This document shows positions 1-64,000 of a DNA stretch of 64,000 nucleotides, one piece after another. Each line of letters opens with the position of its first letter. Position 1 is the stretch's first letter. The position numbers were made by a program, and so were the translations under genes. The notes below the pieces were generated by a model. That model saw only the letters and a list, made by a program, of their open reading frames with translations, was not told where the DNA came from and made no database searches. This DNA is from Hyalangium ruber (GTDB lineage Bacteria > Myxococcota > Myxococcia > Myxococcales > Myxococcaceae): the NCBI RefSeq assembly GCF_034259325.1, contig NZ_JAXIVS010000002.1, positions 496,001-560,000 of the forward strand. The letters run 5' to 3'.

Positions 1-117
1 AACGTCCTGCCCCTGGCCGGCGCTCGACATCCCGTAGGGCCGCCCGGCGGGCCAGAGCACGAGCGGGTTGAAGCCCTCGGGCTCGCGGCTATGGTGCGCC
101 CCGCTCAACCCTCTCAC
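1..117 (-). CDS. Possible 5' end of a minus-strand gene leaving the window
   Basis: The minus strand is open from about 117 to 1 and reads like protein: it contains the segments [11 protein letters not shown] and [11 protein letters not shown]. Possible starts are GTG at 117, TTG at 108 or ATG at 30. The string HHSRE loosely resembles the zinc-binding HxxE of M14 carboxypeptidases, but such a motif this close to a start would be odd, so I do not assign a function. It would be divergent from the AIM24-family gene at 130 and, with the longer starts, would slightly overlap its ribosome binding site. Only about 39 codons are visible, so this may also be chance. Confidence 0.25.
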
Positions 118-129
118 GGAGCAATGCCC

Positions 130-927
130 ATGACGCGGATGCACGAGGTGGACTTCCAGATTCACGGGGACGACATGCAGTTCGTCGAGGTGGAGCTGGA
201 TCCGAACGAGGCCGCCGTCGGCGAGGCCGGCGCGATGATGTACATGGAGGACGGCATCGAGATGGAGACCCTCTTCGGTGACGGCTCCGAGAAGAAGGGC
301 GGCTTCTTCGGCTCGCTGCTGGGCGCCGGCAAGCGGCTGCTGACGGGCGAGTCGCTCTTCACCACGGTGTTCCTCAACCGGGGCAGCGGCAAGCGCAAGG
401 TGGCCTTCGCGGCGCCGTACCCGGGGCGCATCATCCCCGTGGACCTGGGGAAGATGGGCGGCGAGCTCATCGCGCAGAAGGACAGCTTCCTGGCGGCGGC
501 CAAGGGCGTGTCGCTGGGCATCGCCTTCCAGAAGAAGCTGGGCGCGGGCCTGTTCGGCGGCGAGGGCTTCATCATGCAGCGGCTGCAGGGAGACGGGCTG
601 GCCTTCATCCACGCGGGCGGCACGCTGCACGAGCGCACGCTGGCCGCGGGCGAGGTGCTGCGGGTGGACACGGGCTGCATCGTCGCGTTCCAGCCGAGCG
701 TGGATTACGACATCCAAATGGTGGGCGGCATCAAGACGGCCTTCTTCGGCGGCGAGGGGCTCTTCTTCGCCACGCTGCGCGGGCCGGGCACGGTGTGGCT
801 CCAGTCCCTGCCGCTCAGCCGGCTGGCGGGCCGCATCCTGGCGGCGGCGGGACCAGGCGGGTCTCGCGACGAGGGCAGCGTCCTGGGCGGAGCGGGCCTG
901 GGAGGCCTGCTGGGAGACAACGAGTAG
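130..927 (+). CDS. AIM24 / TIGR00266 family protein
   Basis: A 265-residue protein of the AIM24 family, a single-domain beta-rich fold related to tryptophan RNA-binding attenuator-like proteins; the yeast member is mitochondrial, the bacterial role is unknown. The sequence shows the family pattern: an early acidic stretch with [20 protein letters not shown], the hydrophobic Gly-rich segment [17 protein letters not shown], then [12 protein letters not shown] and the C-terminal Gly-rich [14 protein letters not shown]. There is no signal peptide or membrane helix, so it is probably cytoplasmic. I chose ATG 130 because ACGGAG ends 8 bases before it; ATG at 124 is too close to that site. It stands alone: the next gene is convergent, 12 bases away. 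Family call is confident; molecular function is not known. Confidence 0.9.
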
Positions 928-939
928 CCTCGCGCTCCG

Positions 940-3042
940 TCACTCCCGGCGGCGGGCGGCCCACGCGGCCAGCAGCAGCGCCCCGACGCCCAGGCCCACG
1001 CCGGGAGAGGCCCCGCACCCACACCCCACGGAGAGCTCTGGCGCCTCGAGCACCTCGAAGTTCGTGGTCAGGGAGGAGGGGCCGGCGGTGCCCGCCTCAT
1101 CCCAGGCGCGGGCGGTGACGCGGTGGACACCAGGCACCAGCGCCTGCTCGAGGGAGAGCAGGTAGCGGAAGCGGCCCTGCTCATCCCTCGGGACACGGGC
1201 GACTTCCACCTCGTCCACCTCGATGCTCACCGTGACACCGCTGGCGCTCGTCCCGGCCACCAGCGGCGTGGGGTCCACCCCTTCTCCCTCGGCGGGCACC
1301 ACCACGACGGGCCGCACCAGCCCTCCCGGGCTCTCACCTCCGCCATCCGGCGTTCCCGTGCCGCCATCGGGTAGCCCCGCGTCGGGCGTCCCCGCGTCGG
1401 GTGTCCCCGCATCCGGCGTTCCCGCGTCCGCGGGCATCACCACGCTGAAGCGGTTGGCCGCGGACACCGGGCTGCGGACTCCCAGTACCTCCGCCGAGGC
1501 CGCGAGCTGGTGCTCTCCCGGCGCCAGGTCCGTGGGAGGCGTGAACGAGAAGACCCCATCGTTGCCGGGCACCACCTGTCGGTACGCCACGCCATCCAGG
1601 AACAGGTGGACGAGGACGCCGGACTCGGCCGTGCCCGCCAGGGTGGGCCGGGGAGACACTCCCGTGGCCCCATCCACAGGCTGCGTCACCGCCGGCGTAT
1701 TGGGCAACCGGAAGGGCACCTGCACCGTCTGCACGAAGCCCACCGCCGTGCCCCCGTCCAGGACGGCGGGGCCCGCGCCATGGGAGCCCCCCGTCGCCGG
1801 CGTCACGCCCGGCGCTCCAGCGAGCACCGACGTCGCGCACGTGAAGGTCTCTCCCTGGCGGAAGAGAACACCTCCGCCGCCACCGCCTCCGGGCCCCACC
1901 GGGAAGCCTGCCTCGGTCACGCTGCCGCCCGCACCACCCCGAGCCTCGATGCGGCCACACTCGACTTCCTCCACCGCGCGCAAGGAGATCGCGCCGCCCG
2001 CGCCCCCCCCACCCGCTCCGTCATCCGCGGCCAGGGGCGGCGTGGCCCCGTTGGCGCGGAAGACACCGGAGCCCCGCACCTCCAGGGCGCGCAAGAGCAT
2101 CAGGCCTCCGCCCGCGGCGCCCGGAGTGCCCAAGTCGTTGTTGCCCTCGCCCGCGCCGCCTCCGCCTCCGAAGACGAGGCGCTCATAGGGCACGTACGCC
2201 ACGGGCGCGCCGCCCAGGCCGCCCACCTCGCGCTCCGTGTCGGCGGGTGCCGAGCGGCCACCACCGCCGCCCACGCCCCCATGGCCTCCTCCTCCACCAC
2301 CGGCGTTGTGGCAGAGGCCTCCGCCGCCGGCGTTGGCCAGGTTGCCCCGCCCCGACGCCGTGCCGAAGCTGCCCGCCACCAGCCCCTCTCCTTTATAGGC
2401 ACCGCCGCTGGTCACCGGCTCATCCAGCCCCGCACACGCATAGAGCTCGGTGTGGTTGAGGAAGGCTCCACCCTGAAAGCCCAACCCATCCGTCGTGATG
2501 ACCCCATCGTTGCGCAGCCGGCCCTGGACGAGCACCGCGAGGATGCCGCCCCGAGTCCCATCCCAGGGCGCCGCTCGCAGCGTGGCCCCAGTGCGCACCT
2601 CCAGCTCGGTGTACTCCGGCACGCTCACCACCTGGGTCACGTTCGCCGCGTACCCGTACAGGAGTGGCGCCGTCAGCCGCAGCCCCGTCTCCGTCAGCGC
2701 CTCCACGCGCGCGTACTCGAAGCGGCCCACCGCGTTGCTGTTCCCCAGAGGGCTCAGGGTGATGGCGCGCTGCTCTCCGGAGGCCGGCACGGGCGTGAGG
2801 CCCGCGGATTGGTGAACGAGCACCAGCTCCCCGGCGATGAAGGTCGTGGGGCTGGAGAGGGTGATGTTCCGCGTGCCAGCGGCCGCGGCGGCGGTCACCT
2901 GGGCGTAGCGGTTGACAATGACGCTCTGAGGGGAGTCGAGCCGCAGGAAGCCGCTCCGGCCCGTGCCCAGGCCGAAGGTGTCGGGCTCGGCGAAGGCGCT
3001 GCTGGAGACGAGGAGAGCGACCAGGAGGGGCACGGTCCGCAT
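940..3042 (-). CDS. AgmC-like secreted glycine-rich protein with MYXO-CTERM-like tail
   Basis: A 700-residue secreted protein. It has an N-terminal signal peptide (MRTVPLLVALLVSSSAFA), an N-terminal region resembling proteins annotated in myxobacteria as adventurous gliding motility protein AgmC (YAQVTAAAAAG, VVSVPEYTELEV, WDGTRGGILAVLVQG), a Gly-rich central part with runs of four to eight glycines, two Ig-like repeats (about residues 455-535 and 575-650) separated by a PDAGTPDAG linker, and a C-terminal Cys-Gly-Cys-Gly, hydrophobic helix and Arg-Arg-Arg tail. That last arrangement matches the MYXO-CTERM sorting signal, which anchors proteins at the myxobacterial cell surface. ATG 3060 is an alternative start six codons upstream. 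The AgmC link is by resemblance; a role in gliding is not shown here. Convergent with the AIM24-family gene. Confidence 0.7.
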   Translation of the reverse strand: MRTVPLLVALLVSSSAFAEPDTFGLGTGRSGFLRLDSPQSVIVNRYAQVTAAAAAGTRNITLSSPTTFIAGELVLVHQSAGLTPVPASGEQRAITLSPLGNSNAVGRFEYARVEALTETGLRLTAPLLYGYAANVTQVVSVPEYTELEVRTGATLRAAPWDGTRGGILAVLVQGRLRNDGVITTDGLGFQGGAFLNHTELYACAGLDEPVTSGGAYKGEGLVAGSFGTASGRGNLANAGGGGLCHNAGGGGGGHGGVGGGGGRSAPADTEREVGGLGGAPVAYVPYERLVFGGGGGAGEGNNDLGTPGAAGGGLMLLRALEVRGSGVFRANGATPPLAADDGAGGGGAGGAISLRAVEEVECGRIEARGGAGGSVTEAGFPVGPGGGGGGGVLFRQGETFTCATSVLAGAPGVTPATGGSHGAGPAVLDGGTAVGFVQTVQVPFRLPNTPAVTQPVDGATGVSPRPTLAGTAESGVLVHLFLDGVAYRQVVPGNDGVFSFTPPTDLAPGEHQLAASAEVLGVRSPVSAANRFSVVMPADAGTPDAGTPDAGTPDAGLPDGGTGTPDGGGESPGGLVRPVVVVPAEGEGVDPTPLVAGTSASGVTVSIEVDEVEVARVPRDEQGRFRYLLSLEQALVPGVHRVTARAWDEAGTAGPSSLTTNFEVLEAPELSVGCGCGASPGVGLGVGALLLAAWAARRRE

Positions 3043-3097
3043 GAGGGCATGCTGCCTCATCCGACCGAGCCGGGTCGAGCGTGGCCGAGCGGAGGTC

Positions 3098-3634
3098 TCA
3101 GCCCATCCTCTTCACGATGAACTCACAATGCGACGCGCCCTCATGCACGCACTGCCGCTCCTGCACCTCGACGCGCTGATTCAGCGTGCTCGCCAATCCT
3201 CGGACGAAGCCGATGCCCAGACCGCACAGCTTCCGCGGCGACGAGTACACGACTCGCACGGTGTGCGGCTCCACCCGGTGGCACTCCAGCCGTGGGGGAG
3301 TCGCGTGGGGGTCGCGGCGCACCTTCTCGTGGATGCGCTCGGCGTGCTCGATGACCTCGAGGACACTCCAACCCGGCTGGATGAACGCGCCGTAGATCTT
3401 CATCAGGCCCGGGACCATGAACTCACCGACGTCCTCGAGCACGTCGCGAATGGAGCAGCCCAAGAGCCTGGAGGCAGCGCCACAGAGCGCCACGGCGTCC
3501 GTGTCCGGGTAGCTCTGGAAGGCGAGGTACACGCGCGCGGGCAACTTCGCCTCGCGCAGCAGACTCTCCCAGCCACGCTCGCCCAGGCGTGCCTGCGCGT
3601 AGTTGCGAAGCTGGCTGAAGATGATGCCGTGCAT
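3098..3634 (-). CDS. Stand-alone H-NOX haem-NO-binding sensor
   Basis: A 178-residue H-NOX (HNOB) domain protein, a haem sensor of NO or O2 that normally signals to a partner protein. The start MHGIIFSQL and the segment GWESLLREAKL match the family N-terminus. The residues that hold haem are present: a histidine at 102 (IHEKV), followed by ATPPRLEC, and the propionate-binding YxSxR motif at 130-134 (YSSPR). Family length is usually 175-190, so the protein is complete. ATG 3634 gives exactly the H102 numbering of characterised members. It follows the unknown gene ending at 3687 by 52 bases on the same strand, so the two are probably cotranscribed. No histidine kinase, diguanylate cyclase or chemoreceptor partner lies next to it. 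Confidence 0.85.
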   Translation of the reverse strand: MHGIIFSQLRNYAQARLGERGWESLLREAKLPARVYLAFQSYPDTDAVALCGAASRLLGCSIRDVLEDVGEFMVPGLMKIYGAFIQPGWSVLEVIEHAERIHEKVRRDPHATPPRLECHRVEPHTVRVVYSSPRKLCGLGIGFVRGLASTLNQRVEVQERQCVHEGASHCEFIVKRMG

Positions 3635-3686
3635 GAGCCACCCGCCTTCCCAGAACCACGCCCCCCCTTCGCGTGTGGCGGTTCTA

Positions 3687-4187
3687 TCACTCCTCTCCCA
3701 ACAGGCGCCCGAGCGCCGGGGCGTTCTGGGGAGCGAAGAAGGATTGGCGCAGCAGTCGAGGCAGGGCTCGCTTCTCCACACACACGAGCTGGAGCGCGTC
3801 TGCCCACTCTCCGAGTACGGCCACGGCGCGGACCTCGGGTGCCTGGCGGTAGAGATCGTTGAGGTTGTGAACGAGCGCGGCCAGATCCTCTACTTCCCAG
3901 CGCTCGGTGAGCTCTCCGGCCAGGACATGAAGCTCCAGCGTGGGGCGTTCACGCACATCGATCAGCTTGAAGGTGCGTGCGGCGCCGCCCATGGCCAGGG
4001 TGAGCGGACCCACGAGCTCATCGGGCCGGACGCCGAGGGCGACGGAGAGTCCTCCCTGGAGAAGGCCCGCGTCGCACAGGCGCAGGAGGGACACATGTGG
4101 AGGCTCACCGGGGACGAGCACCTCGGCGGCGGCCGCGGAGTCCTTGAGCAGACGCTCTCGGGCGAGCGTGTCGAGCAGGGAAGCCAT
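3687..4187 (-). CDS. Unknown protein upstream of H-NOX
   Basis: A 166-residue soluble protein that I do not recognise. It has no signal peptide, membrane helix or cysteine cluster, and looks like a compact alpha/beta fold: alternating strands such as ARTFKLIDV, PTLELHVLAGEL and VRAVAVLGEW, then a C-terminus with SFFAPQNAPALGRLLGEE. ATG 4187 follows a purine-rich GGGGTAGGG site at suitable distance; an upstream in-frame extension would run into the divergent promoter region. It is the first gene of a two-gene unit with H-NOX and diverges from the HTH-citrate synthase gene. Its position makes it a candidate H-NOX partner, which is inference only. Confidence 0.65.
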   Translation of the reverse strand: MASLLDTLARERLLKDSAAAAEVLVPGEPPHVSLLRLCDAGLLQGGLSVALGVRPDELVGPLTLAMGGAARTFKLIDVRERPTLELHVLAGELTERWEVEDLAALVHNLNDLYRQAPEVRAVAVLGEWADALQLVCVEKRALPRLLRQSFFAPQNAPALGRLLGEE

Positions 4188-4259
4188 ACCGCGCACCCTA
4201 CCCCTCTCGCACCCGGGGTGCTTCAGCTCTCCATGTGCCTCCCGACGCTCGGACCTCAT

Positions 4260-4276
4260 CTCGACAGTCTGTCGAG
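4260..4276. promoter_or_regulatory. Perfect palindrome in the divergent promoter region
   Basis: CTCGACAG-T-CTGTCGAG is an exact inverted repeat with 8-base arms and one central base. It lies between the divergent starts at 4187 and 4314 and is followed directly by further TCGA repeats (4277-4286, including GTCGAC). A 126-base divergent gap with a palindrome next to a gene encoding a helix-turn-helix protein is the usual layout of an autoregulatory operator. The binding protein is not shown; the HTH-citrate synthase is the obvious candidate. Confidence 0.5.
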
Positions 4277-4313
4277 TCGAGTCGACAATCTCTCCTCGGA
4301 GGCCTCGAGAGCC

Positions 4314-5606
4314 ATGGTGAAGAGCAAGGGAGGGCGTTCTCCATCTCGATTGGACGATCGCCATGAGGAGCTGCTGTCGGCGGCCGAGGCTTCAACACTC
4401 CTGGGAGTGAAGCGAGCGACGCTCTACACGTACGTGAGCCGAGGGCTCGTGCGCTGCGTGCCCGAACGGGGGACGAAGGAGAACCGCTATGTGCGCGCGG
4501 ACGTGGAGCGCCTGAAGGCGCGGCATGACGCGCGAGCGGGACACGCAGCGGTGGCCTCGGGAGCGCTGCGGTGGGGCGAGCCAGTCATCGACTCCTCGGT
4601 GACGCGAGTGGGGGCGGAGGGGTTGGCCTACCGAGGACACTCCGCGGTAGAGCTGGCGGTGAGCGGGCGCTCCTTCGAGGAGGTGTCGGAGTTGCTGTGG
4701 ACAGGCGAGTTGCCGGCCTCGCCCGCCCGCTGGCCCGTGCCAGAGCTTCCCTTCCCACCTTCCACGCTGGTGGGACTGCTCCCTCGGGATGCGCCCCCGC
4801 TGGCGGTGCTCTCGACGGTGGTGCCGCTGCTGGGCGTGGCGGATGCGGTCCGCTTCGCCGCGCCTCCGGAGCAGGAGCGGCTGCGAGCCCAGCGTCTGCT
4901 GCGCCACCTGGGCGCGTGGGTGGGCGCGGCACACGGCGCAGGCCGGGTAACCCATGCGCTGAAGGAGCCGACGGTGGCTGCCTCGCTGGCCCAGGCCTGG
5001 GGCGTGGCGGCGAAGCGAGCACCGGAGCTGCTCGATCGGGCGCTGGTGCTGTGCGCGGATCACGAGCTGAACGTCTCCACCTTCGCCGCGCGGGTGACGG
5101 CCTCCTCGGGAGCGGACCTGTACGCGTGCGTGAGCGCGGCGCTCGCGGCGCTCTCGGGCCCCCGGCATGGCGGGGCTTGCGATCGCATCGAGGCGCTGAT
5201 GCAGGAGGTGGGCAGGCCCGAGCGCGCGGCCACGGTGGTGCGCGAGCGGCTGCGCCGGGGCGAGTCCGTGCCGGGCTTCGGACACACGCTCTACCCGGAC
5301 GGAGACCCTCGCACCCCGCCCCTGCTGGAAGTGGCCTGGGCGGTGCGTCCGGAACCCGTGGCGGTGCGGGTGGTGCGCGCGGTGGCGGAGGCCATGCGCG
5401 AGGCGGGACACCCACCGCCCACGGTGGATCTCGGGCTGGTGGCGCTGGCCTCGGCGCTGGGGCTCCCGCCGGGCGCGGCGACGGCGGTGTTCGCGGTAGG
5501 ACGCGCCGCGGGCTGGGTGGCTCACGTGCTAGAGCAACGCGAGCAGGGCCACCTGCTGCGCCCCCGCGCGCGGTATGTGGAACCCTCGACTGTGCGCACC
5601 GGGTGA
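4314..5606 (+). CDS. Citrate synthase-family protein with N-terminal helix-turn-helix domain
   Basis: A 430-residue fusion. Residues about 20-65 form a MerR/excisionase-like winged helix (LLSAAEASTLLGVKRATLYT, then RYVRADVERLKAR). The rest is a citrate synthase fold. The catalytic residues appear retained: His in DHELNVSTFAAR (about 250), His in GPRHGGA (about 285), the GFGHTLYPDGDPR segment (about 321-333) and Asp in TVDLGL (about 372). HTH-containing citrate synthase-like proteins are known in actinobacteria and myxobacteria; whether they condense acetyl-CoA or propionyl-CoA with oxaloacetate, or sense such metabolites, is not clear. The start ATG 4314 has GGAGG at 4298-4302. Divergent from the H-NOX gene pair, with a palindrome in between that it may bind. 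Confidence 0.85.
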   Translation: MVKSKGGRSPSRLDDRHEELLSAAEASTLLGVKRATLYTYVSRGLVRCVPERGTKENRYVRADVERLKARHDARAGHAAVASGALRWGEPVIDSSVTRVGAEGLAYRGHSAVELAVSGRSFEEVSELLWTGELPASPARWPVPELPFPPSTLVGLLPRDAPPLAVLSTVVPLLGVADAVRFAAPPEQERLRAQRLLRHLGAWVGAAHGAGRVTHALKEPTVAASLAQAWGVAAKRAPELLDRALVLCADHELNVSTFAARVTASSGADLYACVSAALAALSGPRHGGACDRIEALMQEVGRPERAATVVRERLRRGESVPGFGHTLYPDGDPRTPPLLEVAWAVRPEPVAVRVVRAVAEAMREAGHPPPTVDLGLVALASALGLPPGAATAVFAVGRAAGWVAHVLEQREQGHLLRPRARYVEPSTVRTG

Positions 5607-5660
5607 CGCTTCTTCCGAGTCCGTCCTCGCCTCATTCGGGCGCCGTACTAGGGTGGGCGC

Positions 5661-5945
5661 GTGACTCCACGCTCCTTTCCCCCCTGGCTCCTCGTCGCGC
5701 GATTGCTCGGCACCGTGGCGCTCATTGGCGCGCTCGCGGTCGCCCTCCAGCCGGGAATCCTTCCTCCCTGGCTGGGGCCCGTCTTCCTGGGTGTGTTCCT
5801 GGTCCTACGCGTGGGCAGCGAGTGGCTCATGGCCCTGCGCTACCCGGACCCCGAGGGCCGCCACCGCCGCTCCGCCATCCTCAACACATTGATAGCGATC
5901 GGCGTGGTGGCCTTCTGGTTCTACCTCCGCAAGCGCGGACTGTGA
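5661..5945 (+). CDS. Small membrane protein of unknown function
   Basis: A 94-residue, very hydrophobic protein with three likely membrane helices at about residues 10-30, 36-54 and 72-89, and a positively charged loop (PEGRHRRSA) between the second and third. I do not recognise a family. It starts with GTG 5661, with AGGGTGGG just upstream, and follows the citrate synthase-like gene by 54 bases on the same strand, so it may be cotranscribed. It is convergent with ychF and ends 13 bases from it. Confidence 0.6.
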   Translation: MTPRSFPPWLLVARLLGTVALIGALAVALQPGILPPWLGPVFLGVFLVLRVGSEWLMALRYPDPEGRHRRSAILNTLIAIGVVAFWFYLRKRGL

Positions 5946-5958
5946 GGCGGCAAGCGCG

Positions 5959-7068
5959 CTACACGTTGAAGCGGAAGTGCATGCAGTCGCCGTCCTGGAC
6001 GACGTACTCCTTGCCTTCCACGCGCAGCAGGCCCTTCTCCTTCACCGCGCTCTCGCTGCCGAGCTTGATGAGGTCCTCCCAGCGCATCACCTCGGCCTTG
6101 ATGAAGCCGCGCTCGAAGTCCGAGTGGATGACGCCGGCCGCCTGCGGGGCCTTGTAGCCCTTGAGGATCGTCCAGGCGCGGCACTCCTGCTCGCCCACCG
6201 TGAAGTACGTCTGCAGGCCCAGCAGCTTGTAGCCCGCCCGCACCACCTTGTGCAGGCCCGGCTCGCTCAGCCCCGCGCTCTCCAGGAAGCCCGGCCGCTC
6301 CTCCTCGGGGAGCTGCTGGATCTCCGCCTCCATCGCCGCCGCCAGCACCACCACCTCGGCGCCTTCCTTGGTGGCCATCTCCTTCACGGAGCGCACGTGC
6401 GGCGACTCATCCTCCTTGCCGATCTGCCCCTCGGAGATGTTCGCCACGTACAGCACCGGCTTGTCCGTCAGCAGGAACAGCTCGCGGATGGCGGCGTGCT
6501 CGTCGGCATTGAGCTTCTGCCCGCGCACCGTAATCCCCGCGTCCAGCCCCGCCTTCACCTTGTCCAGCAGCGCCAGCTCCGCCTTGGCCTCATCGCCCGC
6601 CTTGCCGCCCATCTTCGCGTTGCGCTGGGCGCGCTCGCGGCGCTTCTCCACCGTCTCCAGGTCCTTGAGGCACAGCTCCGTGTCGACCACGTCCCGGTCC
6701 CGCACCGGGTTCACGCCGCCTTCGACGTGGGTGACGTTGTCGTCCTCGAAGCAGCGCAGCACGTGCAGCACCGCGTCCACCTGGCGGATGTTGGCCAGGA
6801 ACTGGTTGCCCAGGCCCTCGCCCTTGGAGGCGCCGCGCACCAGGCCCGCGATGTCCACGAACTCCAGCGAGGTGGGGATCTTCTTCAGCGGCTTGATGAG
6901 GGCCGACAGCTTGTCCAGCCGCTCATCCGGCACCGGCACCACGCCCACGTTCGGCTCGATGGTGCAGAACGGGTAGTTGGCCGCCTGCGCGCCCGCGGCG
7001 GACAGGGCATTGAAGAGGGTGGACTTGCCCACGTTGGGCAAGCCGACGATTCCGATGGAGAGCGCCAT
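5959..7068 (-). CDS. ychF: Redox-regulated ATPase YchF (Obg-like)
   Basis: A 369-residue YchF/OLA1 P-loop protein, a ribosome-associated member of the Obg family that prefers ATP to GTP. The sequence shows the Walker A GLPNVGKST at residues 8-16, switch II DIAGLVRGASKGEGLGNQF around 73-91, a coiled-coil insertion (EKRRERAQRNAK) and the C-terminal TGS-like domain (LQTYFTVGEQECRAWT, DFERGFIKAEV). The length is typical. It is the last gene in the run that begins with the atpZ-like gene, 51 bases after atpF. Confidence 0.97.
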   Translation of the reverse strand: MALSIGIVGLPNVGKSTLFNALSAAGAQAANYPFCTIEPNVGVVPVPDERLDKLSALIKPLKKIPTSLEFVDIAGLVRGASKGEGLGNQFLANIRQVDAVLHVLRCFEDDNVTHVEGGVNPVRDRDVVDTELCLKDLETVEKRRERAQRNAKMGGKAGDEAKAELALLDKVKAGLDAGITVRGQKLNADEHAAIRELFLLTDKPVLYVANISEGQIGKEDESPHVRSVKEMATKEGAEVVVLAAAMEAEIQQLPEEERPGFLESAGLSEPGLHKVVRAGYKLLGLQTYFTVGEQECRAWTILKGYKAPQAAGVIHSDFERGFIKAEVMRWEDLIKLGSESAVKEKGLLRVEGKEYVVQDGDCMHFRFNV

Positions 7069-7119
7069 GACGGTTCCTTCGAACAGCGCGGAGGGCGGGC
7101 CGCTTCCCGGCGTGCCTGC

Positions 7120-7653
7120 TTAGGCGCGCGGCGTGCCGCCAGGACCGACCGGCAGGCCCTTCACGAACTGCTCGGCCAGGGCGCGGTGCTTGCTGTCGTC
7201 CATGCGCTCGGCGATGAGCTTGCCCGCCACCTCGAGGGCCAGGTCCACCGCCATCGTCCGAACCTCCGCGATGGCCTTGGTCTTCTGGTCCTCGATTTCG
7301 CGGCGCGCCTGGGCCTTGAACTCCTCGGCCTCCTTGCGGCTCTTGGCCATCAGCTCCTCGCGGTACTTCTCCACGTCCTGCTGGTTCTTGCGCATCATCT
7401 CCGCGGCGTCGCGACGCGCCTCGGCGATGGCCGTCTTCTGGTCGGCCAGCAGCTTCTCGGCCTCGGCGCGCTCACGCTTGGCGCTCTCGATGGCGCTGGC
7501 GATCTGCTTCTCGCGCTCCTCCACCAGCGACAGGATGGGGCCCCACGCCTTCCAGCGCAGCACCACGAGCACGGCGACGAAGGTGATGAGGGTCCAGAAG
7601 ATGAGGCCCGGGCGGACCTCCAGGAAGCTGGCGGCGAGGACGGTAGGCAGCAT
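7120..7653 (-). CDS. atpF: ATP synthase F0 subunit b
   Basis: A 177-residue subunit b, the peripheral stalk of the F-type ATP synthase. One N-terminal membrane helix ([20 protein letters not shown], about 18-37) is followed by a long, charged, Ala/Lys/Glu-rich coiled coil to about residue 165. Length and layout fit the family. A gap of 144 bases separates it from atpE upstream; that gap holds GACT/GAAC-type short repeats but no recognisable gene. F1 genes (delta, alpha, gamma, beta, epsilon) do not follow; ychF does. Confidence 0.95.
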
Positions 7654-7797
7654 GGCGGCGTGTCCTGGGACGGCGGGAAGAAGGGGTGAGACGAAAACCG
7701 ACGACGAACTGCGGACTGCGAACTTCGGACCGCGAGGCCGGCGCCCGCTCCAAGGCGAACGCCGGGCCCACGGGACTGCTCGCGCGACTTAGGTCAC

Positions 7798-8028
7798 TTA
7801 GGTCTTCGTCGCGAGCAGGATGCAGATCACCAGCGCGAACAGCGTGGCGCCTTCGATGAGCGCCGCGGCGATGATCATGGAGGTGCGGATGTCACCGCCG
7901 GCGGCCGGCTGACGGCCCGTGGCCTCCATGGCGGCGGCGGCCAGCTTGCCGATGCCGAGGGCGGCGCCAATGATGGAGAGGCCGGCGCCGATACCGGCGG
8001 CGAGGAACGCGAGAGCGACGTTGGTCAT
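7798..8028 (-). CDS. atpE: ATP synthase F0 subunit c
   Basis: A 76-residue subunit c, the rotor-ring proteolipid. Helix 1 is Gly/Ala-rich (GAGLSIIGAALGIG), the polar loop is GRQPAA, and helix 2 carries the ion-binding glutamate in AALIEGATLFALV. The glutamate is not followed by Ser/Thr and helix 1 has no glutamine at the usual Na+-ligand position, which points to proton rather than sodium coupling; that is inference from known signatures. It sits between atpB and atpF in the F0 gene run. Confidence 0.96.
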   Translation of the reverse strand: MTNVALAFLAAGIGAGLSIIGAALGIGKLAAAAMEATGRQPAAGGDIRTSMIIAAALIEGATLFALVICILLATKT

Positions 8029-8165
8029 GGGAGTGGTTCTGCTTTCTTCGTAGGTGGGACCCGCTTGTGGGGGGGTCTCGTTGTGTCCCTTTTGGACGAC
8101 CTCCGGCGACCTTTCGAATCGCCGGGTTCTGGCCGAGGCCCGTGCCGCCGGGCCTCGATAACTCG

Positions 8166-9218
8166 TTACATGTGCGCCCGACCGTGGTCGTGGCTGGCGC
8201 CGCCCTCGGCGTGGCCGTGGCCCAGGTCCGCGCCGTGGTCACCGTGGTCGTGGTGGTGGCCCATCGCCACGCTCATGCCGATGAAGAGCGCCGACAGCAT
8301 GGTGAAGACGTAGGCCTGCACGAAGGCGACGAAGAGCTCCAGGAAGTAGATGCCCATGGCGAAGGGCACCGCCACCAGGCCCACCGCCGCGCTGCCCATC
8401 AGGAAGATGAGGCCCAGCAGGAAGAAGATGACGATGTGGCCCGCCAGCATGTTGGCGAACAGACGCATCGTCAGGGCGAAGGGCTTGGTGAACAGGCCGA
8501 GGATCTCGACCGGAATCATGATGGGCCACAGCAGCGGGTGAACGCCGCCGGTCAGGTGCTTCAGGTAGCCACCGAGGCCCGCCGCGCGGATGCCGGCGAT
8601 CTGCGTGACGATGAAGGTGCAGATGGCCAGGGCGCAGGTGACGGCGATGTTACCGGTGGCGGTCGCCATCCACGGGAACAGGCCCAGCAGGTTCATGAAG
8701 AGGATGAAGAAGAACGCGGTGAGCAGGAAGGGCACGTAGCGCGGGCCCTCCTCCTTGCCGATGTTCTTGATGGCCAGCTCGTCGCGCACGAAGAGCACCA
8801 GCATCTCGAACAGGTTGGCGCCCGCCCCGCGCGGCACCAGCTTCGACTTGTCGCGGTTGCTCCAGATGAAGATGGTGGCCAGCAGCAGCGCCGTCGCCAC
8901 CCACATCATCACCGTGTGCTTGGTGATGGACAGATCCAGGCAGCCCTGGGTGATGCCCGGCACCACATTGCCGTGGTCCGTCATCGTCGGCGTACAGGCC
9001 CCCTCGTGGAAGGGGATGTAGATCTCCGGCAGGTGGATGGCGACGTGGTCGTGGCTGAGGGGAACCTCGAACTCGTACTCGTGCGAGTCCGCCACGTGGT
9101 GGAGGATGTAGCCCGCCACGTCCTCCTTGCCGTGCTCAGCGCCCTCGGCGGGCGCCGCCGACGCGGCGTACACCGAAGCCGCGAACAGACTGGCGATCAG
9201 GACCATTGCCTTGCGCAT
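8166..9218 (-). CDS. atpB: ATP synthase F0 subunit a with histidine-rich tail
   Basis: A 350-residue subunit a, the proton channel of F0. Core motifs are [20 protein letters not shown] and the essential Arg segment [14 protein letters not shown]. Two features are unusual. The N-terminus looks like a signal peptide ([21 protein letters not shown]) followed by an extra domain of about 75 residues, and the C-terminus ends in a His/Asp/Gly-rich tail of about 30 residues containing HHHDHGDHG and [11 protein letters not shown] 9218 overlaps the TGA stop of the preceding gene by one base (TGATG), implying translational coupling. Membrane location is certain; metal binding by the tail is inference. 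Confidence 0.95.
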
Positions 9219-9622
9219 CACTCGTCTCCGCCCGCGGCGATTCGCGCCGCGGCGCTCACGTAGCTGATTTCCACCCACTGCAGCACAAAGTAGACGCCGA
9301 AGAAGCCGACGACGAACCCCCACGCCTCCAACCCCCGCGACACCATCGCGTACAGCCCCGCCGCCACGGCCACCACCCTCAGGGCGAACACCATGCCCAC
9401 GGCCTTCATCGCGGCCCGGAGGCTCTTGCGCACCGCCCGCCGCTTGAGCGGCAGGGACACCGCCCCGGTGAGCGCCGCCAACCCCACTCCCCACACCGCC
9501 GGCCACCGGTTCTCGGGCGTCTGCGGCAACCCCGCCGCCAGCGCCAGCCCCACCACCGCCACTCCCGCCGCCACCATCACGTGGTTGCGGAACGCCTCCT
9601 CCGCCGCCGCCTGCTCCTTCAC
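9218..9622 (-). CDS. atpI: AtpI-like ATP synthase accessory protein
   Basis: A 134-residue protein with four likely membrane helices (about 19-36, 43-60, 72-92 and 97-117), matching the size and topology of AtpI (ATP synthase I chain), a c-ring assembly or ion-transport accessory factor. I chose GTG 9622 because it overlaps the TGA of the atpZ-like gene (GTGA), and its own stop overlaps atpB. The context immediately before atpB is the standard atpI position. Sequence identity to AtpI is low by eye, so the call rests on topology and position. Confidence 0.75.
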
Positions 9623-9882
9623 TTCTTCTTCCCCAGCCGGGTCATCTCGTGGAGGAACCCGTAGAAGCCCACGACGATCCCCACCACGCTCAACCCCACC
9701 AACCCCCAGGGCTTCGTCCCCAGCCATCGGTCCATCAGCAAGCCACCCAGCACGCCCACCACCGCCCCGCCGACCATCTTCCACACCGCGGAGATGTAGG
9801 GCACGGCCGCCTGCATCTGCCGGGCGGTGGGCGACAGCTCGTCGCCCTCCTTCCCACCCTTCTCCCGGGGCTCCTCAGCCAT
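9619..9882 (-). CDS. AtpZ/AtpQ-like F0 accessory protein
   Basis: An 87-residue protein with two membrane helices. The loop [19 protein letters not shown] matches the hallmark of the small F1F0-ATPase gene-1 family (PF09527; AtpZ/AtpQ, proposed Ca2+/Mg2+ transport or assembly partner of AtpI). It is the first gene of the atp F0 run and overlaps the next gene by GTGA. ATG 9882 is preceded by GGAGG at about 9891-9895. The pair with AtpI is a known arrangement. Confidence 0.8.
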
Positions 9883-10033
9883 CGGACGCCTCCAACTCCC
9901 GGGAAAACCTCGGGTTTCCACCACACACCCGCCCCGTGCGCCACTGGCGCGCGCGCCGCTTAGCACTGAAGACGCGGCATGCGCAACCGCTACGCTTCAA
10001 CAGAGGGAGTCGGAGCAGAAGGGCGCGGAATGC

Positions 10034-11440
10034 CTAGGGGAAGCCAAAGTCCACCGTGTAGTCCGCCTGGAAGCTCGGTGTCGGGGTGACGGACTCGGGC
10101 TGGATGAGGATCTCCACGCGCTGGACCTGGCGCAGGACGCGGAGGATGTCCGGGCTGCTGTTGCCACCCACCACCCAGCTTCCCACCCCGCCATCCGCGG
10201 TGGGCATCCGGACGATCTCCTGGAGGAGAACGGGAGCCGCCCCCTGGAGCAGGCGGCCCTGGTGAACGAGCCGCAGGAAGCCCCCGGGCCCACATAGGAG
10301 CACCACGGGCTGGTTGTGGTCGCTCCAGCGGCTGCCCGAGGAGTTGACGCCTCCGTCGCTGCGGAAGGTGCCGAAGAGCTTGAGGTTGGCCCCCGGCCGG
10401 CTGAGGTCCCACGAGCCGCCATCCCGCTGCTCGGCCCAGAAGACGTGGCTGCCGGCGCCGGCGCCGCGCCACACACTGCCCGACACGCTATCCGCGGGCG
10501 CGGCGGCCGCGTTGTCCTTCACGCAGGAGCCAGGACCTCCGTTGAGGCTGGTCAGCAGGTACTTGGCGCCCCGCGCCACCCCCGGCTCGTTGATCAACGT
10601 GGTAGGCCCGCCGCACTCGGGCTTGTCGTCCGCGGTTCCGTCGCAATTGTTGTCCAGGCCATCGCACTTGTCCGAGACGGGGAAGACGGTCTGCTCGCAC
10701 GCGTCGGCGCCAGAGCGGCAGATGCGCCGGCCCTGGGCGCACAAGCCCAGGGCGCCGGAGACGGTGCAGGGCTGTCCCGCCTCGGCGATGTCGTCGGTCA
10801 CCCCGTTGCAGTTGTCGTCCACGGCGTTGCAGACCTCGGAGGCGGCGGGATGGATGCTGGCGTTGGCGGGCGCGCAGTCGTTCATGCTCGCGGTCCAGCC
10901 GGGCGGGGGCTGGCAGAAGATGCGGGCGTTGGCCGGGTCTCCGAAGCCGTCCTGGTCGTCGTCCTGGAACCAGAGACCGCCATCGAGGCCCTCGTCGATG
11001 TCGCCGTCACAGTCGTTGTCGCGGCCGTCGCACTGCTCGGGCGCCGCCGGGTAGAAGAGGACGCCGTTGGCGGCGGGGTTGTCGTTGCAGTCGTCGTCGT
11101 TGGTGGCCACCTGGAGCGTGGTCGGCACGGCACAGCGCAGCAGGGGCTCGGTGAGGTTGCCGTAGCCGTCTCCGTCCTCGTCGCGGAAGTAGCGGGTGGC
11201 CGTGCCGCCATCGGCGCACATGCCACCGTCCAGCACACGGCTGAGACACAGGGGTTCTCCACGCTCTGAGCAGCACACCCCGTCATCACAGACGAGGCCG
11301 CCGTCGGCGCACTCGGAGTCCTGGGAGCAGGTGTAGTACCCGTCCAGGGGCGGGGTTTCGTAGCAGGCGCCAAAGAGCGTGGCGCACAGCACGAGGGCCA
11401 AGAGGCCCGAGCAGACGAGGCGTTGCGGAGTGGGAGACAT
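10034..11440 (-). CDS. MopE-like Asp-rich metal-binding lipoprotein
   Basis: A 468-residue lipoprotein: signal peptide with lipobox LFGAC (Cys 26). It then carries repeats of the type found in MopE and related proteins: calcium-loop-like DEDGDGYGN and DDDQDGFGD each followed by a Cys-containing segment, and CDGRDNDCDGDIDEG, CNAVDDNCNGVTDD, CDGLDNNCDGTADD. Such repeats bind divalent metal (Ca or Cu) in outer-surface proteins of myxobacteria and methanotrophs. The C-terminal 190 residues are unlike the repeats and contain a Cys pair, with no family that I recognise. An in-frame ATG at 11470 exists, but 11440 gives a normal signal peptide. Ligand is unknown. Confidence 0.8.
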   Translation of the reverse strand: MSPTPQRLVCSGLLALVLCATLFGACYETPPLDGYYTCSQDSECADGGLVCDDGVCCSERGEPLCLSRVLDGGMCADGGTATRYFRDEDGDGYGNLTEPLLRCAVPTTLQVATNDDDCNDNPAANGVLFYPAAPEQCDGRDNDCDGDIDEGLDGGLWFQDDDQDGFGDPANARIFCQPPPGWTASMNDCAPANASIHPAASEVCNAVDDNCNGVTDDIAEAGQPCTVSGALGLCAQGRRICRSGADACEQTVFPVSDKCDGLDNNCDGTADDKPECGGPTTLINEPGVARGAKYLLTSLNGGPGSCVKDNAAAAPADSVSGSVWRGAGAGSHVFWAEQRDGGSWDLSRPGANLKLFGTFRSDGGVNSSGSRWSDHNQPVVLLCGPGGFLRLVHQGRLLQGAAPVLLQEIVRMPTADGGVGSWVVGGNSSPDILRVLRQVQRVEILIQPESVTPTPSFQADYTVDFGFP

Positions 11441-11493
11441 GGCGCCAGCGGCTCCTTGGAAGCCCTCCATCGTAGCGCTTCATGCCCTCGGGC

Positions 11494-12498
11494 TCAGGGG
11501 GTCACGTCCTCCAGGACCTCCGAGAGGCGGGTGGCGGTCAGGGCGCGATCGAACCAGCGATCCAGGGTTTCCATGTCTCTGCACGCCAGGATGCGCTGGC
11601 GGGACTCGGCATCCACGTACACGCCCCGCGCAACGAGCGCCCGAAGCACACTCTGGGCTTGTCCCTTGGCCAATCCCTCCAGAAGTCCCTGCTGACGCCC
11701 CTGCTCAATGAGCTTCTCTCCCACGGTCGGCATCAGTTCCTCCACTCGCTGAGCACCTACGGCTGCCTGTAATACCTCTACCGTAGCGACTTGTGCCGCT
11801 TCATCTCCCACCAGCAGCAGGTAATGAACTACTGCACGGAGAGCCTCCAAGCCATGAGGCGTGCCCTGAACCTGGACGAAGAGCGCCTGCCAGCCCGGTA
11901 GCCGTTCCGCCAGCTCCTCGGTGCGCCCATACCGAAGGAGCCGCCACGCCAGCCGCACCAGGGGCGGGCCTGGGCGCGCCAGCAGCGCCTCAACCCTCTC
12001 GGCCGTCAAGTCATCCACCTGGTACTCGAAGCGCGGAAGCAACGCCCTCCAGCGCTCGGGCCACTGCGCTCCTTCAGGCACCTCGAAGAGCTCTTCCACC
12101 CGGCGAGGGGCGCTCCAAGCCCCCTCCGGCCCGTGGTACAGCACCAGCGGGAGGATGAGCGGCAGCACCTCCTGATCCGGGTGTTCCTGTCGCCAGCGCT
12201 CCAACTGGCGAACCACGTAGCGCAGCATGCGCAGCGCCATCCACCGGTCCACCGACGACTGGTGCTCGATGAGCACGTAGAAGAGCAGCGCCCCGCCCCC
12301 ACGCAGCCGCGCGGAGAAGAGCAGGTCGCTCTCGGTCTCCCTCAGCTCCGGGTCGATGACGGAGCCTGACTCCCGGTGCAGCGTGTCCCAGTCCACCTGG
12401 GACACCAGCTCGACAGGCAAGGCCGCGCGCAGCTCGGCCGCCGCATGCTCGGGGTGACCGAAGGTGAGACGGACAAAGAGGTCGTGGGGGCCAGACAT
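11494..12498 (-). CDS. Rpn/YhgA family PD-(D/E)XK nuclease
   Basis: A 334-residue member of the Rpn (recombination-promoting nuclease, Transposase_31) family. The N-terminus PHDLFVRLTFGHPEHAAAEL and the catalytic core SDLLF then VLIEHQSSVDRWMALRML are characteristic; D and ExQ are the nuclease residues. The C-terminal half is the usual helical region ending in a hydrophilic tail (GRQQGLLEGLAKGQAQSVL). Family members cleave DNA and promote RecA-independent recombination in E. coli; many are scattered as multiple copies. It is not associated with terminal inverted repeats here, so I do not call an insertion sequence. Start ATG 12498. Confidence 0.9.
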   Translation of the reverse strand: MSGPHDLFVRLTFGHPEHAAAELRAALPVELVSQVDWDTLHRESGSVIDPELRETESDLLFSARLRGGGALLFYVLIEHQSSVDRWMALRMLRYVVRQLERWRQEHPDQEVLPLILPLVLYHGPEGAWSAPRRVEELFEVPEGAQWPERWRALLPRFEYQVDDLTAERVEALLARPGPPLVRLAWRLLRYGRTEELAERLPGWQALFVQVQGTPHGLEALRAVVHYLLLVGDEAAQVATVEVLQAAVGAQRVEELMPTVGEKLIEQGRQQGLLEGLAKGQAQSVLRALVARGVYVDAESRQRILACRDMETLDRWFDRALTATRLSEVLEDVTP

Positions 12499-12616
12499 CG
12501 CGCGACAGGCCCCAAGCACAAGGCGGGCCAGTGCCACCGCCGCAGGGAAGGGATGGCACGCAAGCGTCCGCCGCGCGAGCGCACCGTCCAGCGCTAGAGA
12601 CTCCTCAGCTTATGAC

Positions 12617-12642
12617 TTGCGCGTTATATAACGCATGCGCAA
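12617..12642. promoter_or_regulatory. Nested palindromes upstream of the arsR-type gene
   Basis: GCGTTATATAACGC (12621-12634) is a perfect 14-base palindrome, framed by TTGCGC at 12617-12622 and GCGCAA at 12637-12642. It is A/T-rich in a G/C-rich setting and lies 12 to 37 bases before the ArsR-type start codon at 12654, where ArsR repressors usually bind. I infer an autoregulatory operator overlapping the promoter. Confidence 0.55.
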
Positions 12643-12653
12643 TATACGAAGCG

Positions 12654-12989
12654 ATGGATGTCTTCGAGGCCGTGGCCGAACCGAACCGCCGATTCCTCCT
12701 GGAGCTGCTCGCCGAGGGTGGGCGCTCGGCGGGCGAGCTCGTGGAGGCCCTGCCCTCTCTCACGCAGCCGGCGGTCTCGCGGCACCTGCGGGTGCTGCGC
12801 GAGGTCGGGCTCGTCGAGGTCCGCCCCGAGGCCCAACGCCGCATCTACACGCTGTGCCCGGAGCGCCTGGTCGAGCTGGACCAGTGGCTGAGCCGCTACC
12901 GCCGCTTCTGGTCCGACCGGCTCGATGCCCTCGAGCAGCACCTCAACACCACCCACGGCACCCCTCGCCCCAACGGAAAGACCAGGTAA
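12654..12989 (+). CDS. ArsR-family winged-helix regulator
   Basis: A 111-residue ArsR-type repressor (winged helix, about residues 5-85): MDVFEAVAEPNRRFLLELLA, then the recognition helix in TQPAVSRHLRVLREVGLVEV and the wing RPEAQRRIYTL. No cysteine metal-binding motif is present, so it is of the SRPBCC-linked type rather than an arsenic sensor. The A/T-rich palindrome just upstream is a likely operator. It is four bases from the next gene, an SRPBCC protein, and forms an operon with two of them; this ArsR plus AHSA1 pairing is common. Confidence 0.9.
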   Translation: MDVFEAVAEPNRRFLLELLAEGGRSAGELVEALPSLTQPAVSRHLRVLREVGLVEVRPEAQRRIYTLCPERLVELDQWLSRYRRFWSDRLDALEQHLNTTHGTPRPNGKTR

Positions 12990-12993
12990 GCCC

Positions 12994-13344
12994 ATGCCCC
13001 AGGACAAGCGAACCGGCACCATCACCCTCCAGGAGGACGTCGCCACCCTCACCTTCGAGCGGCGCATCCCCCATCCGATCGAAGCGGTCTGGGCCGCCAT
13101 CACAGAGCCCCAGCAGCGCGCCGTCTGGTTCGGCGCCACCACCGCCCTGGAGACGCGCGTGGGCGGAGCGATCGAGATGGTCGCCGACGGCCCGCCCTCG
13201 CCGCCCGAGGTGCGCCACATGGTCGGGAAGATCCGCGTCTGGGAGCCGCCCCGCGTGTTCGAGCACGAGTGGCACCAGCGCATCGTCGGCGACAGAGAGG
13301 TGGCGAGCCACTACGGCGCGACGTTCTCGGCCGCCCGCGCATAA
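12994..13344 (+). CDS. SRPBCC (AHSA1-like) protein, C-terminally short
   Basis: A 116-residue START/Bet v1-like protein of the AHSA1 family. The first 90 residues are typical (FERRIPHPIEAVWAAITEPQ, VGGAIEMV, VWEPPRVFEHEWH). After that the family normally continues with two strands and a long C-terminal helix (150-160 residues in all), but here it ends with GDREVASHYGATFSAARA. The helix that closes the ligand cavity is therefore missing. Either the gene has lost its 3' part by deletion or frameshift, or it is a short variant. Ligand unknown. It is followed by a full-length paralogue 20 bases downstream. Confidence 0.75.
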   Translation: MPQDKRTGTITLQEDVATLTFERRIPHPIEAVWAAITEPQQRAVWFGATTALETRVGGAIEMVADGPPSPPEVRHMVGKIRVWEPPRVFEHEWHQRIVGDREVASHYGATFSAARA

Positions 13345-13364
13345 CCCTTGAGGAGGACCTTCCC

Positions 13365-13823
13365 ATGAGCACCCAACTCCCAATCGTTGCCCGCGTCACC
13401 CGTCGCTTCACCCACCCGCCCGAGCGCGTCTTCGACGCCTGGCTTGATCCCCAGCAGGTCCGGCGCTGGATGGCGGCCTCCATCCCCCGACGCAAGATGG
13501 CGTCCACGGCCGAGTTGCTGCGCGTGGAGATCGACGCGAGGGTCGGAGGCACCTTCTCCTTCGTGGAGCTGCGAGACGGAGAGGAGGTCGAACACACCGG
13601 CGAGTATCTCGAGCTCGACCGGCCCCGCCGCCTCGTGTTCACGTGGGCGGTCCCCAAGTACTCGGCCGACCGGGACCGGGTGAGCATCGACATCGTCCCC
13701 CAGGACACCGGGTGCGAGCTCACCTTGCTCCACGAGATGAAGCCGGAGTGGGCCGAGTACGAGAGCCGCACCGTGGCCGGCTGGACGCTCATGATCGACT
13801 CGATCGCCGGGACGCTCGGCTAG
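13365..13823 (+). CDS. SRPBCC (AHSA1-like) protein
   Basis: A 152-residue AHSA1-type START-fold protein of full length: VTRRFTHPPERVFDAWLDPQ, the central FSFVELRDGEEVEHTGEYLE strands, and the closing helix AGWTLMIDSIAGTLG. A strong Shine-Dalgarno AGGAGG lies at 13351-13356, eight bases before ATG 13365. It is the third gene of the ArsR operon. Such proteins bind small hydrophobic molecules or act as co-chaperone-like factors; the ligand here is not known. Confidence 0.9.
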   Translation: MSTQLPIVARVTRRFTHPPERVFDAWLDPQQVRRWMAASIPRRKMASTAELLRVEIDARVGGTFSFVELRDGEEVEHTGEYLELDRPRRLVFTWAVPKYSADRDRVSIDIVPQDTGCELTLLHEMKPEWAEYESRTVAGWTLMIDSIAGTLG

Positions 13824-13914
13824 CGACCTTCGCCCGAGGCACCGTGCAGACGAGCGGCCGGTTGGCCGGAAAAAATGGGCTCCGAAGTTTTGCTGATACA
13901 GGTGGGCTCGACGA

Positions 13915-15981
13915 ATGCCCGAGCCCATGGTTCTCCGTAAGAGTCTCGCGACGAAGCTGCTCATCGCCCTTTGCACCACCATCTTCCTGGCCCTGGGCCT
14001 CCTTGTCTGGGTCCTCAACCGGGAGCTGTCACACGTCGCCCAGAGCGAGGCGTCCCGGATCGCGACCCAGGAGGCCCAGCACGCCGCGGACCTCATCAAC
14101 GCCCAGCTCGATGAGGCGATGATCCCCGCCAGGACGATCGCGCAGATGCTCCTGGCCCAGAAGGTCACCGGTCCGGCGGACCGCCGCCTTGCTGACGCCC
14201 AGCTCCGAAAGATCCTCGAGGACAACCCCCACCTCCTGGGCATCTGGACGGTGTGGGAGCCGAACGCGTTCGACGGGAAGGACGCGGACTTCGCCAACAC
14301 CCCTGGTACGGACGCGACGGGGCGCTACCTCCCCTACTGGAACCGCGGTGCCGGATACATCCAGCGCGAGGTCAACGTCGATTACCAACACGAGACCTTG
14401 GGGGGACCGAGCGACTATTACCTCCTCCCCCAGCGGAGCAAGAACGAGGTCATCATGAACCCGTTCTCCTACACCGTCGCCGGTAAGCTGACGCTGCTCA
14501 CCAGCGCCATCGTTCCGATCTTCCTCGACGGCAAGTTCCTCGGGGTCGTGGGCGCGGATCTCTCGCTCGAGCACATCCAGCAGGAGGTCGCGAAGGTCCA
14601 GCCCTTCGGAACCGGACATGCCCTCCTCCTCTCGAACAACGCCGCCTACGCCTCGCACCCCTCGGCGGAGCTTCGCGGAAAACCGATCGGGACCTCGCCC
14701 GCCGAGACGCTGATGAAGACCACGCTCTCGAGCGGGAACAAGAGCGTGGGCCGTGTCCACTCGGAGCTGCTCCAGGGCGAGGCGATTGAAGTGGTGGTTC
14801 CCTTCCGCATCGGCAGGACCACGACACCGTGGGCCCTGGCCGTCTTCGTGCCGCTCGACCAGGTGCTCGCGCCGGCCAACGACCTGCGCCGGTTCATGAT
14901 TCTGTACGGCATGCTCGCGATAGGGGTGCTGGCCATCGCGGTCATCCTCGTGGTCCGCCGCATCACGGAGCCGCTCGGGTCGCTCTCCGCCGTCGCCTCT
15001 CGCATCGCCGAGGGCGATCTCACCGGAAAGATCGACCACCGCTCCTCCGACGAGATCGGCCTGCTGGCCGAGGCCTTCCGCTCGATGCAGGACCGGCTGG
15101 CGCAGGTGATTGGAGAAGTGCGCGAGGGCGCGACGGTGCTCTCCTCGGCCTCCTCGCAGCTGTCAATGATGTCCCAGTCGCTCTCGAGCGGCACGAGCGA
15201 GCAGGCCGCGACGGCCGAGGAGATGACGTCGAACCTCCACCGGATGAGCTCCTCCATCGGCAAGAACGCCGACAGCAGCCGCCGCGTCGAGGCGCTCGCG
15301 CTCCAGGGCACCTCCGCCGCCGAGGAGTGCAGTCGGGCCGTCTCCGAGACCGTGGAGGCGATGAAGCAGATCGCCTCTCGCATCTCCGTCATCGACGAGA
15401 TCGCCTACCAGACGAACCTGCTCGCGCTCAACGCCGCCATCGAAGCGGCGCGCGCGGGCACGCACGGCCTGGGCTTCGCGGTCGTCGCGTCCGAGGTCCG
15501 CAAGCTCGCGGAAGGAAGCCAGTCCTCCGCGAAGCAGATCGTCGCGCTGACGACGAGCAGCGTGAAGATCGCCGAGCGCTCGGGAGCGCTGCTCCGAGGG
15601 CTCGTCCCGTCGATCGGCGCGACGACCGAGCTGGTGAAGGACGTTGCCACCCTATCGCATGAGCAGGCGTCGGGCGTCGGGCAGCTCAGCAGGGCGATGG
15701 TCGCCCTGAACGAGACGACGCAGCAGAGCGCCTCGGCCGCCGAGGAGCTGTCGGGCATGGCGGAGGAGCTGGCGACCCAGGCGGAGACCCTGCTGCAGCG
15801 GATGAGCTTCTTCCGCGTGACCGAGCCCCACCCCCGCGAGGAGGGCACTGCCCGCCCCGGCGAGCCGCTCTTCGCGCTCGGGCGTCCTGGCGCTCCGCTG
15901 TCGCACCTCTCGAATCAGCGGCAGCTCCCGGAGCCTCCGCGGAACGAAGTGCTCGCGAAGAACGAACTCCGGGCCGACTGA
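13915..15981 (+). CDS. Methyl-accepting chemotaxis protein (dCache-HAMP-MA), copy 1
   Basis: A 688-residue transmembrane chemoreceptor. TM1 lies at about residues 12-30, followed by a periplasmic dCache-type ligand domain to about 325 (with [33 protein letters not shown] and [12 protein letters not shown]), TM2 at about 328-348, HAMP ([20 protein letters not shown]) to about 400 and the coiled-coil signalling domain with hairpin tip [20 protein letters not shown] at about 494. Ligand unknown; the dCache pattern suggests a small polar molecule. ATG at 13927 is an alternative start. The gene directly downstream is a close paralogue of the same length. No CheA, CheW or CheR genes lie nearby. Confidence 0.95.
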
Positions 15982-16077
15982 CGCCTGCTGCCTGAGGCAC
16001 GTGCAGGCGAGCGCGCGGTCGGCCTGGACCTCCCGGCGCGCTCGGGGATCTCCTGATACATCCCTGCACTCCGCCCA

Positions 16078-18144
16078 ATGCGCACGCCCATGGCCTTCCG
16101 TAAGAGTCTCGCGACCAAGCTGCTCGTTGCCCTCTGCAGCATCATCCTCCTGGCCCTCTGCCTCCTTGTGTGGATGCTGAGCCGGCAGTTGTCGCGCATC
16201 GCGGATGAACAGACGCCCCTACAGGCGGCCCAGGCCGCCGAGCACTCCGCGGCCGTCATCAACGCCCACTTCGACGAGGTGATGATCCCCGCCCGGACGG
16301 TCGCGCAGATGCTCGTGGCCCAGAAGCTCACCGGCTCGACCGACCGCCGCGCCGCCGACGCCCAGCTCAAGAAGGTCCTCGAGGACAACCCCCAGCTCTT
16401 CGGCATCTGGACGGTGTGGGAGCCGAATGCGTTCGACGGAAAGGACGCGAGCTTCGCCAACACCCCCGGGACGGACGCCACGGGGCGCTACATCCCCTAC
16501 TTCCACCGTGGCGCCGGACACATCCAGCTCGAGCCCAGCGTCGACTACGAGGGCCAGGCCCTTGGGGGACCGAGCGACTATTACCTCCTGCCGCAGCGGA
16601 GCGGCAACGAGGTCATCATGAACCCGTACCGCTACACCGTCGCCGGCAAGCCGACACTGCTCACCAGCGCCGTCGTGCCGCTCCTGCTCAACGGCAAGTT
16701 CCTCGGGGTGGTGGGCGCGGACTTCACGCTCGATCAGATCCAGAAGGAGGTCGCGAAGATCCGCCCCTTCGACACGGGACATGCGTTCCTCGTCTCGAAC
16801 AACGCCGCGTTCGTCTCGCACCCGTCGGCGGAGCTCCGAGGCAACCCGATCGGCGCCTCGCCCGCCGAGGCGTTGATCAAAGCCAGCCTCTCAAGCGCCA
16901 GCACGAAGAGCGCCCGGGTCCACTCGGAGGTCCTCAACGCCGAGGCGATTGAAGTGGTGGTCCCGCTCCGCATCGGCAAGACCACGACGCAGTGGGCCCT
17001 GGCCGTCTTCGTGCCGCTCGAGAAGGTGCTCGCACCGGCCAACGAGCTAAGCCGGTCCATCATCATGCTCGGGGTGCTCGTGCTCGGCGCGATTGGCCTC
17101 GGGGTCATCCTCGTGGTCCGTCGCATCACGAAGCCGCTCGGGATGATCTCCTCCGTCGCCACGCGCATCGCGGAGGGCGACCTCACAAGCAAGCTCGACT
17201 ACCGCTCCTCCGACGAGATCGGCGCCCTGGCTGACGCGTTCCGCTCGATGCAGGACCGACTGGCCCAGGTGATTGGAGAGACCCGCGCGGGCGCGGCGGC
17301 ACTCTCCTCGGCGTCCTCGCAGCTGTCGATGATGTCCCAGTCGCTCTCGAGCGGCACGAGCGAGCAGGTCGCGACCGCTGAGGAGATGAGCGCGAACCTC
17401 CAACTGATGAGCGCGTCCATCGGCAAGAACGCCGACAGCAGCCGCCGCGTCGAGGCGGTCGCTCGAGAAGGAGCCGCCGCCGCCGAGCAGTGCAGCCGGG
17501 CCGTCTCCGAGACCGTGGAGGCGATGAAGCAGATCGCCTCGCGCATCTCCGTCATCGATGAGATCGCCTATCAGACGAACCTGCTCGCGCTCAACGCCGC
17601 CATCGAAGCGGCGCGCGCGGGCGCGCATGGGAAGGGCTTCGCGGTCGTCGCGTCCGAGGTCCGCAAGCTCGCGGAAGGAAGCCAGTCCTCCGCGAAGCAG
17701 ATCGTCGCGCTGACGACGAACAGCGTGAAGATCGCCGAGAACTCGGGGACGCTGCTTCGAGAGCTCGTTCCTTCGATTGGATCGACCTCGGGCCTGGCGA
17801 AGGATGTCGCCACCGTGTCGAACGAGCAGTCCGCGGGCGTCGGGCAGCTCAGCAGGGCCATGATCGGCCTGAACGAGACGGCGCAGCAGAGCGCCTCGGC
17901 CGCCGAGGAGCTGTCGAGCATGGCGGAGGAGCTGGCCTCCCAAGCGGAGAGCCTGCTGCGGCAGATGGGCTTCTTCCGCATCACCGAGTCCCACCCTCGC
18001 GGCGAGGGGAATGCGCGCTCCGGCGAGCAACTCTTCACCAGCATGCGCTCGGGCACTCCGCTGTCGCACCTCTCGCATCAGCGGCAGGCCGCGGAGACAC
18101 CGCGCGACGGCGCGGCCGCGAAGAACGTGCTCCGCGTCGACTGA
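16078..18144 (+). CDS. Methyl-accepting chemotaxis protein (dCache-HAMP-MA), copy 2
   Basis: A 688-residue paralogue of the preceding receptor, with the same domain order and nearly the same sequence in the signalling region ([40 protein letters not shown]). The ligand domain keeps the [10 protein letters not shown] and [11 protein letters not shown] blocks, but differs around the binding region: [17 protein letters not shown] here against [17 protein letters not shown] in copy 1. The two have likely specialised to different ligands after tandem duplication. ATG 16090 (MAFRKSL) is an alternative start. 96 bases separate the two genes. Confidence 0.95.
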
Positions 18145-18305
18145 CCTCTACTCCACAAGAGGAGGCCGGCTCGCGGAGCCTGTATCCATTACCCAATCAT
18201 TGGGCAGGGTGCGCGTGAACCTCCTCGAAGACGGAGGTGAGGCCCGTGCCTATTACACCCGACTGTCGCGGTGGCCCTGCGGGGCCCACCCAGGGAGGTG
18301 TATCC
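18145..18305. promoter_or_regulatory. Leader region of paoABC with palindrome and hairpins
   Basis: The 161-base gap contains the exact palindrome CCCAAT-C-ATTGGG at 18192-18204, then the inverted repeat ACCTCC/GGAGGT (18219-18238). A Shine-Dalgarno GGGAGG lies at 18293-18298, before ATG 18306. The palindrome is placed as an operator or promoter spacer for the aldehyde oxidoreductase operon. No regulator gene lies next to it, and no promoter element is clear enough to call. Confidence 0.35.
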
Positions 18306-18842
18306 ATGAATCCCTCATCTCAGGATCCGGCTGCTGGAGAGAAGTCGGAGGGCCTGCCCTCGACGCACTCGGTCACCCTCAAAATCAATGGCGCGGAGAA
18401 GCGCCTGGAGCTCGCTCCATGGACGACCCTGCTCGACCTGCTGCGTGAGCACCTCGGCCTGACCGGAACGAAGAAGGGCTGTGACCACGGTCAATGCGGG
18501 GCCTGCACCGTCCTCGTCAACGGCAAGCGCATCAACGCGTGCCTGACCCTGGCGGTCATGCAGGAGGGCGCGGAGGTGACCACCGTCGAAGGGCTCGCCT
18601 CTGGCGAGGCCCTGCACCCCGTCCAGGCCGCGTTCATCGAGCATGATGCGTTCCAGTGCGGCTACTGCACTCCCGGGCAGATCTGCTCCGCCGTGGGGCT
18701 GATCAACGAGGGCAAGGCCAAGACCGTGGATGAGCTCCGCGAGCTGATGAGCGGCAACATCTGCCGGTGTGGCGCCTATCCCAACATCCTCGCGGCCATC
18801 GAACAGGCGATGCGCGAGAGCGGAAGGAGCCCCAAGCGATGA
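18306..18842 (+). CDS. paoA: Aldehyde oxidoreductase, [2Fe-2S] subunit
   Basis: A 178-residue iron-sulfur subunit of the xanthine oxidase family, close to PaoA. Two [2Fe-2S] clusters are visible: the plant-type ferredoxin set KKGCDHGQCGACTV with a further Cys in NACLTL, and the helical set FQCGYCTPGQ and GNICRCGAYPNI. It passes electrons from the molybdenum subunit to FAD. No twin-arginine signal is evident at the N-terminus (E. coli PaoA has one), so the enzyme is probably cytoplasmic. Its stop overlaps the start of the FAD subunit (ATGA). Confidence 0.92.
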   Translation: MNPSSQDPAAGEKSEGLPSTHSVTLKINGAEKRLELAPWTTLLDLLREHLGLTGTKKGCDHGQCGACTVLVNGKRINACLTLAVMQEGAEVTTVEGLASGEALHPVQAAFIEHDAFQCGYCTPGQICSAVGLINEGKAKTVDELRELMSGNICRCGAYPNILAAIEQAMRESGRSPKR

Positions 18843-19834
18843 ATCGCTTCTCCTATGAGCGGGCAGAGAACGTCGCGGGGGCCGTGGGTTCGATTGCCCG
18901 GAATGAGCGGGCCCGGTTCATTGCCGGCGGCACCAATCTCCTCGACTTGATGAAGGAGAACGTCGCGCGCCCCAACCAGCTCATCGACATCACCCGCCTG
19001 CCCTTGAAGGGGATCGACGCCAGCCAGGACGGAGGCCTGAGGATCGGCGCGCTCGTCACCAACTCGGACCTCGCCTACAACGCGGAGGTGGAGCGGCGCT
19101 ATCCGCTGCTGTCGAAGGCGATCCTCGCGGGCGCCTCGGCGCAGCTGCGCAACATGGCGACGACGGGCGGCAACCTGCTCCAGCGCACGCGCTGTTCGTA
19201 CTTCTATGACACGGGCACGCCCTGCAACAAACGAGCGCCCGGCACAGGCTGCGGCGCGATCGAGGGCTTCAACCGCATGCACGCCATCCTGGGCACCAGC
19301 GGCGCGTGCATCGCCACCCACCCCTCGGACATGTGCGTGGCGCTCGCGGCCCTCGAGGCAATCGTTCGCGTGACGGGGCCGAAGGGAGAGCGCGCCATCC
19401 CCTTCGCCGAGTTCCACCGGCTACCCGGCGACACGCCGCACCTGGACACGAACCTGGGCCAGGATGAGCTCATCACCGCCGTGGAGCTGCCGGCCCAAGG
19501 CTTCTCCGAGCACCACGCCTACCTCAAGCTCCGTGACCGCCTGTCGTATGCGTTCGCCCTCGTGTCGGTCGCCGTGGCGCTCGACATGAAGGACGGCCAC
19601 ATCCAGGAAGCCCGGCTCGCGCTCGGCGGCGTGGCCCACAAGCCGTGGCGAGACCCGCGAGCCGAGGCGCTGCTGCGTGGCAAGCCCGCCACGGAGGAGC
19701 ACTTCCGGGCCGTGGCGGAGGCGCTCCTTCGCGACGCGAAGGGCTTTGGTCGCAACACCTTCAAGATCGAACTGGCGAAGCGCGCCGTGGTGCGCGCCCT
19801 GCGGCAAGCCGCTGGCCTGGAGTCACAGCCATGA
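18839..19834 (+). CDS. paoB: Aldehyde oxidoreductase, FAD subunit
   Basis: A 331-residue FAD-binding subunit of the same enzyme. It shows the PCMH-type FAD site (FIAGGTNLLDLMKENV) and the ATTGGNLLQRTRCSYFYD segment. The cysteines in RTRC, PCNKR and TGCGAIEG match the extra [4Fe-4S] cluster that marks PaoB and 4-hydroxybenzoyl-CoA reductase-like members. The C-terminal CO dehydrogenase flavoprotein domain begins at about residue 220. It overlaps both neighbours by ATGA, so the three chains are translationally coupled. Confidence 0.92.
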   Translation: MNRFSYERAENVAGAVGSIARNERARFIAGGTNLLDLMKENVARPNQLIDITRLPLKGIDASQDGGLRIGALVTNSDLAYNAEVERRYPLLSKAILAGASAQLRNMATTGGNLLQRTRCSYFYDTGTPCNKRAPGTGCGAIEGFNRMHAILGTSGACIATHPSDMCVALAALEAIVRVTGPKGERAIPFAEFHRLPGDTPHLDTNLGQDELITAVELPAQGFSEHHAYLKLRDRLSYAFALVSVAVALDMKDGHIQEARLALGGVAHKPWRDPRAEALLRGKPATEEHFRAVAEALLRDAKGFGRNTFKIELAKRAVVRALRQAAGLESQP

Positions 19835-22065
19835 CGAAGACGACCTCCCCGCTGGGACAGCCGGTCAGCCGCGTCGAAGGTCGCCTCAAGGTGACGGGGC
19901 AGGCGAAGTACGCCGCGGAGTTCAACGTCCCTGGCCTCACCTACGGTGTCGTCGTGTCGAGTACGGTCGCCCGAGGGCGCATCCAGAAGCTCGACGCCAG
20001 CGAGGCCCTCGCGCTGCCAGGCGTGCTGCACGTCTTCACCCACGAGAATCGGCCGAGCCTCGCCTGGTTCGATCGCAACTACCAGGACGAGGACGCGCCC
20101 TCCGGCTCGCCGTTCCGGCCGCTGCACGACGACAAGCTCGTCTACAGCGGCCAGCCCATCGCGCTGGTCGTCGCCGAGACGTTCGAGCTCGCCTCCTATG
20201 CGGCCTCGCTCGTGCGGGTCGAGTACGCGCCCCGCGCCCACGAGACGGACCTGCGCGCGCGGCGAAAGGAAGCCTACGAACCGAGCAAGGGCAAAGGCGG
20301 CTACGAGCCACCGCCCAAGCCCCGAGGCAACGCCGACAAGGCCCTGGCCAGCGCCGCCGCGCGCGTCGACGCGGAGTACTCCTCGCCCGTCGAGCACCAC
20401 AACCCCATGGAGCCGCACGCCACCACGGTGGTCTACGAGGACGACGGCACGCTTACCCTCTACGACAAGACCCAGGGCGTGCAGAACACCCAGAAGTACA
20501 TCTCGAAGGTCTTCAAGCTCTCCGAGGACGAGGCGCGCGTGCGCTCTCCCTTCGTCGGCGGCGCGTTCGGCTCGGGGCTGAGACCGCAGTATCAACTGTT
20601 CCTGGCGGTCATGGCGGCGCGAGAGCTGAAGCGCTCGGTCCGGGTGTCGCTGACCCGCCAGCAGATGTTCACCTTCGGCCACCGCCCCGAGACGTTGCAG
20701 CGGGTGGCGCTCGGCGCCTCCTCCGACGGCAAGCTCGTGTCCATCATCCACGAGGCCATCGCGGAGACCTCGCGCTTCGAGGACTACATCGAGGTCGTCG
20801 TCAACTGGTCGGGCCTGCTCTACCAGTGCGACAACGTCCGGCTCGACCACAAGCTCGTCCAGCTGGACAACTACACGCCGGTCGACATGCGCGCGCCCGG
20901 CGCGGTGCTCGGCGTCTACGCGCTGGAGTCCGCGATGGACGAGCTGGCCCACCAGCTCCGCATCGACCCCCTCGAGCTGCGCCTGAGGAACTACACCGAG
21001 CGGGACCAGAACAAGGACAAGCCGTTCTCCAGCAAGGAGCTACGGGCCTGCTACCAGCAGGGCGCCGAGCAGTTCGGCTGGGCCCGACGAAGCCTTGCCC
21101 CACGCTCGATGCGAGAAGGCAAGCAGCTCGTCGGCTGGGGCATGGCCACCGGCATCTGGGAGGCCATGCAACAGCCGGCCAGCGCCAAGGCCGTCTTGAG
21201 CATCGACGGCACGCTCACCGTTAGCAGCGCCACCTCCGACATCGGCACTGGCACCTATACCGTCATGACGCAGATCGCCGCCGACACGCTCGGGCTGCCC
21301 ATCGACGCCGTGACGTTCAAGCTCGGAGACTCCTCCCTGCCCCCCTCGCCCCTCCAGGGCGGCTCGTGGACCGTGTCATCGGTCGGCTCGGCGGTGAAGG
21401 CCGCCTGCGAGAAGGTGCGCGAGCACCTGTTCAAGCTCGCCCGGAAGGTGGACGGCTCGCCACTGGCCAAGGCCAGCCTCGAAGAGGTGTCCTTCTCGGG
21501 CGGGCGGATCCACCTGAGCGCCGACCCATCGAAGGCCGTGTCGCTCACCGCCGCGATGCGACAGGGCGGAGTCCTGCACCTCGAGGAGCAGGTGCTCTCC
21601 CTGCCCAACATGCCCGAGCAGAACAAGTTCACGCGCTGCACCCACTCGGCGGTGTTCGCGGAGGTGAAGGTCGACGAAGACCTCGGCGTCGTGAAGGTCT
21701 CTCGCGTCGTCTGCGCCGTCGCGGGCGGACGCATCCTGAATCCGAAGACGGCGCGCAGCCAGATCCTCGGCGGCATCGTCGGCGGCATCGGCATGGCCCT
21801 GCAGGAAGAGACCGTCATGGACCCGAAGCTCGGCAGGTTCATGACCCACAACCTGGCCGACTACCACGTGCCCGTGAATGCCGATGTCCACGACATCCAG
21901 GTGCTCTTCGTCGACGAGGAGGACTCGGTCGTCAACCCGCTCGGAGCCAAGGGCCTGGGAGAGATTGGCATCGTCGGCGTCGCTGCGGCGATCGCCAATG
22001 CCATCTTCCACGCGACCGGCAAACGCGTCCGCGGTCTGCCGATCACGCTCGACAAGCTCCTGTGA
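19831..22065 (+). CDS. paoC: Aldehyde oxidoreductase, molybdenum cofactor subunit
   Basis: A 744-residue catalytic subunit of the xanthine oxidase family. It shows VEGRLKVTGQAKYAAEFNVP at the N-terminus, the Moco-binding GGAFGSG, the Arg segment VDMRAPGAVLG (about 351-361) and the catalytic Glu in GAKGLGEIG (Glu 711). These agree with PaoC, which oxidises aromatic and other aldehydes to acids. It starts at ATG 19831, overlapping paoB. A PaoD/XdhC-type cofactor insertion gene is not present downstream, so it must be elsewhere if it is needed. The precise substrate cannot be told from sequence. Confidence 0.93.
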   Translation: MTKTTSPLGQPVSRVEGRLKVTGQAKYAAEFNVPGLTYGVVVSSTVARGRIQKLDASEALALPGVLHVFTHENRPSLAWFDRNYQDEDAPSGSPFRPLHDDKLVYSGQPIALVVAETFELASYAASLVRVEYAPRAHETDLRARRKEAYEPSKGKGGYEPPPKPRGNADKALASAAARVDAEYSSPVEHHNPMEPHATTVVYEDDGTLTLYDKTQGVQNTQKYISKVFKLSEDEARVRSPFVGGAFGSGLRPQYQLFLAVMAARELKRSVRVSLTRQQMFTFGHRPETLQRVALGASSDGKLVSIIHEAIAETSRFEDYIEVVVNWSGLLYQCDNVRLDHKLVQLDNYTPVDMRAPGAVLGVYALESAMDELAHQLRIDPLELRLRNYTERDQNKDKPFSSKELRACYQQGAEQFGWARRSLAPRSMREGKQLVGWGMATGIWEAMQQPASAKAVLSIDGTLTVSSATSDIGTGTYTVMTQIAADTLGLPIDAVTFKLGDSSLPPSPLQGGSWTVSSVGSAVKAACEKVREHLFKLARKVDGSPLAKASLEEVSFSGGRIHLSADPSKAVSLTAAMRQGGVLHLEEQVLSLPNMPEQNKFTRCTHSAVFAEVKVDEDLGVVKVSRVVCAVAGGRILNPKTARSQILGGIVGGIGMALQEETVMDPKLGRFMTHNLADYHVPVNADVHDIQVLFVDEEDSVVNPLGAKGLGEIGIVGVAAAIANAIFHATGKRVRGLPITLDKLL

Positions 22066-22078
22066 ACCGAGGGGCCTG

Positions 22079-22327
22079 TCAGGCCTGGCTGGCGAGGTTC
22101 TTCGAGATGACCGCGACGACCTCGCCCAGCGAGGGGTCCGGCGGCATCGACACAACGTTCATGTCGGCGCCCAGCTCGGTCTCGAGGTCGATCATGATCT
22201 CCGCCACATAGAGCGAGTCGATGCCCAGGTCGCGGAGGCGGACATCCTCACGCAGCGTGTTCATGGCGAGCCCGTAGCGCTCGTGGAGGATGTTGCGGAT
22301 TTTGGTGAGCAGCGCGGTTTGGTCCAT
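22079..22327 (-). CDS. Orphan acyl carrier protein
   Basis: An 82-residue acyl or peptidyl carrier protein. The phosphopantetheine attachment serine is Ser 38 in LGIDSLYVAE. The helix II segment VAEIMIDLETELG is typical. It is not next to ketosynthases, adenylation domains or fatty acid genes: paoC is convergent on one side and an unrelated exported protein on the other. The sequence differs from the housekeeping AcpP (no DSLDTVE core), so it is probably a specialised carrier. Confidence 0.88.
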   Translation of the reverse strand: MDQTALLTKIRNILHERYGLAMNTLREDVRLRDLGIDSLYVAEIMIDLETELGADMNVVSMPPDPSLGEVVAVISKNLASQA

Positions 22328-22468
22328 GGTGCGATTCCTCGGGAGTCAGGGCCAGGGGGTGGGGGTTCGCCCCGGTTCCGTGGACACGGGGGTTGAGTGC
22401 CAACTTACCAAGTAGGGCGGCACGAACATACCCCCTGGGACTCAAACAGCGACCCGCTGAGGGCGCGG

Positions 22469-23410
22469 CTACTCGCCTGCCGAGGCCAGATCGAAGACGA
22501 ACAGGCCTACGCCCGCCGCCGACAGGGCTCCACCCACGCCCAGCAACACGTTGCCGGCTCGCGCGTAGCGGTCGGACTTCTCGTAGGCCTCGCGCGCTTC
22601 CGGGTAGCGCGTACACACACGCTCCGAGTCCAGGCAGGGCCGCACATCCGCGCGCGCGCCCCGTGACAGCCCGCCCGCCACCAGCGAGCCCGCCACCGCC
22701 AGCGCCCCCAGACTGAAGGTCACATAGGAGGTGGCCCGCAGCCCCTTGCCGCGCGGAGCCGCTCCCGGCGCCAAGGGCGAGGAGGCCTCGGTGGGAGCCG
22801 TCAGCCTCAGGCGCGCCCCCTCGGGGACGAGCTCCCGAGACAGGGAGGCCTCCCCCGAGGGCAGCAGCAGATCCACCTCATGGGGCCCCGCGGGCAGCGG
22901 CGTCACCTCTCCCGAGAGAACGAGGACGCGGCCATCCACCCGCACGCGGGCGGACTCCGCCTCCAACACCAGCCCGCCCCAGCCCTTGCGAGCGAAGGCG
23001 GGCACCAGCGCGGCCAGCGCGGGGCGCAGCGCCTCCTTCAGCCCCGCCAGCGCCACGCCGGACACCTTCCTCCGCACGGGGTTCGCCTGGACACCCTCCA
23101 CCCAGGCGAGCTCCACCTCCACGGAGCCGCGCCGCGCGGGCGTCACCAGCAGGAAGAGGCCCTGCTCGGCCTGCGCCTCGGTGAGCCGCTCGCGCAGGCA
23201 CGCGTCATCCGCGCAGCGGCGCGACAGGCCCGACACGGGGTTGACGGTGAGAGAGGTCAGCTCCCTCGCCAGCTCCGTCGCGGCGCCGAGTGCTCGCTCG
23301 GCCTCCGAGGCTCCAAGGCTCCCTCCATCGAGGATTCGCACCGAGAGCCGCTCGGCGGCGGTCGCGGGCAGGGCCAGCAGGAGCAGGAGCAGGGGCAGCT
23401 TCACGCCCAT
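22469..23410 (-). CDS. Exported PEGA-like protein of unknown function
   Basis: A 313-residue protein with signal peptide MGVKLPLLLLLLALPATAA. The middle part (about 150-200) has the strand pattern of a PEGA domain (ARVRVDGRVLVLSGEVTPLP, then AGPHEVDLLLPSGEA). A hydrophobic helix follows at about 230-250 and another near the C-terminus (about 290-310). Two Cys pairs are present (RRCADDACLRE). This layout, N-terminal CsgG-like region plus PEGA plus C-terminal helices, is common in myxobacterial envelope proteins, but I do not recognise a function. Confidence 0.75.
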   Translation of the reverse strand: MGVKLPLLLLLLALPATAAERLSVRILDGGSLGASEAERALGAATELARELTSLTVNPVSGLSRRCADDACLRERLTEAQAEQGLFLLVTPARRGSVEVELAWVEGVQANPVRRKVSGVALAGLKEALRPALAALVPAFARKGWGGLVLEAESARVRVDGRVLVLSGEVTPLPAGPHEVDLLLPSGEASLSRELVPEGARLRLTAPTEASSPLAPGAAPRGKGLRATSYVTFSLGALAVAGSLVAGGLSRGARADVRPCLDSERVCTRYPEAREAYEKSDRYARAGNVLLGVGGALSAAGVGLFVFDLASAGE

Positions 23411-23521
23411 GACTCTAGACCAGGGGCGCGAGCCCGTGCCGCCTGTCCTGAGTCCTCCTCGCGGCGGCGCCCGGCCATCTCCAGTCTGAGAAGGGACAAC
23501 TCCCACCACCGGAGGACACCC

Positions 23522-24019
23522 ATGCCGAGGCCCCTTGAGCTCACATCGCCGCGCTTCAGCGATGGCGAGACCATTCCCATTGCCTTCACCCACGAGGGAG
23601 AGGACAAGGCCCCGCCCCTGCACTGGGAGGGGGTGCCAGCAGGGACTCGGAGCCTCGCCCTCGTGGTCGAGGACCCGGACGCACCCGACCCTCGCCACCC
23701 TCAGCGCACCTGGTGCCACTGGGTCCTCTACAACATCCCTCCCGGGACGAGGGACCTGCCCGAGGGCGCCACCCCCGACACGATGCCGCCTGGCATCCGC
23801 CAGGGCCTCAATGACTGGCATCGCCAGGGCTACGGCGGCCCCTGCCCCCCCATCGGCCGGCACCGTTACTTCTATAAACTCTATGCTTTGGACACCGTGC
23901 TGCCCGACCTGGGCTCCCCCACCCGCGCCCAGCTCCTCGCGGCGATGAGGGGGCACATCCTCGCGGAGGCCGACCTCATCGGCACGTACGAGAAGACGCA
24001 CCCCCACGTCCAGGCGTGA
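23522..24019 (+). CDS. YbhB/YbcL family (PEBP-like) protein
   Basis: A 165-residue phosphatidylethanolamine-binding-like protein of the YbhB/YbcL type. Ligand-pocket motifs are visible: LALVVEDPDAPD, WCHWVLYNIPP, YGGPCPPIGRHRYFYKLYAL. Length and order are typical. GGAGG at 23512-23516 sits six bases before ATG 23522. In this family the pocket binds phospholipid headgroup-like anions; the cellular role in bacteria is not settled. It precedes the sensor kinase gene by 34 bases on the same strand. Confidence 0.93.
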   Translation: MPRPLELTSPRFSDGETIPIAFTHEGEDKAPPLHWEGVPAGTRSLALVVEDPDAPDPRHPQRTWCHWVLYNIPPGTRDLPEGATPDTMPPGIRQGLNDWHRQGYGGPCPPIGRHRYFYKLYALDTVLPDLGSPTRAQLLAAMRGHILAEADLIGTYEKTHPHVQA

Positions 24020-24053
24020 TGCCCCGGAGTCGGCTTCCCCACTTTGAGCGGGG

Positions 24054-26708
<2,655 letters not shown>

Positions 26709-26830
26709 GTCAGGCGTTGACGCAATGCAACGCAACATGACGCGGTGCAGAAGTTGATGAGTGATTCATATTTCGGATCAGCCCCAGAGTGAAAGTGATA
26801 CCTTCCGCGCGCATTTCACGGGAGGGGCCC

Positions 26831-29740
26831 ATGCGAAAGCTGCGTCTTGGACGTCTTGTCGGCGGACTGCTCGTTCTGAGTGTCTTCGGATGCGAGGAGA
26901 TGGCGCCGGTGGAGGAAGTTCCCGCGGAGGCCTCGGAGCTGGGCGAGTCGCAGGGCCTGCTGACACAGGTGACGAGCTTCGGCACCAACCCCGGCAACCT
27001 GAGGATGTGGAAGCACGTGCCGACCAGCATGCCGGCCAACGCCCCGCTGATCGTGGCGATGCATGGCTGCACCCAGACGGCCAACGGCTACTCGTCCACG
27101 GGCTGGGACGCGCTGGCCGAGCAGCTCAAGTTCTACGTGGTCTATCCGGAGCAGATCAGCGGCAACAACCAGAACGCCTGCTTCAACTGGTTCGAGCCGG
27201 GTGACATCGCCCGCGGCCAGGGCGAGGCGCTGTCCATCAAGCAGATGGTGGACAAGATGAAGACCGACCACTCCATCGACCCCAACCGCGTCTTCGTCAC
27301 CGGCCTGTCGGCGGGCGCCGCCATGACGTACGTGATGGCCGCCACCTACCCGGATGTCTTCTCCGGCGCGGCCATCATGGCGGGTGTGCCCTACAAGTGC
27401 GCCACCTCGATGACCGACGCCTTCAGCTGCATGAGCCCGGGCAAGGACATGTCGGCCACGCAGTGGCGGGACCTGGTGCGCAACGCGTACGCCGGCTACA
27501 CCGGCCCCTACCCGCGCATCTCCATCTGGCACGGCACCTCCGACTACACCGTGAAGAACACCAACCTCACGGAGGGCCTGGAGCAGTGGACCGCCGTACA
27601 CGGCATCGACATGACGGAGGACGTCAACGAGACGGTCGCCGGCTACCCCCACAAGGTCTACAAGGACACGGCGGGCAAGGCGCTGGTGGAGACGTATGCC
27701 ATTACCGGCATGGGCCACGGCACGCCCATCGACCCGGCGTTCAAGTTCCCCGGCTCCAGCGTCGGGTGCGGCACGGCGGGCGCCTACGTGCTGGACACGG
27801 ACATCTGCTCCACGTGGCACGTGGCGAAGTTCTTCGGACTGGACAACTCGGACTCGGTCGCCCCCACCGTCAGCCTCACCGCGCCCGCCAACGGCGCCAG
27901 CGTGAGCGGCTCGGTGCAGGTGACCGCCAACGCCTCGGACAACGTGGCCGTCTCCAAGGTGGAGTTCTTCATCGACAACACGCTGGTGGGCACCGACTCG
28001 GCTTCGCCCTATGCCTACGCGTGGAACAGCGCCACGGCGACCAATGGCACCCACGCGCTGGTGGCCAAGGCCTATGACGCCGCGGGCAACACCGCCACCT
28101 CCAGCACCGTCTCCGTCACCGTCTCTGGTGGCATCTCCGACACCACGCCTCCTACCGTGAGCATCACCTTCCCCACGGGTGGCGCCACCGTCGCCGGCGC
28201 CGTGGACGTCACCGCCACCGCCTCCGACGACATCGGCGTGACGAAGGTGGAGTTCCTCATCGACGGCACCGTGGTGGGACAGGGCGTGTCGGCGCGGCAG
28301 GCCGGGCCCTTCGTCTACAACTGGAACACCACCGCGTACTCCACGGGCGTCCACTCGCTCCAGGCGCGGGCGTATGACGCGGCGGGCAACACGGCCGCCT
28401 CGGGCTCGGTGTCGGTGACGGTGGACCAGAACTCGGTGCGCTTCACCGAGCGCTTCTCGAACAACGGCCCGGACAACGCGGGCTGGGCCCTGACGGAGTG
28501 GGCGCTGGATGCCAGCGACCAGACGGGCGCCACCGGCAGCAAGTCCATCCTCGGCTCGGCCACCCCCGCCTTCAACACCGTCACCCGGACGGCGAGCGTC
28601 GCCGTCACGCTGACGGCCAACCCTCGGCTGTCCTACTCCCGCAAGGTGGACCTCTCGGCCGCCAACACCTCGGCCTCGGCGGCCTTCCGCGTCATCGTCA
28701 ACAACGGCACCGACAATGTGGTGGACTCGGTGGTGAAGAGCGGCTTTGGCACCGTCACCGAGGCGAACTGGACGCAGCGGACGGACATCGACCTGTCGGC
28801 GTATGCCAACCGGAGCGTCGTGCTGAAGTTCGTCGTCACCGCGACGGACACTGGCTCCAACCTCACCCGCGCCAAGGCCTGGGTGGACAGCATCACCATC
28901 GGCCCGCCGAGCTCCTCCTCCGACACCACGCCGCCCACGGTCAACGTGTCCGCGCCGGCCAATGGCGCCACTGTCAGCGGCACGGTGGACGTGACGGCGA
29001 GCGCCTCGGACGCGGTGGGCGTGAAGAAGGTGGAGTTCTACGTGGACGGCGCGCTGGCCGACACGGACACCACCTCCCCGTTCGTCTTCACCTGGAACAC
29101 GGCGGGCGTGGCCAACGGCAGCCACTCGCTCATGGCCAAGGCCTATGACGCGGCCAACAACATCGGCTCGGACAATGACACCGCCGTGACGGTGAGCAAC
29201 TCCAGCGGAGGGACGACGCTCGCCTCCTTCAACAGCATCGCGGCGGAGGACGGGTACGTGAAGGCCAACGCGGATGGCAGCGCCCCGGCGGTGGGCACCT
29301 TCACCACGCCCGCGGTTGGACTGGGCTCGGACTCCAAGCACAACCGGGCCTTCTTCTCGTTCGATACCTCCGCCCTGCCGGACACCGCCACCCTCGTACG
29401 CGCTTCGCTGAAGGTGACGCTGTCCTCCGGCTCGGGTGACCCTTGGGCGGACCCCGTGGGCAACACCCTGGTCATCGACTTGAAGAACGGGACGTTCGGC
29501 GCCGCCACCACGGAGACCACCGACTTCACCGCTGCCGCCACGGCCAGCGCGGTGGGCGAGCTCATCAAGTTCACCACCGGTGGGCAGACTTCCACGGACT
29601 TCAACGCCGCGGGGCTGGCGGCCCTCAACAAGACGGGCAAGACGCAGGCCCGACTGCGCTTCGCTCAGAACAACACAGGCATGCGCTACCTCTTCCTCAC
29701 CGAGGGCACGGGCGCCGTTCTGACGGTGGAGTACAAGTAG
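26831..29740 (+). CDS. Secreted PHB-depolymerase-type esterase lipoprotein with Ig-like and C-terminal binding domains
   Basis: A 969-residue lipoprotein (lipobox VFGC, Cys 21). Residues about 40-335 are an esterase of the PHB depolymerase/feruloyl esterase type: oxyanion-hole [11 protein letters not shown], nucleophile Ser 160 in GLSAG, Asp 238 in HGTSDYT and His 296 in GMGHGTP. Next come Ig-like repeats at about 345-430, 440-535 and 700-790 ([16 protein letters not shown]-type starts), a beta-rich domain at about 540-695 and a C-terminal DNRLRE/CBM96-like domain (about 795-969). The probable role is extracellular polymer degradation, with the extra domains for adhesion. A strong GGAGGGG precedes ATG 26831. 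Substrate (polyester or plant ester) is not known. Confidence 0.88.
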
Positions 29741-29762
29741 CAGTTGGGGTAGGACCCGGCCC

Positions 29763-30464
29763 ATGGGCGCACAGTGGAAGCACAAGGGTCGGGTCGAGAA
29801 CGCCAACGCCAAGGGTCGCATCTTCACCAAGCTGGTGAAGGAGATCATGGTCGCCGCCAAGGGCGGCGCGGACCCGGACAAGAATCCCCGGCTGCGCATG
29901 GCCGTGGACGCGGCCCGGAAGGCCTCGATGGCGCGCGACACACTCGAGCGCGCCATCAAGAAGGGCGCGGGCCTGCTGGATGAGCAGGTGAACTATGAGG
30001 TGGTGACCTACGAGGGGTTCGCGCCCCACCAGGTGCCCGTCATCGTCGAGTGCCTCACCGAGAACAAGAACCGCACCGCCACCAACATCCGCGTGCTGTT
30101 CCGCAAGGGGCAGCTCGCCTCCAGCGGCGCGGTGTCCTGGGACTTCAACCGGCGCGGCGTCATCGAGGCCACCCCGCCCTCCGAGGGCGCCGATGCCGAG
30201 ACGGCCGCCATCGAGGCGGGCGCGCAGGACCTGGAGAAGGGCGAGGAGGGCGCTACCCGCTTCCTCACCGAGGCCACGGACCTGGATGCCGTGAGCCGCG
30301 CGCTCGCGGGCATGGGCTGGAAGGTGAGCTCGGCCAACCTCGCGTGGATCGCCAAGAACCCGGTGCAGCTGGATGGAGAGGCTCGGGCCGAGGTCGAGGC
30401 CTTCCTGGAGGCGATGGACGAGGACGACGACGTGCAGCACATCTTCGTCGGACTTCAGGGCTGA
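29763..30464 (+). CDS. YebC/PmpR family protein
   Basis: A 233-residue YebC/TACO1 family protein, described as a DNA-binding regulator in some bacteria and as a translation factor for proline-rich stretches in recent work. It shows the family start [18 protein letters not shown] (most members read MAGHSKWANIKHRK), the central DNKNRTA-like [12 protein letters not shown], and the acidic C-terminus. The N-terminal block is shorter and more divergent than in the YebC of E. coli, suggesting the PmpR-like subgroup. It abuts a convergent gene: their stop codons share TGATCA. Confidence 0.92.
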
Positions 30465-31412
30465 TCAGCCCGACAGCAGGGCGCTGAGCCGAAGCACGCC
30501 ACCGGCCGCCCAGCGCACGAGGCCCACGCGTCGGGCGGGGCCGCTGGACGGTTCCACGGGTGCGTCCCAGTCGAAGGTGTGGAGTCGCGGCAGGAAGCCC
30601 TGTCGCACGCACCCCTCCAGGCTGAAGATGTGCAGGTCCTCGCTCCAGCGTCGGGCCAGCCTCAAGTCCCGGGAGAGCTCGTCCCAGCTCAGCGGTGGAA
30701 CTTCGATGAGGCCGGGGAGTTCGACGCCACCTCCGGTGCTGCCCACCGCGATGGAGCGGGCTTGTGCGCCGTAGCTCTCCAGCACGGCCGCACCGCGAGG
30801 GCGCAGAAAGCTGGAGTAGAGCATCAGCACCTCGCGGTCCGTGGGCAGGTCCACCACGCCCAGCAGGCGCTGCAGCAGCGTGGCTCGGGCCTGGCGCTCG
30901 TCCACGATGAAGGGCATCTGGTAGGTGTCCACCCGGTGGCCGTCCGCGCGGATGCGGGCCACCAGCGCGCTGTAGGCTTCCCTGGCGTTGCGCAGCCGCT
31001 CTCCCTGCCGTAGCCGGGGCAGGAGCGCTGGCAGCCGGCGCCAGCCTCCCGAGAGCAGCCGCTGTAGCTCGTGGATGTCCGGCTCGATGTCCAACCCGAC
31101 GCCATCCCACTCGAGGCCGTGGGTGGCCGTCCATTCGCGAAAGGCGGAGTAGCGGGCGTCGGCCTGGGGAGCGTTGTCCAGGTTGAACCAGTAGCCCTGC
31201 TCTGCGGGCAGGAGCTGCCAGGCAATGACGGGTACACCTGCCTGGCCGAGGCGCCTCACCACGACGGCTCGCTCCGAGCTGAAGTCGAGCAGGCCCAGGC
31301 TGACGGAGGCTTTCAGCGCCACCATGTGCTCGGTAACGGCTCGGTCGGCGAACAGGGCCTGGAGCGGCTCGGCTGCCAGCTCACAGAAGAAGGTGAGGCG
31401 CGGCGGGGTCAT
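30465..31412 (-). CDS. Unknown protein, probable TIM-barrel glycosidase-like fold
   Basis: A 315-residue soluble protein without signal peptide. The pattern VSLGLLDFSSE, GVPVIAWQLLP, GYWFN and WDGVGLDIEPDI has the strand order of a TIM barrel, and GLDIEPD recalls the DxDxE motif of glycoside hydrolase-18-like enzymes. I do not recognise a named family. ATG 31412 has GGAG ten bases upstream; ATG 31424 is an alternative. It diverges from the HAD phosphatase at 31433 with only a 20-base gap, so their promoters must overlap the other gene's 5' end. Confidence 0.6.
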   Translation of the reverse strand: MTPPRLTFFCELAAEPLQALFADRAVTEHMVALKASVSLGLLDFSSERAVVVRRLGQAGVPVIAWQLLPAEQGYWFNLDNAPQADARYSAFREWTATHGLEWDGVGLDIEPDIHELQRLLSGGWRRLPALLPRLRQGERLRNAREAYSALVARIRADGHRVDTYQMPFIVDERQARATLLQRLLGVVDLPTDREVLMLYSSFLRPRGAAVLESYGAQARSIAVGSTGGGVELPGLIEVPPLSWDELSRDLRLARRWSEDLHIFSLEGCVRQGFLPRLHTFDWDAPVEPSSGPARRVGLVRWAAGGVLRLSALLSG

Positions 31413-31432
31413 TTCGTGCTCCATACGCTTCC

Positions 31433-32107
31433 ATGAGCCGCGCCTCCACACGACACGCGATCTTCTTCGACCTGGATGGGACGCTCAGCGATCCCTTCGA
31501 GGGCATTGCCTCGTGCTACCGGCATGCCCTTACCCAGCTTAGCCGTCCTGTTCCTGCCGCGACCGAGCTCGCCACGTTCATCGGTCCCCCGCTCCGGCAG
31601 GGTTTCGCCACGCTGCTCGCCACCAGCGACCAAGTCCTGGTCGAGCAGGCTGTCACTCTCTATCGCGAGCGTTACGCCACCCATGGCGCCTTCGAGAACC
31701 GTCTCTATGACGAGGTGCCGGAGATGCTGCGCGCGCTGAACGACGGGACGCGGCGGCTCTACGTCGCCACCGCCAAGGCTCGCGTGTTCGCCGAGCGCAT
31801 CATCGAGCACTTCGGCCTGAGCGCTCACTTTGCCCATGTGTACGGCCCTGAGCTCGACGGGCGCTTCGAGAACAAGGCCGATTTACTGGCACATGCGCTA
31901 GAGCGGGAAGGGCTCGACCCTGCTTCGTGCGTCATGATCGGGGACCGCGCGCAGGATGTCCGCGCCGCCCGTCAGAACGGGCTCGTGCCGGTGGGCGTCT
32001 CCTACGGCTATGGCAGTAAGGAAGAGCTGCTGGAGGCGGGGGCCGTCGTCATCTGCTCCAGCCCCCGTGAGCTGGCGAGCTGGATCCGCTCGGAAGGTCC
32101 CCGCTAA
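31433..32107 (+). CDS. HAD-superfamily phosphatase (phosphoglycolate phosphatase-like)
   Basis: A 224-residue HAD hydrolase of the Gph/PhoP type. Motif I is FFDLDGTLSDP (nucleophile Asp), motif II-like VATAKA, motif III Lys in ENKADLL and motif IV MIGDRAQDVRAA. The cap domain is the small alpha-helical C1 type (about 20-90). It probably dephosphorylates a small phosphorylated metabolite; the exact substrate cannot be told. Start ATG 31433. Confidence 0.88.
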   Translation: MSRASTRHAIFFDLDGTLSDPFEGIASCYRHALTQLSRPVPAATELATFIGPPLRQGFATLLATSDQVLVEQAVTLYRERYATHGAFENRLYDEVPEMLRALNDGTRRLYVATAKARVFAERIIEHFGLSAHFAHVYGPELDGRFENKADLLAHALEREGLDPASCVMIGDRAQDVRAARQNGLVPVGVSYGYGSKEELLEAGAVVICSSPRELASWIRSEGPR

Positions 32108-32160
32108 TCCCCTTCAGGTAACCGAGTGAAGGCCCAGCCTCCGCGAGCGGTGCTCCCGCA

Positions 32161-32187
32161 AAACCTGTCTGACAGTCAGACAGGTTT
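32161..32187. promoter_or_regulatory. Perfect 27-base palindrome after the HAD gene
   Basis: AAACCTGTCTGAC-A-GTCAGACAGGTTT is an exact inverted repeat with 13-base arms and a one-base centre. It lies 54 bases after the HAD phosphatase stop and 121 bases from the convergent fusion-protein stop at 32308. There is no T-run after it and no usable loop, so it does not look like a rho-independent terminator. A repressor operator, a protein-binding site or a remnant of a mobile element end are possible. Confidence 0.5.
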
Positions 32188-32307
32188 GCCCAGCGCCGCC
32201 GCGGGCTGTCACTCCAATCTCGGTGGCTTTCCCTTCCAGCGACGGTACTCCCCCCTCAGCATCTTCGGCAGCTTTGCTGATGGGGATTAACGGAGTTCCT
32301 CTCGTGG

Positions 32308-33996
32308 CTACGCTCCTATGAAGCAGAGTCTGAATCCGATCTTGCAGCTACGGTACCTGCCCCATGAGGCAGCTGGCATGAAGTCACGCTCCAAGGAACG
32401 GCCAGGCACTCCGTGAATGGGGCTCAGGTCATAGGTGCTGACCGCTGCCGCTGCCCCCACCTCCCCATCGGCGTGGTTCTCGTGCAACCACTCTCCGAAT
32501 GACGCTGATAGGTAGAAACGAATGCCCTGCACCACGGCTCTTGGCAATGACGGCTCGAACCCGGCTTCAACGTCCCTCCAGGCGACTTCGTTCGTCCCGT
32601 CAGCCGTGCTCGACAACCAACGCACGTGGCCGTGTGTAAACCGGTTGGAGCGTGGATCCTCTGCGTCCTCAGTGTCAGGTCGCTTCTTCCTGGCGGGATG
32701 GATCGCCCGGTACTCCTCGATGGTCGGAAGCCGCACCGGCAGTTCGCGCTTCCGCTCTACCCACGCGGCATAGGCGAGGGCATCGTAATAGGTCACTGTT
32801 ACCGGCAGGTACGCCGAATCCTGGTTCGCCGGCTCCCATATGTTCTCATCACTCTGGAACCGTCGCCGGAACCGCAGCCAGTCGGTTTCATCGAGGAATC
32901 GGCGGAACTCTCCAATGGTGACAGGATCAGACACCAACAGGTGCCTATCGCCCTCGAGTTGGACCGTCGTGAACCCCTCCGCCTGCCGAGGACCTGTCAG
33001 CGCTCTGGATGTCTTGGAGAGATACCGCTCCAGGATCTCCTTCGACCCTGGGTAGGTCTTCACGGTGCCCCCGCCCTTGTAGAAGGCTACTTCCGCCTCG
33101 TGCTGTTCCCTCTCTCGCCAGGCTCCTGTCCGACCGTACTCGAACGTCGAGAAAGACTTCTGAAGCAGGTACGCCTTTGGCGTCTGGAGAAGCGTCAGGT
33201 GCTTGGAGAATGGAGGCACTGGAGGCAGGCCACCACGCGCCTCTCGGAAGACGAAGTCGTACGCCCCACCGTGGCCACGAAGGAAGACGAGGTGCTTGTT
33301 GTAGGGCAGCACTTCTACCCAGCCTCTCCTGCCAGGTTCCAAGAAGCGCTCCCGGAAGGCCCGGTACATGGAGCGAATCGCCCTGACCTTCGCCTGGCTC
33401 CGCTCTCCTAAGTCGCCATTGGCGAAGTAGAGTTGCACGGGCAGTTCTTCAAGGTCCGCTGGCTCAACGAGTGCATCCCCAAGCAGGTGGGCCACGAGGT
33501 CGACGTCCCAGCTTGCGGCCTCGACGTAGAGCCCGTTGTAGCTCTTCCGTCTGAACTCCAAGTCAAAGGCCTCCTTGTGCTCCTGATCCGGCCCTTCCCA
33601 GGCGGCCCAGTCGAAGTCCCAGCCGGTAAACAAGCGCAAAGGAAGCGGACGCCCGGAGGCAAAGAACCGCTCAGCGACCTGCTGCCTGCCGAGGTGAATG
33701 GGCGCAAACGCGTCCTTGCAAGTGATCAGCTCCCGGCGTTCATACAGGCCGTTGCGCTCCATGAACTCCTGGAGTTCCGGGTAGGCCTTGCGGTACCCCG
33801 CGAAGCCTCCCTTGAAGCCCAATGCATGAGCCACAGCTCCCAAGCCAGTGGTGTGCTTCAGCTTGGCCGAGGGATTGCGGTGAGCGGCCTTGACGCAGGC
33901 GCTGATGGATTCCGGCGAGAGGTCCACCACGGGAATAGCGTGGCCATCTCGCAGAGGAAGGTAGGCAACGTACGAAGGAAGTTCATCGAGCTCCAC
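32308..33996 (-). CDS. Fusion protein: unknown N-terminal region plus FGE-sulfatase (SUMF1-like) domain
   Basis: A 562-residue protein with no signal peptide. Residues about 345-562 show the FGE-sulfatase/C-type-lectin-like fold: VSDPVTIGEFRRFLDET, ALAYAAWVERK, LPVRLPTIEEYRAI, SFGEWLHE, RYRSCKIGFRLC. SUMF1-type proteins are formylglycine-generating or non-haem iron enzymes, or ligand-binding folds. The first about 330 residues match nothing I know (AHALGFKGGFAGYRKAYPEL, LFTGWDFDWAAWEGPD, SYNGLYVEAASWDVDLVAHL). I chose GTG 33996 because AAAGAGG lies just upstream; an in-frame GTG at 34182 would add 62 residues whose codons look non-coding. GC content is clearly lower than in the neighbours, suggesting transfer. 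Confidence 0.65.
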   Translation of the reverse strand: MELDELPSYVAYLPLRDGHAIPVVDLSPESISACVKAAHRNPSAKLKHTTGLGAVAHALGFKGGFAGYRKAYPELQEFMERNGLYERRELITCKDAFAPIHLGRQQVAERFFASGRPLPLRLFTGWDFDWAAWEGPDQEHKEAFDLEFRRKSYNGLYVEAASWDVDLVAHLLGDALVEPADLEELPVQLYFANGDLGERSQAKVRAIRSMYRAFRERFLEPGRRGWVEVLPYNKHLVFLRGHGGAYDFVFREARGGLPPVPPFSKHLTLLQTPKAYLLQKSFSTFEYGRTGAWREREQHEAEVAFYKGGGTVKTYPGSKEILERYLSKTSRALTGPRQAEGFTTVQLEGDRHLLVSDPVTIGEFRRFLDETDWLRFRRRFQSDENIWEPANQDSAYLPVTVTYYDALAYAAWVERKRELPVRLPTIEEYRAIHPARKKRPDTEDAEDPRSNRFTHGHVRWLSSTADGTNEVAWRDVEAGFEPSLPRAVVQGIRFYLSASFGEWLHENHADGEVGAAAAVSTYDLSPIHGVPGRSLERDFMPAASWGRYRSCKIGFRLCFIGA

Positions 33997-34232
33997 AACA
34001 GCCTCTTTCGTTTTTGCGCCGTCGACAAAAGTCGGACGGCGGTCCCCGTTCCGGTGACTCCGGAAACGCGCGCCTAGGGACGACGAATCAAGGTCGTCGA
34101 GTTCGATGTGTGGGGTTAGAAGAGGACTGCCGTGAGTTTTTGCAAAGCAGAGGCGCGTGCAACCAGCCGTGGGAAGTCTCACAACCCGTGCCTCAAAAGG
34201 TAAGAGGCCAGGGCGCGAGTGTCAAGCAAGGC
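33997..34232. other. Low-GC gap upstream of the fusion gene
   Basis: This gap is open on the minus strand back to GTG 34182 and could hold a 62-residue extension of the fusion protein. The extension has weak coding character. The DNA is A/T-richer than the surrounding genome. I see short inverted repeats around 34012-34040 (GTCGAC followed by TCGGACGGCGG) and no other gene. Confidence 0.4.
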
Positions 34233-34952
34233 TCAGCCTGACCCGTTTGGCATCGCCGAGGTAGCAGCGGCGATGCAACTGGCCGCCTCCATGGGTTCAC
34301 AGCCATTGAGCCCCGCTCCCCAGGTGGCGTTGGCCTCCAAGAGCGCCCAGCCCTGGCCCTCCACGAGCGCGGCATCCAGTACACACGTGCGCGGCAGCGG
34401 CGCGGCGTGCGCCACGGTGGAGAGAAACTCCCGGGCTTCCGCCACGTTGCCTTCTCCTTCATAGAGCGCGCACGCGCGCACCTTCCCATGGAGCACGAAG
34501 GCCCGAGCCTCGGCGCGCAGGGAGACGACCTCCGCAGAGAGAACTGGCGTCTGGGGTTCGAGCCCTCGGCACTCCTCCAGGAGCGCTTCCGGCGCATTCC
34601 ACACGCCCGCTCGGAAGATCTTGGGCACCAGCGGCTTGACGAAGCGCGGGAACGTCTCGCCCACCACTTGCTTCAGCGTGGAACCGTGGAGTTCTCTCCG
34701 GAGCCAGGCGGGGTCCACCTTCAGCAACAGGTCATCCGGCGGGGACACCAGCTCCAAGACCAGCTTCTGCGCGAGCACCAGACAGAAGGTGTCATTTCCG
34801 TACAGGCGCACCCGCGCACGGTCCACCTCGGGCGGACTCCAGAAACGATCCAGCCGCAGCACCGTGCCGCCGCCCTGCTCCCAAGCACGGGCTACCGCGT
34901 CGCGCTCGATGTCCAACTTGTCGGGAATGAGGAGGGTGAGCCCTGTGAACAT
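34233..34952 (-). CDS. ATP-grasp protein (R2K-clade-like)
   Basis: A 239-residue single ATP-grasp domain protein, resembling the DUF4343/R2K clade of small ATP-grasp enzymes. Visible features: an N-terminal Rossmann-like strand (TGLTLLIPDKLDIER), the segment KPLVPKIFRAGVW in the nucleotide-binding core, the basic ARAFVLHGKVRACALYEGEG strand, and the C-terminal metal-binding acidic and Asn residues in DAALVEGQGWALLEANATWGAGLNG. Such enzymes ligate carboxylates to amines, often to tag proteins or build peptides. GTG 34961 is an alternative start. It is 15 bases downstream of a DUF4291 gene and likely cotranscribed. Substrates are unknown. Confidence 0.75.
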   Translation of the reverse strand: MFTGLTLLIPDKLDIERDAVARAWEQGGGTVLRLDRFWSPPEVDRARVRLYGNDTFCLVLAQKLVLELVSPPDDLLLKVDPAWLRRELHGSTLKQVVGETFPRFVKPLVPKIFRAGVWNAPEALLEECRGLEPQTPVLSAEVVSLRAEARAFVLHGKVRACALYEGEGNVAEAREFLSTVAHAAPLPRTCVLDAALVEGQGWALLEANATWGAGLNGCEPMEAASCIAAATSAMPNGSG

Positions 34953-34967
34953 GCCGGGCACCGTAGT

Positions 34968-35618
34968 TCAATCGGCGGGCGGTGCGTCCAGTCCCAGGCG
35001 TCGCACCGTGGCCTCATCCGTGGGCCAGAACACCGTCTCTCTCGGCATGACAAGCTGATCCAGCCGTCCGTTCTTCACGTGCTCATGCTGCTCCCGCACG
35101 AACGGCGTGATGTCCTCGAGGTCGAGGAGCCATTCCTTCGCGTAGCGCCGCAGCGTCTCTCCCTGGAGGCCAAGCTGAATGGCACGTCGCTGGAGGGGGG
35201 CACCTGTCGGTCCATGGTCCGGATCCCACTGCAGCCGCACGTCGGAGCGGGCCACCTGCCGCTGCCACTCCGCCGCCGAGCCGTATACCTCCGGGATGTG
35301 CTTGGAATGCACCGCCTGCGCTAGCACCGACTCGAACGCCTCGCGCTTCAGCCACACCGCGAGCACCGTCTCCTGGTCCGCCTTCGTCGCCCAGCCGCAG
35401 CGGTACATCATCCAGAGGAAGTTGGGTTTGATCCAACTCATGCGAGTGAGCTTGAAGTCGCCCCCGAAGAAGCGGTGCTCCGCCGCGAAGCGGCCGATGC
35501 GCGGCGCATACGCCTGATAGACGACGACGGATTGTGCGTCGTGCTGGGACAGGATGTGCCGCCCCATGGCGGGCCACCGCGCTCGCTGGGAGGTGTAGGA
35601 CTCGGTGACGAGAGGCAT
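34968..35618 (-). CDS. DUF4291 domain protein
   Basis: A 216-residue protein of the DUF4291 family. The pattern VVVYQAYAPRIGRFAA, FKLTRMSWIKPNFLWMMYRC, GWATKADQETVLAVWLKREAFE and WDPDHGPTG is characteristic. The family has conserved aromatic and basic residues suggesting an enzyme or nucleic acid-binding role, but no function is established to my knowledge. ATG 35618 is the probable start; an in-frame GTG at 35705 would extend it by 29 residues. It is the first gene of a pair with the ATP-grasp gene. Confidence 0.8.
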   Translation of the reverse strand: MPLVTESYTSQRARWPAMGRHILSQHDAQSVVVYQAYAPRIGRFAAEHRFFGGDFKLTRMSWIKPNFLWMMYRCGWATKADQETVLAVWLKREAFESVLAQAVHSKHIPEVYGSAAEWQRQVARSDVRLQWDPDHGPTGAPLQRRAIQLGLQGETLRRYAKEWLLDLEDITPFVREQHEHVKNGRLDQLVMPRETVFWPTDEATVRRLGLDAPPAD

Positions 35619-35765
35619 GTCGGAGTGCGCCAGCCTAACGCCCTGGATGAAGGCTTGCAGGTACGTCGTTCTCCACCGTTCACATCCTCCCGAGGCGCTG
35701 GTCACGGCGCGCGCCGCCTGGAAAGATCTCGCGCATCCTCAGTCGCCGCCAGGAGATCCACCCCC

Positions 35766-36203
35766 ATGATGTTCAGCCTCAACCCCGCCACCGAGAGCGC
35801 GCTGTACCTGACCCGCACCTTCAATGTGTCGAAGGACAAGGTGATGAAGGCCTGGCTGGAGGCCGGCGCGCTGCAGAAGTGGTGGGGGCCTGCCGCCTCG
35901 ATGGACTGGAAGCCCAAGGTCGGCAACACCTTCCGCTTCGACTACCCTCTGGTCACCGGAGAGAAGAGCGCCGTGGTGGGTGAGTTCCGCGACATCTCCG
36001 ACGACATGCTCGTTCTGTCCTGGGTCGGCGAGGGCGGAAAGAAGGCGCTCGGCGGGACGCTGGTCACCGTGGAGTTCCGCAAGGTCGGCAAGGGGACCGA
36101 GCTGGCGCTGACCCATGAGTTGCTGCCCACGGGGACCGCGCGCGATGCGCAGCGCACCGAGTGGCTCGGTCGGCTCGAGCGGCTCGGCCAGTCGCTGGCC
36201 TGA
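35766..36203 (+). CDS. SRPBCC (AHSA1-like) protein
   Basis: A 145-residue AHSA1-type START-fold protein: LTRTFNVSKDKVMKAWLEAG, LQKWWGPAASMDWKPKVGNTF, GEFRDISDDMLVLSWVG, and a closing helix TEWLGRLERLGQSLA. It is distinct in sequence from the two SRPBCC proteins at 13 kb. Starts at ATG 35766 with a second ATG next to it (MMF). It diverges from the DUF4291 pair and has no regulator next to it. Ligand unknown. Confidence 0.88.
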   Translation: MMFSLNPATESALYLTRTFNVSKDKVMKAWLEAGALQKWWGPAASMDWKPKVGNTFRFDYPLVTGEKSAVVGEFRDISDDMLVLSWVGEGGKKALGGTLVTVEFRKVGKGTELALTHELLPTGTARDAQRTEWLGRLERLGQSLA

Positions 36204-36241
36204 CGCGCCACGCTTCACACGTCGGGCGGCCCGTGTCTTCG

Positions 36242-37081
36242 CTACGGGCTGCTCTTGCCGGACTGCGCCGCCGGCTCGCCTCTCGCGAAGGCCGCCATGC
36301 GGTCCACCAGCACCGGCCACGTCTGCTCCAGCAGGTCATTGTGGCGCGCGCCCGGCACCGTCTCCATCGTGCCCTTCGGGAACAGGCGCCCCAGCTGCTG
36401 GCCCATTCGCACCGGGATGACCTCGTCCTGGTCGCCGTGGAAGATGAGCACCGGCACCTGGATGCCGGGCGCCTTCGCCGCGTTGTCGAACGGATCTCGC
36501 ACCAGCAGCCGCGTCGGCAGGAACGGGAAGACCAGCCCCGCCATGTCCACCACCGAGGTGAACGGCGCCAGCAACACCATCCGCGCTCCGTGGCCCCGCC
36601 TGGCCATCTCCACCGCCACGCCTCCGCCAATGCTGCGGCTGCTCAGCACCGTCTGCTCCGGCCCCACACCCGAGGCGCGCAAGTCCGCGATCGCGATCTC
36701 CGCCGCCTCGTAGAAGCCTTGCTCGCTCGGGCTGCCAGGGTTGGAGGCATAGCCGGGGTACTCCACCGCCAGGAACCCCACCCCGCGCTCGCGCATCGCC
36801 TGGCCCAGTCTCACCAGGTTGGAGATCTGCTCGCCGTTGCCGTGGAAATGCACCAGCGTGGGCTCTCCCGGCCCGGCCGGCAGGTGCAGCACGTCCACCA
36901 CCGGCTTGCCGGGCGGCGTGAGTCGCCGGAAGCCCGCCTCGCGCAGCGGCTCCTGCGAAGCGCGCCGGGGTGCCGGGAAGAGCACCGAGCGCTGAAGCGC
37001 ATACAGCGCGCCCACCAGCGCCAGGTAACACACCAACAGGATGGAAACGAAGATCAGCACGATGCGCCGGACGCGAACCAT
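36242..37081 (-). CDS. Membrane-anchored alpha/beta hydrolase
   Basis: A 279-residue serine hydrolase fold with an N-terminal membrane anchor (IVLIFVSILLVCYLALVGALYAL, about 7-29). The catalytic elements are the nucleophile Ser in SSRSIGGGVA (about 150), Asp in FHGDQDEVIP (about 218) and His in GARHNDLLE (about 248); the oxyanion segment is VHFHGNGE. The nucleophile elbow reads SRSIG rather than the usual GxSxG. It is likely an envelope or periplasm-facing esterase or peptidase. It follows the Ser/Thr kinase by 21 bases on the same strand. Confidence 0.88.
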   Translation of the reverse strand: MVRVRRIVLIFVSILLVCYLALVGALYALQRSVLFPAPRRASQEPLREAGFRRLTPPGKPVVDVLHLPAGPGEPTLVHFHGNGEQISNLVRLGQAMRERGVGFLAVEYPGYASNPGSPSEQGFYEAAEIAIADLRASGVGPEQTVLSSRSIGGGVAVEMARRGHGARMVLLAPFTSVVDMAGLVFPFLPTRLLVRDPFDNAAKAPGIQVPVLIFHGDQDEVIPVRMGQQLGRLFPKGTMETVPGARHNDLLEQTWPVLVDRMAAFARGEPAAQSGKSSP

Positions 37082-37102
37082 TCTCTCAGTCCCTCAGCAT
37101 GG

Positions 37103-38500
37103 CTAGAGGGCCAGCAACCACACCACTCCGAAGCCTACCGCACTGGCTCCCAGGAACAGCCCCACCGCCAGCCAGACCCACCGCGCGTTCCCGGGCGTGG
37201 CCTCTTCCACCGGGGCGGGCGCCGGGCTCTCCTCCTCGCCTTCCTCGATGGCGCGCACCAGCGGCGAGCGGCGGGCCTCCACCAGCCCCACGTCCGAGTC
37301 GGTCGCCATGTCCATGCCGAAGCTCACCCGGGCCTCTCGCGTCTCCCGGCGCGGCGGCGGTTTCGGCTTCGGCTTTGGTGCGGTCCCCGCGCTGGAGGGC
37401 TCCTCCCAGGGCACGTAGTCCTCGGGAGCGTCCAGCCCGCTGTGCTCGAAGGCCAGCGCCGTGGGCGGCGCCAACATGGCGGGGATGGCCTGCTCGGTCA
37501 GCGCCCGCGACGGGTCCTTCCCCAACAACTCCGCGAGCACCTTGTCCTCGGCCGTCTTCTCCTCGGCGAACACCTCGCGCATCAGGCGCGCCACGTCCGC
37601 GTCTCCGATTTCGGGCGCCAGCTTCGCCTTGAGCCGCGCCAGCTCCGCGCCCAGCTCCGCCGCGTCCTGGAAGCGCTCCCCGGGCTCCACCGACAGGGCG
37701 CGCATCAGCAGCGCGTCCACGCCCTGGGGCAGCCCCGCGCGGAACCGGCTCGCCGGCTCCCACTTCGGGTAGGCCGCCCGGCGCCAACGCTCCAGCGGAT
37801 CTCCCTTCTGCGGCAGCGGGTGCCACGCCAGCAGCTCCCACAGCACCACGCCCGCCGCGTACACGTCCGCGCGCCGGTCCACGAGCTTCTTCCGCGCCTG
37901 CTCCGGCGACATATACGTGAGGTTGCCGATGACGACGCGCGGCGCCGTCTTCTGCTCCTTCAGCGTGGACTGCGAGGCGCCGAAGTCGATGACCTTCAGC
38001 TCTCCGTCATACGAGAGGCAGATGTTCGCGGGGGACAGGTCGCGGTGAACCAGTTGCAGCGGCTGGCCGTTGCCGTCCTTCGCGTCGTGCGCGTAGGCCA
38101 GCCCCTGGCAGAGCCGCTCGCCGATGTGGAGGATGACGCCCACCGGCATCACCTGCCCCTTCTGGCGCATGCGGTAGGCCAGGCGGCTGAGCGTCTTGCC
38201 CTGCACGTACTCCATGGAGAGGAAGAGCTGCCCCTCCACCTCGCCCATCGCGTAGACGCGGGCGATGTTCGGGTGCTGCAGGTGGACCACCACCCGCGCC
38301 TCGTCCCGGAAGCGGCCGATGAACTGCTTGTTCTCCATCAGCTTCGGCAGCACCTTCTTCACCACGCACGCCCGGCGCGGCGACTCCTCGCGCGCCAGGT
38401 ACACCTCTCCCATTCCCCCGGCGCCGATGCGGCGCGCCAGGGTGTAGGGACCGAAGTGGATGGGCCCCTGCAGGGCCTCGGGTTCCTCAGACCTGGCCAA
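37103..38500 (-). CDS. Ser/Thr protein kinase with C-terminal membrane helix
   Basis: A 465-residue eukaryotic-like kinase. Glycine loop GAGGMGEVY, Lys in CVVKKVL (about 48), catalytic HRDLSPANICL (about 155), DFG in VIDFGAS, and SPEQARKK. The kinase domain ends at about 290. Residues 335-430 are a Pro/Glu/Arg linker, and a single membrane helix follows at about 440-463. The start appears to be TTG 38500, overlapping the hemL stop by 14 bases; no ATG or GTG precedes the glycine loop. It is in a run hemL, kinase, hydrolase. Kinase substrates unknown. Confidence 0.9.
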   Translation of the reverse strand: MARSEEPEALQGPIHFGPYTLARRIGAGGMGEVYLAREESPRRACVVKKVLPKLMENKQFIGRFRDEARVVVHLQHPNIARVYAMGEVEGQLFLSMEYVQGKTLSRLAYRMRQKGQVMPVGVILHIGERLCQGLAYAHDAKDGNGQPLQLVHRDLSPANICLSYDGELKVIDFGASQSTLKEQKTAPRVVIGNLTYMSPEQARKKLVDRRADVYAAGVVLWELLAWHPLPQKGDPLERWRRAAYPKWEPASRFRAGLPQGVDALLMRALSVEPGERFQDAAELGAELARLKAKLAPEIGDADVARLMREVFAEEKTAEDKVLAELLGKDPSRALTEQAIPAMLAPPTALAFEHSGLDAPEDYVPWEEPSSAGTAPKPKPKPPPRRETREARVSFGMDMATDSDVGLVEARRSPLVRAIEEGEEESPAPAPVEEATPGNARWVWLAVGLFLGASAVGFGVVWLLAL

Positions 38501-39779
38501 GCGCGCGGAAGGCCTTTCGGGCCGCGGCGAGGATGTGCGCCACCTCCGGCTCGCCGATCGCCAGAGAGACGAACGCCGCCTCGAACTGGCTCGGCGGCAG
38601 GTACACGCCCTCGTGCAGCATGGTGTGGAAGAACTTGCCGAAGCGCGCCGTGTCCGCCTTCTTCGCGCTCGTGTAGTCGTACACCGGGCTGTCGGTGAAG
38701 AAGGCCGTAATCATGCTGCCCACGCGGTTGACGGTCAGCGGCACCTTCGCTTCCTTCGCCTCCGCCACCAGCCCGTCCTCCAGCATGCGGCTCACCTGCT
38801 CCAGCCGCGCGTAGGTGCCCGGCGCCGCCAGCGCCTTGAGGCAGGCCAGCCCCGCCGCCACCGCCACCGGGTTCCCCGACAGCGTGCCCGACTGGTACAC
38901 CGGGCCCTCCGGCGCCACCTTCGCCATGATGTCGCGCCGCCCGCCGTACGCGCCCAGCGGCAGGCCGCCGCCCACCACCTTGGCGAATGTCGTCAGGTCC
39001 GGCTTCAGCCCGTACAGCTCCTGCGCTCCGCCACGCGCCAGCCGGAAGCCCGTCATCACCTCGTCCAGCACCAGCAGCACGCCGTGCTTGCGGCACAGCT
39101 CCTGGAGCCCCTGCAGGTAGCCCTGCTTGGGGATGAGCACGCCCATGTTGCCCACCACCGGCTCGATGATGGCGCAGGCGATCTCCTTGCCCTTCTCCGC
39201 GAAGATGCGCTCCACCGCCGCCAGGTCATTGAAGGGCGCGGTGAGGGTGAGCTTCGCCAGCGCCGCCGGCACGCCCGGCGAGTCCGGCAGGCCCAGCGTC
39301 TCCACGCCGCTGCCCGCCTTCACCAGGAACGGGTCTCCCGCCCCGTGGAAGCAGCCCTCGAACTTGAGGATGAAGTCGCGGCCCGTGAAGCCGCGCGCCA
39401 CGCGGATGGCCGCCACCGTGGCCTCGGTGCCGCTGGAGACCAGGCGCACCTTCTCCACGCTCGGTACGGTGGCGCAGATGAGCTCCGCCAGCTCCACCTC
39501 GCCCGGGGCCGGGGCACCATAGGAGGTGCCGCGCCGGGCCGCGTCGATGACCGCCTCGACGATGGGAGGGTAGGCGTGGCCGAGGATGAGCGGACCCCAG
39601 CTTCCCACCAGGTCCACGTACCGGTTGCCGTCCACGTCCGTCATCCACGCGCCCGCCGCCTCGCGGAAGAAGACGGGGTCGCCGCCCACGCCGCGGAAGG
39701 CGCGCACCGGCGAGTTCACCCCGCCCGGGATGCGCTCCTGCGCACGCGCGAAGAGGGCCTTGCTCTGGGAGTGGTTCAT
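38487..39779 (-). CDS. hemL: Glutamate-1-semialdehyde 2,1-aminomutase
   Basis: A 430-residue PLP enzyme of tetrapyrrole synthesis, converting glutamate-1-semialdehyde to 5-aminolevulinate. It shows ERIPGGVNSPVRAFRGVGG, the SGTEATVAAIRVARGFTGRD substrate segment, and the PLP lysine in TTFAKVVGGGLPLGAYGG. Length is typical. The start ATG 39779 has GGAG ten bases upstream; ATG 39791 is possible. It is the first gene of the run with the Ser/Thr kinase. Confidence 0.96.
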   Translation of the reverse strand: MNHSQSKALFARAQERIPGGVNSPVRAFRGVGGDPVFFREAAGAWMTDVDGNRYVDLVGSWGPLILGHAYPPIVEAVIDAARRGTSYGAPAPGEVELAELICATVPSVEKVRLVSSGTEATVAAIRVARGFTGRDFILKFEGCFHGAGDPFLVKAGSGVETLGLPDSPGVPAALAKLTLTAPFNDLAAVERIFAEKGKEIACAIIEPVVGNMGVLIPKQGYLQGLQELCRKHGVLLVLDEVMTGFRLARGGAQELYGLKPDLTTFAKVVGGGLPLGAYGGRRDIMAKVAPEGPVYQSGTLSGNPVAVAAGLACLKALAAPGTYARLEQVSRMLEDGLVAEAKEAKVPLTVNRVGSMITAFFTDSPVYDYTSAKKADTARFGKFFHTMLHEGVYLPPSQFEAAFVSLAIGEPEVAHILAAARKAFRALGQV

Positions 39780-39907
39780 GCCGTGCTCCATACCACGCAC
39801 CCGCGCCGACAGCCCGAAGATGGCGTGCCTCCCCCTCCCCAGCTCGCTCCCTGGCCTGCCGCGTGCCTTGTGGACCGGTGGGCAGCCCTGTTGGAGACTC
39901 GCGCGCC

Positions 39908-40837
39908 ATGATTCGCACCACCCTGCGCCGCACCCTCACCCTGGACGCTCCCGAGGCCTCGGGGCGCCCCGCCCATGTCTCGGCGGCCAGCGGGCTCGTG
40001 GCCGTGGGCCCGTGGCTCTACGTCGTCGCGGACGACTCGATGCACCTGACCGTCTTCCCGCGTGAAGGGAGCGCTCCCGGGCGCTCGGTGCGACTCTTTC
40101 CGGGCGAGCTGCCCCTGGAGCCCAGGGCCCGCAAGGCGGCCAAGCCCGACCTGGAGGCGCTCTGTCTGTTAGGGCCCTTCGCGGGCCACCCTCACGGCGC
40201 GCTGCTGACGCTGCCCTCGGGCTCCACGGCCGCGCGGCACCGCGGCGCCGTGCTCCCCCTGGCGGCCGACGGCACGCTGGCGGGCGCGGCGCACGAGGTG
40301 GACTTCACCGAGGTGTACACCCACCTGTCGCGCGAGGTGGGGCCGATCAACATCGAGGGCGCGGCGGTGTCCGGCGGGTTCCTGCGGCTGCTCCAGCGCG
40401 GCAACGGAGACCAGGGCACGGACGCGCTGGTGGACCTGGACCGGGAGCGAGTCCTGCGCTGCCTGGAGACCGGCCAGGGGCTGGGCGCGGCCACCATCCG
40501 CATGGTGCGACGCTGGGAGCTGGGGCGGGCCGGCGGCGTGCGCCTGACGTTCACGGACGCCTCCCCCCTGCCGGATGGGCGCCTGGTGTTCACCGCCGCC
40601 GCCGAGGACACACGCGATTCCTACGAGGATGGGCCCGTGGCCGGCTCGGCGGTGGGCGTGCTGGGGCCGGATGGCGCTCCGCTGTTCCTCGACGCGGTGG
40701 ACGCGAAGGTGAAGCTGGAGGGCGTGAGCGCGCGGGTGGAAGGGGGCCGCGTACACGTGCTGCTGGTGGCCGACGCGGACGAGCCGGCCATCGCCGCGCC
40801 GCTCTTCGAGGCGGTGCTGGAGGGCGTGCCGGGCTGA
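39908..40837 (+). CDS. Unknown soluble protein, possible beta-propeller
   Basis: A 309-residue protein without signal peptide or membrane helix. The sequence has repeating blade-like strand blocks (SGLVAVGPWLYVVADDSMHL, GALLTLPSGST, GFLRLLQRGNG, DGRLVFTAAAEDT, GGRVHVLLVADADE) suggesting a beta-propeller. It resembles myxobacterial proteins of a DUF6929-like group, but I am not certain of that family. ATG 39908. Convergent with the TPR lipoprotein gene, ending 16 bases from it. Confidence 0.65.
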   Translation: MIRTTLRRTLTLDAPEASGRPAHVSAASGLVAVGPWLYVVADDSMHLTVFPREGSAPGRSVRLFPGELPLEPRARKAAKPDLEALCLLGPFAGHPHGALLTLPSGSTAARHRGAVLPLAADGTLAGAAHEVDFTEVYTHLSREVGPINIEGAAVSGGFLRLLQRGNGDQGTDALVDLDRERVLRCLETGQGLGAATIRMVRRWELGRAGGVRLTFTDASPLPDGRLVFTAAAEDTRDSYEDGPVAGSAVGVLGPDGAPLFLDAVDAKVKLEGVSARVEGGRVHVLLVADADEPAIAAPLFEAVLEGVPG

Positions 40838-40853
40838 GCCGGTGGGCGCCCCT

Positions 40854-41771
40854 TCAGTCCCCGTGGTCTCGCGCGGCTTCCTCGGCGCTGCCACCCACGG
40901 CCTCGATCGAGTTGCGCGGAGGTCGTGCCGGCGGCTGGGGCCGGTCGAAGGCCATGGCGCGCTGGCCAATGCCCTCGGGGGTGGTGCTGGTGATGCGGCG
41001 GCGCGCCCGGGTGATGTAGTCCTGCACCAGCGTGGGGTCCGGATGGGCCTTGAGCGCATCCACCCAGAGCTCGATGGCCTTCTCGTTGTCACCCGCGTCG
41101 GCCTTCAGCTTGCCCATCTCCACCAGGGCGTGCGCGGCCAGCTCCGAGTCCGGGAAGCGGGTGCGCAGGTCCGCGTAGGCCTTCGAGGCCTCCTGGCGCC
41201 GGCCCTCCATCATGTGGATGGCCTGGGCCTGGAGGAACAGGGCGTCATCCACGTAGACGCTGGTGGCGAAGCGCTCGGCCAGCTTGCGCGCCTCCAGCTC
41301 GCACTGCGCGAAGTCCCCCAGCTCGAAGTAGATCTTCGCCACCTGGTAGTGCAGCTCGGCGCCCTGGGGCGGGTTGCGCTGGAGCGCGGCGGTGAGCTGG
41401 TCGATGGCGCCGCGCAAGTCGCGGTAATGCACCCGCAGCAGCTCGGCGAGGATGATGCGCGCCTCGAGCGCCTCGGGAGACTCAGGGCACTGCTGGATGA
41501 GCTCCTTGTAGACGCTCACGGCCTCCTTCACCTTGCGCTGCTCGAGCCAGTACACGTCCGCGGCGCCCTTCAGGGCGCGGGCGCGCAGCACCAGGGCCTG
41601 GGCCGTCTCGTCCCGGCGAAGCTGGTCGAAGGCCTTGCGGTACTCGACGAGCGCCTCGTCCGGGCGCTTCTCGAACACGGCATCCCGCGCGCGCTGCAGG
41701 TGGTCAGCCGGCGTCTCACGGCAGCCGGCCAGCAGCCCCAGCACGGTACACGCGAGCACCCAGCGCTTCAC
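40854..41771 (-). CDS. TPR-repeat lipoprotein
   Basis: A 305-residue lipoprotein (lipobox LLAGC, Cys 17). Residues about 25-265 form tetratricopeptide-type helical repeats: ALVEYRKAFDQL, ADVYWLEQRKVKEAVSVYKEL, AELHYQVAKIYFELGDFAQCE, ALVEMGKLKADAGDNEKAIEL. The C-terminus is Pro/Ala-rich. Likely a periplasmic-side or outer membrane scaffold protein. GTG 41771 overlaps the TGA stop of the upstream lipoprotein gene (GTGA). Confidence 0.82.
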   Translation of the reverse strand: MKRWVLACTVLGLLAGCRETPADHLQRARDAVFEKRPDEALVEYRKAFDQLRRDETAQALVLRARALKGAADVYWLEQRKVKEAVSVYKELIQQCPESPEALEARIILAELLRVHYRDLRGAIDQLTAALQRNPPQGAELHYQVAKIYFELGDFAQCELEARKLAERFATSVYVDDALFLQAQAIHMMEGRRQEASKAYADLRTRFPDSELAAHALVEMGKLKADAGDNEKAIELWVDALKAHPDPTLVQDYITRARRRITSTTPEGIGQRAMAFDRPQPPARPPRNSIEAVGGSAEEAARDHGD

Positions 41772-42025
41772 TTGCACTCCTTGGGCTCGACGTCGACGCA
41801 GTAGGTCTCCTCGCACTTGACGCAATCGAACTGGGGGGAGACGTCCGTGACGCACACGGAGACGCCCGACCTGCGCGGGCAGTCCTCGGCGGTGGTACAC
41901 CGGTAGTCGACGCCCGCATCCGAGGTCGCCCGCGTCTGCGTCGAGCCGCAGACCTCGATGTCATTGCATCCCAGGAGCCCGGCCGCCGCGCTGGCGATGA
42001 GCACCCCACGCCAGAGGAGTCGCAC
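41768..42025 (-). CDS. Small Cys-rich lipoprotein
   Basis: An 85-residue lipoprotein: signal peptide with lipobox LLGC (Cys 20), then eight further cysteines (as in YRCTTAEDCP, VCVTDV, FDCVKCEETYCVD and KEC), probably paired in disulfides. This is a disulfide-knot-like small exported protein of unknown function. Start GTG 42025; its stop overlaps the start of the TPR lipoprotein, so the two are coupled. No homologue is recognised. Confidence 0.7.
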   Translation of the reverse strand: MRLLWRGVLIASAAAGLLGCNDIEVCGSTQTRATSDAGVDYRCTTAEDCPRRSGVSVCVTDVSPQFDCVKCEETYCVDVEPKECK

Positions 42026-42130
42026 GCCTTCGTTCTATCCGGATTTGGCGACAACGTCACGGATCGGACACCCCGCTCGCCTGCCCTCCAAGGCCCTGGC
42101 CTGGGAGCCCGCGCCGGGTGACGCGCTGCT

Positions 42131-42514
42131 TCAGTTGTGGCTCTCGGCCGCCTTGCCCGAGGTGAGCACCGTGCTGTCCACCGCCGCCACGTGCCGGCGA
42201 CGCTTGAGCTGCCGCGCCTTCTCCTCCTGCTTCTCCTGGTGCTTGAGGAGCGCCGCCAGGTGCATGTCCGCGTGCTGACAGTGGATGGCCGACACCTGCT
42301 GGTGCCTCCGCCCCAGCTCCTGCCACAGGTGGACCTGCGCCTGGTTGCCCAGGAGCCGCTCCTCCACCGTGTCCAGCGCCGCGTCCATCTGCCGGCCTTC
42401 GGCCTCCAGCGCCGCCAGCCGCTCCTGCGCGTCCGCCGGCTCCTCCGCACAACCCGTCGACAAGGCCATCGTCAGGATCGCCGCGCCTACACCCAACACC
42501 CGCTTCCCGACCAT
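42131..42514 (-). CDS. Coiled-coil lipoprotein
   Basis: A 127-residue lipoprotein (lipobox LSTGC, Cys 22) that is almost entirely helical: LAALEAEGRQMDAALDTVEE and a Lys/Arg/Glu-rich helix LKHQEKQEEKARQLKRR that looks like coiled coil. It could be a small envelope spacer protein. The start ATG 42514 has GAGG ten bases upstream. 105 bases separate it from the Cys-rich lipoprotein gene. Function unknown. Confidence 0.65.
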   Translation of the reverse strand: MVGKRVLGVGAAILTMALSTGCAEEPADAQERLAALEAEGRQMDAALDTVEERLLGNQAQVHLWQELGRRHQQVSAIHCQHADMHLAALLKHQEKQEEKARQLKRRRHVAAVDSTVLTSGKAAESHN

Positions 42515-42663
42515 CTCCTACCTCGTCTCCGCGCTGTGTGAGCGACCGCCGCGCGAAGCCAAGGTAGGAAGCACTTCCGGGAGCGACAACCCAGCCCCCC
42601 ATCAGTTCAGGTCGGGTTTCTAGCGCCCAACGTTCTGCGGTGGGTTGTTGTGGGAGAGCGGCG

Positions 42664-43173
42664 TCAGGCCTTCTGACGGTGGCGCAGGATGAACTCGCAC
42701 ACCTCGCGCGCCGCGCCGAACCCCGCCGGCTTCTGCGCCACGTAGTGGACCTGCGAGCGCACCTCGTCCGGAGACTCCGGAGGCGCCGCGGAGAACCCCA
42801 CCGCCTTGAGCAGCGGCAGGTCCACCACCTCATCCCCCATGTAGCCGCACCGGTCGGCGGACACCTTCAATATCTCCAGCAGCCGCTCGAAGTGCGCCAC
42901 CTTGTCCTGGCTGCCGAAGTGGACGTGGCGCAAGCCCAGCGACTGCATGCGCATCTGCGCCGAGAGGCTGTCGCCGCCGGAGATGGCCGCCACCTCGATG
43001 CCCACCTCCTGCAGCCGCTTGATGCCCATGCCGTCGCGCACGCTGTACATCTGCGTCCAGCCGGAGTTGGGCACCCAGAAGATGCGCCCGTCCGTGAGCG
43101 TGCCGTCGATGTCGAAGATCATCACCGACAGCTGGCTCACCCGGGCCTTGAGCGACTCGAGGTCCTGGTTCAT
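42664..43173 (-). CDS. kdsC: KdsC-type HAD phosphatase
   Basis: A 169-residue HAD phosphatase of the KdsC/YrbI type without cap domain: FDIDGTLTDGRIFW (motif I), AAISGGDS (motif II), DKVAHFERL (Lys, motif III), GYMGDEVVDLPLL (motif IV). KdsC removes phosphate from KDO-8-phosphate in lipopolysaccharide core synthesis; some members instead act on other sugar acids. No kdsA, kdsB or kdsD gene is adjacent. It follows the MXAN_5187-like gene by three bases, so the two are cotranscribed. Confidence 0.88.
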   Translation of the reverse strand: MNQDLESLKARVSQLSVMIFDIDGTLTDGRIFWVPNSGWTQMYSVRDGMGIKRLQEVGIEVAAISGGDSLSAQMRMQSLGLRHVHFGSQDKVAHFERLLEILKVSADRCGYMGDEVVDLPLLKAVGFSAAPPESPDEVRSQVHYVAQKPAGFGAAREVCEFILRHRQKA

Positions 43174-43176
43174 CGC

Positions 43177-44559
43177 CTACTTCGGCACGGCCTTGAGCGT
43201 GGCCTTGCCGTCCTTGATGACGACCTTGAACTCGACCGACTTGGCGTTGTGCTGCTTGAGCAGCTCCGGCACCTGCTTGCGCAAGTTGGCCGCCACCGTC
43301 TCGTAGGACATCTTCGAGGTGTCCTCCTGGTTGCGGCGCTTGGCGGTGACGTAGGCGTCGTACACCTGCTTGAGCTTGTCGTCCGAGAGCCCACCGCTGG
43401 AGCCCGAGCTCGGCGGAGGCCTGGACGCGGTGGCCGCCGGAGCCGCGGGCTTGGAGACCCCCGACACGCCCGGCTTGGAGATGCCCGAGGTCGCCCCCGG
43501 AGCCGTGCCCGGACGCGCGGCCGCCGGAGCCCCGGGGCGCGAGGGCGCAGAGGACGTGGGACGCGCGGGCGTCAGCGGCTCATCCGTGAGGCTCTCGAGC
43601 GCCGCGGCGATGCCGGAGGTGCTCTGCGAGGGCGCGCCAAAGGAAGGCACACCCCGCGCGGGCGTCCCCGCCACCGAGGGCGAGCCCCGAGCGGGCGTAC
43701 CGCCCGGAGGAATCGTCGGTACACCCTTCGCGGGCGTGCCGCCCGGAGGAATCGTCGGCACACCCTTCGCGGGCGTGCCACCCGGAGGAATCGTCGGCGC
43801 AGCCTTCGAGGGCGGCGGCGCCGAGGTCCCCCGCGCCGGAGTCCCAGCCATGGGAGACACGGTCGGCACGGAAGGAACCGAGGGCACGGAGGGCACCGCG
43901 GCCGTGCCACGGAACGGCGTGCCACTGACCGCGGGCGCCACGGTGGGCACCACCGGCACGGTGGGAATCACGGGCACCGGCGTCGCCGCCACGGGGCGGA
44001 ACGTCGGCGTGTCGTCCACCGGCTGCGGCACGAAGCCACCGCGCGCGGCGGGCTTCACCGGCACCGGCTCGTTGGGGACGATGTCCTCCACTTCCATCAG
44101 GTCATCGTCGCCCAGCTCCTCCAGCTCGATGGCGCCCTTGCGCTTGCCCTCGCCGGTGGACTTCTGGGCGCGGCGCTTGGCCTTGAAGAGGTCGCGCTTG
44201 TAGGTGCCCGACTCGATCTCCATCAAGGTGCGCTGCCACAGCCGCTCGTAGGTGAGGAACTTGGTGTGCAGCGAGTTCATACGGAACTTCGCCGCGGTGT
44301 TGCGCACCAGCCCGCCCTTCAACCGGATGAGCCGCTTCTTGAGGTCCTCGTGCGCGCGCACGGGGGGAAACCGCTCGTTGCCGAGGAAGTACTGTTCGTA
44401 CGTCACCCGCAGGGCCGCCAGCTCCTCCTCGATTTCATCGCACTCCTTGAGGGCCAGCTCGCTGTTGGACTTCTTCTCACCCGAGTCGTTGCCACCCAGA
44501 GCGGACTTGGCTCCGGCGGAGGACTTGGCGTTGGCTGTCGGTTTTGGCTCCGGCGGCAT
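43177..44559 (-). CDS. MXAN_5187-like protein with Pro/Gly/Thr-rich repeat linker
   Basis: A 460-residue protein. The first 140 residues are charged and helical (EIEEELAALRVTYEQYF, LKKRLIRLKGGLVRNTAAKFRMNSL). A low-complexity linker at about 180-385 includes three copies of TIPPGGTPAKGVP-type units and other PXXGTP repeats. The C-terminal about 70 residues (LSDDKLKQVYDAYVTAKRRN, MSYETVAANLRKQVPELL) match a domain found in the myxobacterial MXAN_5187 family. No signal peptide. Function unknown; the linker may separate two binding modules. First gene of a pair with kdsC. Confidence 0.75.
   Translation of the reverse strand: MPPEPKPTANAKSSAGAKSALGGNDSGEKKSNSELALKECDEIEEELAALRVTYEQYFLGNERFPPVRAHEDLKKRLIRLKGGLVRNTAAKFRMNSLHTKFLTYERLWQRTLMEIESGTYKRDLFKAKRRAQKSTGEGKRKGAIELEELGDDDLMEVEDIVPNEPVPVKPAARGGFVPQPVDDTPTFRPVAATPVPVIPTVPVVPTVAPAVSGTPFRGTAAVPSVPSVPSVPTVSPMAGTPARGTSAPPPSKAAPTIPPGGTPAKGVPTIPPGGTPAKGVPTIPPGGTPARGSPSVAGTPARGVPSFGAPSQSTSGIAAALESLTDEPLTPARPTSSAPSRPGAPAAARPGTAPGATSGISKPGVSGVSKPAAPAATASRPPPSSGSSGGLSDDKLKQVYDAYVTAKRRNQEDTSKMSYETVAANLRKQVPELLKQHNAKSVEFKVVIKDGKATLKAVPK
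43691..43815. repeat. Coding 39-bp tandem repeat
   Basis: About three copies of a 39-base unit encode the TIPPGGTPAKGVP-type repeats of the MXAN_5187-like protein. The copies differ at a few third positions, which shows selection on the protein rather than recent slippage. Confidence 0.7.
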
Positions 44560-44600
44560 GCAACCTCAGAGTGTCCCTAAGACGCGCGCTGCGATCAACC

Positions 44601-45863
44601 TCAGGCAGCGCTCGGCGTGGGGCCCAGGCCGGCTGCCTCGCTCACTCGCTTGCTTCGCTGATACAGCAGCGTTGCACCGAAAGTGAACATACACATCGAG
44701 ATGAACTGGCTGGTGGAGATGTTGTACCAGGCCTCCAACGGCACCCAGTGTGCGAGGGAAGGCGCCTTGTCGGCGAGCAGCCCATGCAGGGTGCCGCGCT
44801 CGGTGTCCCCCCGGAACAGCTCCACCGTGGAGCGCAGCACCGCGTAGGCCATGAGCCACAGGGAGAAGATCTGCCCGTGGAAGCGCCGGGCGCGGCGCAG
44901 GTACAGCAGGGCCACGAAGAGGACCACCTGCCCCAGCGACTCGATGAGCTGGGTGGGGTGGACCGGCAGGGTCGTGCCGTGCTGCGTCACCCACTCGGAG
45001 ATGCGTACCGCCCCGGGGGCCGCGTGGTGGAGCACCTCGCCGGTGGCCTCGACGACATAGCGCGAGTCGGTCGCCTGGGAGCTGAAGGCGGTGCTGCCGG
45101 TGCCGGTGAGCCGCCCGAAGAGGTCCTTCGCCACGCCGGAGCCGGGGAAGCGCACGCCCAGGGCCGAGTGCCCCGAGGTACCGCCCCAGCAGCACCCGGC
45201 CGAGAAGCAGCCCAGCCGCCCCAGCGCCTGCCCCAGCGACACGGTGGGCAGGGCCAGGTCCGCCAGCCGCAGGAAGTCCATGCCGCGCGTGCGGGCGAAG
45301 ACGTAGGCGGCCACGGCCGCGCCGATGAGGCCGCCGTAGAAGACCAGGCCTCCACCCAGCGAGAAGATCTTCGACCAGTTGCCGGAGTACTCATCCGTCC
45401 AGTTGACGAGGATGTAGAGCACGCGGCTGCCGACCAGTCCGCCCACGAGCACCCAGAAGCCCAGGTCGAGGATCTGCTCGCGCCGCTTGGGACCCTCGGT
45501 GTCCACGAAGCCCTTGCCGTCCACCCACTCCACCTTGCGCCACTCCTGCTGGGCCAGCCGCGCCGCCACGTTGGCCGCGCACAGGAAGCCGGTGGCCAGC
45601 AGCACGCCATAGGTGTGGACGGGGATGCCCTCGCCCTTGGCGCCTGGGAAGGTGCCCGGGGGCATGGCGTACTGGAGGCCGAACCAGGCCAGCGCCGCGC
45701 CCACGCCCCCATAGAGCAGGGCGCGCTGCGGCCGGTCCGCCGGCTTCTCCGCGCCGCGCCAGCCGTTGTAGGCGATGTAGCCCACTACCCCCAACGCCAC
45801 GGCGTACAGGAGCAGCTGCGACCACAGGGACTCGAAGGTGAAGCGGATGAGGATGGGGAGCAT
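44601..45863 (-). CDS. lgt: Prolipoprotein diacylglyceryl transferase
   Basis: A 420-residue integral membrane Lgt, which attaches diacylglycerol to the lipobox cysteine. The signature region reads LGRLGCFSAGCCWGG, a Cys-rich variant of the classic GRxGNFxNxExxG, retaining the key Arg. Other family features: IPVHTYGVLLATGF, GGLVFYGGLIGA, PVHPTQLIESL. It is longer than E. coli Lgt (about 290 residues) owing to an N-terminal helix pair and inserts near residues 110-150 and 255-300. It is in a minus-strand run directly downstream of two lspA genes, forming a lipoprotein maturation cluster. Confidence 0.93.
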   Translation of the reverse strand: MLPILIRFTFESLWSQLLLYAVALGVVGYIAYNGWRGAEKPADRPQRALLYGGVGAALAWFGLQYAMPPGTFPGAKGEGIPVHTYGVLLATGFLCAANVAARLAQQEWRKVEWVDGKGFVDTEGPKRREQILDLGFWVLVGGLVGSRVLYILVNWTDEYSGNWSKIFSLGGGLVFYGGLIGAAVAAYVFARTRGMDFLRLADLALPTVSLGQALGRLGCFSAGCCWGGTSGHSALGVRFPGSGVAKDLFGRLTGTGSTAFSSQATDSRYVVEATGEVLHHAAPGAVRISEWVTQHGTTLPVHPTQLIESLGQVVLFVALLYLRRARRFHGQIFSLWLMAYAVLRSTVELFRGDTERGTLHGLLADKAPSLAHWVPLEAWYNISTSQFISMCMFTFGATLLYQRSKRVSEAAGLGPTPSAA

Positions 45864-45970
45864 GGGGCGTGCCGAAGGAAACGGCGCCCAAGCCTAGCCG
45901 CTGGCGGCGCCTGTGGACGATGGGCGTGCGGCGGGTACACTCCGCCGCTCCCAGGGGAGGCGAGCGGCCG

Positions 45971-46582
45971 TCACGCCTTGGCGGGCTCGGCGGGCTTCTC
46001 CTCCTTGCGCACGAAGGCGTCGAGGATGAGCAGGCCCACGCCCACGCAGATGGCCATGTCCGCCACGTTGAAGGAGGGCCAGTAGGCCTGGTCCTTCCAA
46101 TGCGCCTGGATGAAGTCCACCACGAAGCCGCGGGCGACCCGGTCGATGTAGTTGCCCAGCGCGCCGCCGAGCACCAGGCACAGGCCGAACAGCGCCCAGC
46201 GCTCCTTGGGGTCGGTGCCGGAGAGCTTGGTGAAGTAGTAGCCGATGAGGATGACCGCCCCGATGCTCACCAGGTGGAACAGGGGGCCGCGCACGTTGGG
46301 CGACAGGTTGCGGAACATGCCCCAGGCGGCGCCGGGGTTCTCCTCGTAGCGCAGGCGCAGGTAGCCGTTGATGACCTCGACGGGCTCCTTGCGCGAGGCG
46401 AAGTGCCGGCCATCGGGCCCCAGCGGAGGCGGCTCGCCATACATGGCGCCCAGGCGCTCGCCGAGCGTGACCTTGCCGTCGAACTGCCGCGTGAGCGAGC
46501 CGACGACGGCGAACTTGCTCCACTGATCCAAGACGATGAGGACCAGGGTGATGACGAGGAGGATGACGTATTTGCGCGGCAC
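45971..46582 (-). CDS. lspA: Signal peptidase II (copy 1)
   Basis: A 203-residue LspA, the aspartic protease that removes the signal peptide of diacylated prolipoproteins. Membrane helices at about 5-24, 95-115, 122-140 and 175-192. The catalytic aspartates are retained: GNYIDRVARGFVVDFI and FNVADMAICVG. A periplasmic insert (residues 40-90) is longer than in E. coli. Start GTG 46582. It lies 32 bases after a second lspA and before lgt. Confidence 0.93.
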   Translation of the reverse strand: MPRKYVILLVITLVLIVLDQWSKFAVVGSLTRQFDGKVTLGERLGAMYGEPPPLGPDGRHFASRKEPVEVINGYLRLRYEENPGAAWGMFRNLSPNVRGPLFHLVSIGAVILIGYYFTKLSGTDPKERWALFGLCLVLGGALGNYIDRVARGFVVDFIQAHWKDQAYWPSFNVADMAICVGVGLLILDAFVRKEEKPAEPAKA

Positions 46583-46614
46583 GGGGGCGGCTTACACCAC
46601 AAGCCCCCCGCCCG

Positions 46615-47241
46615 TCACGGATTGGGACTCTGGGCCAGCGGAGCCGGCGCCGGCTCGGAACGGCGCACGCGCAGCGAGTCCAGCAGCATCAGCGCCACGC
46701 CCACGCAAATGGCGGCGTCGGCCACATTGAAGGTGGGCCAGCGCATGCCGGGCTGGTTGCGCCAGTGCCAGTCGATGAAGTCGATGACGTAGCCGCGCGC
46801 CAGCCGGTCCATGAAGTTGCCCAGCGCGCCGCCCGCCACGAGCGACAGCGCCACGCGCACCAGGCGCTGGCCGGGCTCCAGCCGCACGTACATGGCGAAG
46901 ATGAAGGCCAGGGCCGCCAGGCTCACCACGTGGAAGAAGACCTTGCGCGCCGTGTCCGGCAGGTTGGCGAACATGCCCCAGGCAGCGCCGGGGTTCTCCA
47001 CGTAGCGGAAGTGCCAGTAGTCCTCGATGAAGCGATAGGGGCGGCTGGCGTAGTAGCGCCCCTCGCCCGGCGCGGGGTGGTTGTCCAGGTTCTTCTCGGA
47101 GAAGAAGCCCGCCACCCGGGACAGGCCGGTGCGCCCATCCAGCGCGTCCGTCAGCCGGGCCACGGCCAGGTACTTGGTTGCCTGATCCGCGGCCAGGGTG
47201 CTGAGGGCCACGAGGACAAGGATGCGTAGGGAATTCTTCAT
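46615..47241 (-). CDS. lspA: Signal peptidase II (copy 2)
   Basis: A 208-residue paralogue of the adjacent LspA, with the same layout: GNFMDRLARGYVIDFIDWHW and FNVADAAICVGVALMLLD carry the two catalytic aspartates. The periplasmic insert differs from copy 1. It is the first gene of the run lspA-lspA-lgt. GTG 47244 is an in-frame alternative start. Multiple LspA copies are known in M. xanthus, where extra copies relate to the LspA-targeting antibiotic TA (myxovirescin); whether that applies here is inference. Confidence 0.93.
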   Translation of the reverse strand: MKNSLRILVLVALSTLAADQATKYLAVARLTDALDGRTGLSRVAGFFSEKNLDNHPAPGEGRYYASRPYRFIEDYWHFRYVENPGAAWGMFANLPDTARKVFFHVVSLAALAFIFAMYVRLEPGQRLVRVALSLVAGGALGNFMDRLARGYVIDFIDWHWRNQPGMRWPTFNVADAAICVGVALMLLDSLRVRRSEPAPAPLAQSPNP

Positions 47242-47355
47242 CACACTCTGTCCTAACCCGTGCCCCCGAGCCCTGACAACCCGGGGTGAGCCCTAACGGC
47301 CCCATGCCCGCCTGCTCCAGGTTGCGCCCCCCCACTTTTCAGGCATGGTGCGACC

Positions 47356-47709
47356 ATGGAGCCTGTTGAAACCCCCGTGAAGCCCACCTCGACCGACACC
47401 GCCCCGGCCCCCGTGGCCGCCGCCAAGCCCTCCTTGAAGGAGCGCTTCAAGAGCCTGCTGGTGGAGTATGGGCAGGTGGCCATCATCATCTACTTCGTCA
47501 TCTTCGGCCTGTGCATCGCGGGGTTCGCGGTGGCCATCCCCCTGGGGTTCAAGGTGGAGGGCGCCAGCGATACCACCAACTTCTTCGCCATCCTGGGAGC
47601 CTCGTGGGTGGCGACGAAGGTGCTCCAGCCGCTGCGCATCCTGGCCACGCTGGCGCTCACCCCCGTCATCGGGCGGTTCGTCATGAAGCGCCCCAAGCCC
47701 CAGGACTGA
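47356..47709 (+). CDS. FAM210-like (DUF1279) membrane protein
   Basis: A 117-residue protein with a Pro/Thr/Ala-rich N-terminus, then LLVEYGQVAIIIYFVIFGLCIAGF (helix about 36-59) and a second helix region FFAILGASWVATKVLQPLR. This matches the DUF1279/FAM210 domain, known from the mitochondrial membrane proteins FAM210A/B and from bacteria. The gene stands alone, divergent from the lspA run. Function in bacteria is not known. Confidence 0.75.
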   Translation: MEPVETPVKPTSTDTAPAPVAAAKPSLKERFKSLLVEYGQVAIIIYFVIFGLCIAGFAVAIPLGFKVEGASDTTNFFAILGASWVATKVLQPLRILATLALTPVIGRFVMKRPKPQD

Positions 47710-47730
47710 GCCCGGGGCCCGGAGCGGCCC

Positions 47731-49302
47731 TCACTGGTTGGGGACGAGGAAGTCCTTGATGACGCCCATGTGCTGCATGTTGGTGGCGGAGCTGTCGCCC
47801 GACTGCACCGGGGAGATCTCCGACAGCGGCGTGTAGACGCGGCTGTCGAGCACCAGCCCACCGGAGAAGGTACTCGAGCCGATCACCGTGGGGATCTGGT
47901 ACTGGCGCAGGTCGCCATCCACCAGCACGTGGTCATACGGCTTGCCCCGGCTGGCGTTGGTGTTGCCGTTGCCGTTCTTGTCCGCCGGGTACGGAGTGCC
48001 GGTCGCCACCACGCTGGAGAAGGTGGAGAAGCACGGCTCCGAGCGGTTATCGGTGTTGAGGTCTCCGCCGATGACCAGGTAGTCGCCCTGGGGCACGTTC
48101 TGGTTGATGTACCCCACGAGCTGGCTCGCCTCGGAGTTCCGGGTGGGGGAGTCTCGGGTCAGCAGGTGGACGCTGATGGCCCACAGGTCCTTCGGCCCGG
48201 GGATGTCGATGCGCGCCCAGGCGAACTCCCGGTTGGGAGACTGCGTATCCTCCCACTTGCCCGAGGCGAGGATGGGCCAGCGGCTGATGATGCCGTTGGG
48301 GATCTGCGCGCCGGGCTCCTGGTAGTAATGGAAGGAGGCGCCGAAGGAGTTGGTCACATAGCCACGCATGGCCGCGGCGCTCTTGTCCCCGTAGTTGAAC
48401 TCCTGGATGAGGATGACGTCCGGGTTCACGCCCTGCATCAGCCGGGTGCCGTGGCCCGGGTCATAGGACTGCTGGTTCCCGCTGGTGAGGTTGGAGGCCA
48501 TGATGCGGATGCGCGTGGAGCCCGCATCCGGCGTTCCGGCGTCGATGGGACCCGCATCCGGAGAGCCCGCGTCCGGCGTCCCGGAGTCCGGCGTTCCGGC
48601 GTCGATGGGGCCTGCGTCCGGAGAGCCCGCGTCGATGGGACCCGCATCCGGAGAACCGGCGTCGATGGGGCCCGCATCCGGAGAGCCCGCGTCGGTGGGA
48701 CCCGCGTCAGGCGTTCCGGCGTCGGTGGGGCCCGCATCCGGGCGCGTCCCGCCGTCGGTGCCCGCGTCACTCGGGAAGCCACCATCGGTGGGGTTGGTGC
48801 CTGCATCGGTGGGGTTGGTGCCCGCATCGGTGGGGTTGGTGCCCGCATCGGTGGGATTGGTGCCCGCATCGGTGGGGTTGGTGCCCGCATCGGTGGGATT
48901 GGTGCCCGCATCGGTGGGGTTGGTGCCGCCATCCGAACCGCTGCCCCCGTCACCAACCGAGGAGCCCCCGTCGCTCCCGGCATCCGACTGCTCGCAGACT
49001 TCGCGCGGCAGGCAGTACCCACCCGTGCCGCCGTCCTCGCCGCCTCCGCAGCACAGCTGCGACGGGTCCTGACACCCAGCCACGGCGTCGCAGGGATTCA
49101 CACACAGGGAGCGCTCATAGAGCTCCACGTACAAACAGGTCTGCCCCGGAGCGCAGGCGCCAGCGTCCTGCTCGTCGCAGAAGACCCAGCTGCCACCGTC
49201 GGGCGGCGGCGGCGGCACCGGCTTGTCATCAGGTCCGCAGGCTTGCAGACCCAGCATCAACACCAGGCCCGCCCCCAGGAGGCCAAAGAGTGTCTTCCTC
49301 AT
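47731..49302 (-). CDS. Lipoprotein with repeat linker and EEP (endonuclease/exonuclease/phosphatase) domain
   Basis: A 523-residue lipoprotein (lipobox LQAC, Cys 22). An N-terminal Cys-rich segment (about 38-110) is followed by about 120 residues of linker with seven TNPTDAG units and several PDAGPIDAGS units. The C-terminal part (about 245-523) has EEP-type motifs: RIMASNLTSGNQ, DVILIQEFNYGD, VIGGDLNTD, YDHVLVDG. Known EEP proteins hydrolyse phosphodiesters in nucleic acids or phospholipids; the surface location suggests extracellular substrates. An in-frame GTG far upstream would lose the signal peptide, so ATG 49302 is preferred. Confidence 0.85.
   Translation of the reverse strand: MRKTLFGLLGAGLVLMLGLQACGPDDKPVPPPPPDGGSWVFCDEQDAGACAPGQTCLYVELYERSLCVNPCDAVAGCQDPSQLCCGGGEDGGTGGYCLPREVCEQSDAGSDGGSSVGDGGSGSDGGTNPTDAGTNPTDAGTNPTDAGTNPTDAGTNPTDAGTNPTDAGTNPTDGGFPSDAGTDGGTRPDAGPTDAGTPDAGPTDAGSPDAGPIDAGSPDAGPIDAGSPDAGPIDAGTPDSGTPDAGSPDAGPIDAGTPDAGSTRIRIMASNLTSGNQQSYDPGHGTRLMQGVNPDVILIQEFNYGDKSAAAMRGYVTNSFGASFHYYQEPGAQIPNGIISRWPILASGKWEDTQSPNREFAWARIDIPGPKDLWAISVHLLTRDSPTRNSEASQLVGYINQNVPQGDYLVIGGDLNTDNRSEPCFSTFSSVVATGTPYPADKNGNGNTNASRGKPYDHVLVDGDLRQYQIPTVIGSSTFSGGLVLDSRVYTPLSEISPVQSGDSSATNMQHMGVIKDFLVPNQ
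48526..48935. repeat. Coding Asp-Ala-Gly tandem repeats
   Basis: Two repeat tracts inside the EEP lipoprotein gene. At about 48780-48927 a 21-base unit encodes seven TNPTDAG copies that differ only at synonymous third positions. At about 48526-48735 a 30-base-type unit encodes PDAGPIDAGS and similar. They are in frame and coding; they are not CRISPR repeats because there are no unique spacers. Confidence 0.85.
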
Positions 49303-49496
49303 CGAACGACCAATCCCTTGCTGCCGGAGGAGCGGGCTGTCAGTCAGCGCCGGCACACGGACGACCGGGCGATTATACGAAAGTTCAGCTCCCAACGCTT
49401 GGACCTTTGAGGGTGGTTTCGGGGTTGCCTGCCTCCTGAGACGGGCCGTGAAGGAGGGTGACGCCTCGCGGGAGGGCATGGGAGTCTCTGGCGGCG

Positions 49497-50255
49497 ATGA
49501 GCCCGAAACAGGTGCGGGTGCGCCTCTATGGTGCGTTGAACGACTTCCTCCCGCCCGAGCGACGCGGCGCCGAGTTCGTCCACACGTTCGCCGGCACACC
49601 CTCGGTGAAGGACCTGCTCGAGTCGCTGGGCCCGCCGCACCCCGAGGTGGACGTCATCCTCGTGGATGGCGAGGCCGTGGACTTCTCCCACCGGGTCGAG
49701 GACGGCACCCGCGTGGCGGCCTACCCGGCCTTCCACACGCTGGACGTGACGCCGGTGACGCGGGTGGGGCTGGAGCTGCCCGCCGAGCCGCGCTTCGCGC
49801 TCGACGTGGGGTTGGGGCGACTGTCCGGCTTCCTGCGGATGCTGGGCTTCGACACGCTGTGGCGCAACGACTTCGAGGACGACGTGCTGGCGCGCCTGTC
49901 CGGGGACGAGGAGCGGGTGGTGCTGACGCGAGACCTCGGGCTGCTCAAGCGCGCCGAGGTGCGGCACGGCTACTACCCGCGCAACACGGACCCGGCGCAC
50001 CAGTTGGTGGAGGTGGTGCGCCGCTACCAGCTCACCTCGCGCATGCGCCCGTTCACGCGATGCCTGGCCTGCAACGCCTCGCTGGAGGTGGCGGGACGAG
50101 ACGAGGTGCTTGACCGGATTCCCGAGGGCGTGGCCGCCACGCACTCGCGCTTCCAGCAGTGCCCCGAGTGCCGCCGCGTCTACTGGCCAGGTACGCACCA
50201 CCAGCGCATGCAGTCCCTGGTGGACAAGCTGCGAGAGCTGGAGCACGAGGCCTGA
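49497..50255 (+). CDS. Ub-Mut7C ribonuclease-type protein
   Basis: A 252-residue protein: an N-terminal ubiquitin-like domain (about 1-80; QVRVRLYGALNDFLPP, LLESLGPPHPEVDVILVDG) and a Mut7-C PIN-like RNase domain (about 90-252). In the latter, FALDVGLGRLSGFLRMLGFDT and VVLTRDLGLLKRA carry the acidic catalytic residues, and CLACN and CPEC form a zinc ribbon, ending YWPGTHHQRM. Proteins of this type are predicted RNA-degrading enzymes. ATG 49497. It diverges from the EEP lipoprotein and is convergent with the Tad cassette. Confidence 0.9.
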   Translation: MSPKQVRVRLYGALNDFLPPERRGAEFVHTFAGTPSVKDLLESLGPPHPEVDVILVDGEAVDFSHRVEDGTRVAAYPAFHTLDVTPVTRVGLELPAEPRFALDVGLGRLSGFLRMLGFDTLWRNDFEDDVLARLSGDEERVVLTRDLGLLKRAEVRHGYYPRNTDPAHQLVEVVRRYQLTSRMRPFTRCLACNASLEVAGRDEVLDRIPEGVAATHSRFQQCPECRRVYWPGTHHQRMQSLVDKLRELEHEA

Positions 50256-50259
50256 ACCT

Positions 50260-51201
50260 TCACCGCGGGCAGGCGCGGCCCAGGAAGCACTTGCCGCGCG
50301 CGCCGTAGGACGCGTGGTACTCGCTCGTCGGGCTGTCCTTGCCGGGCGTCGTCACCCAGTTGTTCGGATCCGAGTCGCCGCCGGGCTCCTCCTCCTGGAA
50401 GACACGGAAGCTCATATAGAAGGTGGAAGGGTCGAACCCGCCAGGAACCTGCCCCACCGTCTGCTGCGCGAGCGACAGGGAGGCACCCATCCGGGGCAGG
50501 TGCCTCATATAGATGCGATGGGTGGACTGGTAGTACTGCGGGTTCTCGCACTTGTTCCCCTTGAGCACCTTGCACTCGTCGACCTCGGTCCCGCTGGCAA
50601 GCCCCCAGTCATCCAGCAGGATGCGGAAGCCTCTCGGGCAGGAGCCTCCCTGAGCGCGGCCGACGCCGCACAGGGTCATCTTCAGCGGATTGAGGTGTCG
50701 CTCCCGGAAGAACGCGCCCACGCCCGAGTCGAGGAAGCTCTGGGGAAACACCTCCAACACCTCCATGCTGGCCTGAGAGCGGCACCGCATGGCACCCACA
50801 TCCTCGAAGACCGTGTTGCTGCGCTCGACAGGCGCGAAGCCAAGGCCCGAAGCGCCCGCGTCACACCGCACCTGGAGCGCACTGGCCCGGGTGAAAACGA
50901 GCCGCACCTCATCATCGCCAATCCGAGAGGTGCGCCCATCGAAGTCCCGGTAGCGCCGGGTGGCCTCACTGCCAGGAGTGTCCTCGGAGATGAGCTGGCG
51001 CACGGGCGTGAAGTCTCCAGGGAGCTCGTGCATCTTCGCGGCCGTGGCGTGCCAGAGGGCGCTGGCGTTGGCCTCCTGCACCTTCAGGGAGAGGAAGCCC
51101 ACCTCCGCGAAGTGCAGGCCGAAGACGAGAATGGTGATGAAGACGAGCAGCCCCAGCGCCGTCTCGAGCAGGGCTTGCCCTCGTGAGCGTGCGGTCACCA
51201 T
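50260..51201 (-). CDS. TadE-like protein, cassette A third gene
   Basis: A 313-residue TadE-type protein with N-terminal RGQALLETALGLLVFITILV, the TadE/prepilin-like G then Glu +5 pattern and a hydrophobic helix. The exported part contains several Cys (DECKVLKGNKCEN, KCFLGRACPR). It is far larger than typical TadE (about 150-200 residues). Its start overlaps the stop of the TadG-like gene by seven bases. Its paralogue is at 57331-58260. It may be an assembled pseudopilin or a secreted surface protein. Confidence 0.8.
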   Translation of the reverse strand: MVTARSRGQALLETALGLLVFITILVFGLHFAEVGFLSLKVQEANASALWHATAAKMHELPGDFTPVRQLISEDTPGSEATRRYRDFDGRTSRIGDDEVRLVFTRASALQVRCDAGASGLGFAPVERSNTVFEDVGAMRCRSQASMEVLEVFPQSFLDSGVGAFFRERHLNPLKMTLCGVGRAQGGSCPRGFRILLDDWGLASGTEVDECKVLKGNKCENPQYYQSTHRIYMRHLPRMGASLSLAQQTVGQVPGGFDPSTFYMSFRVFQEEEPGGDSDPNNWVTTPGKDSPTSEYHASYGARGKCFLGRACPR

Positions 51202-52790
51202 GCCTGGTACCCCTGCTTGGCCAGAGCGTCGGCCACATCCCGGGCCGGCGTACCGGTGGCCCCGAGGGTCGAGAGGATGTCCGGAACGTCGCGCGGCTGA
51301 TCCACATCGGCGCCCACGAGCGTGGCGCGCCAGAAGGGGTTGAGGAAGTTGGGAGGCTCCTTCCAGCGCTCATCAGCGCCCACGCGGTGGTAGTAGGCGA
51401 TGCCCGAAGACAGCGCGACGGCCCGGGAGATGTTGGTGCCATCCGTGAGCCGCAGGGCCCGGTTGTCGAACGTGGTGCCCTCTCCCGACGGATTGAAGCG
51501 GAAGCGGAAGAAGAGGTTCCACGGGTCCGGCGGGCGCTGCGTGTAGTCGCGCTGGAGGACGGCGTAGTTCTTCGGCTGCCCGAACAGGTCCGTGGTGTTC
51601 GCGACCCGCGAGTAGTTGTAGTCCATGTGCGACGGCCAAACGCCTGGGCACTTGGTGCAGTCCCCCAGGGTGTGCATCTGCCGGCGGCGGTTGGGGTCTT
51701 CACCCCCGGTCCACTTGTGCTCGTCGGTGTTGTGCTTGGAGTCATCGCTGCGCACGTGGGCATCCGCCTCCTCCGTGGTGGGAGGGAACGTCGGGCACGG
51801 AGATCTCGCGCGGCGGAAGACGACGGTCACCTGGCCATGGTCATCTCCGTAGACCGCCCCGCCATCCACGGTGCCGGTATGGCTCTTGCTCCCGGAGAAG
51901 TAGCCGCTGCCTTCATCGGTCAGCCGGACGAGCTCGTTCGCGGGCATGGACTGGATGACCTTCCTGCGAATGAGGGCCGCTCCCCCTTCTCGCCCGGTGA
52001 CGAAGGCATGGCCACGCGCGCCCGTGGAGGCCCAGACGAAGTGACTCTTCTTGTCGGCATCTCGCCGCTGGCAGACCGCGCCCGGACCTTTGCAGTCATT
52101 GCCCAGCTCCCGGCCGTTGACGGTGGCAGAGGCCTGGAGCGCCGAGACCTCCGCCCCAATGTCTCCGGCGATGGCGGGCGCAATGGGGGCATATCGCTCG
52201 CTCCGCGGGCTGAGATCCATCGCCACCTTGAGGCCCGCGAACGTCTCCAGCTGGTCCTCATGGATGGAGGACAACTGCAGGCTCAAGGCCTCCTCGCCCG
52301 CCCGCGCATCCCAGACACGGAAGACCTGCTCCGCCCTGTCATCCGCCCGCATGAGCCGATCCTGGGTGTTGTTGATGTCTTGGATGGCCTGCCTGGAGCA
52401 CCGACAGAGCCTCGCGCACCGGGAGCTCTTGGGCGCGCAAGGGCAGCTCGCCGCGGCGATGGCTTTGTATCCGTCCTTGGGAGTTTCATAGGCAGTCTTC
52501 GCCGCATGGAGGCTGGCGCGGTAGTAGCCGCTCCAGGAGATGAGGCTCTCCACGCCCGTCATGGCCACCATGTGGCTCATCAGCGCGCGGTTCATCAGTG
52601 CGATGCTGTTGAAGGCGCGCGCGGTGGCCACCGCCTGCGAGTAGGCGGCAGTGTCCGCCGCCGTCTCCAGCTCCATCTTCTCCTTGGCCTTCACTCCGAT
52701 GGACAGCGTCACGCACACCATCAGGGTGAGCAGCAGCAGCGTGAGCGCGAAGAGGACGAGCGTCTGGCCTCGGTGCGTGCGGTCTTGCAT
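51195..52790 (-). CDS. TadG-like protein, cassette A second gene
   Basis: A 531-residue TadG-type protein: RGQTLVLFALTLLLLTLMVC helix followed by VKAKEKMELETAADTAAYSQAVATARAFNS, characteristic of TadE/G-like minor pilins. The exported region has Cys clusters (SCPCAPKSSRCARLCRC, CTKCPGVWPSHMDYNYS) and no vWA domain that I can see. Paralogue at 58254-59906. Coupled by overlap to the next gene. Substrate or location of assembly is not shown. Confidence 0.82.
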   Translation of the reverse strand: MQDRTHRGQTLVLFALTLLLLTLMVCVTLSIGVKAKEKMELETAADTAAYSQAVATARAFNSIALMNRALMSHMVAMTGVESLISWSGYYRASLHAAKTAYETPKDGYKAIAAASCPCAPKSSRCARLCRCSRQAIQDINNTQDRLMRADDRAEQVFRVWDARAGEEALSLQLSSIHEDQLETFAGLKVAMDLSPRSERYAPIAPAIAGDIGAEVSALQASATVNGRELGNDCKGPGAVCQRRDADKKSHFVWASTGARGHAFVTGREGGAALIRRKVIQSMPANELVRLTDEGSGYFSGSKSHTGTVDGGAVYGDDHGQVTVVFRRARSPCPTFPPTTEEADAHVRSDDSKHNTDEHKWTGGEDPNRRRQMHTLGDCTKCPGVWPSHMDYNYSRVANTTDLFGQPKNYAVLQRDYTQRPPDPWNLFFRFRFNPSGEGTTFDNRALRLTDGTNISRAVALSSGIAYYHRVGADERWKEPPNFLNPFWRATLVGADVDQPRDVPDILSTLGATGTPARDVADALAKQGYQAW

Positions 52791-52798
52791 GGCGAGCC

Positions 52799-53599
52799 TC
52801 ACAGGCGCTGCGGCATGTCGCCGCAGTTCTGTTGCTGGAAGTGCTGGGCCTGGGCGGGCGTCATCATCCGCATGCCGTAGGTGGCCTGGATGGGGAAGAC
52901 GTACTGGCGCGAGTCGAAGCGGCTCACGAACTCGTCGCGGATCTTCCGATCCAGTCCCGGAACCGCCCTACCCGCCGTCCAGCCCGCATGCTTCTGAGCC
53001 AGCATCAGCGGGTTCGCGGCGGTGTAGTCGCGCAGGCCGTAGTGCGCCAGGAACATGCGGCTCATCACCCAGTCCGCGAAGGGCACCTTCAGCGGGAACC
53101 AGTAGATGAGGCGCACCTCCAACCGGATGCCGCCCTCCTCCCGCCCGGGAGCATCGAAGCGCTCGTCCTCTGGACCCGGCACGCTCTCGGCCAGGGGCTG
53201 CTCGCGCGCCAGCCAGAAGATGGGACCGTCATGCTGGCCATCCACGCCGGGCTTGTAGCGAGGCTCGGGCTTCTCCGTGTCGCCGATCCGCTGACGCCAG
53301 GCCAGCGCCAGCTTCTCCGCAGCGGTGCCCCCTCGCGTCCCATTGCCCAGGTAGGGCACGACGCTGGGCAGCAACCCCGCCAGGGTCGCGTGCATCATCC
53401 GCTTGCAGTCGCCGTGGTGGCGACTGCCGGCCCGCACTGCTTCGAAGGCGGCGTACTCGGCCATGATGCGGCCCTGCAGCATCAAGAAGAGCTGCAGCGT
53501 GCCGAGGATGAGAAAGACGGTGAGAGGTAGCGTCAGCGCGGCCTCCACGGCCGCCTGCCCGGACTCCCCCCGTTGGTGTCCGTTCGTCCGAGAAATCAT
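52799..53599 (-). CDS. TadE-like protein, cassette A first gene
   Basis: A 266-residue TadE-type protein: ESGQAAVEAALTLPLTVFLI with the G then Glu +5 prepilin pattern, then MLQGRIMAEYAAFEAVRAGSR, the typical TadE helix. The exported part includes EVRLIYWFPLKVPFADWVMS and YVFPIQATYGMRMM. Start ATG 53599 or GTG 53605; both lie inside a perfect palindrome. Eight bases separate it from the TadG-like gene. Confidence 0.82.
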   Translation of the reverse strand: MISRTNGHQRGESGQAAVEAALTLPLTVFLILGTLQLFLMLQGRIMAEYAAFEAVRAGSRHHGDCKRMMHATLAGLLPSVVPYLGNGTRGGTAAEKLALAWRQRIGDTEKPEPRYKPGVDGQHDGPIFWLAREQPLAESVPGPEDERFDAPGREEGGIRLEVRLIYWFPLKVPFADWVMSRMFLAHYGLRDYTAANPLMLAQKHAGWTAGRAVPGLDRKIRDEFVSRFDSRQYVFPIQATYGMRMMTPAQAQHFQQQNCGDMPQRL

Positions 53600-53624
53600 T
53601 TCCACACAGTGTGGAAATGATTTC
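53592..53624. promoter_or_regulatory. Perfect 33-base palindrome over the cassette A start codon
   Basis: GAAATCATTTCCACAC-A-GTGTGGAAATGATTTC, an exact inverted repeat with 16-base arms. The left arm, read on the minus strand, contains the start codons of the TadE-like gene (GTG 53605, ATG 53599). The A/T content is far above the surroundings. It could be a repressor site or an mRNA hairpin that hides the start codon. No T-run follows on either strand within 10 bases, so a terminator for ileS is less likely. Confidence 0.6.
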
Positions 53625-53718
53625 CCACCGGGGTAACCCCCCGCTGATCAGCGACTGTCGTGAAGCGCGCGGCTCACCGTGCGCGCGTGCAGGCTTCTCG
53701 ACGTCTCCGCCGAGACTG

Positions 53719-56619
53719 TCAGGCCCCGAGCGCCTCGTGGCACTTGGGACACACCCCGTGGTCCGAGCTCACTGTCTCCGAGTAGACCCAGCAGCGCGGG
53801 CACTTCTCACCCCGGGCGCGCAGCACCTCCGCCGTCACCGTCACGCCCTCGCCGAACGCCTGGGCCAGGGAGAGCGGCTGGGCCTTGGGCCCCGGCTGAT
53901 CCGCCAGCTCCACCTGGCTCACGATGAACATCATCGGCAGCTCCTCCCGATGCGCCTGGAGGAACTCCCGCGCCGCGCCGCTCGCTGTCAGCACCACCCG
54001 CGCCTCCAACGAGGCGCCGATGAGCTTCTCGCGCCGAGCCACCTCCAGCACGCCCTGCACGGCGCTCCGGAGCGCGAAGAGCTTGCCGTATCGCTCCGCC
54101 AGCGCGGGCTCCAACGAAGCCCCGGCGCTCGGAAAGTCCGACAGGAAGACGCTCTCGGCCGCCTTGCCAGGAAGCTGCTGCCAGGCCTCCTCCGCCGTGA
54201 AGCTCATCACCGGCGCCAGCAGGCGCAGCAGCGCGGAGGCCACCTCGTGCAGCACGGTCTGGGCGCTGCGCCGCGCCTTGCTGCCCGCCTTCGCCGTGTA
54301 GAGCCGGTCCTTCAGGATGTCGAAGTACACCGCCGACAAATCCGCCGCGCAGAAGTCCACCACCGTGGCGTAGACAAGGTGGAACTCATAGTCCTCGTAC
54401 GCCCGGCGCACCCGCTCCACCACCTCCGCCAGCCGCCCGCGTGCCCACAGGTCCAAAGGCAGCAGCTCGGAGTCCGGCACCGCGTCCCTCGCCGGCTCGA
54501 AGTCGTAGAGGTTGCCCAGCGCATAGCGCAGCGTGTTGCGGATCTTCGCGTAGCCCTGGCTCAGCCCCTGGAGGATCTGATCCGACAGCCGCACGTCGTT
54601 GCGGTAGTCGCTGGCGGCCACCCACAGCCGCAGCACCTCGGCGCCGTACTGCTGGATGATCTTCTCCGGGGCGATGACGTTGCCCTTGCTCTTGGACATC
54701 TTCTCGCCCTGCCCGTCCACCACGAAGCCGTGGGTGAGACAGGCCCGGTAGGGCGATTTGTCCCGCGTGCCCACCGACACCAGCATGGACGAGTGGAACC
54801 AGCCCCGGTGCTGGTCGCTGCCCTCCAGGAACAGGTCGGCGGGGATGCGCTGCCGCTTCTCCAGCACCGCCGAGAACATGCACGCCGAGTCGAACCACAC
54901 GTCCAGGATGTCCGTCTCGCGCCGGAACTGGCCGCCGCCGCACTTGATGCAGCGCCCGCCCGCGCCCAGGAACTCCTCCACGGGCGTGCGATACCAGGCA
55001 CCCACGCCCTCCTTCTCCACCGCCGCCGCCACGCGCTCCATCACCTCCGGGGAGACGACGGCTTCCTGGCACTGCTCGCAGTAGGCGATGGGGATGGGCA
55101 CGCCCCAGGTGCGCTGCCGGCTGATGCACCAGTCCGGACGCCCCTCCAACATTCCGCGGATGCGGCTGTGTCCCCACCCGGGCACCCAGCGCACCGTGTC
55201 CACCTCGGCGAGCACCTGCTCGCGGAAGGTCTTCTCGCCCTGCAGCGGCTTGTCCAGCGGGATGAACCACTGGTACGTCGCCGAGAGGATGATGGGGTTT
55301 CGGCAGCGCCAGCAGTGCGGATAGCTGTGCTTCACCGTGTCCGTCTTCGCGTTGAGCAGCGCACCTCGCTCCGCCAGCAGGTCGATGATGACCGGGTTGG
55401 CCTCGAACACCCGCAGGCCGCGCAGCCCCTCGCCTACCGTGTCGTCGTAGCGCCCGTCTCCGCGCACCGAGTTGTAGATGTCCAGCCCGTACTTCAGGCC
55501 GACCTCATAGTCCTCCTGACCGTGACCCGGCGCCGTGTGGACCAGCCCCGTGCCCGCCTCCAGCGTCACGTGCTCGCCCAGCACCACCTTGCCCGTGCGC
55601 TCCAGGAAGGGGTGGCGGTAGCTCAGGTGCTCCAGGTCCTCGCCGCTGGCGTAGGCGAGGATCCTCCGGATGTCATCGAACCCCACCGTCTCCACGTCGC
55701 CGCCCGGCAGCTTCGCGTTCTTGAGCACCAGCTCGTCCGCCTTCACCTCCGCCAGCACCTGGGCCAAGAGCTGCTTGGCCACGCAGATGACGCGCCCGCC
55801 CAGGTCATAGAAGACGTACTCGAAGTCCCGGTGGGCCGCGATGGCCAGGTTGGCGGGCAACGTCCACGGCGTCGTGGTCCAGATGACGAAGAAGACCTCG
55901 CGCCCGCGCAGCGCCGGGAACCGCTCGGAGAGCTCCGGCCCCGCCGGGAAGGCCACGTACACCGAGGGGCTCTGGTGCTCCTCGTACTCCACCTCCGCCT
56001 CGGCCAGCGCCGTCTGGTCGTGGACGCACCAGTACACTGGCTTCTTGCGCCGGTAGAGCATGCCCCGCCGTGCGAACGCCGCCAGCTCGCGCAGCTCCTG
56101 CGCCTCGTACGCGGAGTCCAGCGTCCGGTACGGCGCCTCCCAGGTCCCGAAGACGCCCAGCCGCTGGAACTCGGCCCGCTGGATGTCGACGAACTCCAAC
56201 GCGTAGGCGCGGCAGCGCTCCAGGAACGCGTCGCGCGACAGGGTGCGCTTGTCGACCTTCTGCTCCTTGAGCCGCTTCTCCACCGCCTGCTCGATGGGCA
56301 GGCCGTGCGTGTCCCAGCCGGGGATGAAGTCGCACCGGCGCCCCGAGAGGTTCCGCGACTTCACCACGATGTCCTTGAGCACCTTGTTGAGCGCGTGCCC
56401 GGCGTGCAGGTGGCCATTGGCGTACGGAGGCCCGTCGGCCAACACGAACGGCTCGGCGCTCGCGTTCTTCTCCAGGAGCTTCTTCCAGATGCCACGCTCG
56501 GCCCACCACTCGAGCATCCGCGGCTCGAGCCGCGCGAGGTTCCCCTTGATGGGGAACTCCGTGCGCGGCAGGTTCAGCGTGTCCTTGTAGTCCTTGGGAG
56601 GCGAGCCTGCGTCACTCAT
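53719..56619 (-). CDS. ileS: Isoleucine-tRNA ligase
   Basis: A 966-residue class I synthetase. Signatures: PYANGHLHAGHALNK (HIGH type), GRRCDFIPGWDTHGLPIE, the editing domain region (VIWTTTPWTLPANLAI), KMSKSKGNVI (KMSKS) and a C-terminal zinc finger CPRCWVYS with CPKCHEALG. The protein is complete and typical. It lies between the two Tad-like cassettes on the same strand, probably as a bystander. Gap of 34 bases to the unknown exported-protein gene upstream. Confidence 0.97.
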   Translation of the reverse strand: MSDAGSPPKDYKDTLNLPRTEFPIKGNLARLEPRMLEWWAERGIWKKLLEKNASAEPFVLADGPPYANGHLHAGHALNKVLKDIVVKSRNLSGRRCDFIPGWDTHGLPIEQAVEKRLKEQKVDKRTLSRDAFLERCRAYALEFVDIQRAEFQRLGVFGTWEAPYRTLDSAYEAQELRELAAFARRGMLYRRKKPVYWCVHDQTALAEAEVEYEEHQSPSVYVAFPAGPELSERFPALRGREVFFVIWTTTPWTLPANLAIAAHRDFEYVFYDLGGRVICVAKQLLAQVLAEVKADELVLKNAKLPGGDVETVGFDDIRRILAYASGEDLEHLSYRHPFLERTGKVVLGEHVTLEAGTGLVHTAPGHGQEDYEVGLKYGLDIYNSVRGDGRYDDTVGEGLRGLRVFEANPVIIDLLAERGALLNAKTDTVKHSYPHCWRCRNPIILSATYQWFIPLDKPLQGEKTFREQVLAEVDTVRWVPGWGHSRIRGMLEGRPDWCISRQRTWGVPIPIAYCEQCQEAVVSPEVMERVAAAVEKEGVGAWYRTPVEEFLGAGGRCIKCGGGQFRRETDILDVWFDSACMFSAVLEKRQRIPADLFLEGSDQHRGWFHSSMLVSVGTRDKSPYRACLTHGFVVDGQGEKMSKSKGNVIAPEKIIQQYGAEVLRLWVAASDYRNDVRLSDQILQGLSQGYAKIRNTLRYALGNLYDFEPARDAVPDSELLPLDLWARGRLAEVVERVRRAYEDYEFHLVYATVVDFCAADLSAVYFDILKDRLYTAKAGSKARRSAQTVLHEVASALLRLLAPVMSFTAEEAWQQLPGKAAESVFLSDFPSAGASLEPALAERYGKLFALRSAVQGVLEVARREKLIGASLEARVVLTASGAAREFLQAHREELPMMFIVSQVELADQPGPKAQPLSLAQAFGEGVTVTAEVLRARGEKCPRCWVYSETVSSDHGVCPKCHEALGA

Positions 56620-56653
56620 GGGCGGGGGGCCGTAGCACGCCCCTCCAGGCCCA

Positions 56654-57340
56654 TCAATGCGCGTCCGGCGGACGTGTTCCCTCGGCGCTGATACGGCGCA
56701 TGACCGTCACCGAGAGGTACGCTCCCTTGGCGGGGTGTACCGTCACCAGCAGCTCCTCGTTGCCCTTGCGGTAGATGTTGGGCTCCGCCTCGGTGTAGCC
56801 CTGCTGGATGAGCTGCTTGCGGTAGAAGCCCTCCACGTCGGGCGACGTGGTGGAGGCCGGCACCCGGAACGAGAGCGTGCGCGCCACCTCCAGGTCACTG
56901 TGCATCACATTCTTCGCCCCCGGGAAGACGGGCGCGATGGGCGAGGAGGGCGGCTGCGCCAGCGCGAGGTTGGCCTCGCCCAACACCACCGTGGTGCTGC
57001 CATCCGGGTTGGGCTGGATGATGAAGGTGTAGGAGATGAGCCGTTCGGTATCCAGCGCCGTGAGCTGCGGCTCCTTGAGCCACTGGGTCCGCTTGGGGGG
57101 GATGTAGAAGCCCCACGCCTCGAAGCGATCCACCATGTGCTGGAGGATGACTTCCGGCCGCTCGGCGCTCTTCACCGAACGCAGCTTCACGGGGACGCCC
57201 CCGGCTTTCATGATGCCGGGCACGTCCACCGTCTCGATGACCTTGGGCACGTCCCAGGTGAAAGGCAGCCGCTGAGCGGCGGCCTCACCGGCCCCCAGCA
57301 GCACCACCAGCCCCACCAGGATGGCCCGCGTCAATTGCAC
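56654..57340 (-). CDS. Exported protein of unknown function
   Basis: A 228-residue protein with signal peptide LTRAILVGLVVLLGAGEAAA. The mature part is soluble and mixed alpha/beta (VMHSDLEVARTLSFRVPAST, YRKQLIQQGYTEAEPNIYRKGNEELLVTVHPAKG) and has two repeated-looking halves. I do not recognise a family. Its start overlaps the stop of the preceding TadE-like gene by ten bases, so it may be translated with cassette B; cassette A has no equivalent. Confidence 0.65.
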   Translation of the reverse strand: MQLTRAILVGLVVLLGAGEAAAQRLPFTWDVPKVIETVDVPGIMKAGGVPVKLRSVKSAERPEVILQHMVDRFEAWGFYIPPKRTQWLKEPQLTALDTERLISYTFIIQPNPDGSTTVVLGEANLALAQPPSSPIAPVFPGAKNVMHSDLEVARTLSFRVPASTTSPDVEGFYRKQLIQQGYTEAEPNIYRKGNEELLVTVHPAKGAYLSVTVMRRISAEGTRPPDAH

Positions 57341-58260
57341 CTCAACCCCAGCCAGCAGTTCTCACGGGCGCTGTAAGAGCTGTCGTACTCCGTGGTCGGG
57401 CTGTCGGTGCCAGGCGTCGTCACCCAGTTGCCAGGGTCCGAGTCGCCACCGTTCTCCCTGTCCTCGAAGACGCGGAAGGAGTGGTAGAAGGTCGCCGGAT
57501 CGAAGCCGCCCGGCACGGACATGACGGACTGCTGGGCCAGCGCCCGCGCCGAGCCATTCGTCGCCACGTGCTGGTCGTACACGAGGTTGGTGGAGCGGTA
57601 GTACGGCGAGTTGTTGCACCCCGAGCCATCGAGCACGTTGCACTCCCGGAGCTCGTCCCGGGTGGCCAGCGCCCAGTCATCCAGCAGGATGCCGATCTGC
57701 CCCTGGCAGCCGCCACTGCCTCCGCGGTTGACGCCGCAGATCGTCAGGTCCGTGGCCTCGTAGTGCCGCTCCTTGAAGAAGCCACCGTTGCCCTCCATGA
57801 AGCCGCGGGGGAACACGGGCAGCACCTGGAAGACGGCCTCCGAGCGGCAGACCATGCCGCCGGTGTCACTGTAGACGCTGTCGGTCGTGCCCACCGGCGC
57901 GAAGCTGGGCCCGCCCGCCTCGCAGGTGACCTGGAGCCCCTGCCCCCGGGTGAACAGCTGGGAGGAGCCACTGCCACCCGACTTCGAGGTGCGCCCATCG
58001 AAGTCCGCGTAGAGCCCGTTGGCCGCCTGGCCCGGCCTGTTGCCGGAGATGAGGTTGTTCACGTGCGAGAAGTTGCCCGGCAGCTCGTGCATCCGCGCCG
58101 CCGTGGCGTGCCACATCGCGCTGGCGTTGGCCTCCGTCACCTTGAGCGACAGGTAGCCGATCTCGGCGAAGTGGATGCCGAACATGAGAACGGTGATGAA
58201 GACCAGCAGGCCCAGGGCGAGTTCCACCGCAGCCTGACCTCTGGAGCGCTTGGCTACCAT
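57331..58260 (-). CDS. TadE-like protein, cassette B third gene
   Basis: A 309-residue paralogue of the cassette A protein at 50260: RGQAAVELALGLLVFITVLM, then HFAEIGYLSLKVTEANASAMWHATAARMHEL. The C-terminus has the shared NWVTTPGTDSPTTEYDSSYSAR pattern. Start ATG 58260 overlaps the TadG-like stop by seven bases, the same overlap as in cassette A. Confidence 0.82.
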   Translation of the reverse strand: MVAKRSRGQAAVELALGLLVFITVLMFGIHFAEIGYLSLKVTEANASAMWHATAARMHELPGNFSHVNNLISGNRPGQAANGLYADFDGRTSKSGGSGSSQLFTRGQGLQVTCEAGGPSFAPVGTTDSVYSDTGGMVCRSEAVFQVLPVFPRGFMEGNGGFFKERHYEATDLTICGVNRGGSGGCQGQIGILLDDWALATRDELRECNVLDGSGCNNSPYYRSTNLVYDQHVATNGSARALAQQSVMSVPGGFDPATFYHSFRVFEDRENGGDSDPGNWVTTPGTDSPTTEYDSSYSARENCWLGLRCN

Positions 58261-59906
58261 GCCCTGTACCCCGCGTTGTTGAGCGCCTCGACGACGCGCT
58301 GCGCTTCTTGGAGATTGGCGGCGCCCAGCGTCTGGGTGATGTCGGAGACATCGCCCGGCTGCAGGTCGACGTCCGCGCCCACCAGCGTGGCGCGCCAGAA
58401 TGGATTGAGGAAGTTGGGAGGCTCCTGGTACGAGCCCTGCTGCACGCGGTGGTAGTAGGCGATGCCCGCCGACAACGCGGTCGCGTGGGAGATGTCCGTG
58501 CCACCCTGGGACACCAGCTTCAGGCCGGTGTTGTCGAACACCGTGCCCGAACCACTCTGCTTGAAGTGGAAGGTGAAGAGCAGGTTCCACGGGTCGGCCT
58601 GCTTGGCGGGCCGCTGGCTCAGGTCCCGCTCCATGACGGAGTAGGTCTTCGGCTGCCCGAAGTTGTTGGCGTTGTCGGTGACCTGCTGCCAGTTGTAATC
58701 CATGTGCGGAGGCCACATGCCCGGGCAGTTGTTGCAGTCGCCCATGGTGTGCTGCCGCTCGCGGCCGCCATCGCCGCCCGACTGGCCGCTCCACCGGTGC
58801 TCATCGTCGCCCGCCGAGCCGCTGGTGTCGTTGCTGCGCACGTGCGCCCTCGGCGAGCCCGAGCCGGGGATGCCCGGCGGGCACGGGGCCTGGTTGCGCA
58901 GGAACGTGGTCGTCAGGTTGCCGTGGTCATCACCCCAGGCGTGCTTGTTGCCCGTGGGGCCCTCGCTCGAGTGCGAGGGGCCGTCGTTGTCGGCGAAGTA
59001 GCCGCTGCCGTCGTTGGAGATGGTGACGAGATCCGGCGGGGTAATGATGGTGATGAGCCGCGTGCGAATGGCGTTGGCCCCACCCGAGCGGCCGGTGACG
59101 AAGGCGTGGCCGCGCGTGCCCATGGCCGCCCAGATGAAGTGGTTCTTGTGGCCAGCGTCGCGGCGCCGGCAGGCGGCGCCCTCCTTCTGCTGGCACTGGC
59201 CGGCGTCCTGCTCGACCTTGTTCACATCGTCCGAGGCGGGCAGCGCCTTGACCTCCTGGGCGCCCCACTTGTTGCCCTTGTTGAGCTCCTGGGCAATGGA
59301 CGCGCCGATGTTGAGCGAGCCAGTGAGGTTCTCGTCCAGCAGGCGGTCGAACAGCTCGTTCTGGCGGTCGCTGACGCTGGAGATCTGCAGCGCGCGCGCC
59401 TCCAGGCCCGCCTGTCCGTCCAGGCTCTGGAAGACCTGGTCGACGCGGTCATCCTCCTGCTTGAGCTTGTCCTGCGTGTCCGTGATGTCCTGGACGGCCT
59501 GGGTGGCGCACCGGCACATGGGCGGATTGCAGGTGGGACCGGGGCAGGCGCAGGCCGCGGCCATGATGAGCTCGTACTGCGTCTTGGGAGTGTCGTAGGA
59601 GTCGCGCGCCTCGTTCAGCACGGCCCGGTAGTAGCCGGCCCAGGAGATGAGGCTCTGCACGCCCGCCATCGCCACCATGTTGCTCATCAGGGCGCGGTTG
59701 AGCAGCGAGATGCTGTTGTAGGTGCGGGCGGTGGCCACCGCCTGCGAATAGGCGGCGGCATCAGCGGCCGTCTCCAGCTCCATCTTCTCCTTGGCCTTGG
59801 TGCCAATGGAGAGCGTCATGCACACCATGAGGGTGAGCAGGAGCAGGGTCAGCGCGAAGATGACGAGCGTCTGGCCTCTGGGGCGAAGGGGGTTCATCGT
59901 TGCCAT
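58254..59906 (-). CDS. TadG-like protein, cassette B second gene
   Basis: A 550-residue paralogue of the cassette A TadG-like protein: RGQTLVIFALTLLLLTLMVC, then AADAAAYSQAVATARTYNSI. It keeps CNNCPGMWPPHMDYNWQQ and NFLNPFWRATLVGADVD. The Cys clusters differ slightly (ACACPGPTCNPPMCRC). Start ATG 59906, one base after the TadE-like stop, so translation is coupled. ATG 59897 is an alternative. Confidence 0.82.
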   Translation of the reverse strand: MATMNPLRPRGQTLVIFALTLLLLTLMVCMTLSIGTKAKEKMELETAADAAAYSQAVATARTYNSISLLNRALMSNMVAMAGVQSLISWAGYYRAVLNEARDSYDTPKTQYELIMAAACACPGPTCNPPMCRCATQAVQDITDTQDKLKQEDDRVDQVFQSLDGQAGLEARALQISSVSDRQNELFDRLLDENLTGSLNIGASIAQELNKGNKWGAQEVKALPASDDVNKVEQDAGQCQQKEGAACRRRDAGHKNHFIWAAMGTRGHAFVTGRSGGANAIRTRLITIITPPDLVTISNDGSGYFADNDGPSHSSEGPTGNKHAWGDDHGNLTTTFLRNQAPCPPGIPGSGSPRAHVRSNDTSGSAGDDEHRWSGQSGGDGGRERQHTMGDCNNCPGMWPPHMDYNWQQVTDNANNFGQPKTYSVMERDLSQRPAKQADPWNLLFTFHFKQSGSGTVFDNTGLKLVSQGGTDISHATALSAGIAYYHRVQQGSYQEPPNFLNPFWRATLVGADVDLQPGDVSDITQTLGAANLQEAQRVVEALNNAGYRAW

Positions 59907-59907
59907 C

Positions 59908-60717
59908 TCACAGGCCCTCGGGGGTTTCGCCGCAGTTCTGCCGCTGGAAGAAACGGGACTTGGCCGGCGTCATCATCCGCATGCCGTAGGTGGCCTGGAT
60001 GGGGAAGACGTACTTCTGCGCGCTGGCCATGCTCTGGTACTTGCTGCGGATCTGCGAATCGAGCGTCGGCGCCGAGTTGCCAGCCGTCCAGCCCGCGTTC
60101 CGCTGCGCCGGCATCAGTGGGTTGACGGCGTTGTAGTCCTGCAGGCCGAAGTGGGCCATGAACATGCGCGTCATCACCCAGTCCGCGAAGGGAATCCGCA
60201 GCGGGAACCAGTAGATCAGCCGCACCTCCAGGCGCATGCCACCGCCGCCATCGACGGGGGCGTCGAAGTTGCGGTCCTCGGGGTCCGGCACGTTGGTGGG
60301 CTGCTCGCGCGCCAGCCAGAAGATGCTCTCGCCGGCCAGGCTCGAGCCGCCCAGGGTGCTCTGGGTGCTGTCCATGGCGACGAAGCGGGGGTTGCCGCCG
60401 TTGATGCGCTCGCGCCACGCGGACGCCAGCTTCTCGGCGGGGCTGCCACCCGAGGTGCCGCTACCCAGATACGTCACCACGTTGGGCAGCAGCGCCGCGA
60501 GGCCCGCATGCATCATCTTCTCGCAGTCGCCGTGGTGGCGGCTGCCGGCGCGCACCGCCTCGAAGGCGGCGTACTCGGCCATGATGCGACCCTGCAGCAT
60601 CATGAAGAGCTGTATCGTTCCAAGGACGAGGAACACGGTGAGCGGCAGCGTCAGCGCCGCCTCTACCGCCGCCTGTCCGGACTGCCCACGGGACGATCTC
60701 TGATTCCTGGAAGCCAT
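59908..60717 (-). CDS. TadE-like protein, cassette B first gene
   Basis: A 269-residue TadE-type protein: GQSGQAAVEAALTLPLTVFL with the G then Glu +5 prepilin pattern, then MLQGRIMAEYAAFEAVRAGSR, identical in that block to the cassette A copy. It includes a GGSSLAGESIFWLAREQP segment similar to its paralogue. First gene of cassette B. The 184 bases upstream, to the sigma-54 activator stop at 60902, show no recognisable promoter or palindrome like that of cassette A. Confidence 0.82.
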   Translation of the reverse strand: MASRNQRSSRGQSGQAAVEAALTLPLTVFLVLGTIQLFMMLQGRIMAEYAAFEAVRAGSRHHGDCEKMMHAGLAALLPNVVTYLGSGTSGGSPAEKLASAWRERINGGNPRFVAMDSTQSTLGGSSLAGESIFWLAREQPTNVPDPEDRNFDAPVDGGGGMRLEVRLIYWFPLRIPFADWVMTRMFMAHFGLQDYNAVNPLMPAQRNAGWTAGNSAPTLDSQIRSKYQSMASAQKYVFPIQATYGMRMMTPAKSRFFQRQNCGETPEGL

Positions 60718-60901
60718 TCGCCGCCTAGGTTGGCACCGAGGTAGGTCCTTCCGGCATCCGTCAGGTGGACGTACACCGGCGGTGTTACACCTCCCTGCGT
60801 CATAGCTCAGGTGCCATGGTGCTGAAAATCTACCGGGCAGGCGGCCGGGCGCATGACTTTTCCCCCGCTCGACAGGGGGTGTCCCAGGACCCAGCGGCGG
60901 A

Positions 60902-62335
60902 TCAGCGGGGTTTCATACCCTTGGCATCGAGCTGGTACTTCTTCACCAGCCGCTCGATGGACTTGCGGTGCAGGCCGCTCTCGCGGGCGGCGCGGGAGAG
61001 GTTGCCCTCGCAGCGGGCCAGCACGCTGGTGATGTACTCGCGCTCGAAGTTCTCCAGCAGCTGCTCCTTGGCGTCCTTGAAGGAGAGGTGCTCGTTGAAG
61101 GGCAGCGGCCCCTCGCGGGCCTGACCGCGCACGCGGGGCGGCAGGTGCGTGGGGAGGATCTCCTCCCCTTCCGAGAAGGTGAGCACGTGCGAGAGCACGT
61201 TCATCAGCTCGCGCACGTTGCCGGGCCACGTATAGGCCATGAGCATGCTCAGCGCCTCGGGGGAGAAGCGCTTGCGGCCGTGGCGCTCCACCACCTCGGG
61301 CTCGGCCAGGGCGCCCTTGAGGATGTGGGGGATGTCATCGCGGCGCTGGCGCAGCGGCGGCAGGTGGATGTGGATGACCGAGAGGCGGAAGTACAGGTCC
61401 TCGCGGAAGGCGCCCGCGGCGATCTCCTTCACCAGGTCGCGGTTGGTGGCGGCGATGACGCGGCAGTCCACTTCGATGACGTCGTTGCCGCCGACGCGCC
61501 GCACCTCGCGGTTCTCCAGCACGCGCAGGAGCTTGGGCTGCAGGTCCAGCCGCAGCTCGCCCAGCTCGTCCAGGAAGATGGTGCCGCCTTGCGCGCGCTC
61601 GAAGGCGCCGGGGCGGGCGCTCACCGCGCCGGTGAAGGCACCCTTCTCGTGGCCGAACAGCTCGCTCTCGATGAGGTTGGGCGGAATGGCGCCGCAGTCG
61701 AGCACCACCAGCGGCCCCTTCTTGCGGCCCGACAGCTCGTGGACCGCGCGCGCCACCAGCTCCTTGCCCGTGCCCGTCTCGCCCTGAATGATGACGGACA
61801 CGTCCATGGGGGCGATGCGTTTGATGAGCCCGAAGATCTGCCGCATCTTCACGCTCTGCCCCACCATGCCGCACAGCTCGCCTTCGCGGTCGGGTTCGAT
61901 CGTCACCTCCTCGTCGATGGGCGAGAAGGTGACGGTGCTGGAGCCCGCGCGAATCTGCGAGCCGGGCGAGAGGTAGGCCCGCTCAATCCGGCGTCCATCC
62001 AGGAAGGTGCCGTTGGTGGAGTTGAGGTCCACCAGCAGGTAGCCGCGCTCGGTGTACTGAATCTCGAAGTGGTGGCGGCTGGCGGTGCGGTCCTCCACGA
62101 GGACCAGGTCGTTCTGCGGGTGGGCGCCCACGCGCAGCCGCTCCTTGTCCGTCACGAGCTGGCGCCCCTCGTCCGGGCCGGACGAGACGTGCAGACGGCA
62201 CTTGTGCAGCTTGACGGTGGTGCGGTGGTCCATCACCAGCGTGTGGCTGGGGGCTTGCGGCACGCTGCCCAGGTCGACGCCGACGTCTCCTGGGTTGGTG
62301 CCAATGTCGTCCGGGTGCGGTCCGTGGGGGCTCAT
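60902..62335 (-). CDS. FHA-domain sigma-54-dependent transcriptional activator
   Basis: A 477-residue enhancer-binding protein. An FHA domain is at about 50-135 ([40 protein letters not shown]), the AAA+ domain at about 155-390 (Walker [15 protein letters not shown] loop, Walker B GGTIFLDE), and a Fis-type HTH at the C-terminus ([20 protein letters not shown]). FHA-containing sigma-54 activators bind phosphothreonine and link Ser/Thr kinase signalling to transcription; myxobacteria have many. It lacks a receiver domain. Targets unknown. Divergent from the RimK-type gene. Confidence 0.95.
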
Positions 62336-62413
62336 CCGCCCCGGAGGATAGCAAACGGAGCCGTCAAGGCTGCTCGGCTGCTGCCCTGCTCGTGCTAGGC
62401 TTCGCCGCCCTCC

Positions 62414-63430
62414 ATGCCCCCCCGCAAGGCGAAGACGAAGAAGGCGCGAGCTCCGGCTCGCCCCGAGACGCCCGAGAGCGCTGTCGCGCCCGAGCCCCGC
62501 CCTGCCCGCCGCCGCGCGAAGAAGACCGTGGTCATCCTCTCGCGCAAGCGCGCGCTGTACTCCACGCGCAGGCTGGTGGAGGCCATCAAGCAGCATGGGC
62601 ACCGGCCGCTGGTGCTCGACACGCTGCGCTGCAGCATGATCCTCGCCAAGAGCCAGCCGCGGATGATGTATCGCGGGGTGGAGATCCGCGGCGTGGACGT
62701 GGTGATTCCGCGGATCGGCGCCTCCATCACCGCCTACGGGCTGGCGGTGGTGACGCACTTCGACATGATGGGCATACCGGTGGTGAACGGGGCGCAGTCC
62801 ATCGCCCGGAGCCGGGACAAGCTGCGGTGCCTGCAGCACCTCACGCGCGCGGGGCTGGACATGCCGCGCACGGTGATGGCGCATGACCGCAGCAACGTGC
62901 GCAAGCTGGTCGAGGAGGTAGGAGGGCTGCCCCTCATCATCAAGCTCATCCGGGGCACGCAAGGCGTGGGAGTGATGATCGCCCACACGCTGCCGGAGGT
63001 GCAGACCATCGTCGACACCTTCTGGGACCTGGGCCAGGAGATCGTGCTCCAGGAGTTCGTCGCCGAGAGCAAGGGCCGAGACGTGCGCGCCCTGGTGGTG
63101 GGGGAGCGGGTGGTGGGGGCGATGCGGCGACAAGCACAGAAGGAAGGCGAGTTCCGCTCGAACATCCACCGGGGCGGAGAGGGACAGCCCATCCGGCTGC
63201 CTCCTTCCTATGTAGAAGCGGCAGTGACAGCGGCCCGCACCATCGGTCTGGGTATCGCGGGGGTGGACATGCTGGAGGGCAACGCCGGCCCGCGCCTGAT
63301 GGAGATCAACTCCAGCCCGGGTTTCGAGGGGCTGGAGAAGGCCACGGGGCAGGACATCGCCGGTTTCATGGTGGAGTACGCGCTGGCCTTCTCGGAGGGC
63401 AAGCAGGTCAGCACGGTGAGCGGCAGGTAA
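62414..63430 (+). CDS. RimK-type ATP-grasp ligase
   Basis: A 338-residue RimK/LysX-family alpha-L-glutamate ligase. An N-terminal Lys/Arg/Pro-rich extension (about 1-36) is followed by VVILSRKRALYSTRRLVEAI, then the ATP-grasp core (LIIKLIRGTQGVGV, ESKGRDVRALVVGERVVGAM, LMEINSSPGFEGLEKATG). RimK adds glutamates to ribosomal protein S6; other members modify carrier proteins. The N-terminal tail is not usual for RimK and may guide it to nucleic acid or a partner. ATG 62414 is 79 bases from the divergent activator start. Confidence 0.9.
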   Translation: MPPRKAKTKKARAPARPETPESAVAPEPRPARRRAKKTVVILSRKRALYSTRRLVEAIKQHGHRPLVLDTLRCSMILAKSQPRMMYRGVEIRGVDVVIPRIGASITAYGLAVVTHFDMMGIPVVNGAQSIARSRDKLRCLQHLTRAGLDMPRTVMAHDRSNVRKLVEEVGGLPLIIKLIRGTQGVGVMIAHTLPEVQTIVDTFWDLGQEIVLQEFVAESKGRDVRALVVGERVVGAMRRQAQKEGEFRSNIHRGGEGQPIRLPPSYVEAAVTAARTIGLGIAGVDMLEGNAGPRLMEINSSPGFEGLEKATGQDIAGFMVEYALAFSEGKQVSTVSGR

Positions 63431-63562
63431 GCAGCGGTGTGGTGAGGGGTTACCGGGCGTACGAGCCCTCCACTTGGTGGATCCTGCGGGAATGAGCGTA
63501 GCGATCCCTTTGTCAGGGGGATTGGCAGTTGGGATCCGCCCCTCTAATCTGGGCGCCTCCGA

Positions 63563-64000
63563 ATGAGAGCCCTGCTGCCAAAGCCGCTGCAGATCACCGT
63601 CTACCAGGATGTGCTGTGCGCCTGGTGTTACCTCGCCGACCTGCGCCTGGACACCCTCCGGCACGAGTTTGGCGACGCCGTTCGCTGGCGCGTGCGCCCC
63701 TATCCGCTGCGTATCCAGGACACGCTGCCCACGGAGCGCGAGCTACGTGGGCTGTCCGAGGAAGTGCAACGGGCCAAGGGCGAGCCAGAGACCCTGGCGC
63801 GACAGCTGTCCACGGACTTGTGGTTGGCGGGAGATCCGCCCCGCTCGAGTCTGCCAGGACTGGCGGCGCTGGAAGCGGCGCGACTCCAAGGCCCCCAGGC
63901 GCGAGTGTTCCTCGCGCGGGCCATGCAACGCGCGGCGCTGGAGCAAGGCGTGAACGTGTCGCGCACCGACGTGGTGTTCGAGCTGGCCAGCCGCGTGGGG
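63563..64000 (+). CDS. DsbA/FrnE-family thioredoxin-fold protein, 3' truncated by window end
   Basis: 146 codons are visible. The sequence QITVYQDVLCAWCYLADLRL shows the CxxC active site CAWC that follows the first strand, and VRWRVRPYPLRIQD is typical of DSBA-like (FrnE, PF01323) proteins, which have a helical insertion (about 55-130 visible). No signal peptide is seen, so it is probably cytoplasmic, as FrnE is. Start ATG 63563. The gene continues past 64000, and its 3' end is not seen. Confidence 0.8.
   Translation, partial: MRALLPKPLQITVYQDVLCAWCYLADLRLDTLRHEFGDAVRWRVRPYPLRIQDTLPTERELRGLSEEVQRAKGEPETLARQLSTDLWLAGDPPRSSLPGLAALEAARLQGPQARVFLARAMQRAALEQGVNVSRTDVVFELASRVG

Follow-up and report, generated by a model that had tools for sequence, protein, structure and literature searches.

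Paralogous minor-pilin cassettes on either side of ileS in Hyalangium ruber, very probably tip clusters of a Kil-type Tad pilus

Two three-gene cassettes of minor-pilin-like proteins lie on either side of the housekeeping gene ileS (53719..56619, minus strand) in a 64,000-nucleotide stretch of the Hyalangium ruber genome, here called the window (G000:C2:496001-560000 of a draft genome of 10.77 Mb in 43 contigs). Cassette A (60717-57331) and cassette B (53605-50260) are both on the minus strand and share the gene order TadE / large TadG-like / TadE-like; ileS itself stands outside the tip genes and adjoins cassette A in fifteen of the loci compared from relatives. In cassette A, gene 1 (59908..60717) encodes a TadE-type minor pilin of 269 aa, assigned by PF07811 (E 6.8e-9), a G/QAAVE motif (the slash marks the cleavage site) and synteny with relatives; gene 2 (58254..59906) encodes a large KilN/TadG-like tip pilin of 550 aa, assigned by PF13400 (E 1.3e-5), its tree and an AF2 model; and gene 3 (57331..58260) encodes a TadE-like minor pilin of 309 aa with a large exported part, which also carries G/QAAVE and is syntenic in relatives. 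The corresponding genes of cassette B encode a TadE-type minor pilin of 268 aa (52799..53605; PF07811, E 2.7e-8), a KilN/TadG-like tip pilin of 535 aa (51195..52802) and, last in the cassette, a TadE-like minor pilin of 313 aa with a G/QALLE motif (50260..51201). All six ORFs are intact and lie where a preliminary description of this DNA had placed them.

The gene 1 products of both cassettes pass the Pfam gathering score for TadE (PF07811), the TadE scores of gene 3 fall under the Pfam cut-off in both (A, 0.0017; B, 0.55), and gene 2 scores above the cut-off of the Tad TadE/G-like family PF13400 in A and just below it in B. Genes 2 and 3 overlap by 7 bases in A (58254-58260) and in B (51195-51201), and the gene 1/2 junctions are unlike, with a 1-base gap in A and a 4-base overlap in B. 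The cassettes are 70% identical in DNA over 3.4 kb and 68, 56 and 58% identical in the proteins of genes 1, 2 and 3, far beyond chance. The preliminary description is thus borne out in its account of two paralogous TadE-TadG-TadE cassettes on one strand and in one order around ileS, with a shared gene 2/3 overlap, long common DNA blocks and a TadG-type middle gene; it was also right that these minor pilins are oversized (268-550 aa) and that the first and third proteins carry the G/Glu+5 pattern, found as G/xxxxE in both. Its Cys-rich exported parts hold for gene 2 (11 Cys in each copy) and gene 3 (8), and not for gene 1, which has only 2.

Gene 2 differs from its neighbors in having G/QTLV(I/L)F, without Glu5. 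In type IV filaments this residue is usually missing from the outermost minor pilin, for example GspK, so its absence from gene 2 fits a position at the tip. Over the 100 N-terminal residues of gene 2, A and B share 64-88% identity, against 28-36% at residues 176-250 and 276-325; conservation of the docking part and divergence of the exposed part would give such a pattern. The AF2 model of the A protein (mean pLDDT 78.6) predicts a 94-residue alpha1, two more long helices and a beta scaffold. A Foldseek search with this model returned nothing significant, and matches from a second look were generic long helices only; a PDB sequence search with the gene 2 family gave no match, and an NCBIfam search with the six cassette proteins gave no useful one.

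Behind its three pilin genes, cassette A has a fourth (56654..57340, minus strand), missed in the preliminary description, that encodes a predicted exported accessory protein of 228 aa with two alpha/beta domains (AF2 pLDDT 89.5). Gene 4 follows 37 of the 40 A/B-like cassettes, the exceptions being B, the counterpart of B in G091 (a genome of another genus) and one cassette of G093; it is single-copy in H. ruber, with none after cassette B. Its profile matches that of the accessory protein in a further cassette cluster on contig C14 (probability 97, E 4e-11), and the C14 protein in turn matches the accessory protein of the cluster on contig C8 (probability 93, E 3e-7, with only three sequences per profile). 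Direct comparison of gene 4 with the C8 gene is weak (probability 18), and the two are related here through the C14 link. Searches with gene 4 gave no match among PDB sequences for the family and no Foldseek match with E under 0.001 for the model. A second structural look found PA1624 (Z 9.3 over 102 residues, 2.5 A) and the Eag chaperones SciW/EagT6 (Z 7-7.6); the apparent likeness of the first domain to these folds, with Z mostly in the range of common arrangements, is a lead only. Eag chaperones load type VI effectors.

Several other elements surround the cassettes. A gene combining FHA and sigma-54 activator domains (60902..63664, minus strand), identified by Pfam and synteny, is conserved directly upstream of the ileS-linked cassette, and a regulatory link is putative; no -24/-12 sigma-54 promoter consensus was found upstream of A or B. 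A 33-base A+T-rich inverted repeat with 16-base arms (53592..53624; hairpin z -4.3) spans the start of cassette B gene 1, occurs once in the genome and is not in the other loci compared; it may serve as an operator or form a hairpin at the start codon. Adjoining cassette B, a plus-strand gene (49458-50255) encodes a Mut7-C RNase domain fused to a ubiquitin-like Mut7-C domain. At 47731-49599 (minus strand) lies a gene for a predicted exported protein in which a long TNPTDAG-type repeat separates a Cys-rich part from the C-terminal domain. Two tandem genes for similar membrane proteins (45971-46582 and 46615-47244, minus strand), called lspA (signal peptidase II) from sequence only, are kept downstream of ileS in several relatives.

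Myxococcus xanthus recognises and kills prey with a Tad-type pilus, Kil (Herrou 2025, PMC12075869). In the main text of that paper, four paralogous kilLMN clusters encode interchangeable pilus tips required for contact killing; deletion of all four abolishes both killing and pilus formation, and KilN is described as having two long helices and a large beta scaffold. The rest of the system is distributed over two core clusters, with a separate major pilin, KilP, and the adapters KilK (cluster II) and KilO (tip3 cluster) (PMC12075869; Seef 2021, PMC8460266).

The H. ruber genome matches this system part by part, and on that basis we read the cassettes as Kil Tips. Exactly four TadE/TadG cassettes occur genome-wide, namely the window pair and single ones on C8 and C14. 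After the C8 cassette come a small KilK-like Flp gene, RcpC and genes for two T2SSF platform proteins, so that one of several paralogous clusters lies inside the kil/tad locus, as expected of KilLMN Tips; the C14 cassette has its own small, KilO-like Flp pilin gene, different from that of C8. Contig C12 holds a prepilin peptidase, a secretin and an FHA-ATPase together, like KilA-KilC-KilF, and C11 encodes a 116-aa Flp-type candidate for a KilP-like major pilin that scores under the Pfam cut-off. With this candidate, the genome has the full set of a Tad pilus system: TadA-type ATPase, secretin, RcpC/CpaB, two platform proteins, prepilin peptidase and Flp. The preliminary description had taken the Tad machinery to be absent; this is so in the window, where ATPase and secretin HMMs have no match, and not so genome-wide, where a search for the core genes recovered secretin, FHA-ATPase, RcpC and two platform proteins on contigs other than that of cassettes A and B. 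Within the cassettes themselves, the features of a KilLMN Tip are found as three adjacent minor-pilin genes with a prepilin cleavage motif and a hydrophobic alpha1 helix, and the distal domain of the A gene 2 model fits the published description of KilN. The genome also contains two FHIPEP-type export-gate genes, so it may encode a T3SS*-related type III apparatus.

One cassette lies upstream of ileS in Archangium violaceum, A. lansinium and 12 more sampled relatives, and such ileS-linked cassettes are nearly always found between the FHA/sigma-54 activator gene and ileS, fourth gene included. Cassette A holds this place, the one found in most of the relatives sampled, and B the other side of ileS. 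The closest relative of B is the unlinked G091 cassette, whose gene 2 is 72% identical and whose DNA similarity to B stops at the cassette borders. Phylogeny of the cassette proteins, as proposed in the preliminary description, gave the topology (A,(B,G091 cassette)) for all three genes with support of 89 to 100, and this agreement indicates that the three genes travel together. The ileS-linked cassettes of G091 and G093 do not group with A, so the cassette beside ileS may have undergone gene conversion or been replaced. Among the matches listed for 96 genomes of the family, closely spaced pairs of cassettes occur only in H. ruber and in G091, where both copies are in tandem on the same side of ileS, upstream (L052 7440-15685). 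The G091 repertoire, at least six A/B-like tip cassettes (L051-L055), exceeds the four of M. xanthus. The closed genome G022 (L030, L031) carries a second KilN4-like gene, 57% identical to the C8 protein, away from its kil locus. Archangium has a separate Tip2-type cassette (L045/L046); no Tip2-type cassette was found in H. ruber. From the sequences, cassette B appears to be a diverged duplicate of A, which gives the genome two Tips of one type together with a KilO-linked (Tip3-like) and a kil-cluster-II (Tip4-like) cassette.

We conclude that both cassettes very probably encode heterotrimeric Tip complexes of the KilL/KilM/KilN type belonging to a Kil Tad pilus; homology, gene order, genome-wide machinery and phylogeny are from this analysis, and function is from the published M. 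xanthus work. Each cassette would supply one heterotrimer that primes and caps the pilus. The prepilin peptidase would cut the leaders at the G/Q site, the N-terminal helices would dock into the KilP pilus through an Flp adapter, and the disulfide-rich distal domain of the large KilN (gene 2) would contact prey, with alternative Tips widening the prey range. These two protein sets would presumably work as in M. xanthus, and we infer that cassette B adds to or replaces Tip2 function. Cassette A is probably the equivalent of M. xanthus Tip1 by genome order, the Tip1 and Tip2 labels resting here on gene order. For this assignment the cassettes of the closed relative G022, at 451, 884 and 1413 kb, were scaled against MXAN numbering, with KilO as mxan_1150; M. 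xanthus tip gene numbers beyond KilO and Tip4 are not in the main text of PMC12075869.

Neither in this genome nor in the relatives compared are the cassettes linked to tad core genes, as would be expected of a self-contained complex, secreted or in the envelope, that relied on prepilin processing and not on the Kil pilus. Such a complex is very unlikely, given that paralogues lie inside the kil/tad locus on C8 and that in M. xanthus kilLMN clusters at separate sites can genetically replace one another as tips of a single pilus (main text of PMC12075869). The preliminary description had proposed a myxobacterial envelope structure rather than a classic Flp pilus; the envelope structure stands, but the minor pilins most likely cap a Tad pilus instead of forming an alternative to one.

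Two further rival readings concern how the pair arose and whether both members function. That A and B are Tip1 and Tip2 joined by rearrangement would account for a genome with no other Tip2-like cassette; we regard this as extremely improbable, since both fall with full support in the ileS-linked (Tip1-type) clade and the Tip2-type cassettes of relatives, Archangium included, form separate clades. Cassette B might instead be a duplicate that is in decay or silent and has no separate function, as its missing fourth gene and the stable hairpin over the start of its gene 1 could suggest, but its three ORFs are intact, its motifs and Cys counts are kept, its three genes yield one tree and an unlinked homologue persists in another genus, all of which make this reading unlikely.

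The main text of PMC12075869 does not take up gene 4; term searches there found only pilins named in the tip clusters. Tentatively, it may be a dedicated and so far unnamed exported partner of Kil Tips, a chaperone or docking factor found beside every Tip type; the predicted resemblance of its first domain to PA1624 and the Eag chaperones suggests that it might act as chaperone to the KilN tip or to an effector carried on the tip. If gene 4 is a Tip partner, cassette B would share the copy of cassette A. The finding as a whole is real but largely explained by the published Kil system, and the novelty claimed in the preliminary description falls away, since contig C8 has a Tad locus with genes of this kind in its pilin cluster. 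What is new here is the local extra cassette copy and the fourth gene. An apparently orphan pilin pair is now tied to a predation pilus, tip repertoires are seen to grow as a three-gene unit, found at unlinked sites too, is duplicated, and the conserved tip-linked fourth gene is directly testable in M. xanthus.

With classic tad/flp loci (tadE, tadF, tadG) the cassettes share TadE and TadG-like domains and prepilin motifs, but differ in minor pilins that are larger, occur in duplicate and lie away from the core genes. They are closer to the Kil Tips (KilL/KilM/KilN 1-4), described in the main text of PMC12075869, having in common TadE/TadF/TadG-type minor-pilin trios of oversized, Cys-rich proteins and four scattered paralogous clusters, one in kil cluster II and one with its own Flp adapter (KilO); H. 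ruber departs from the M. xanthus Tips in having ileS between two clusters of the ileS-linked type, in yielding no Tip2-type cluster and in the absence of the fourth gene from cassette B. No difference in layout from the Kil Tad-like apparatus (Seef 2021, PMC8460266) was detected at the level tested, and the two have in common a core split into prepilin peptidase, secretin and FHA-ATPase on the one hand and CpaB/RcpC, two platform proteins and pilins on the other.
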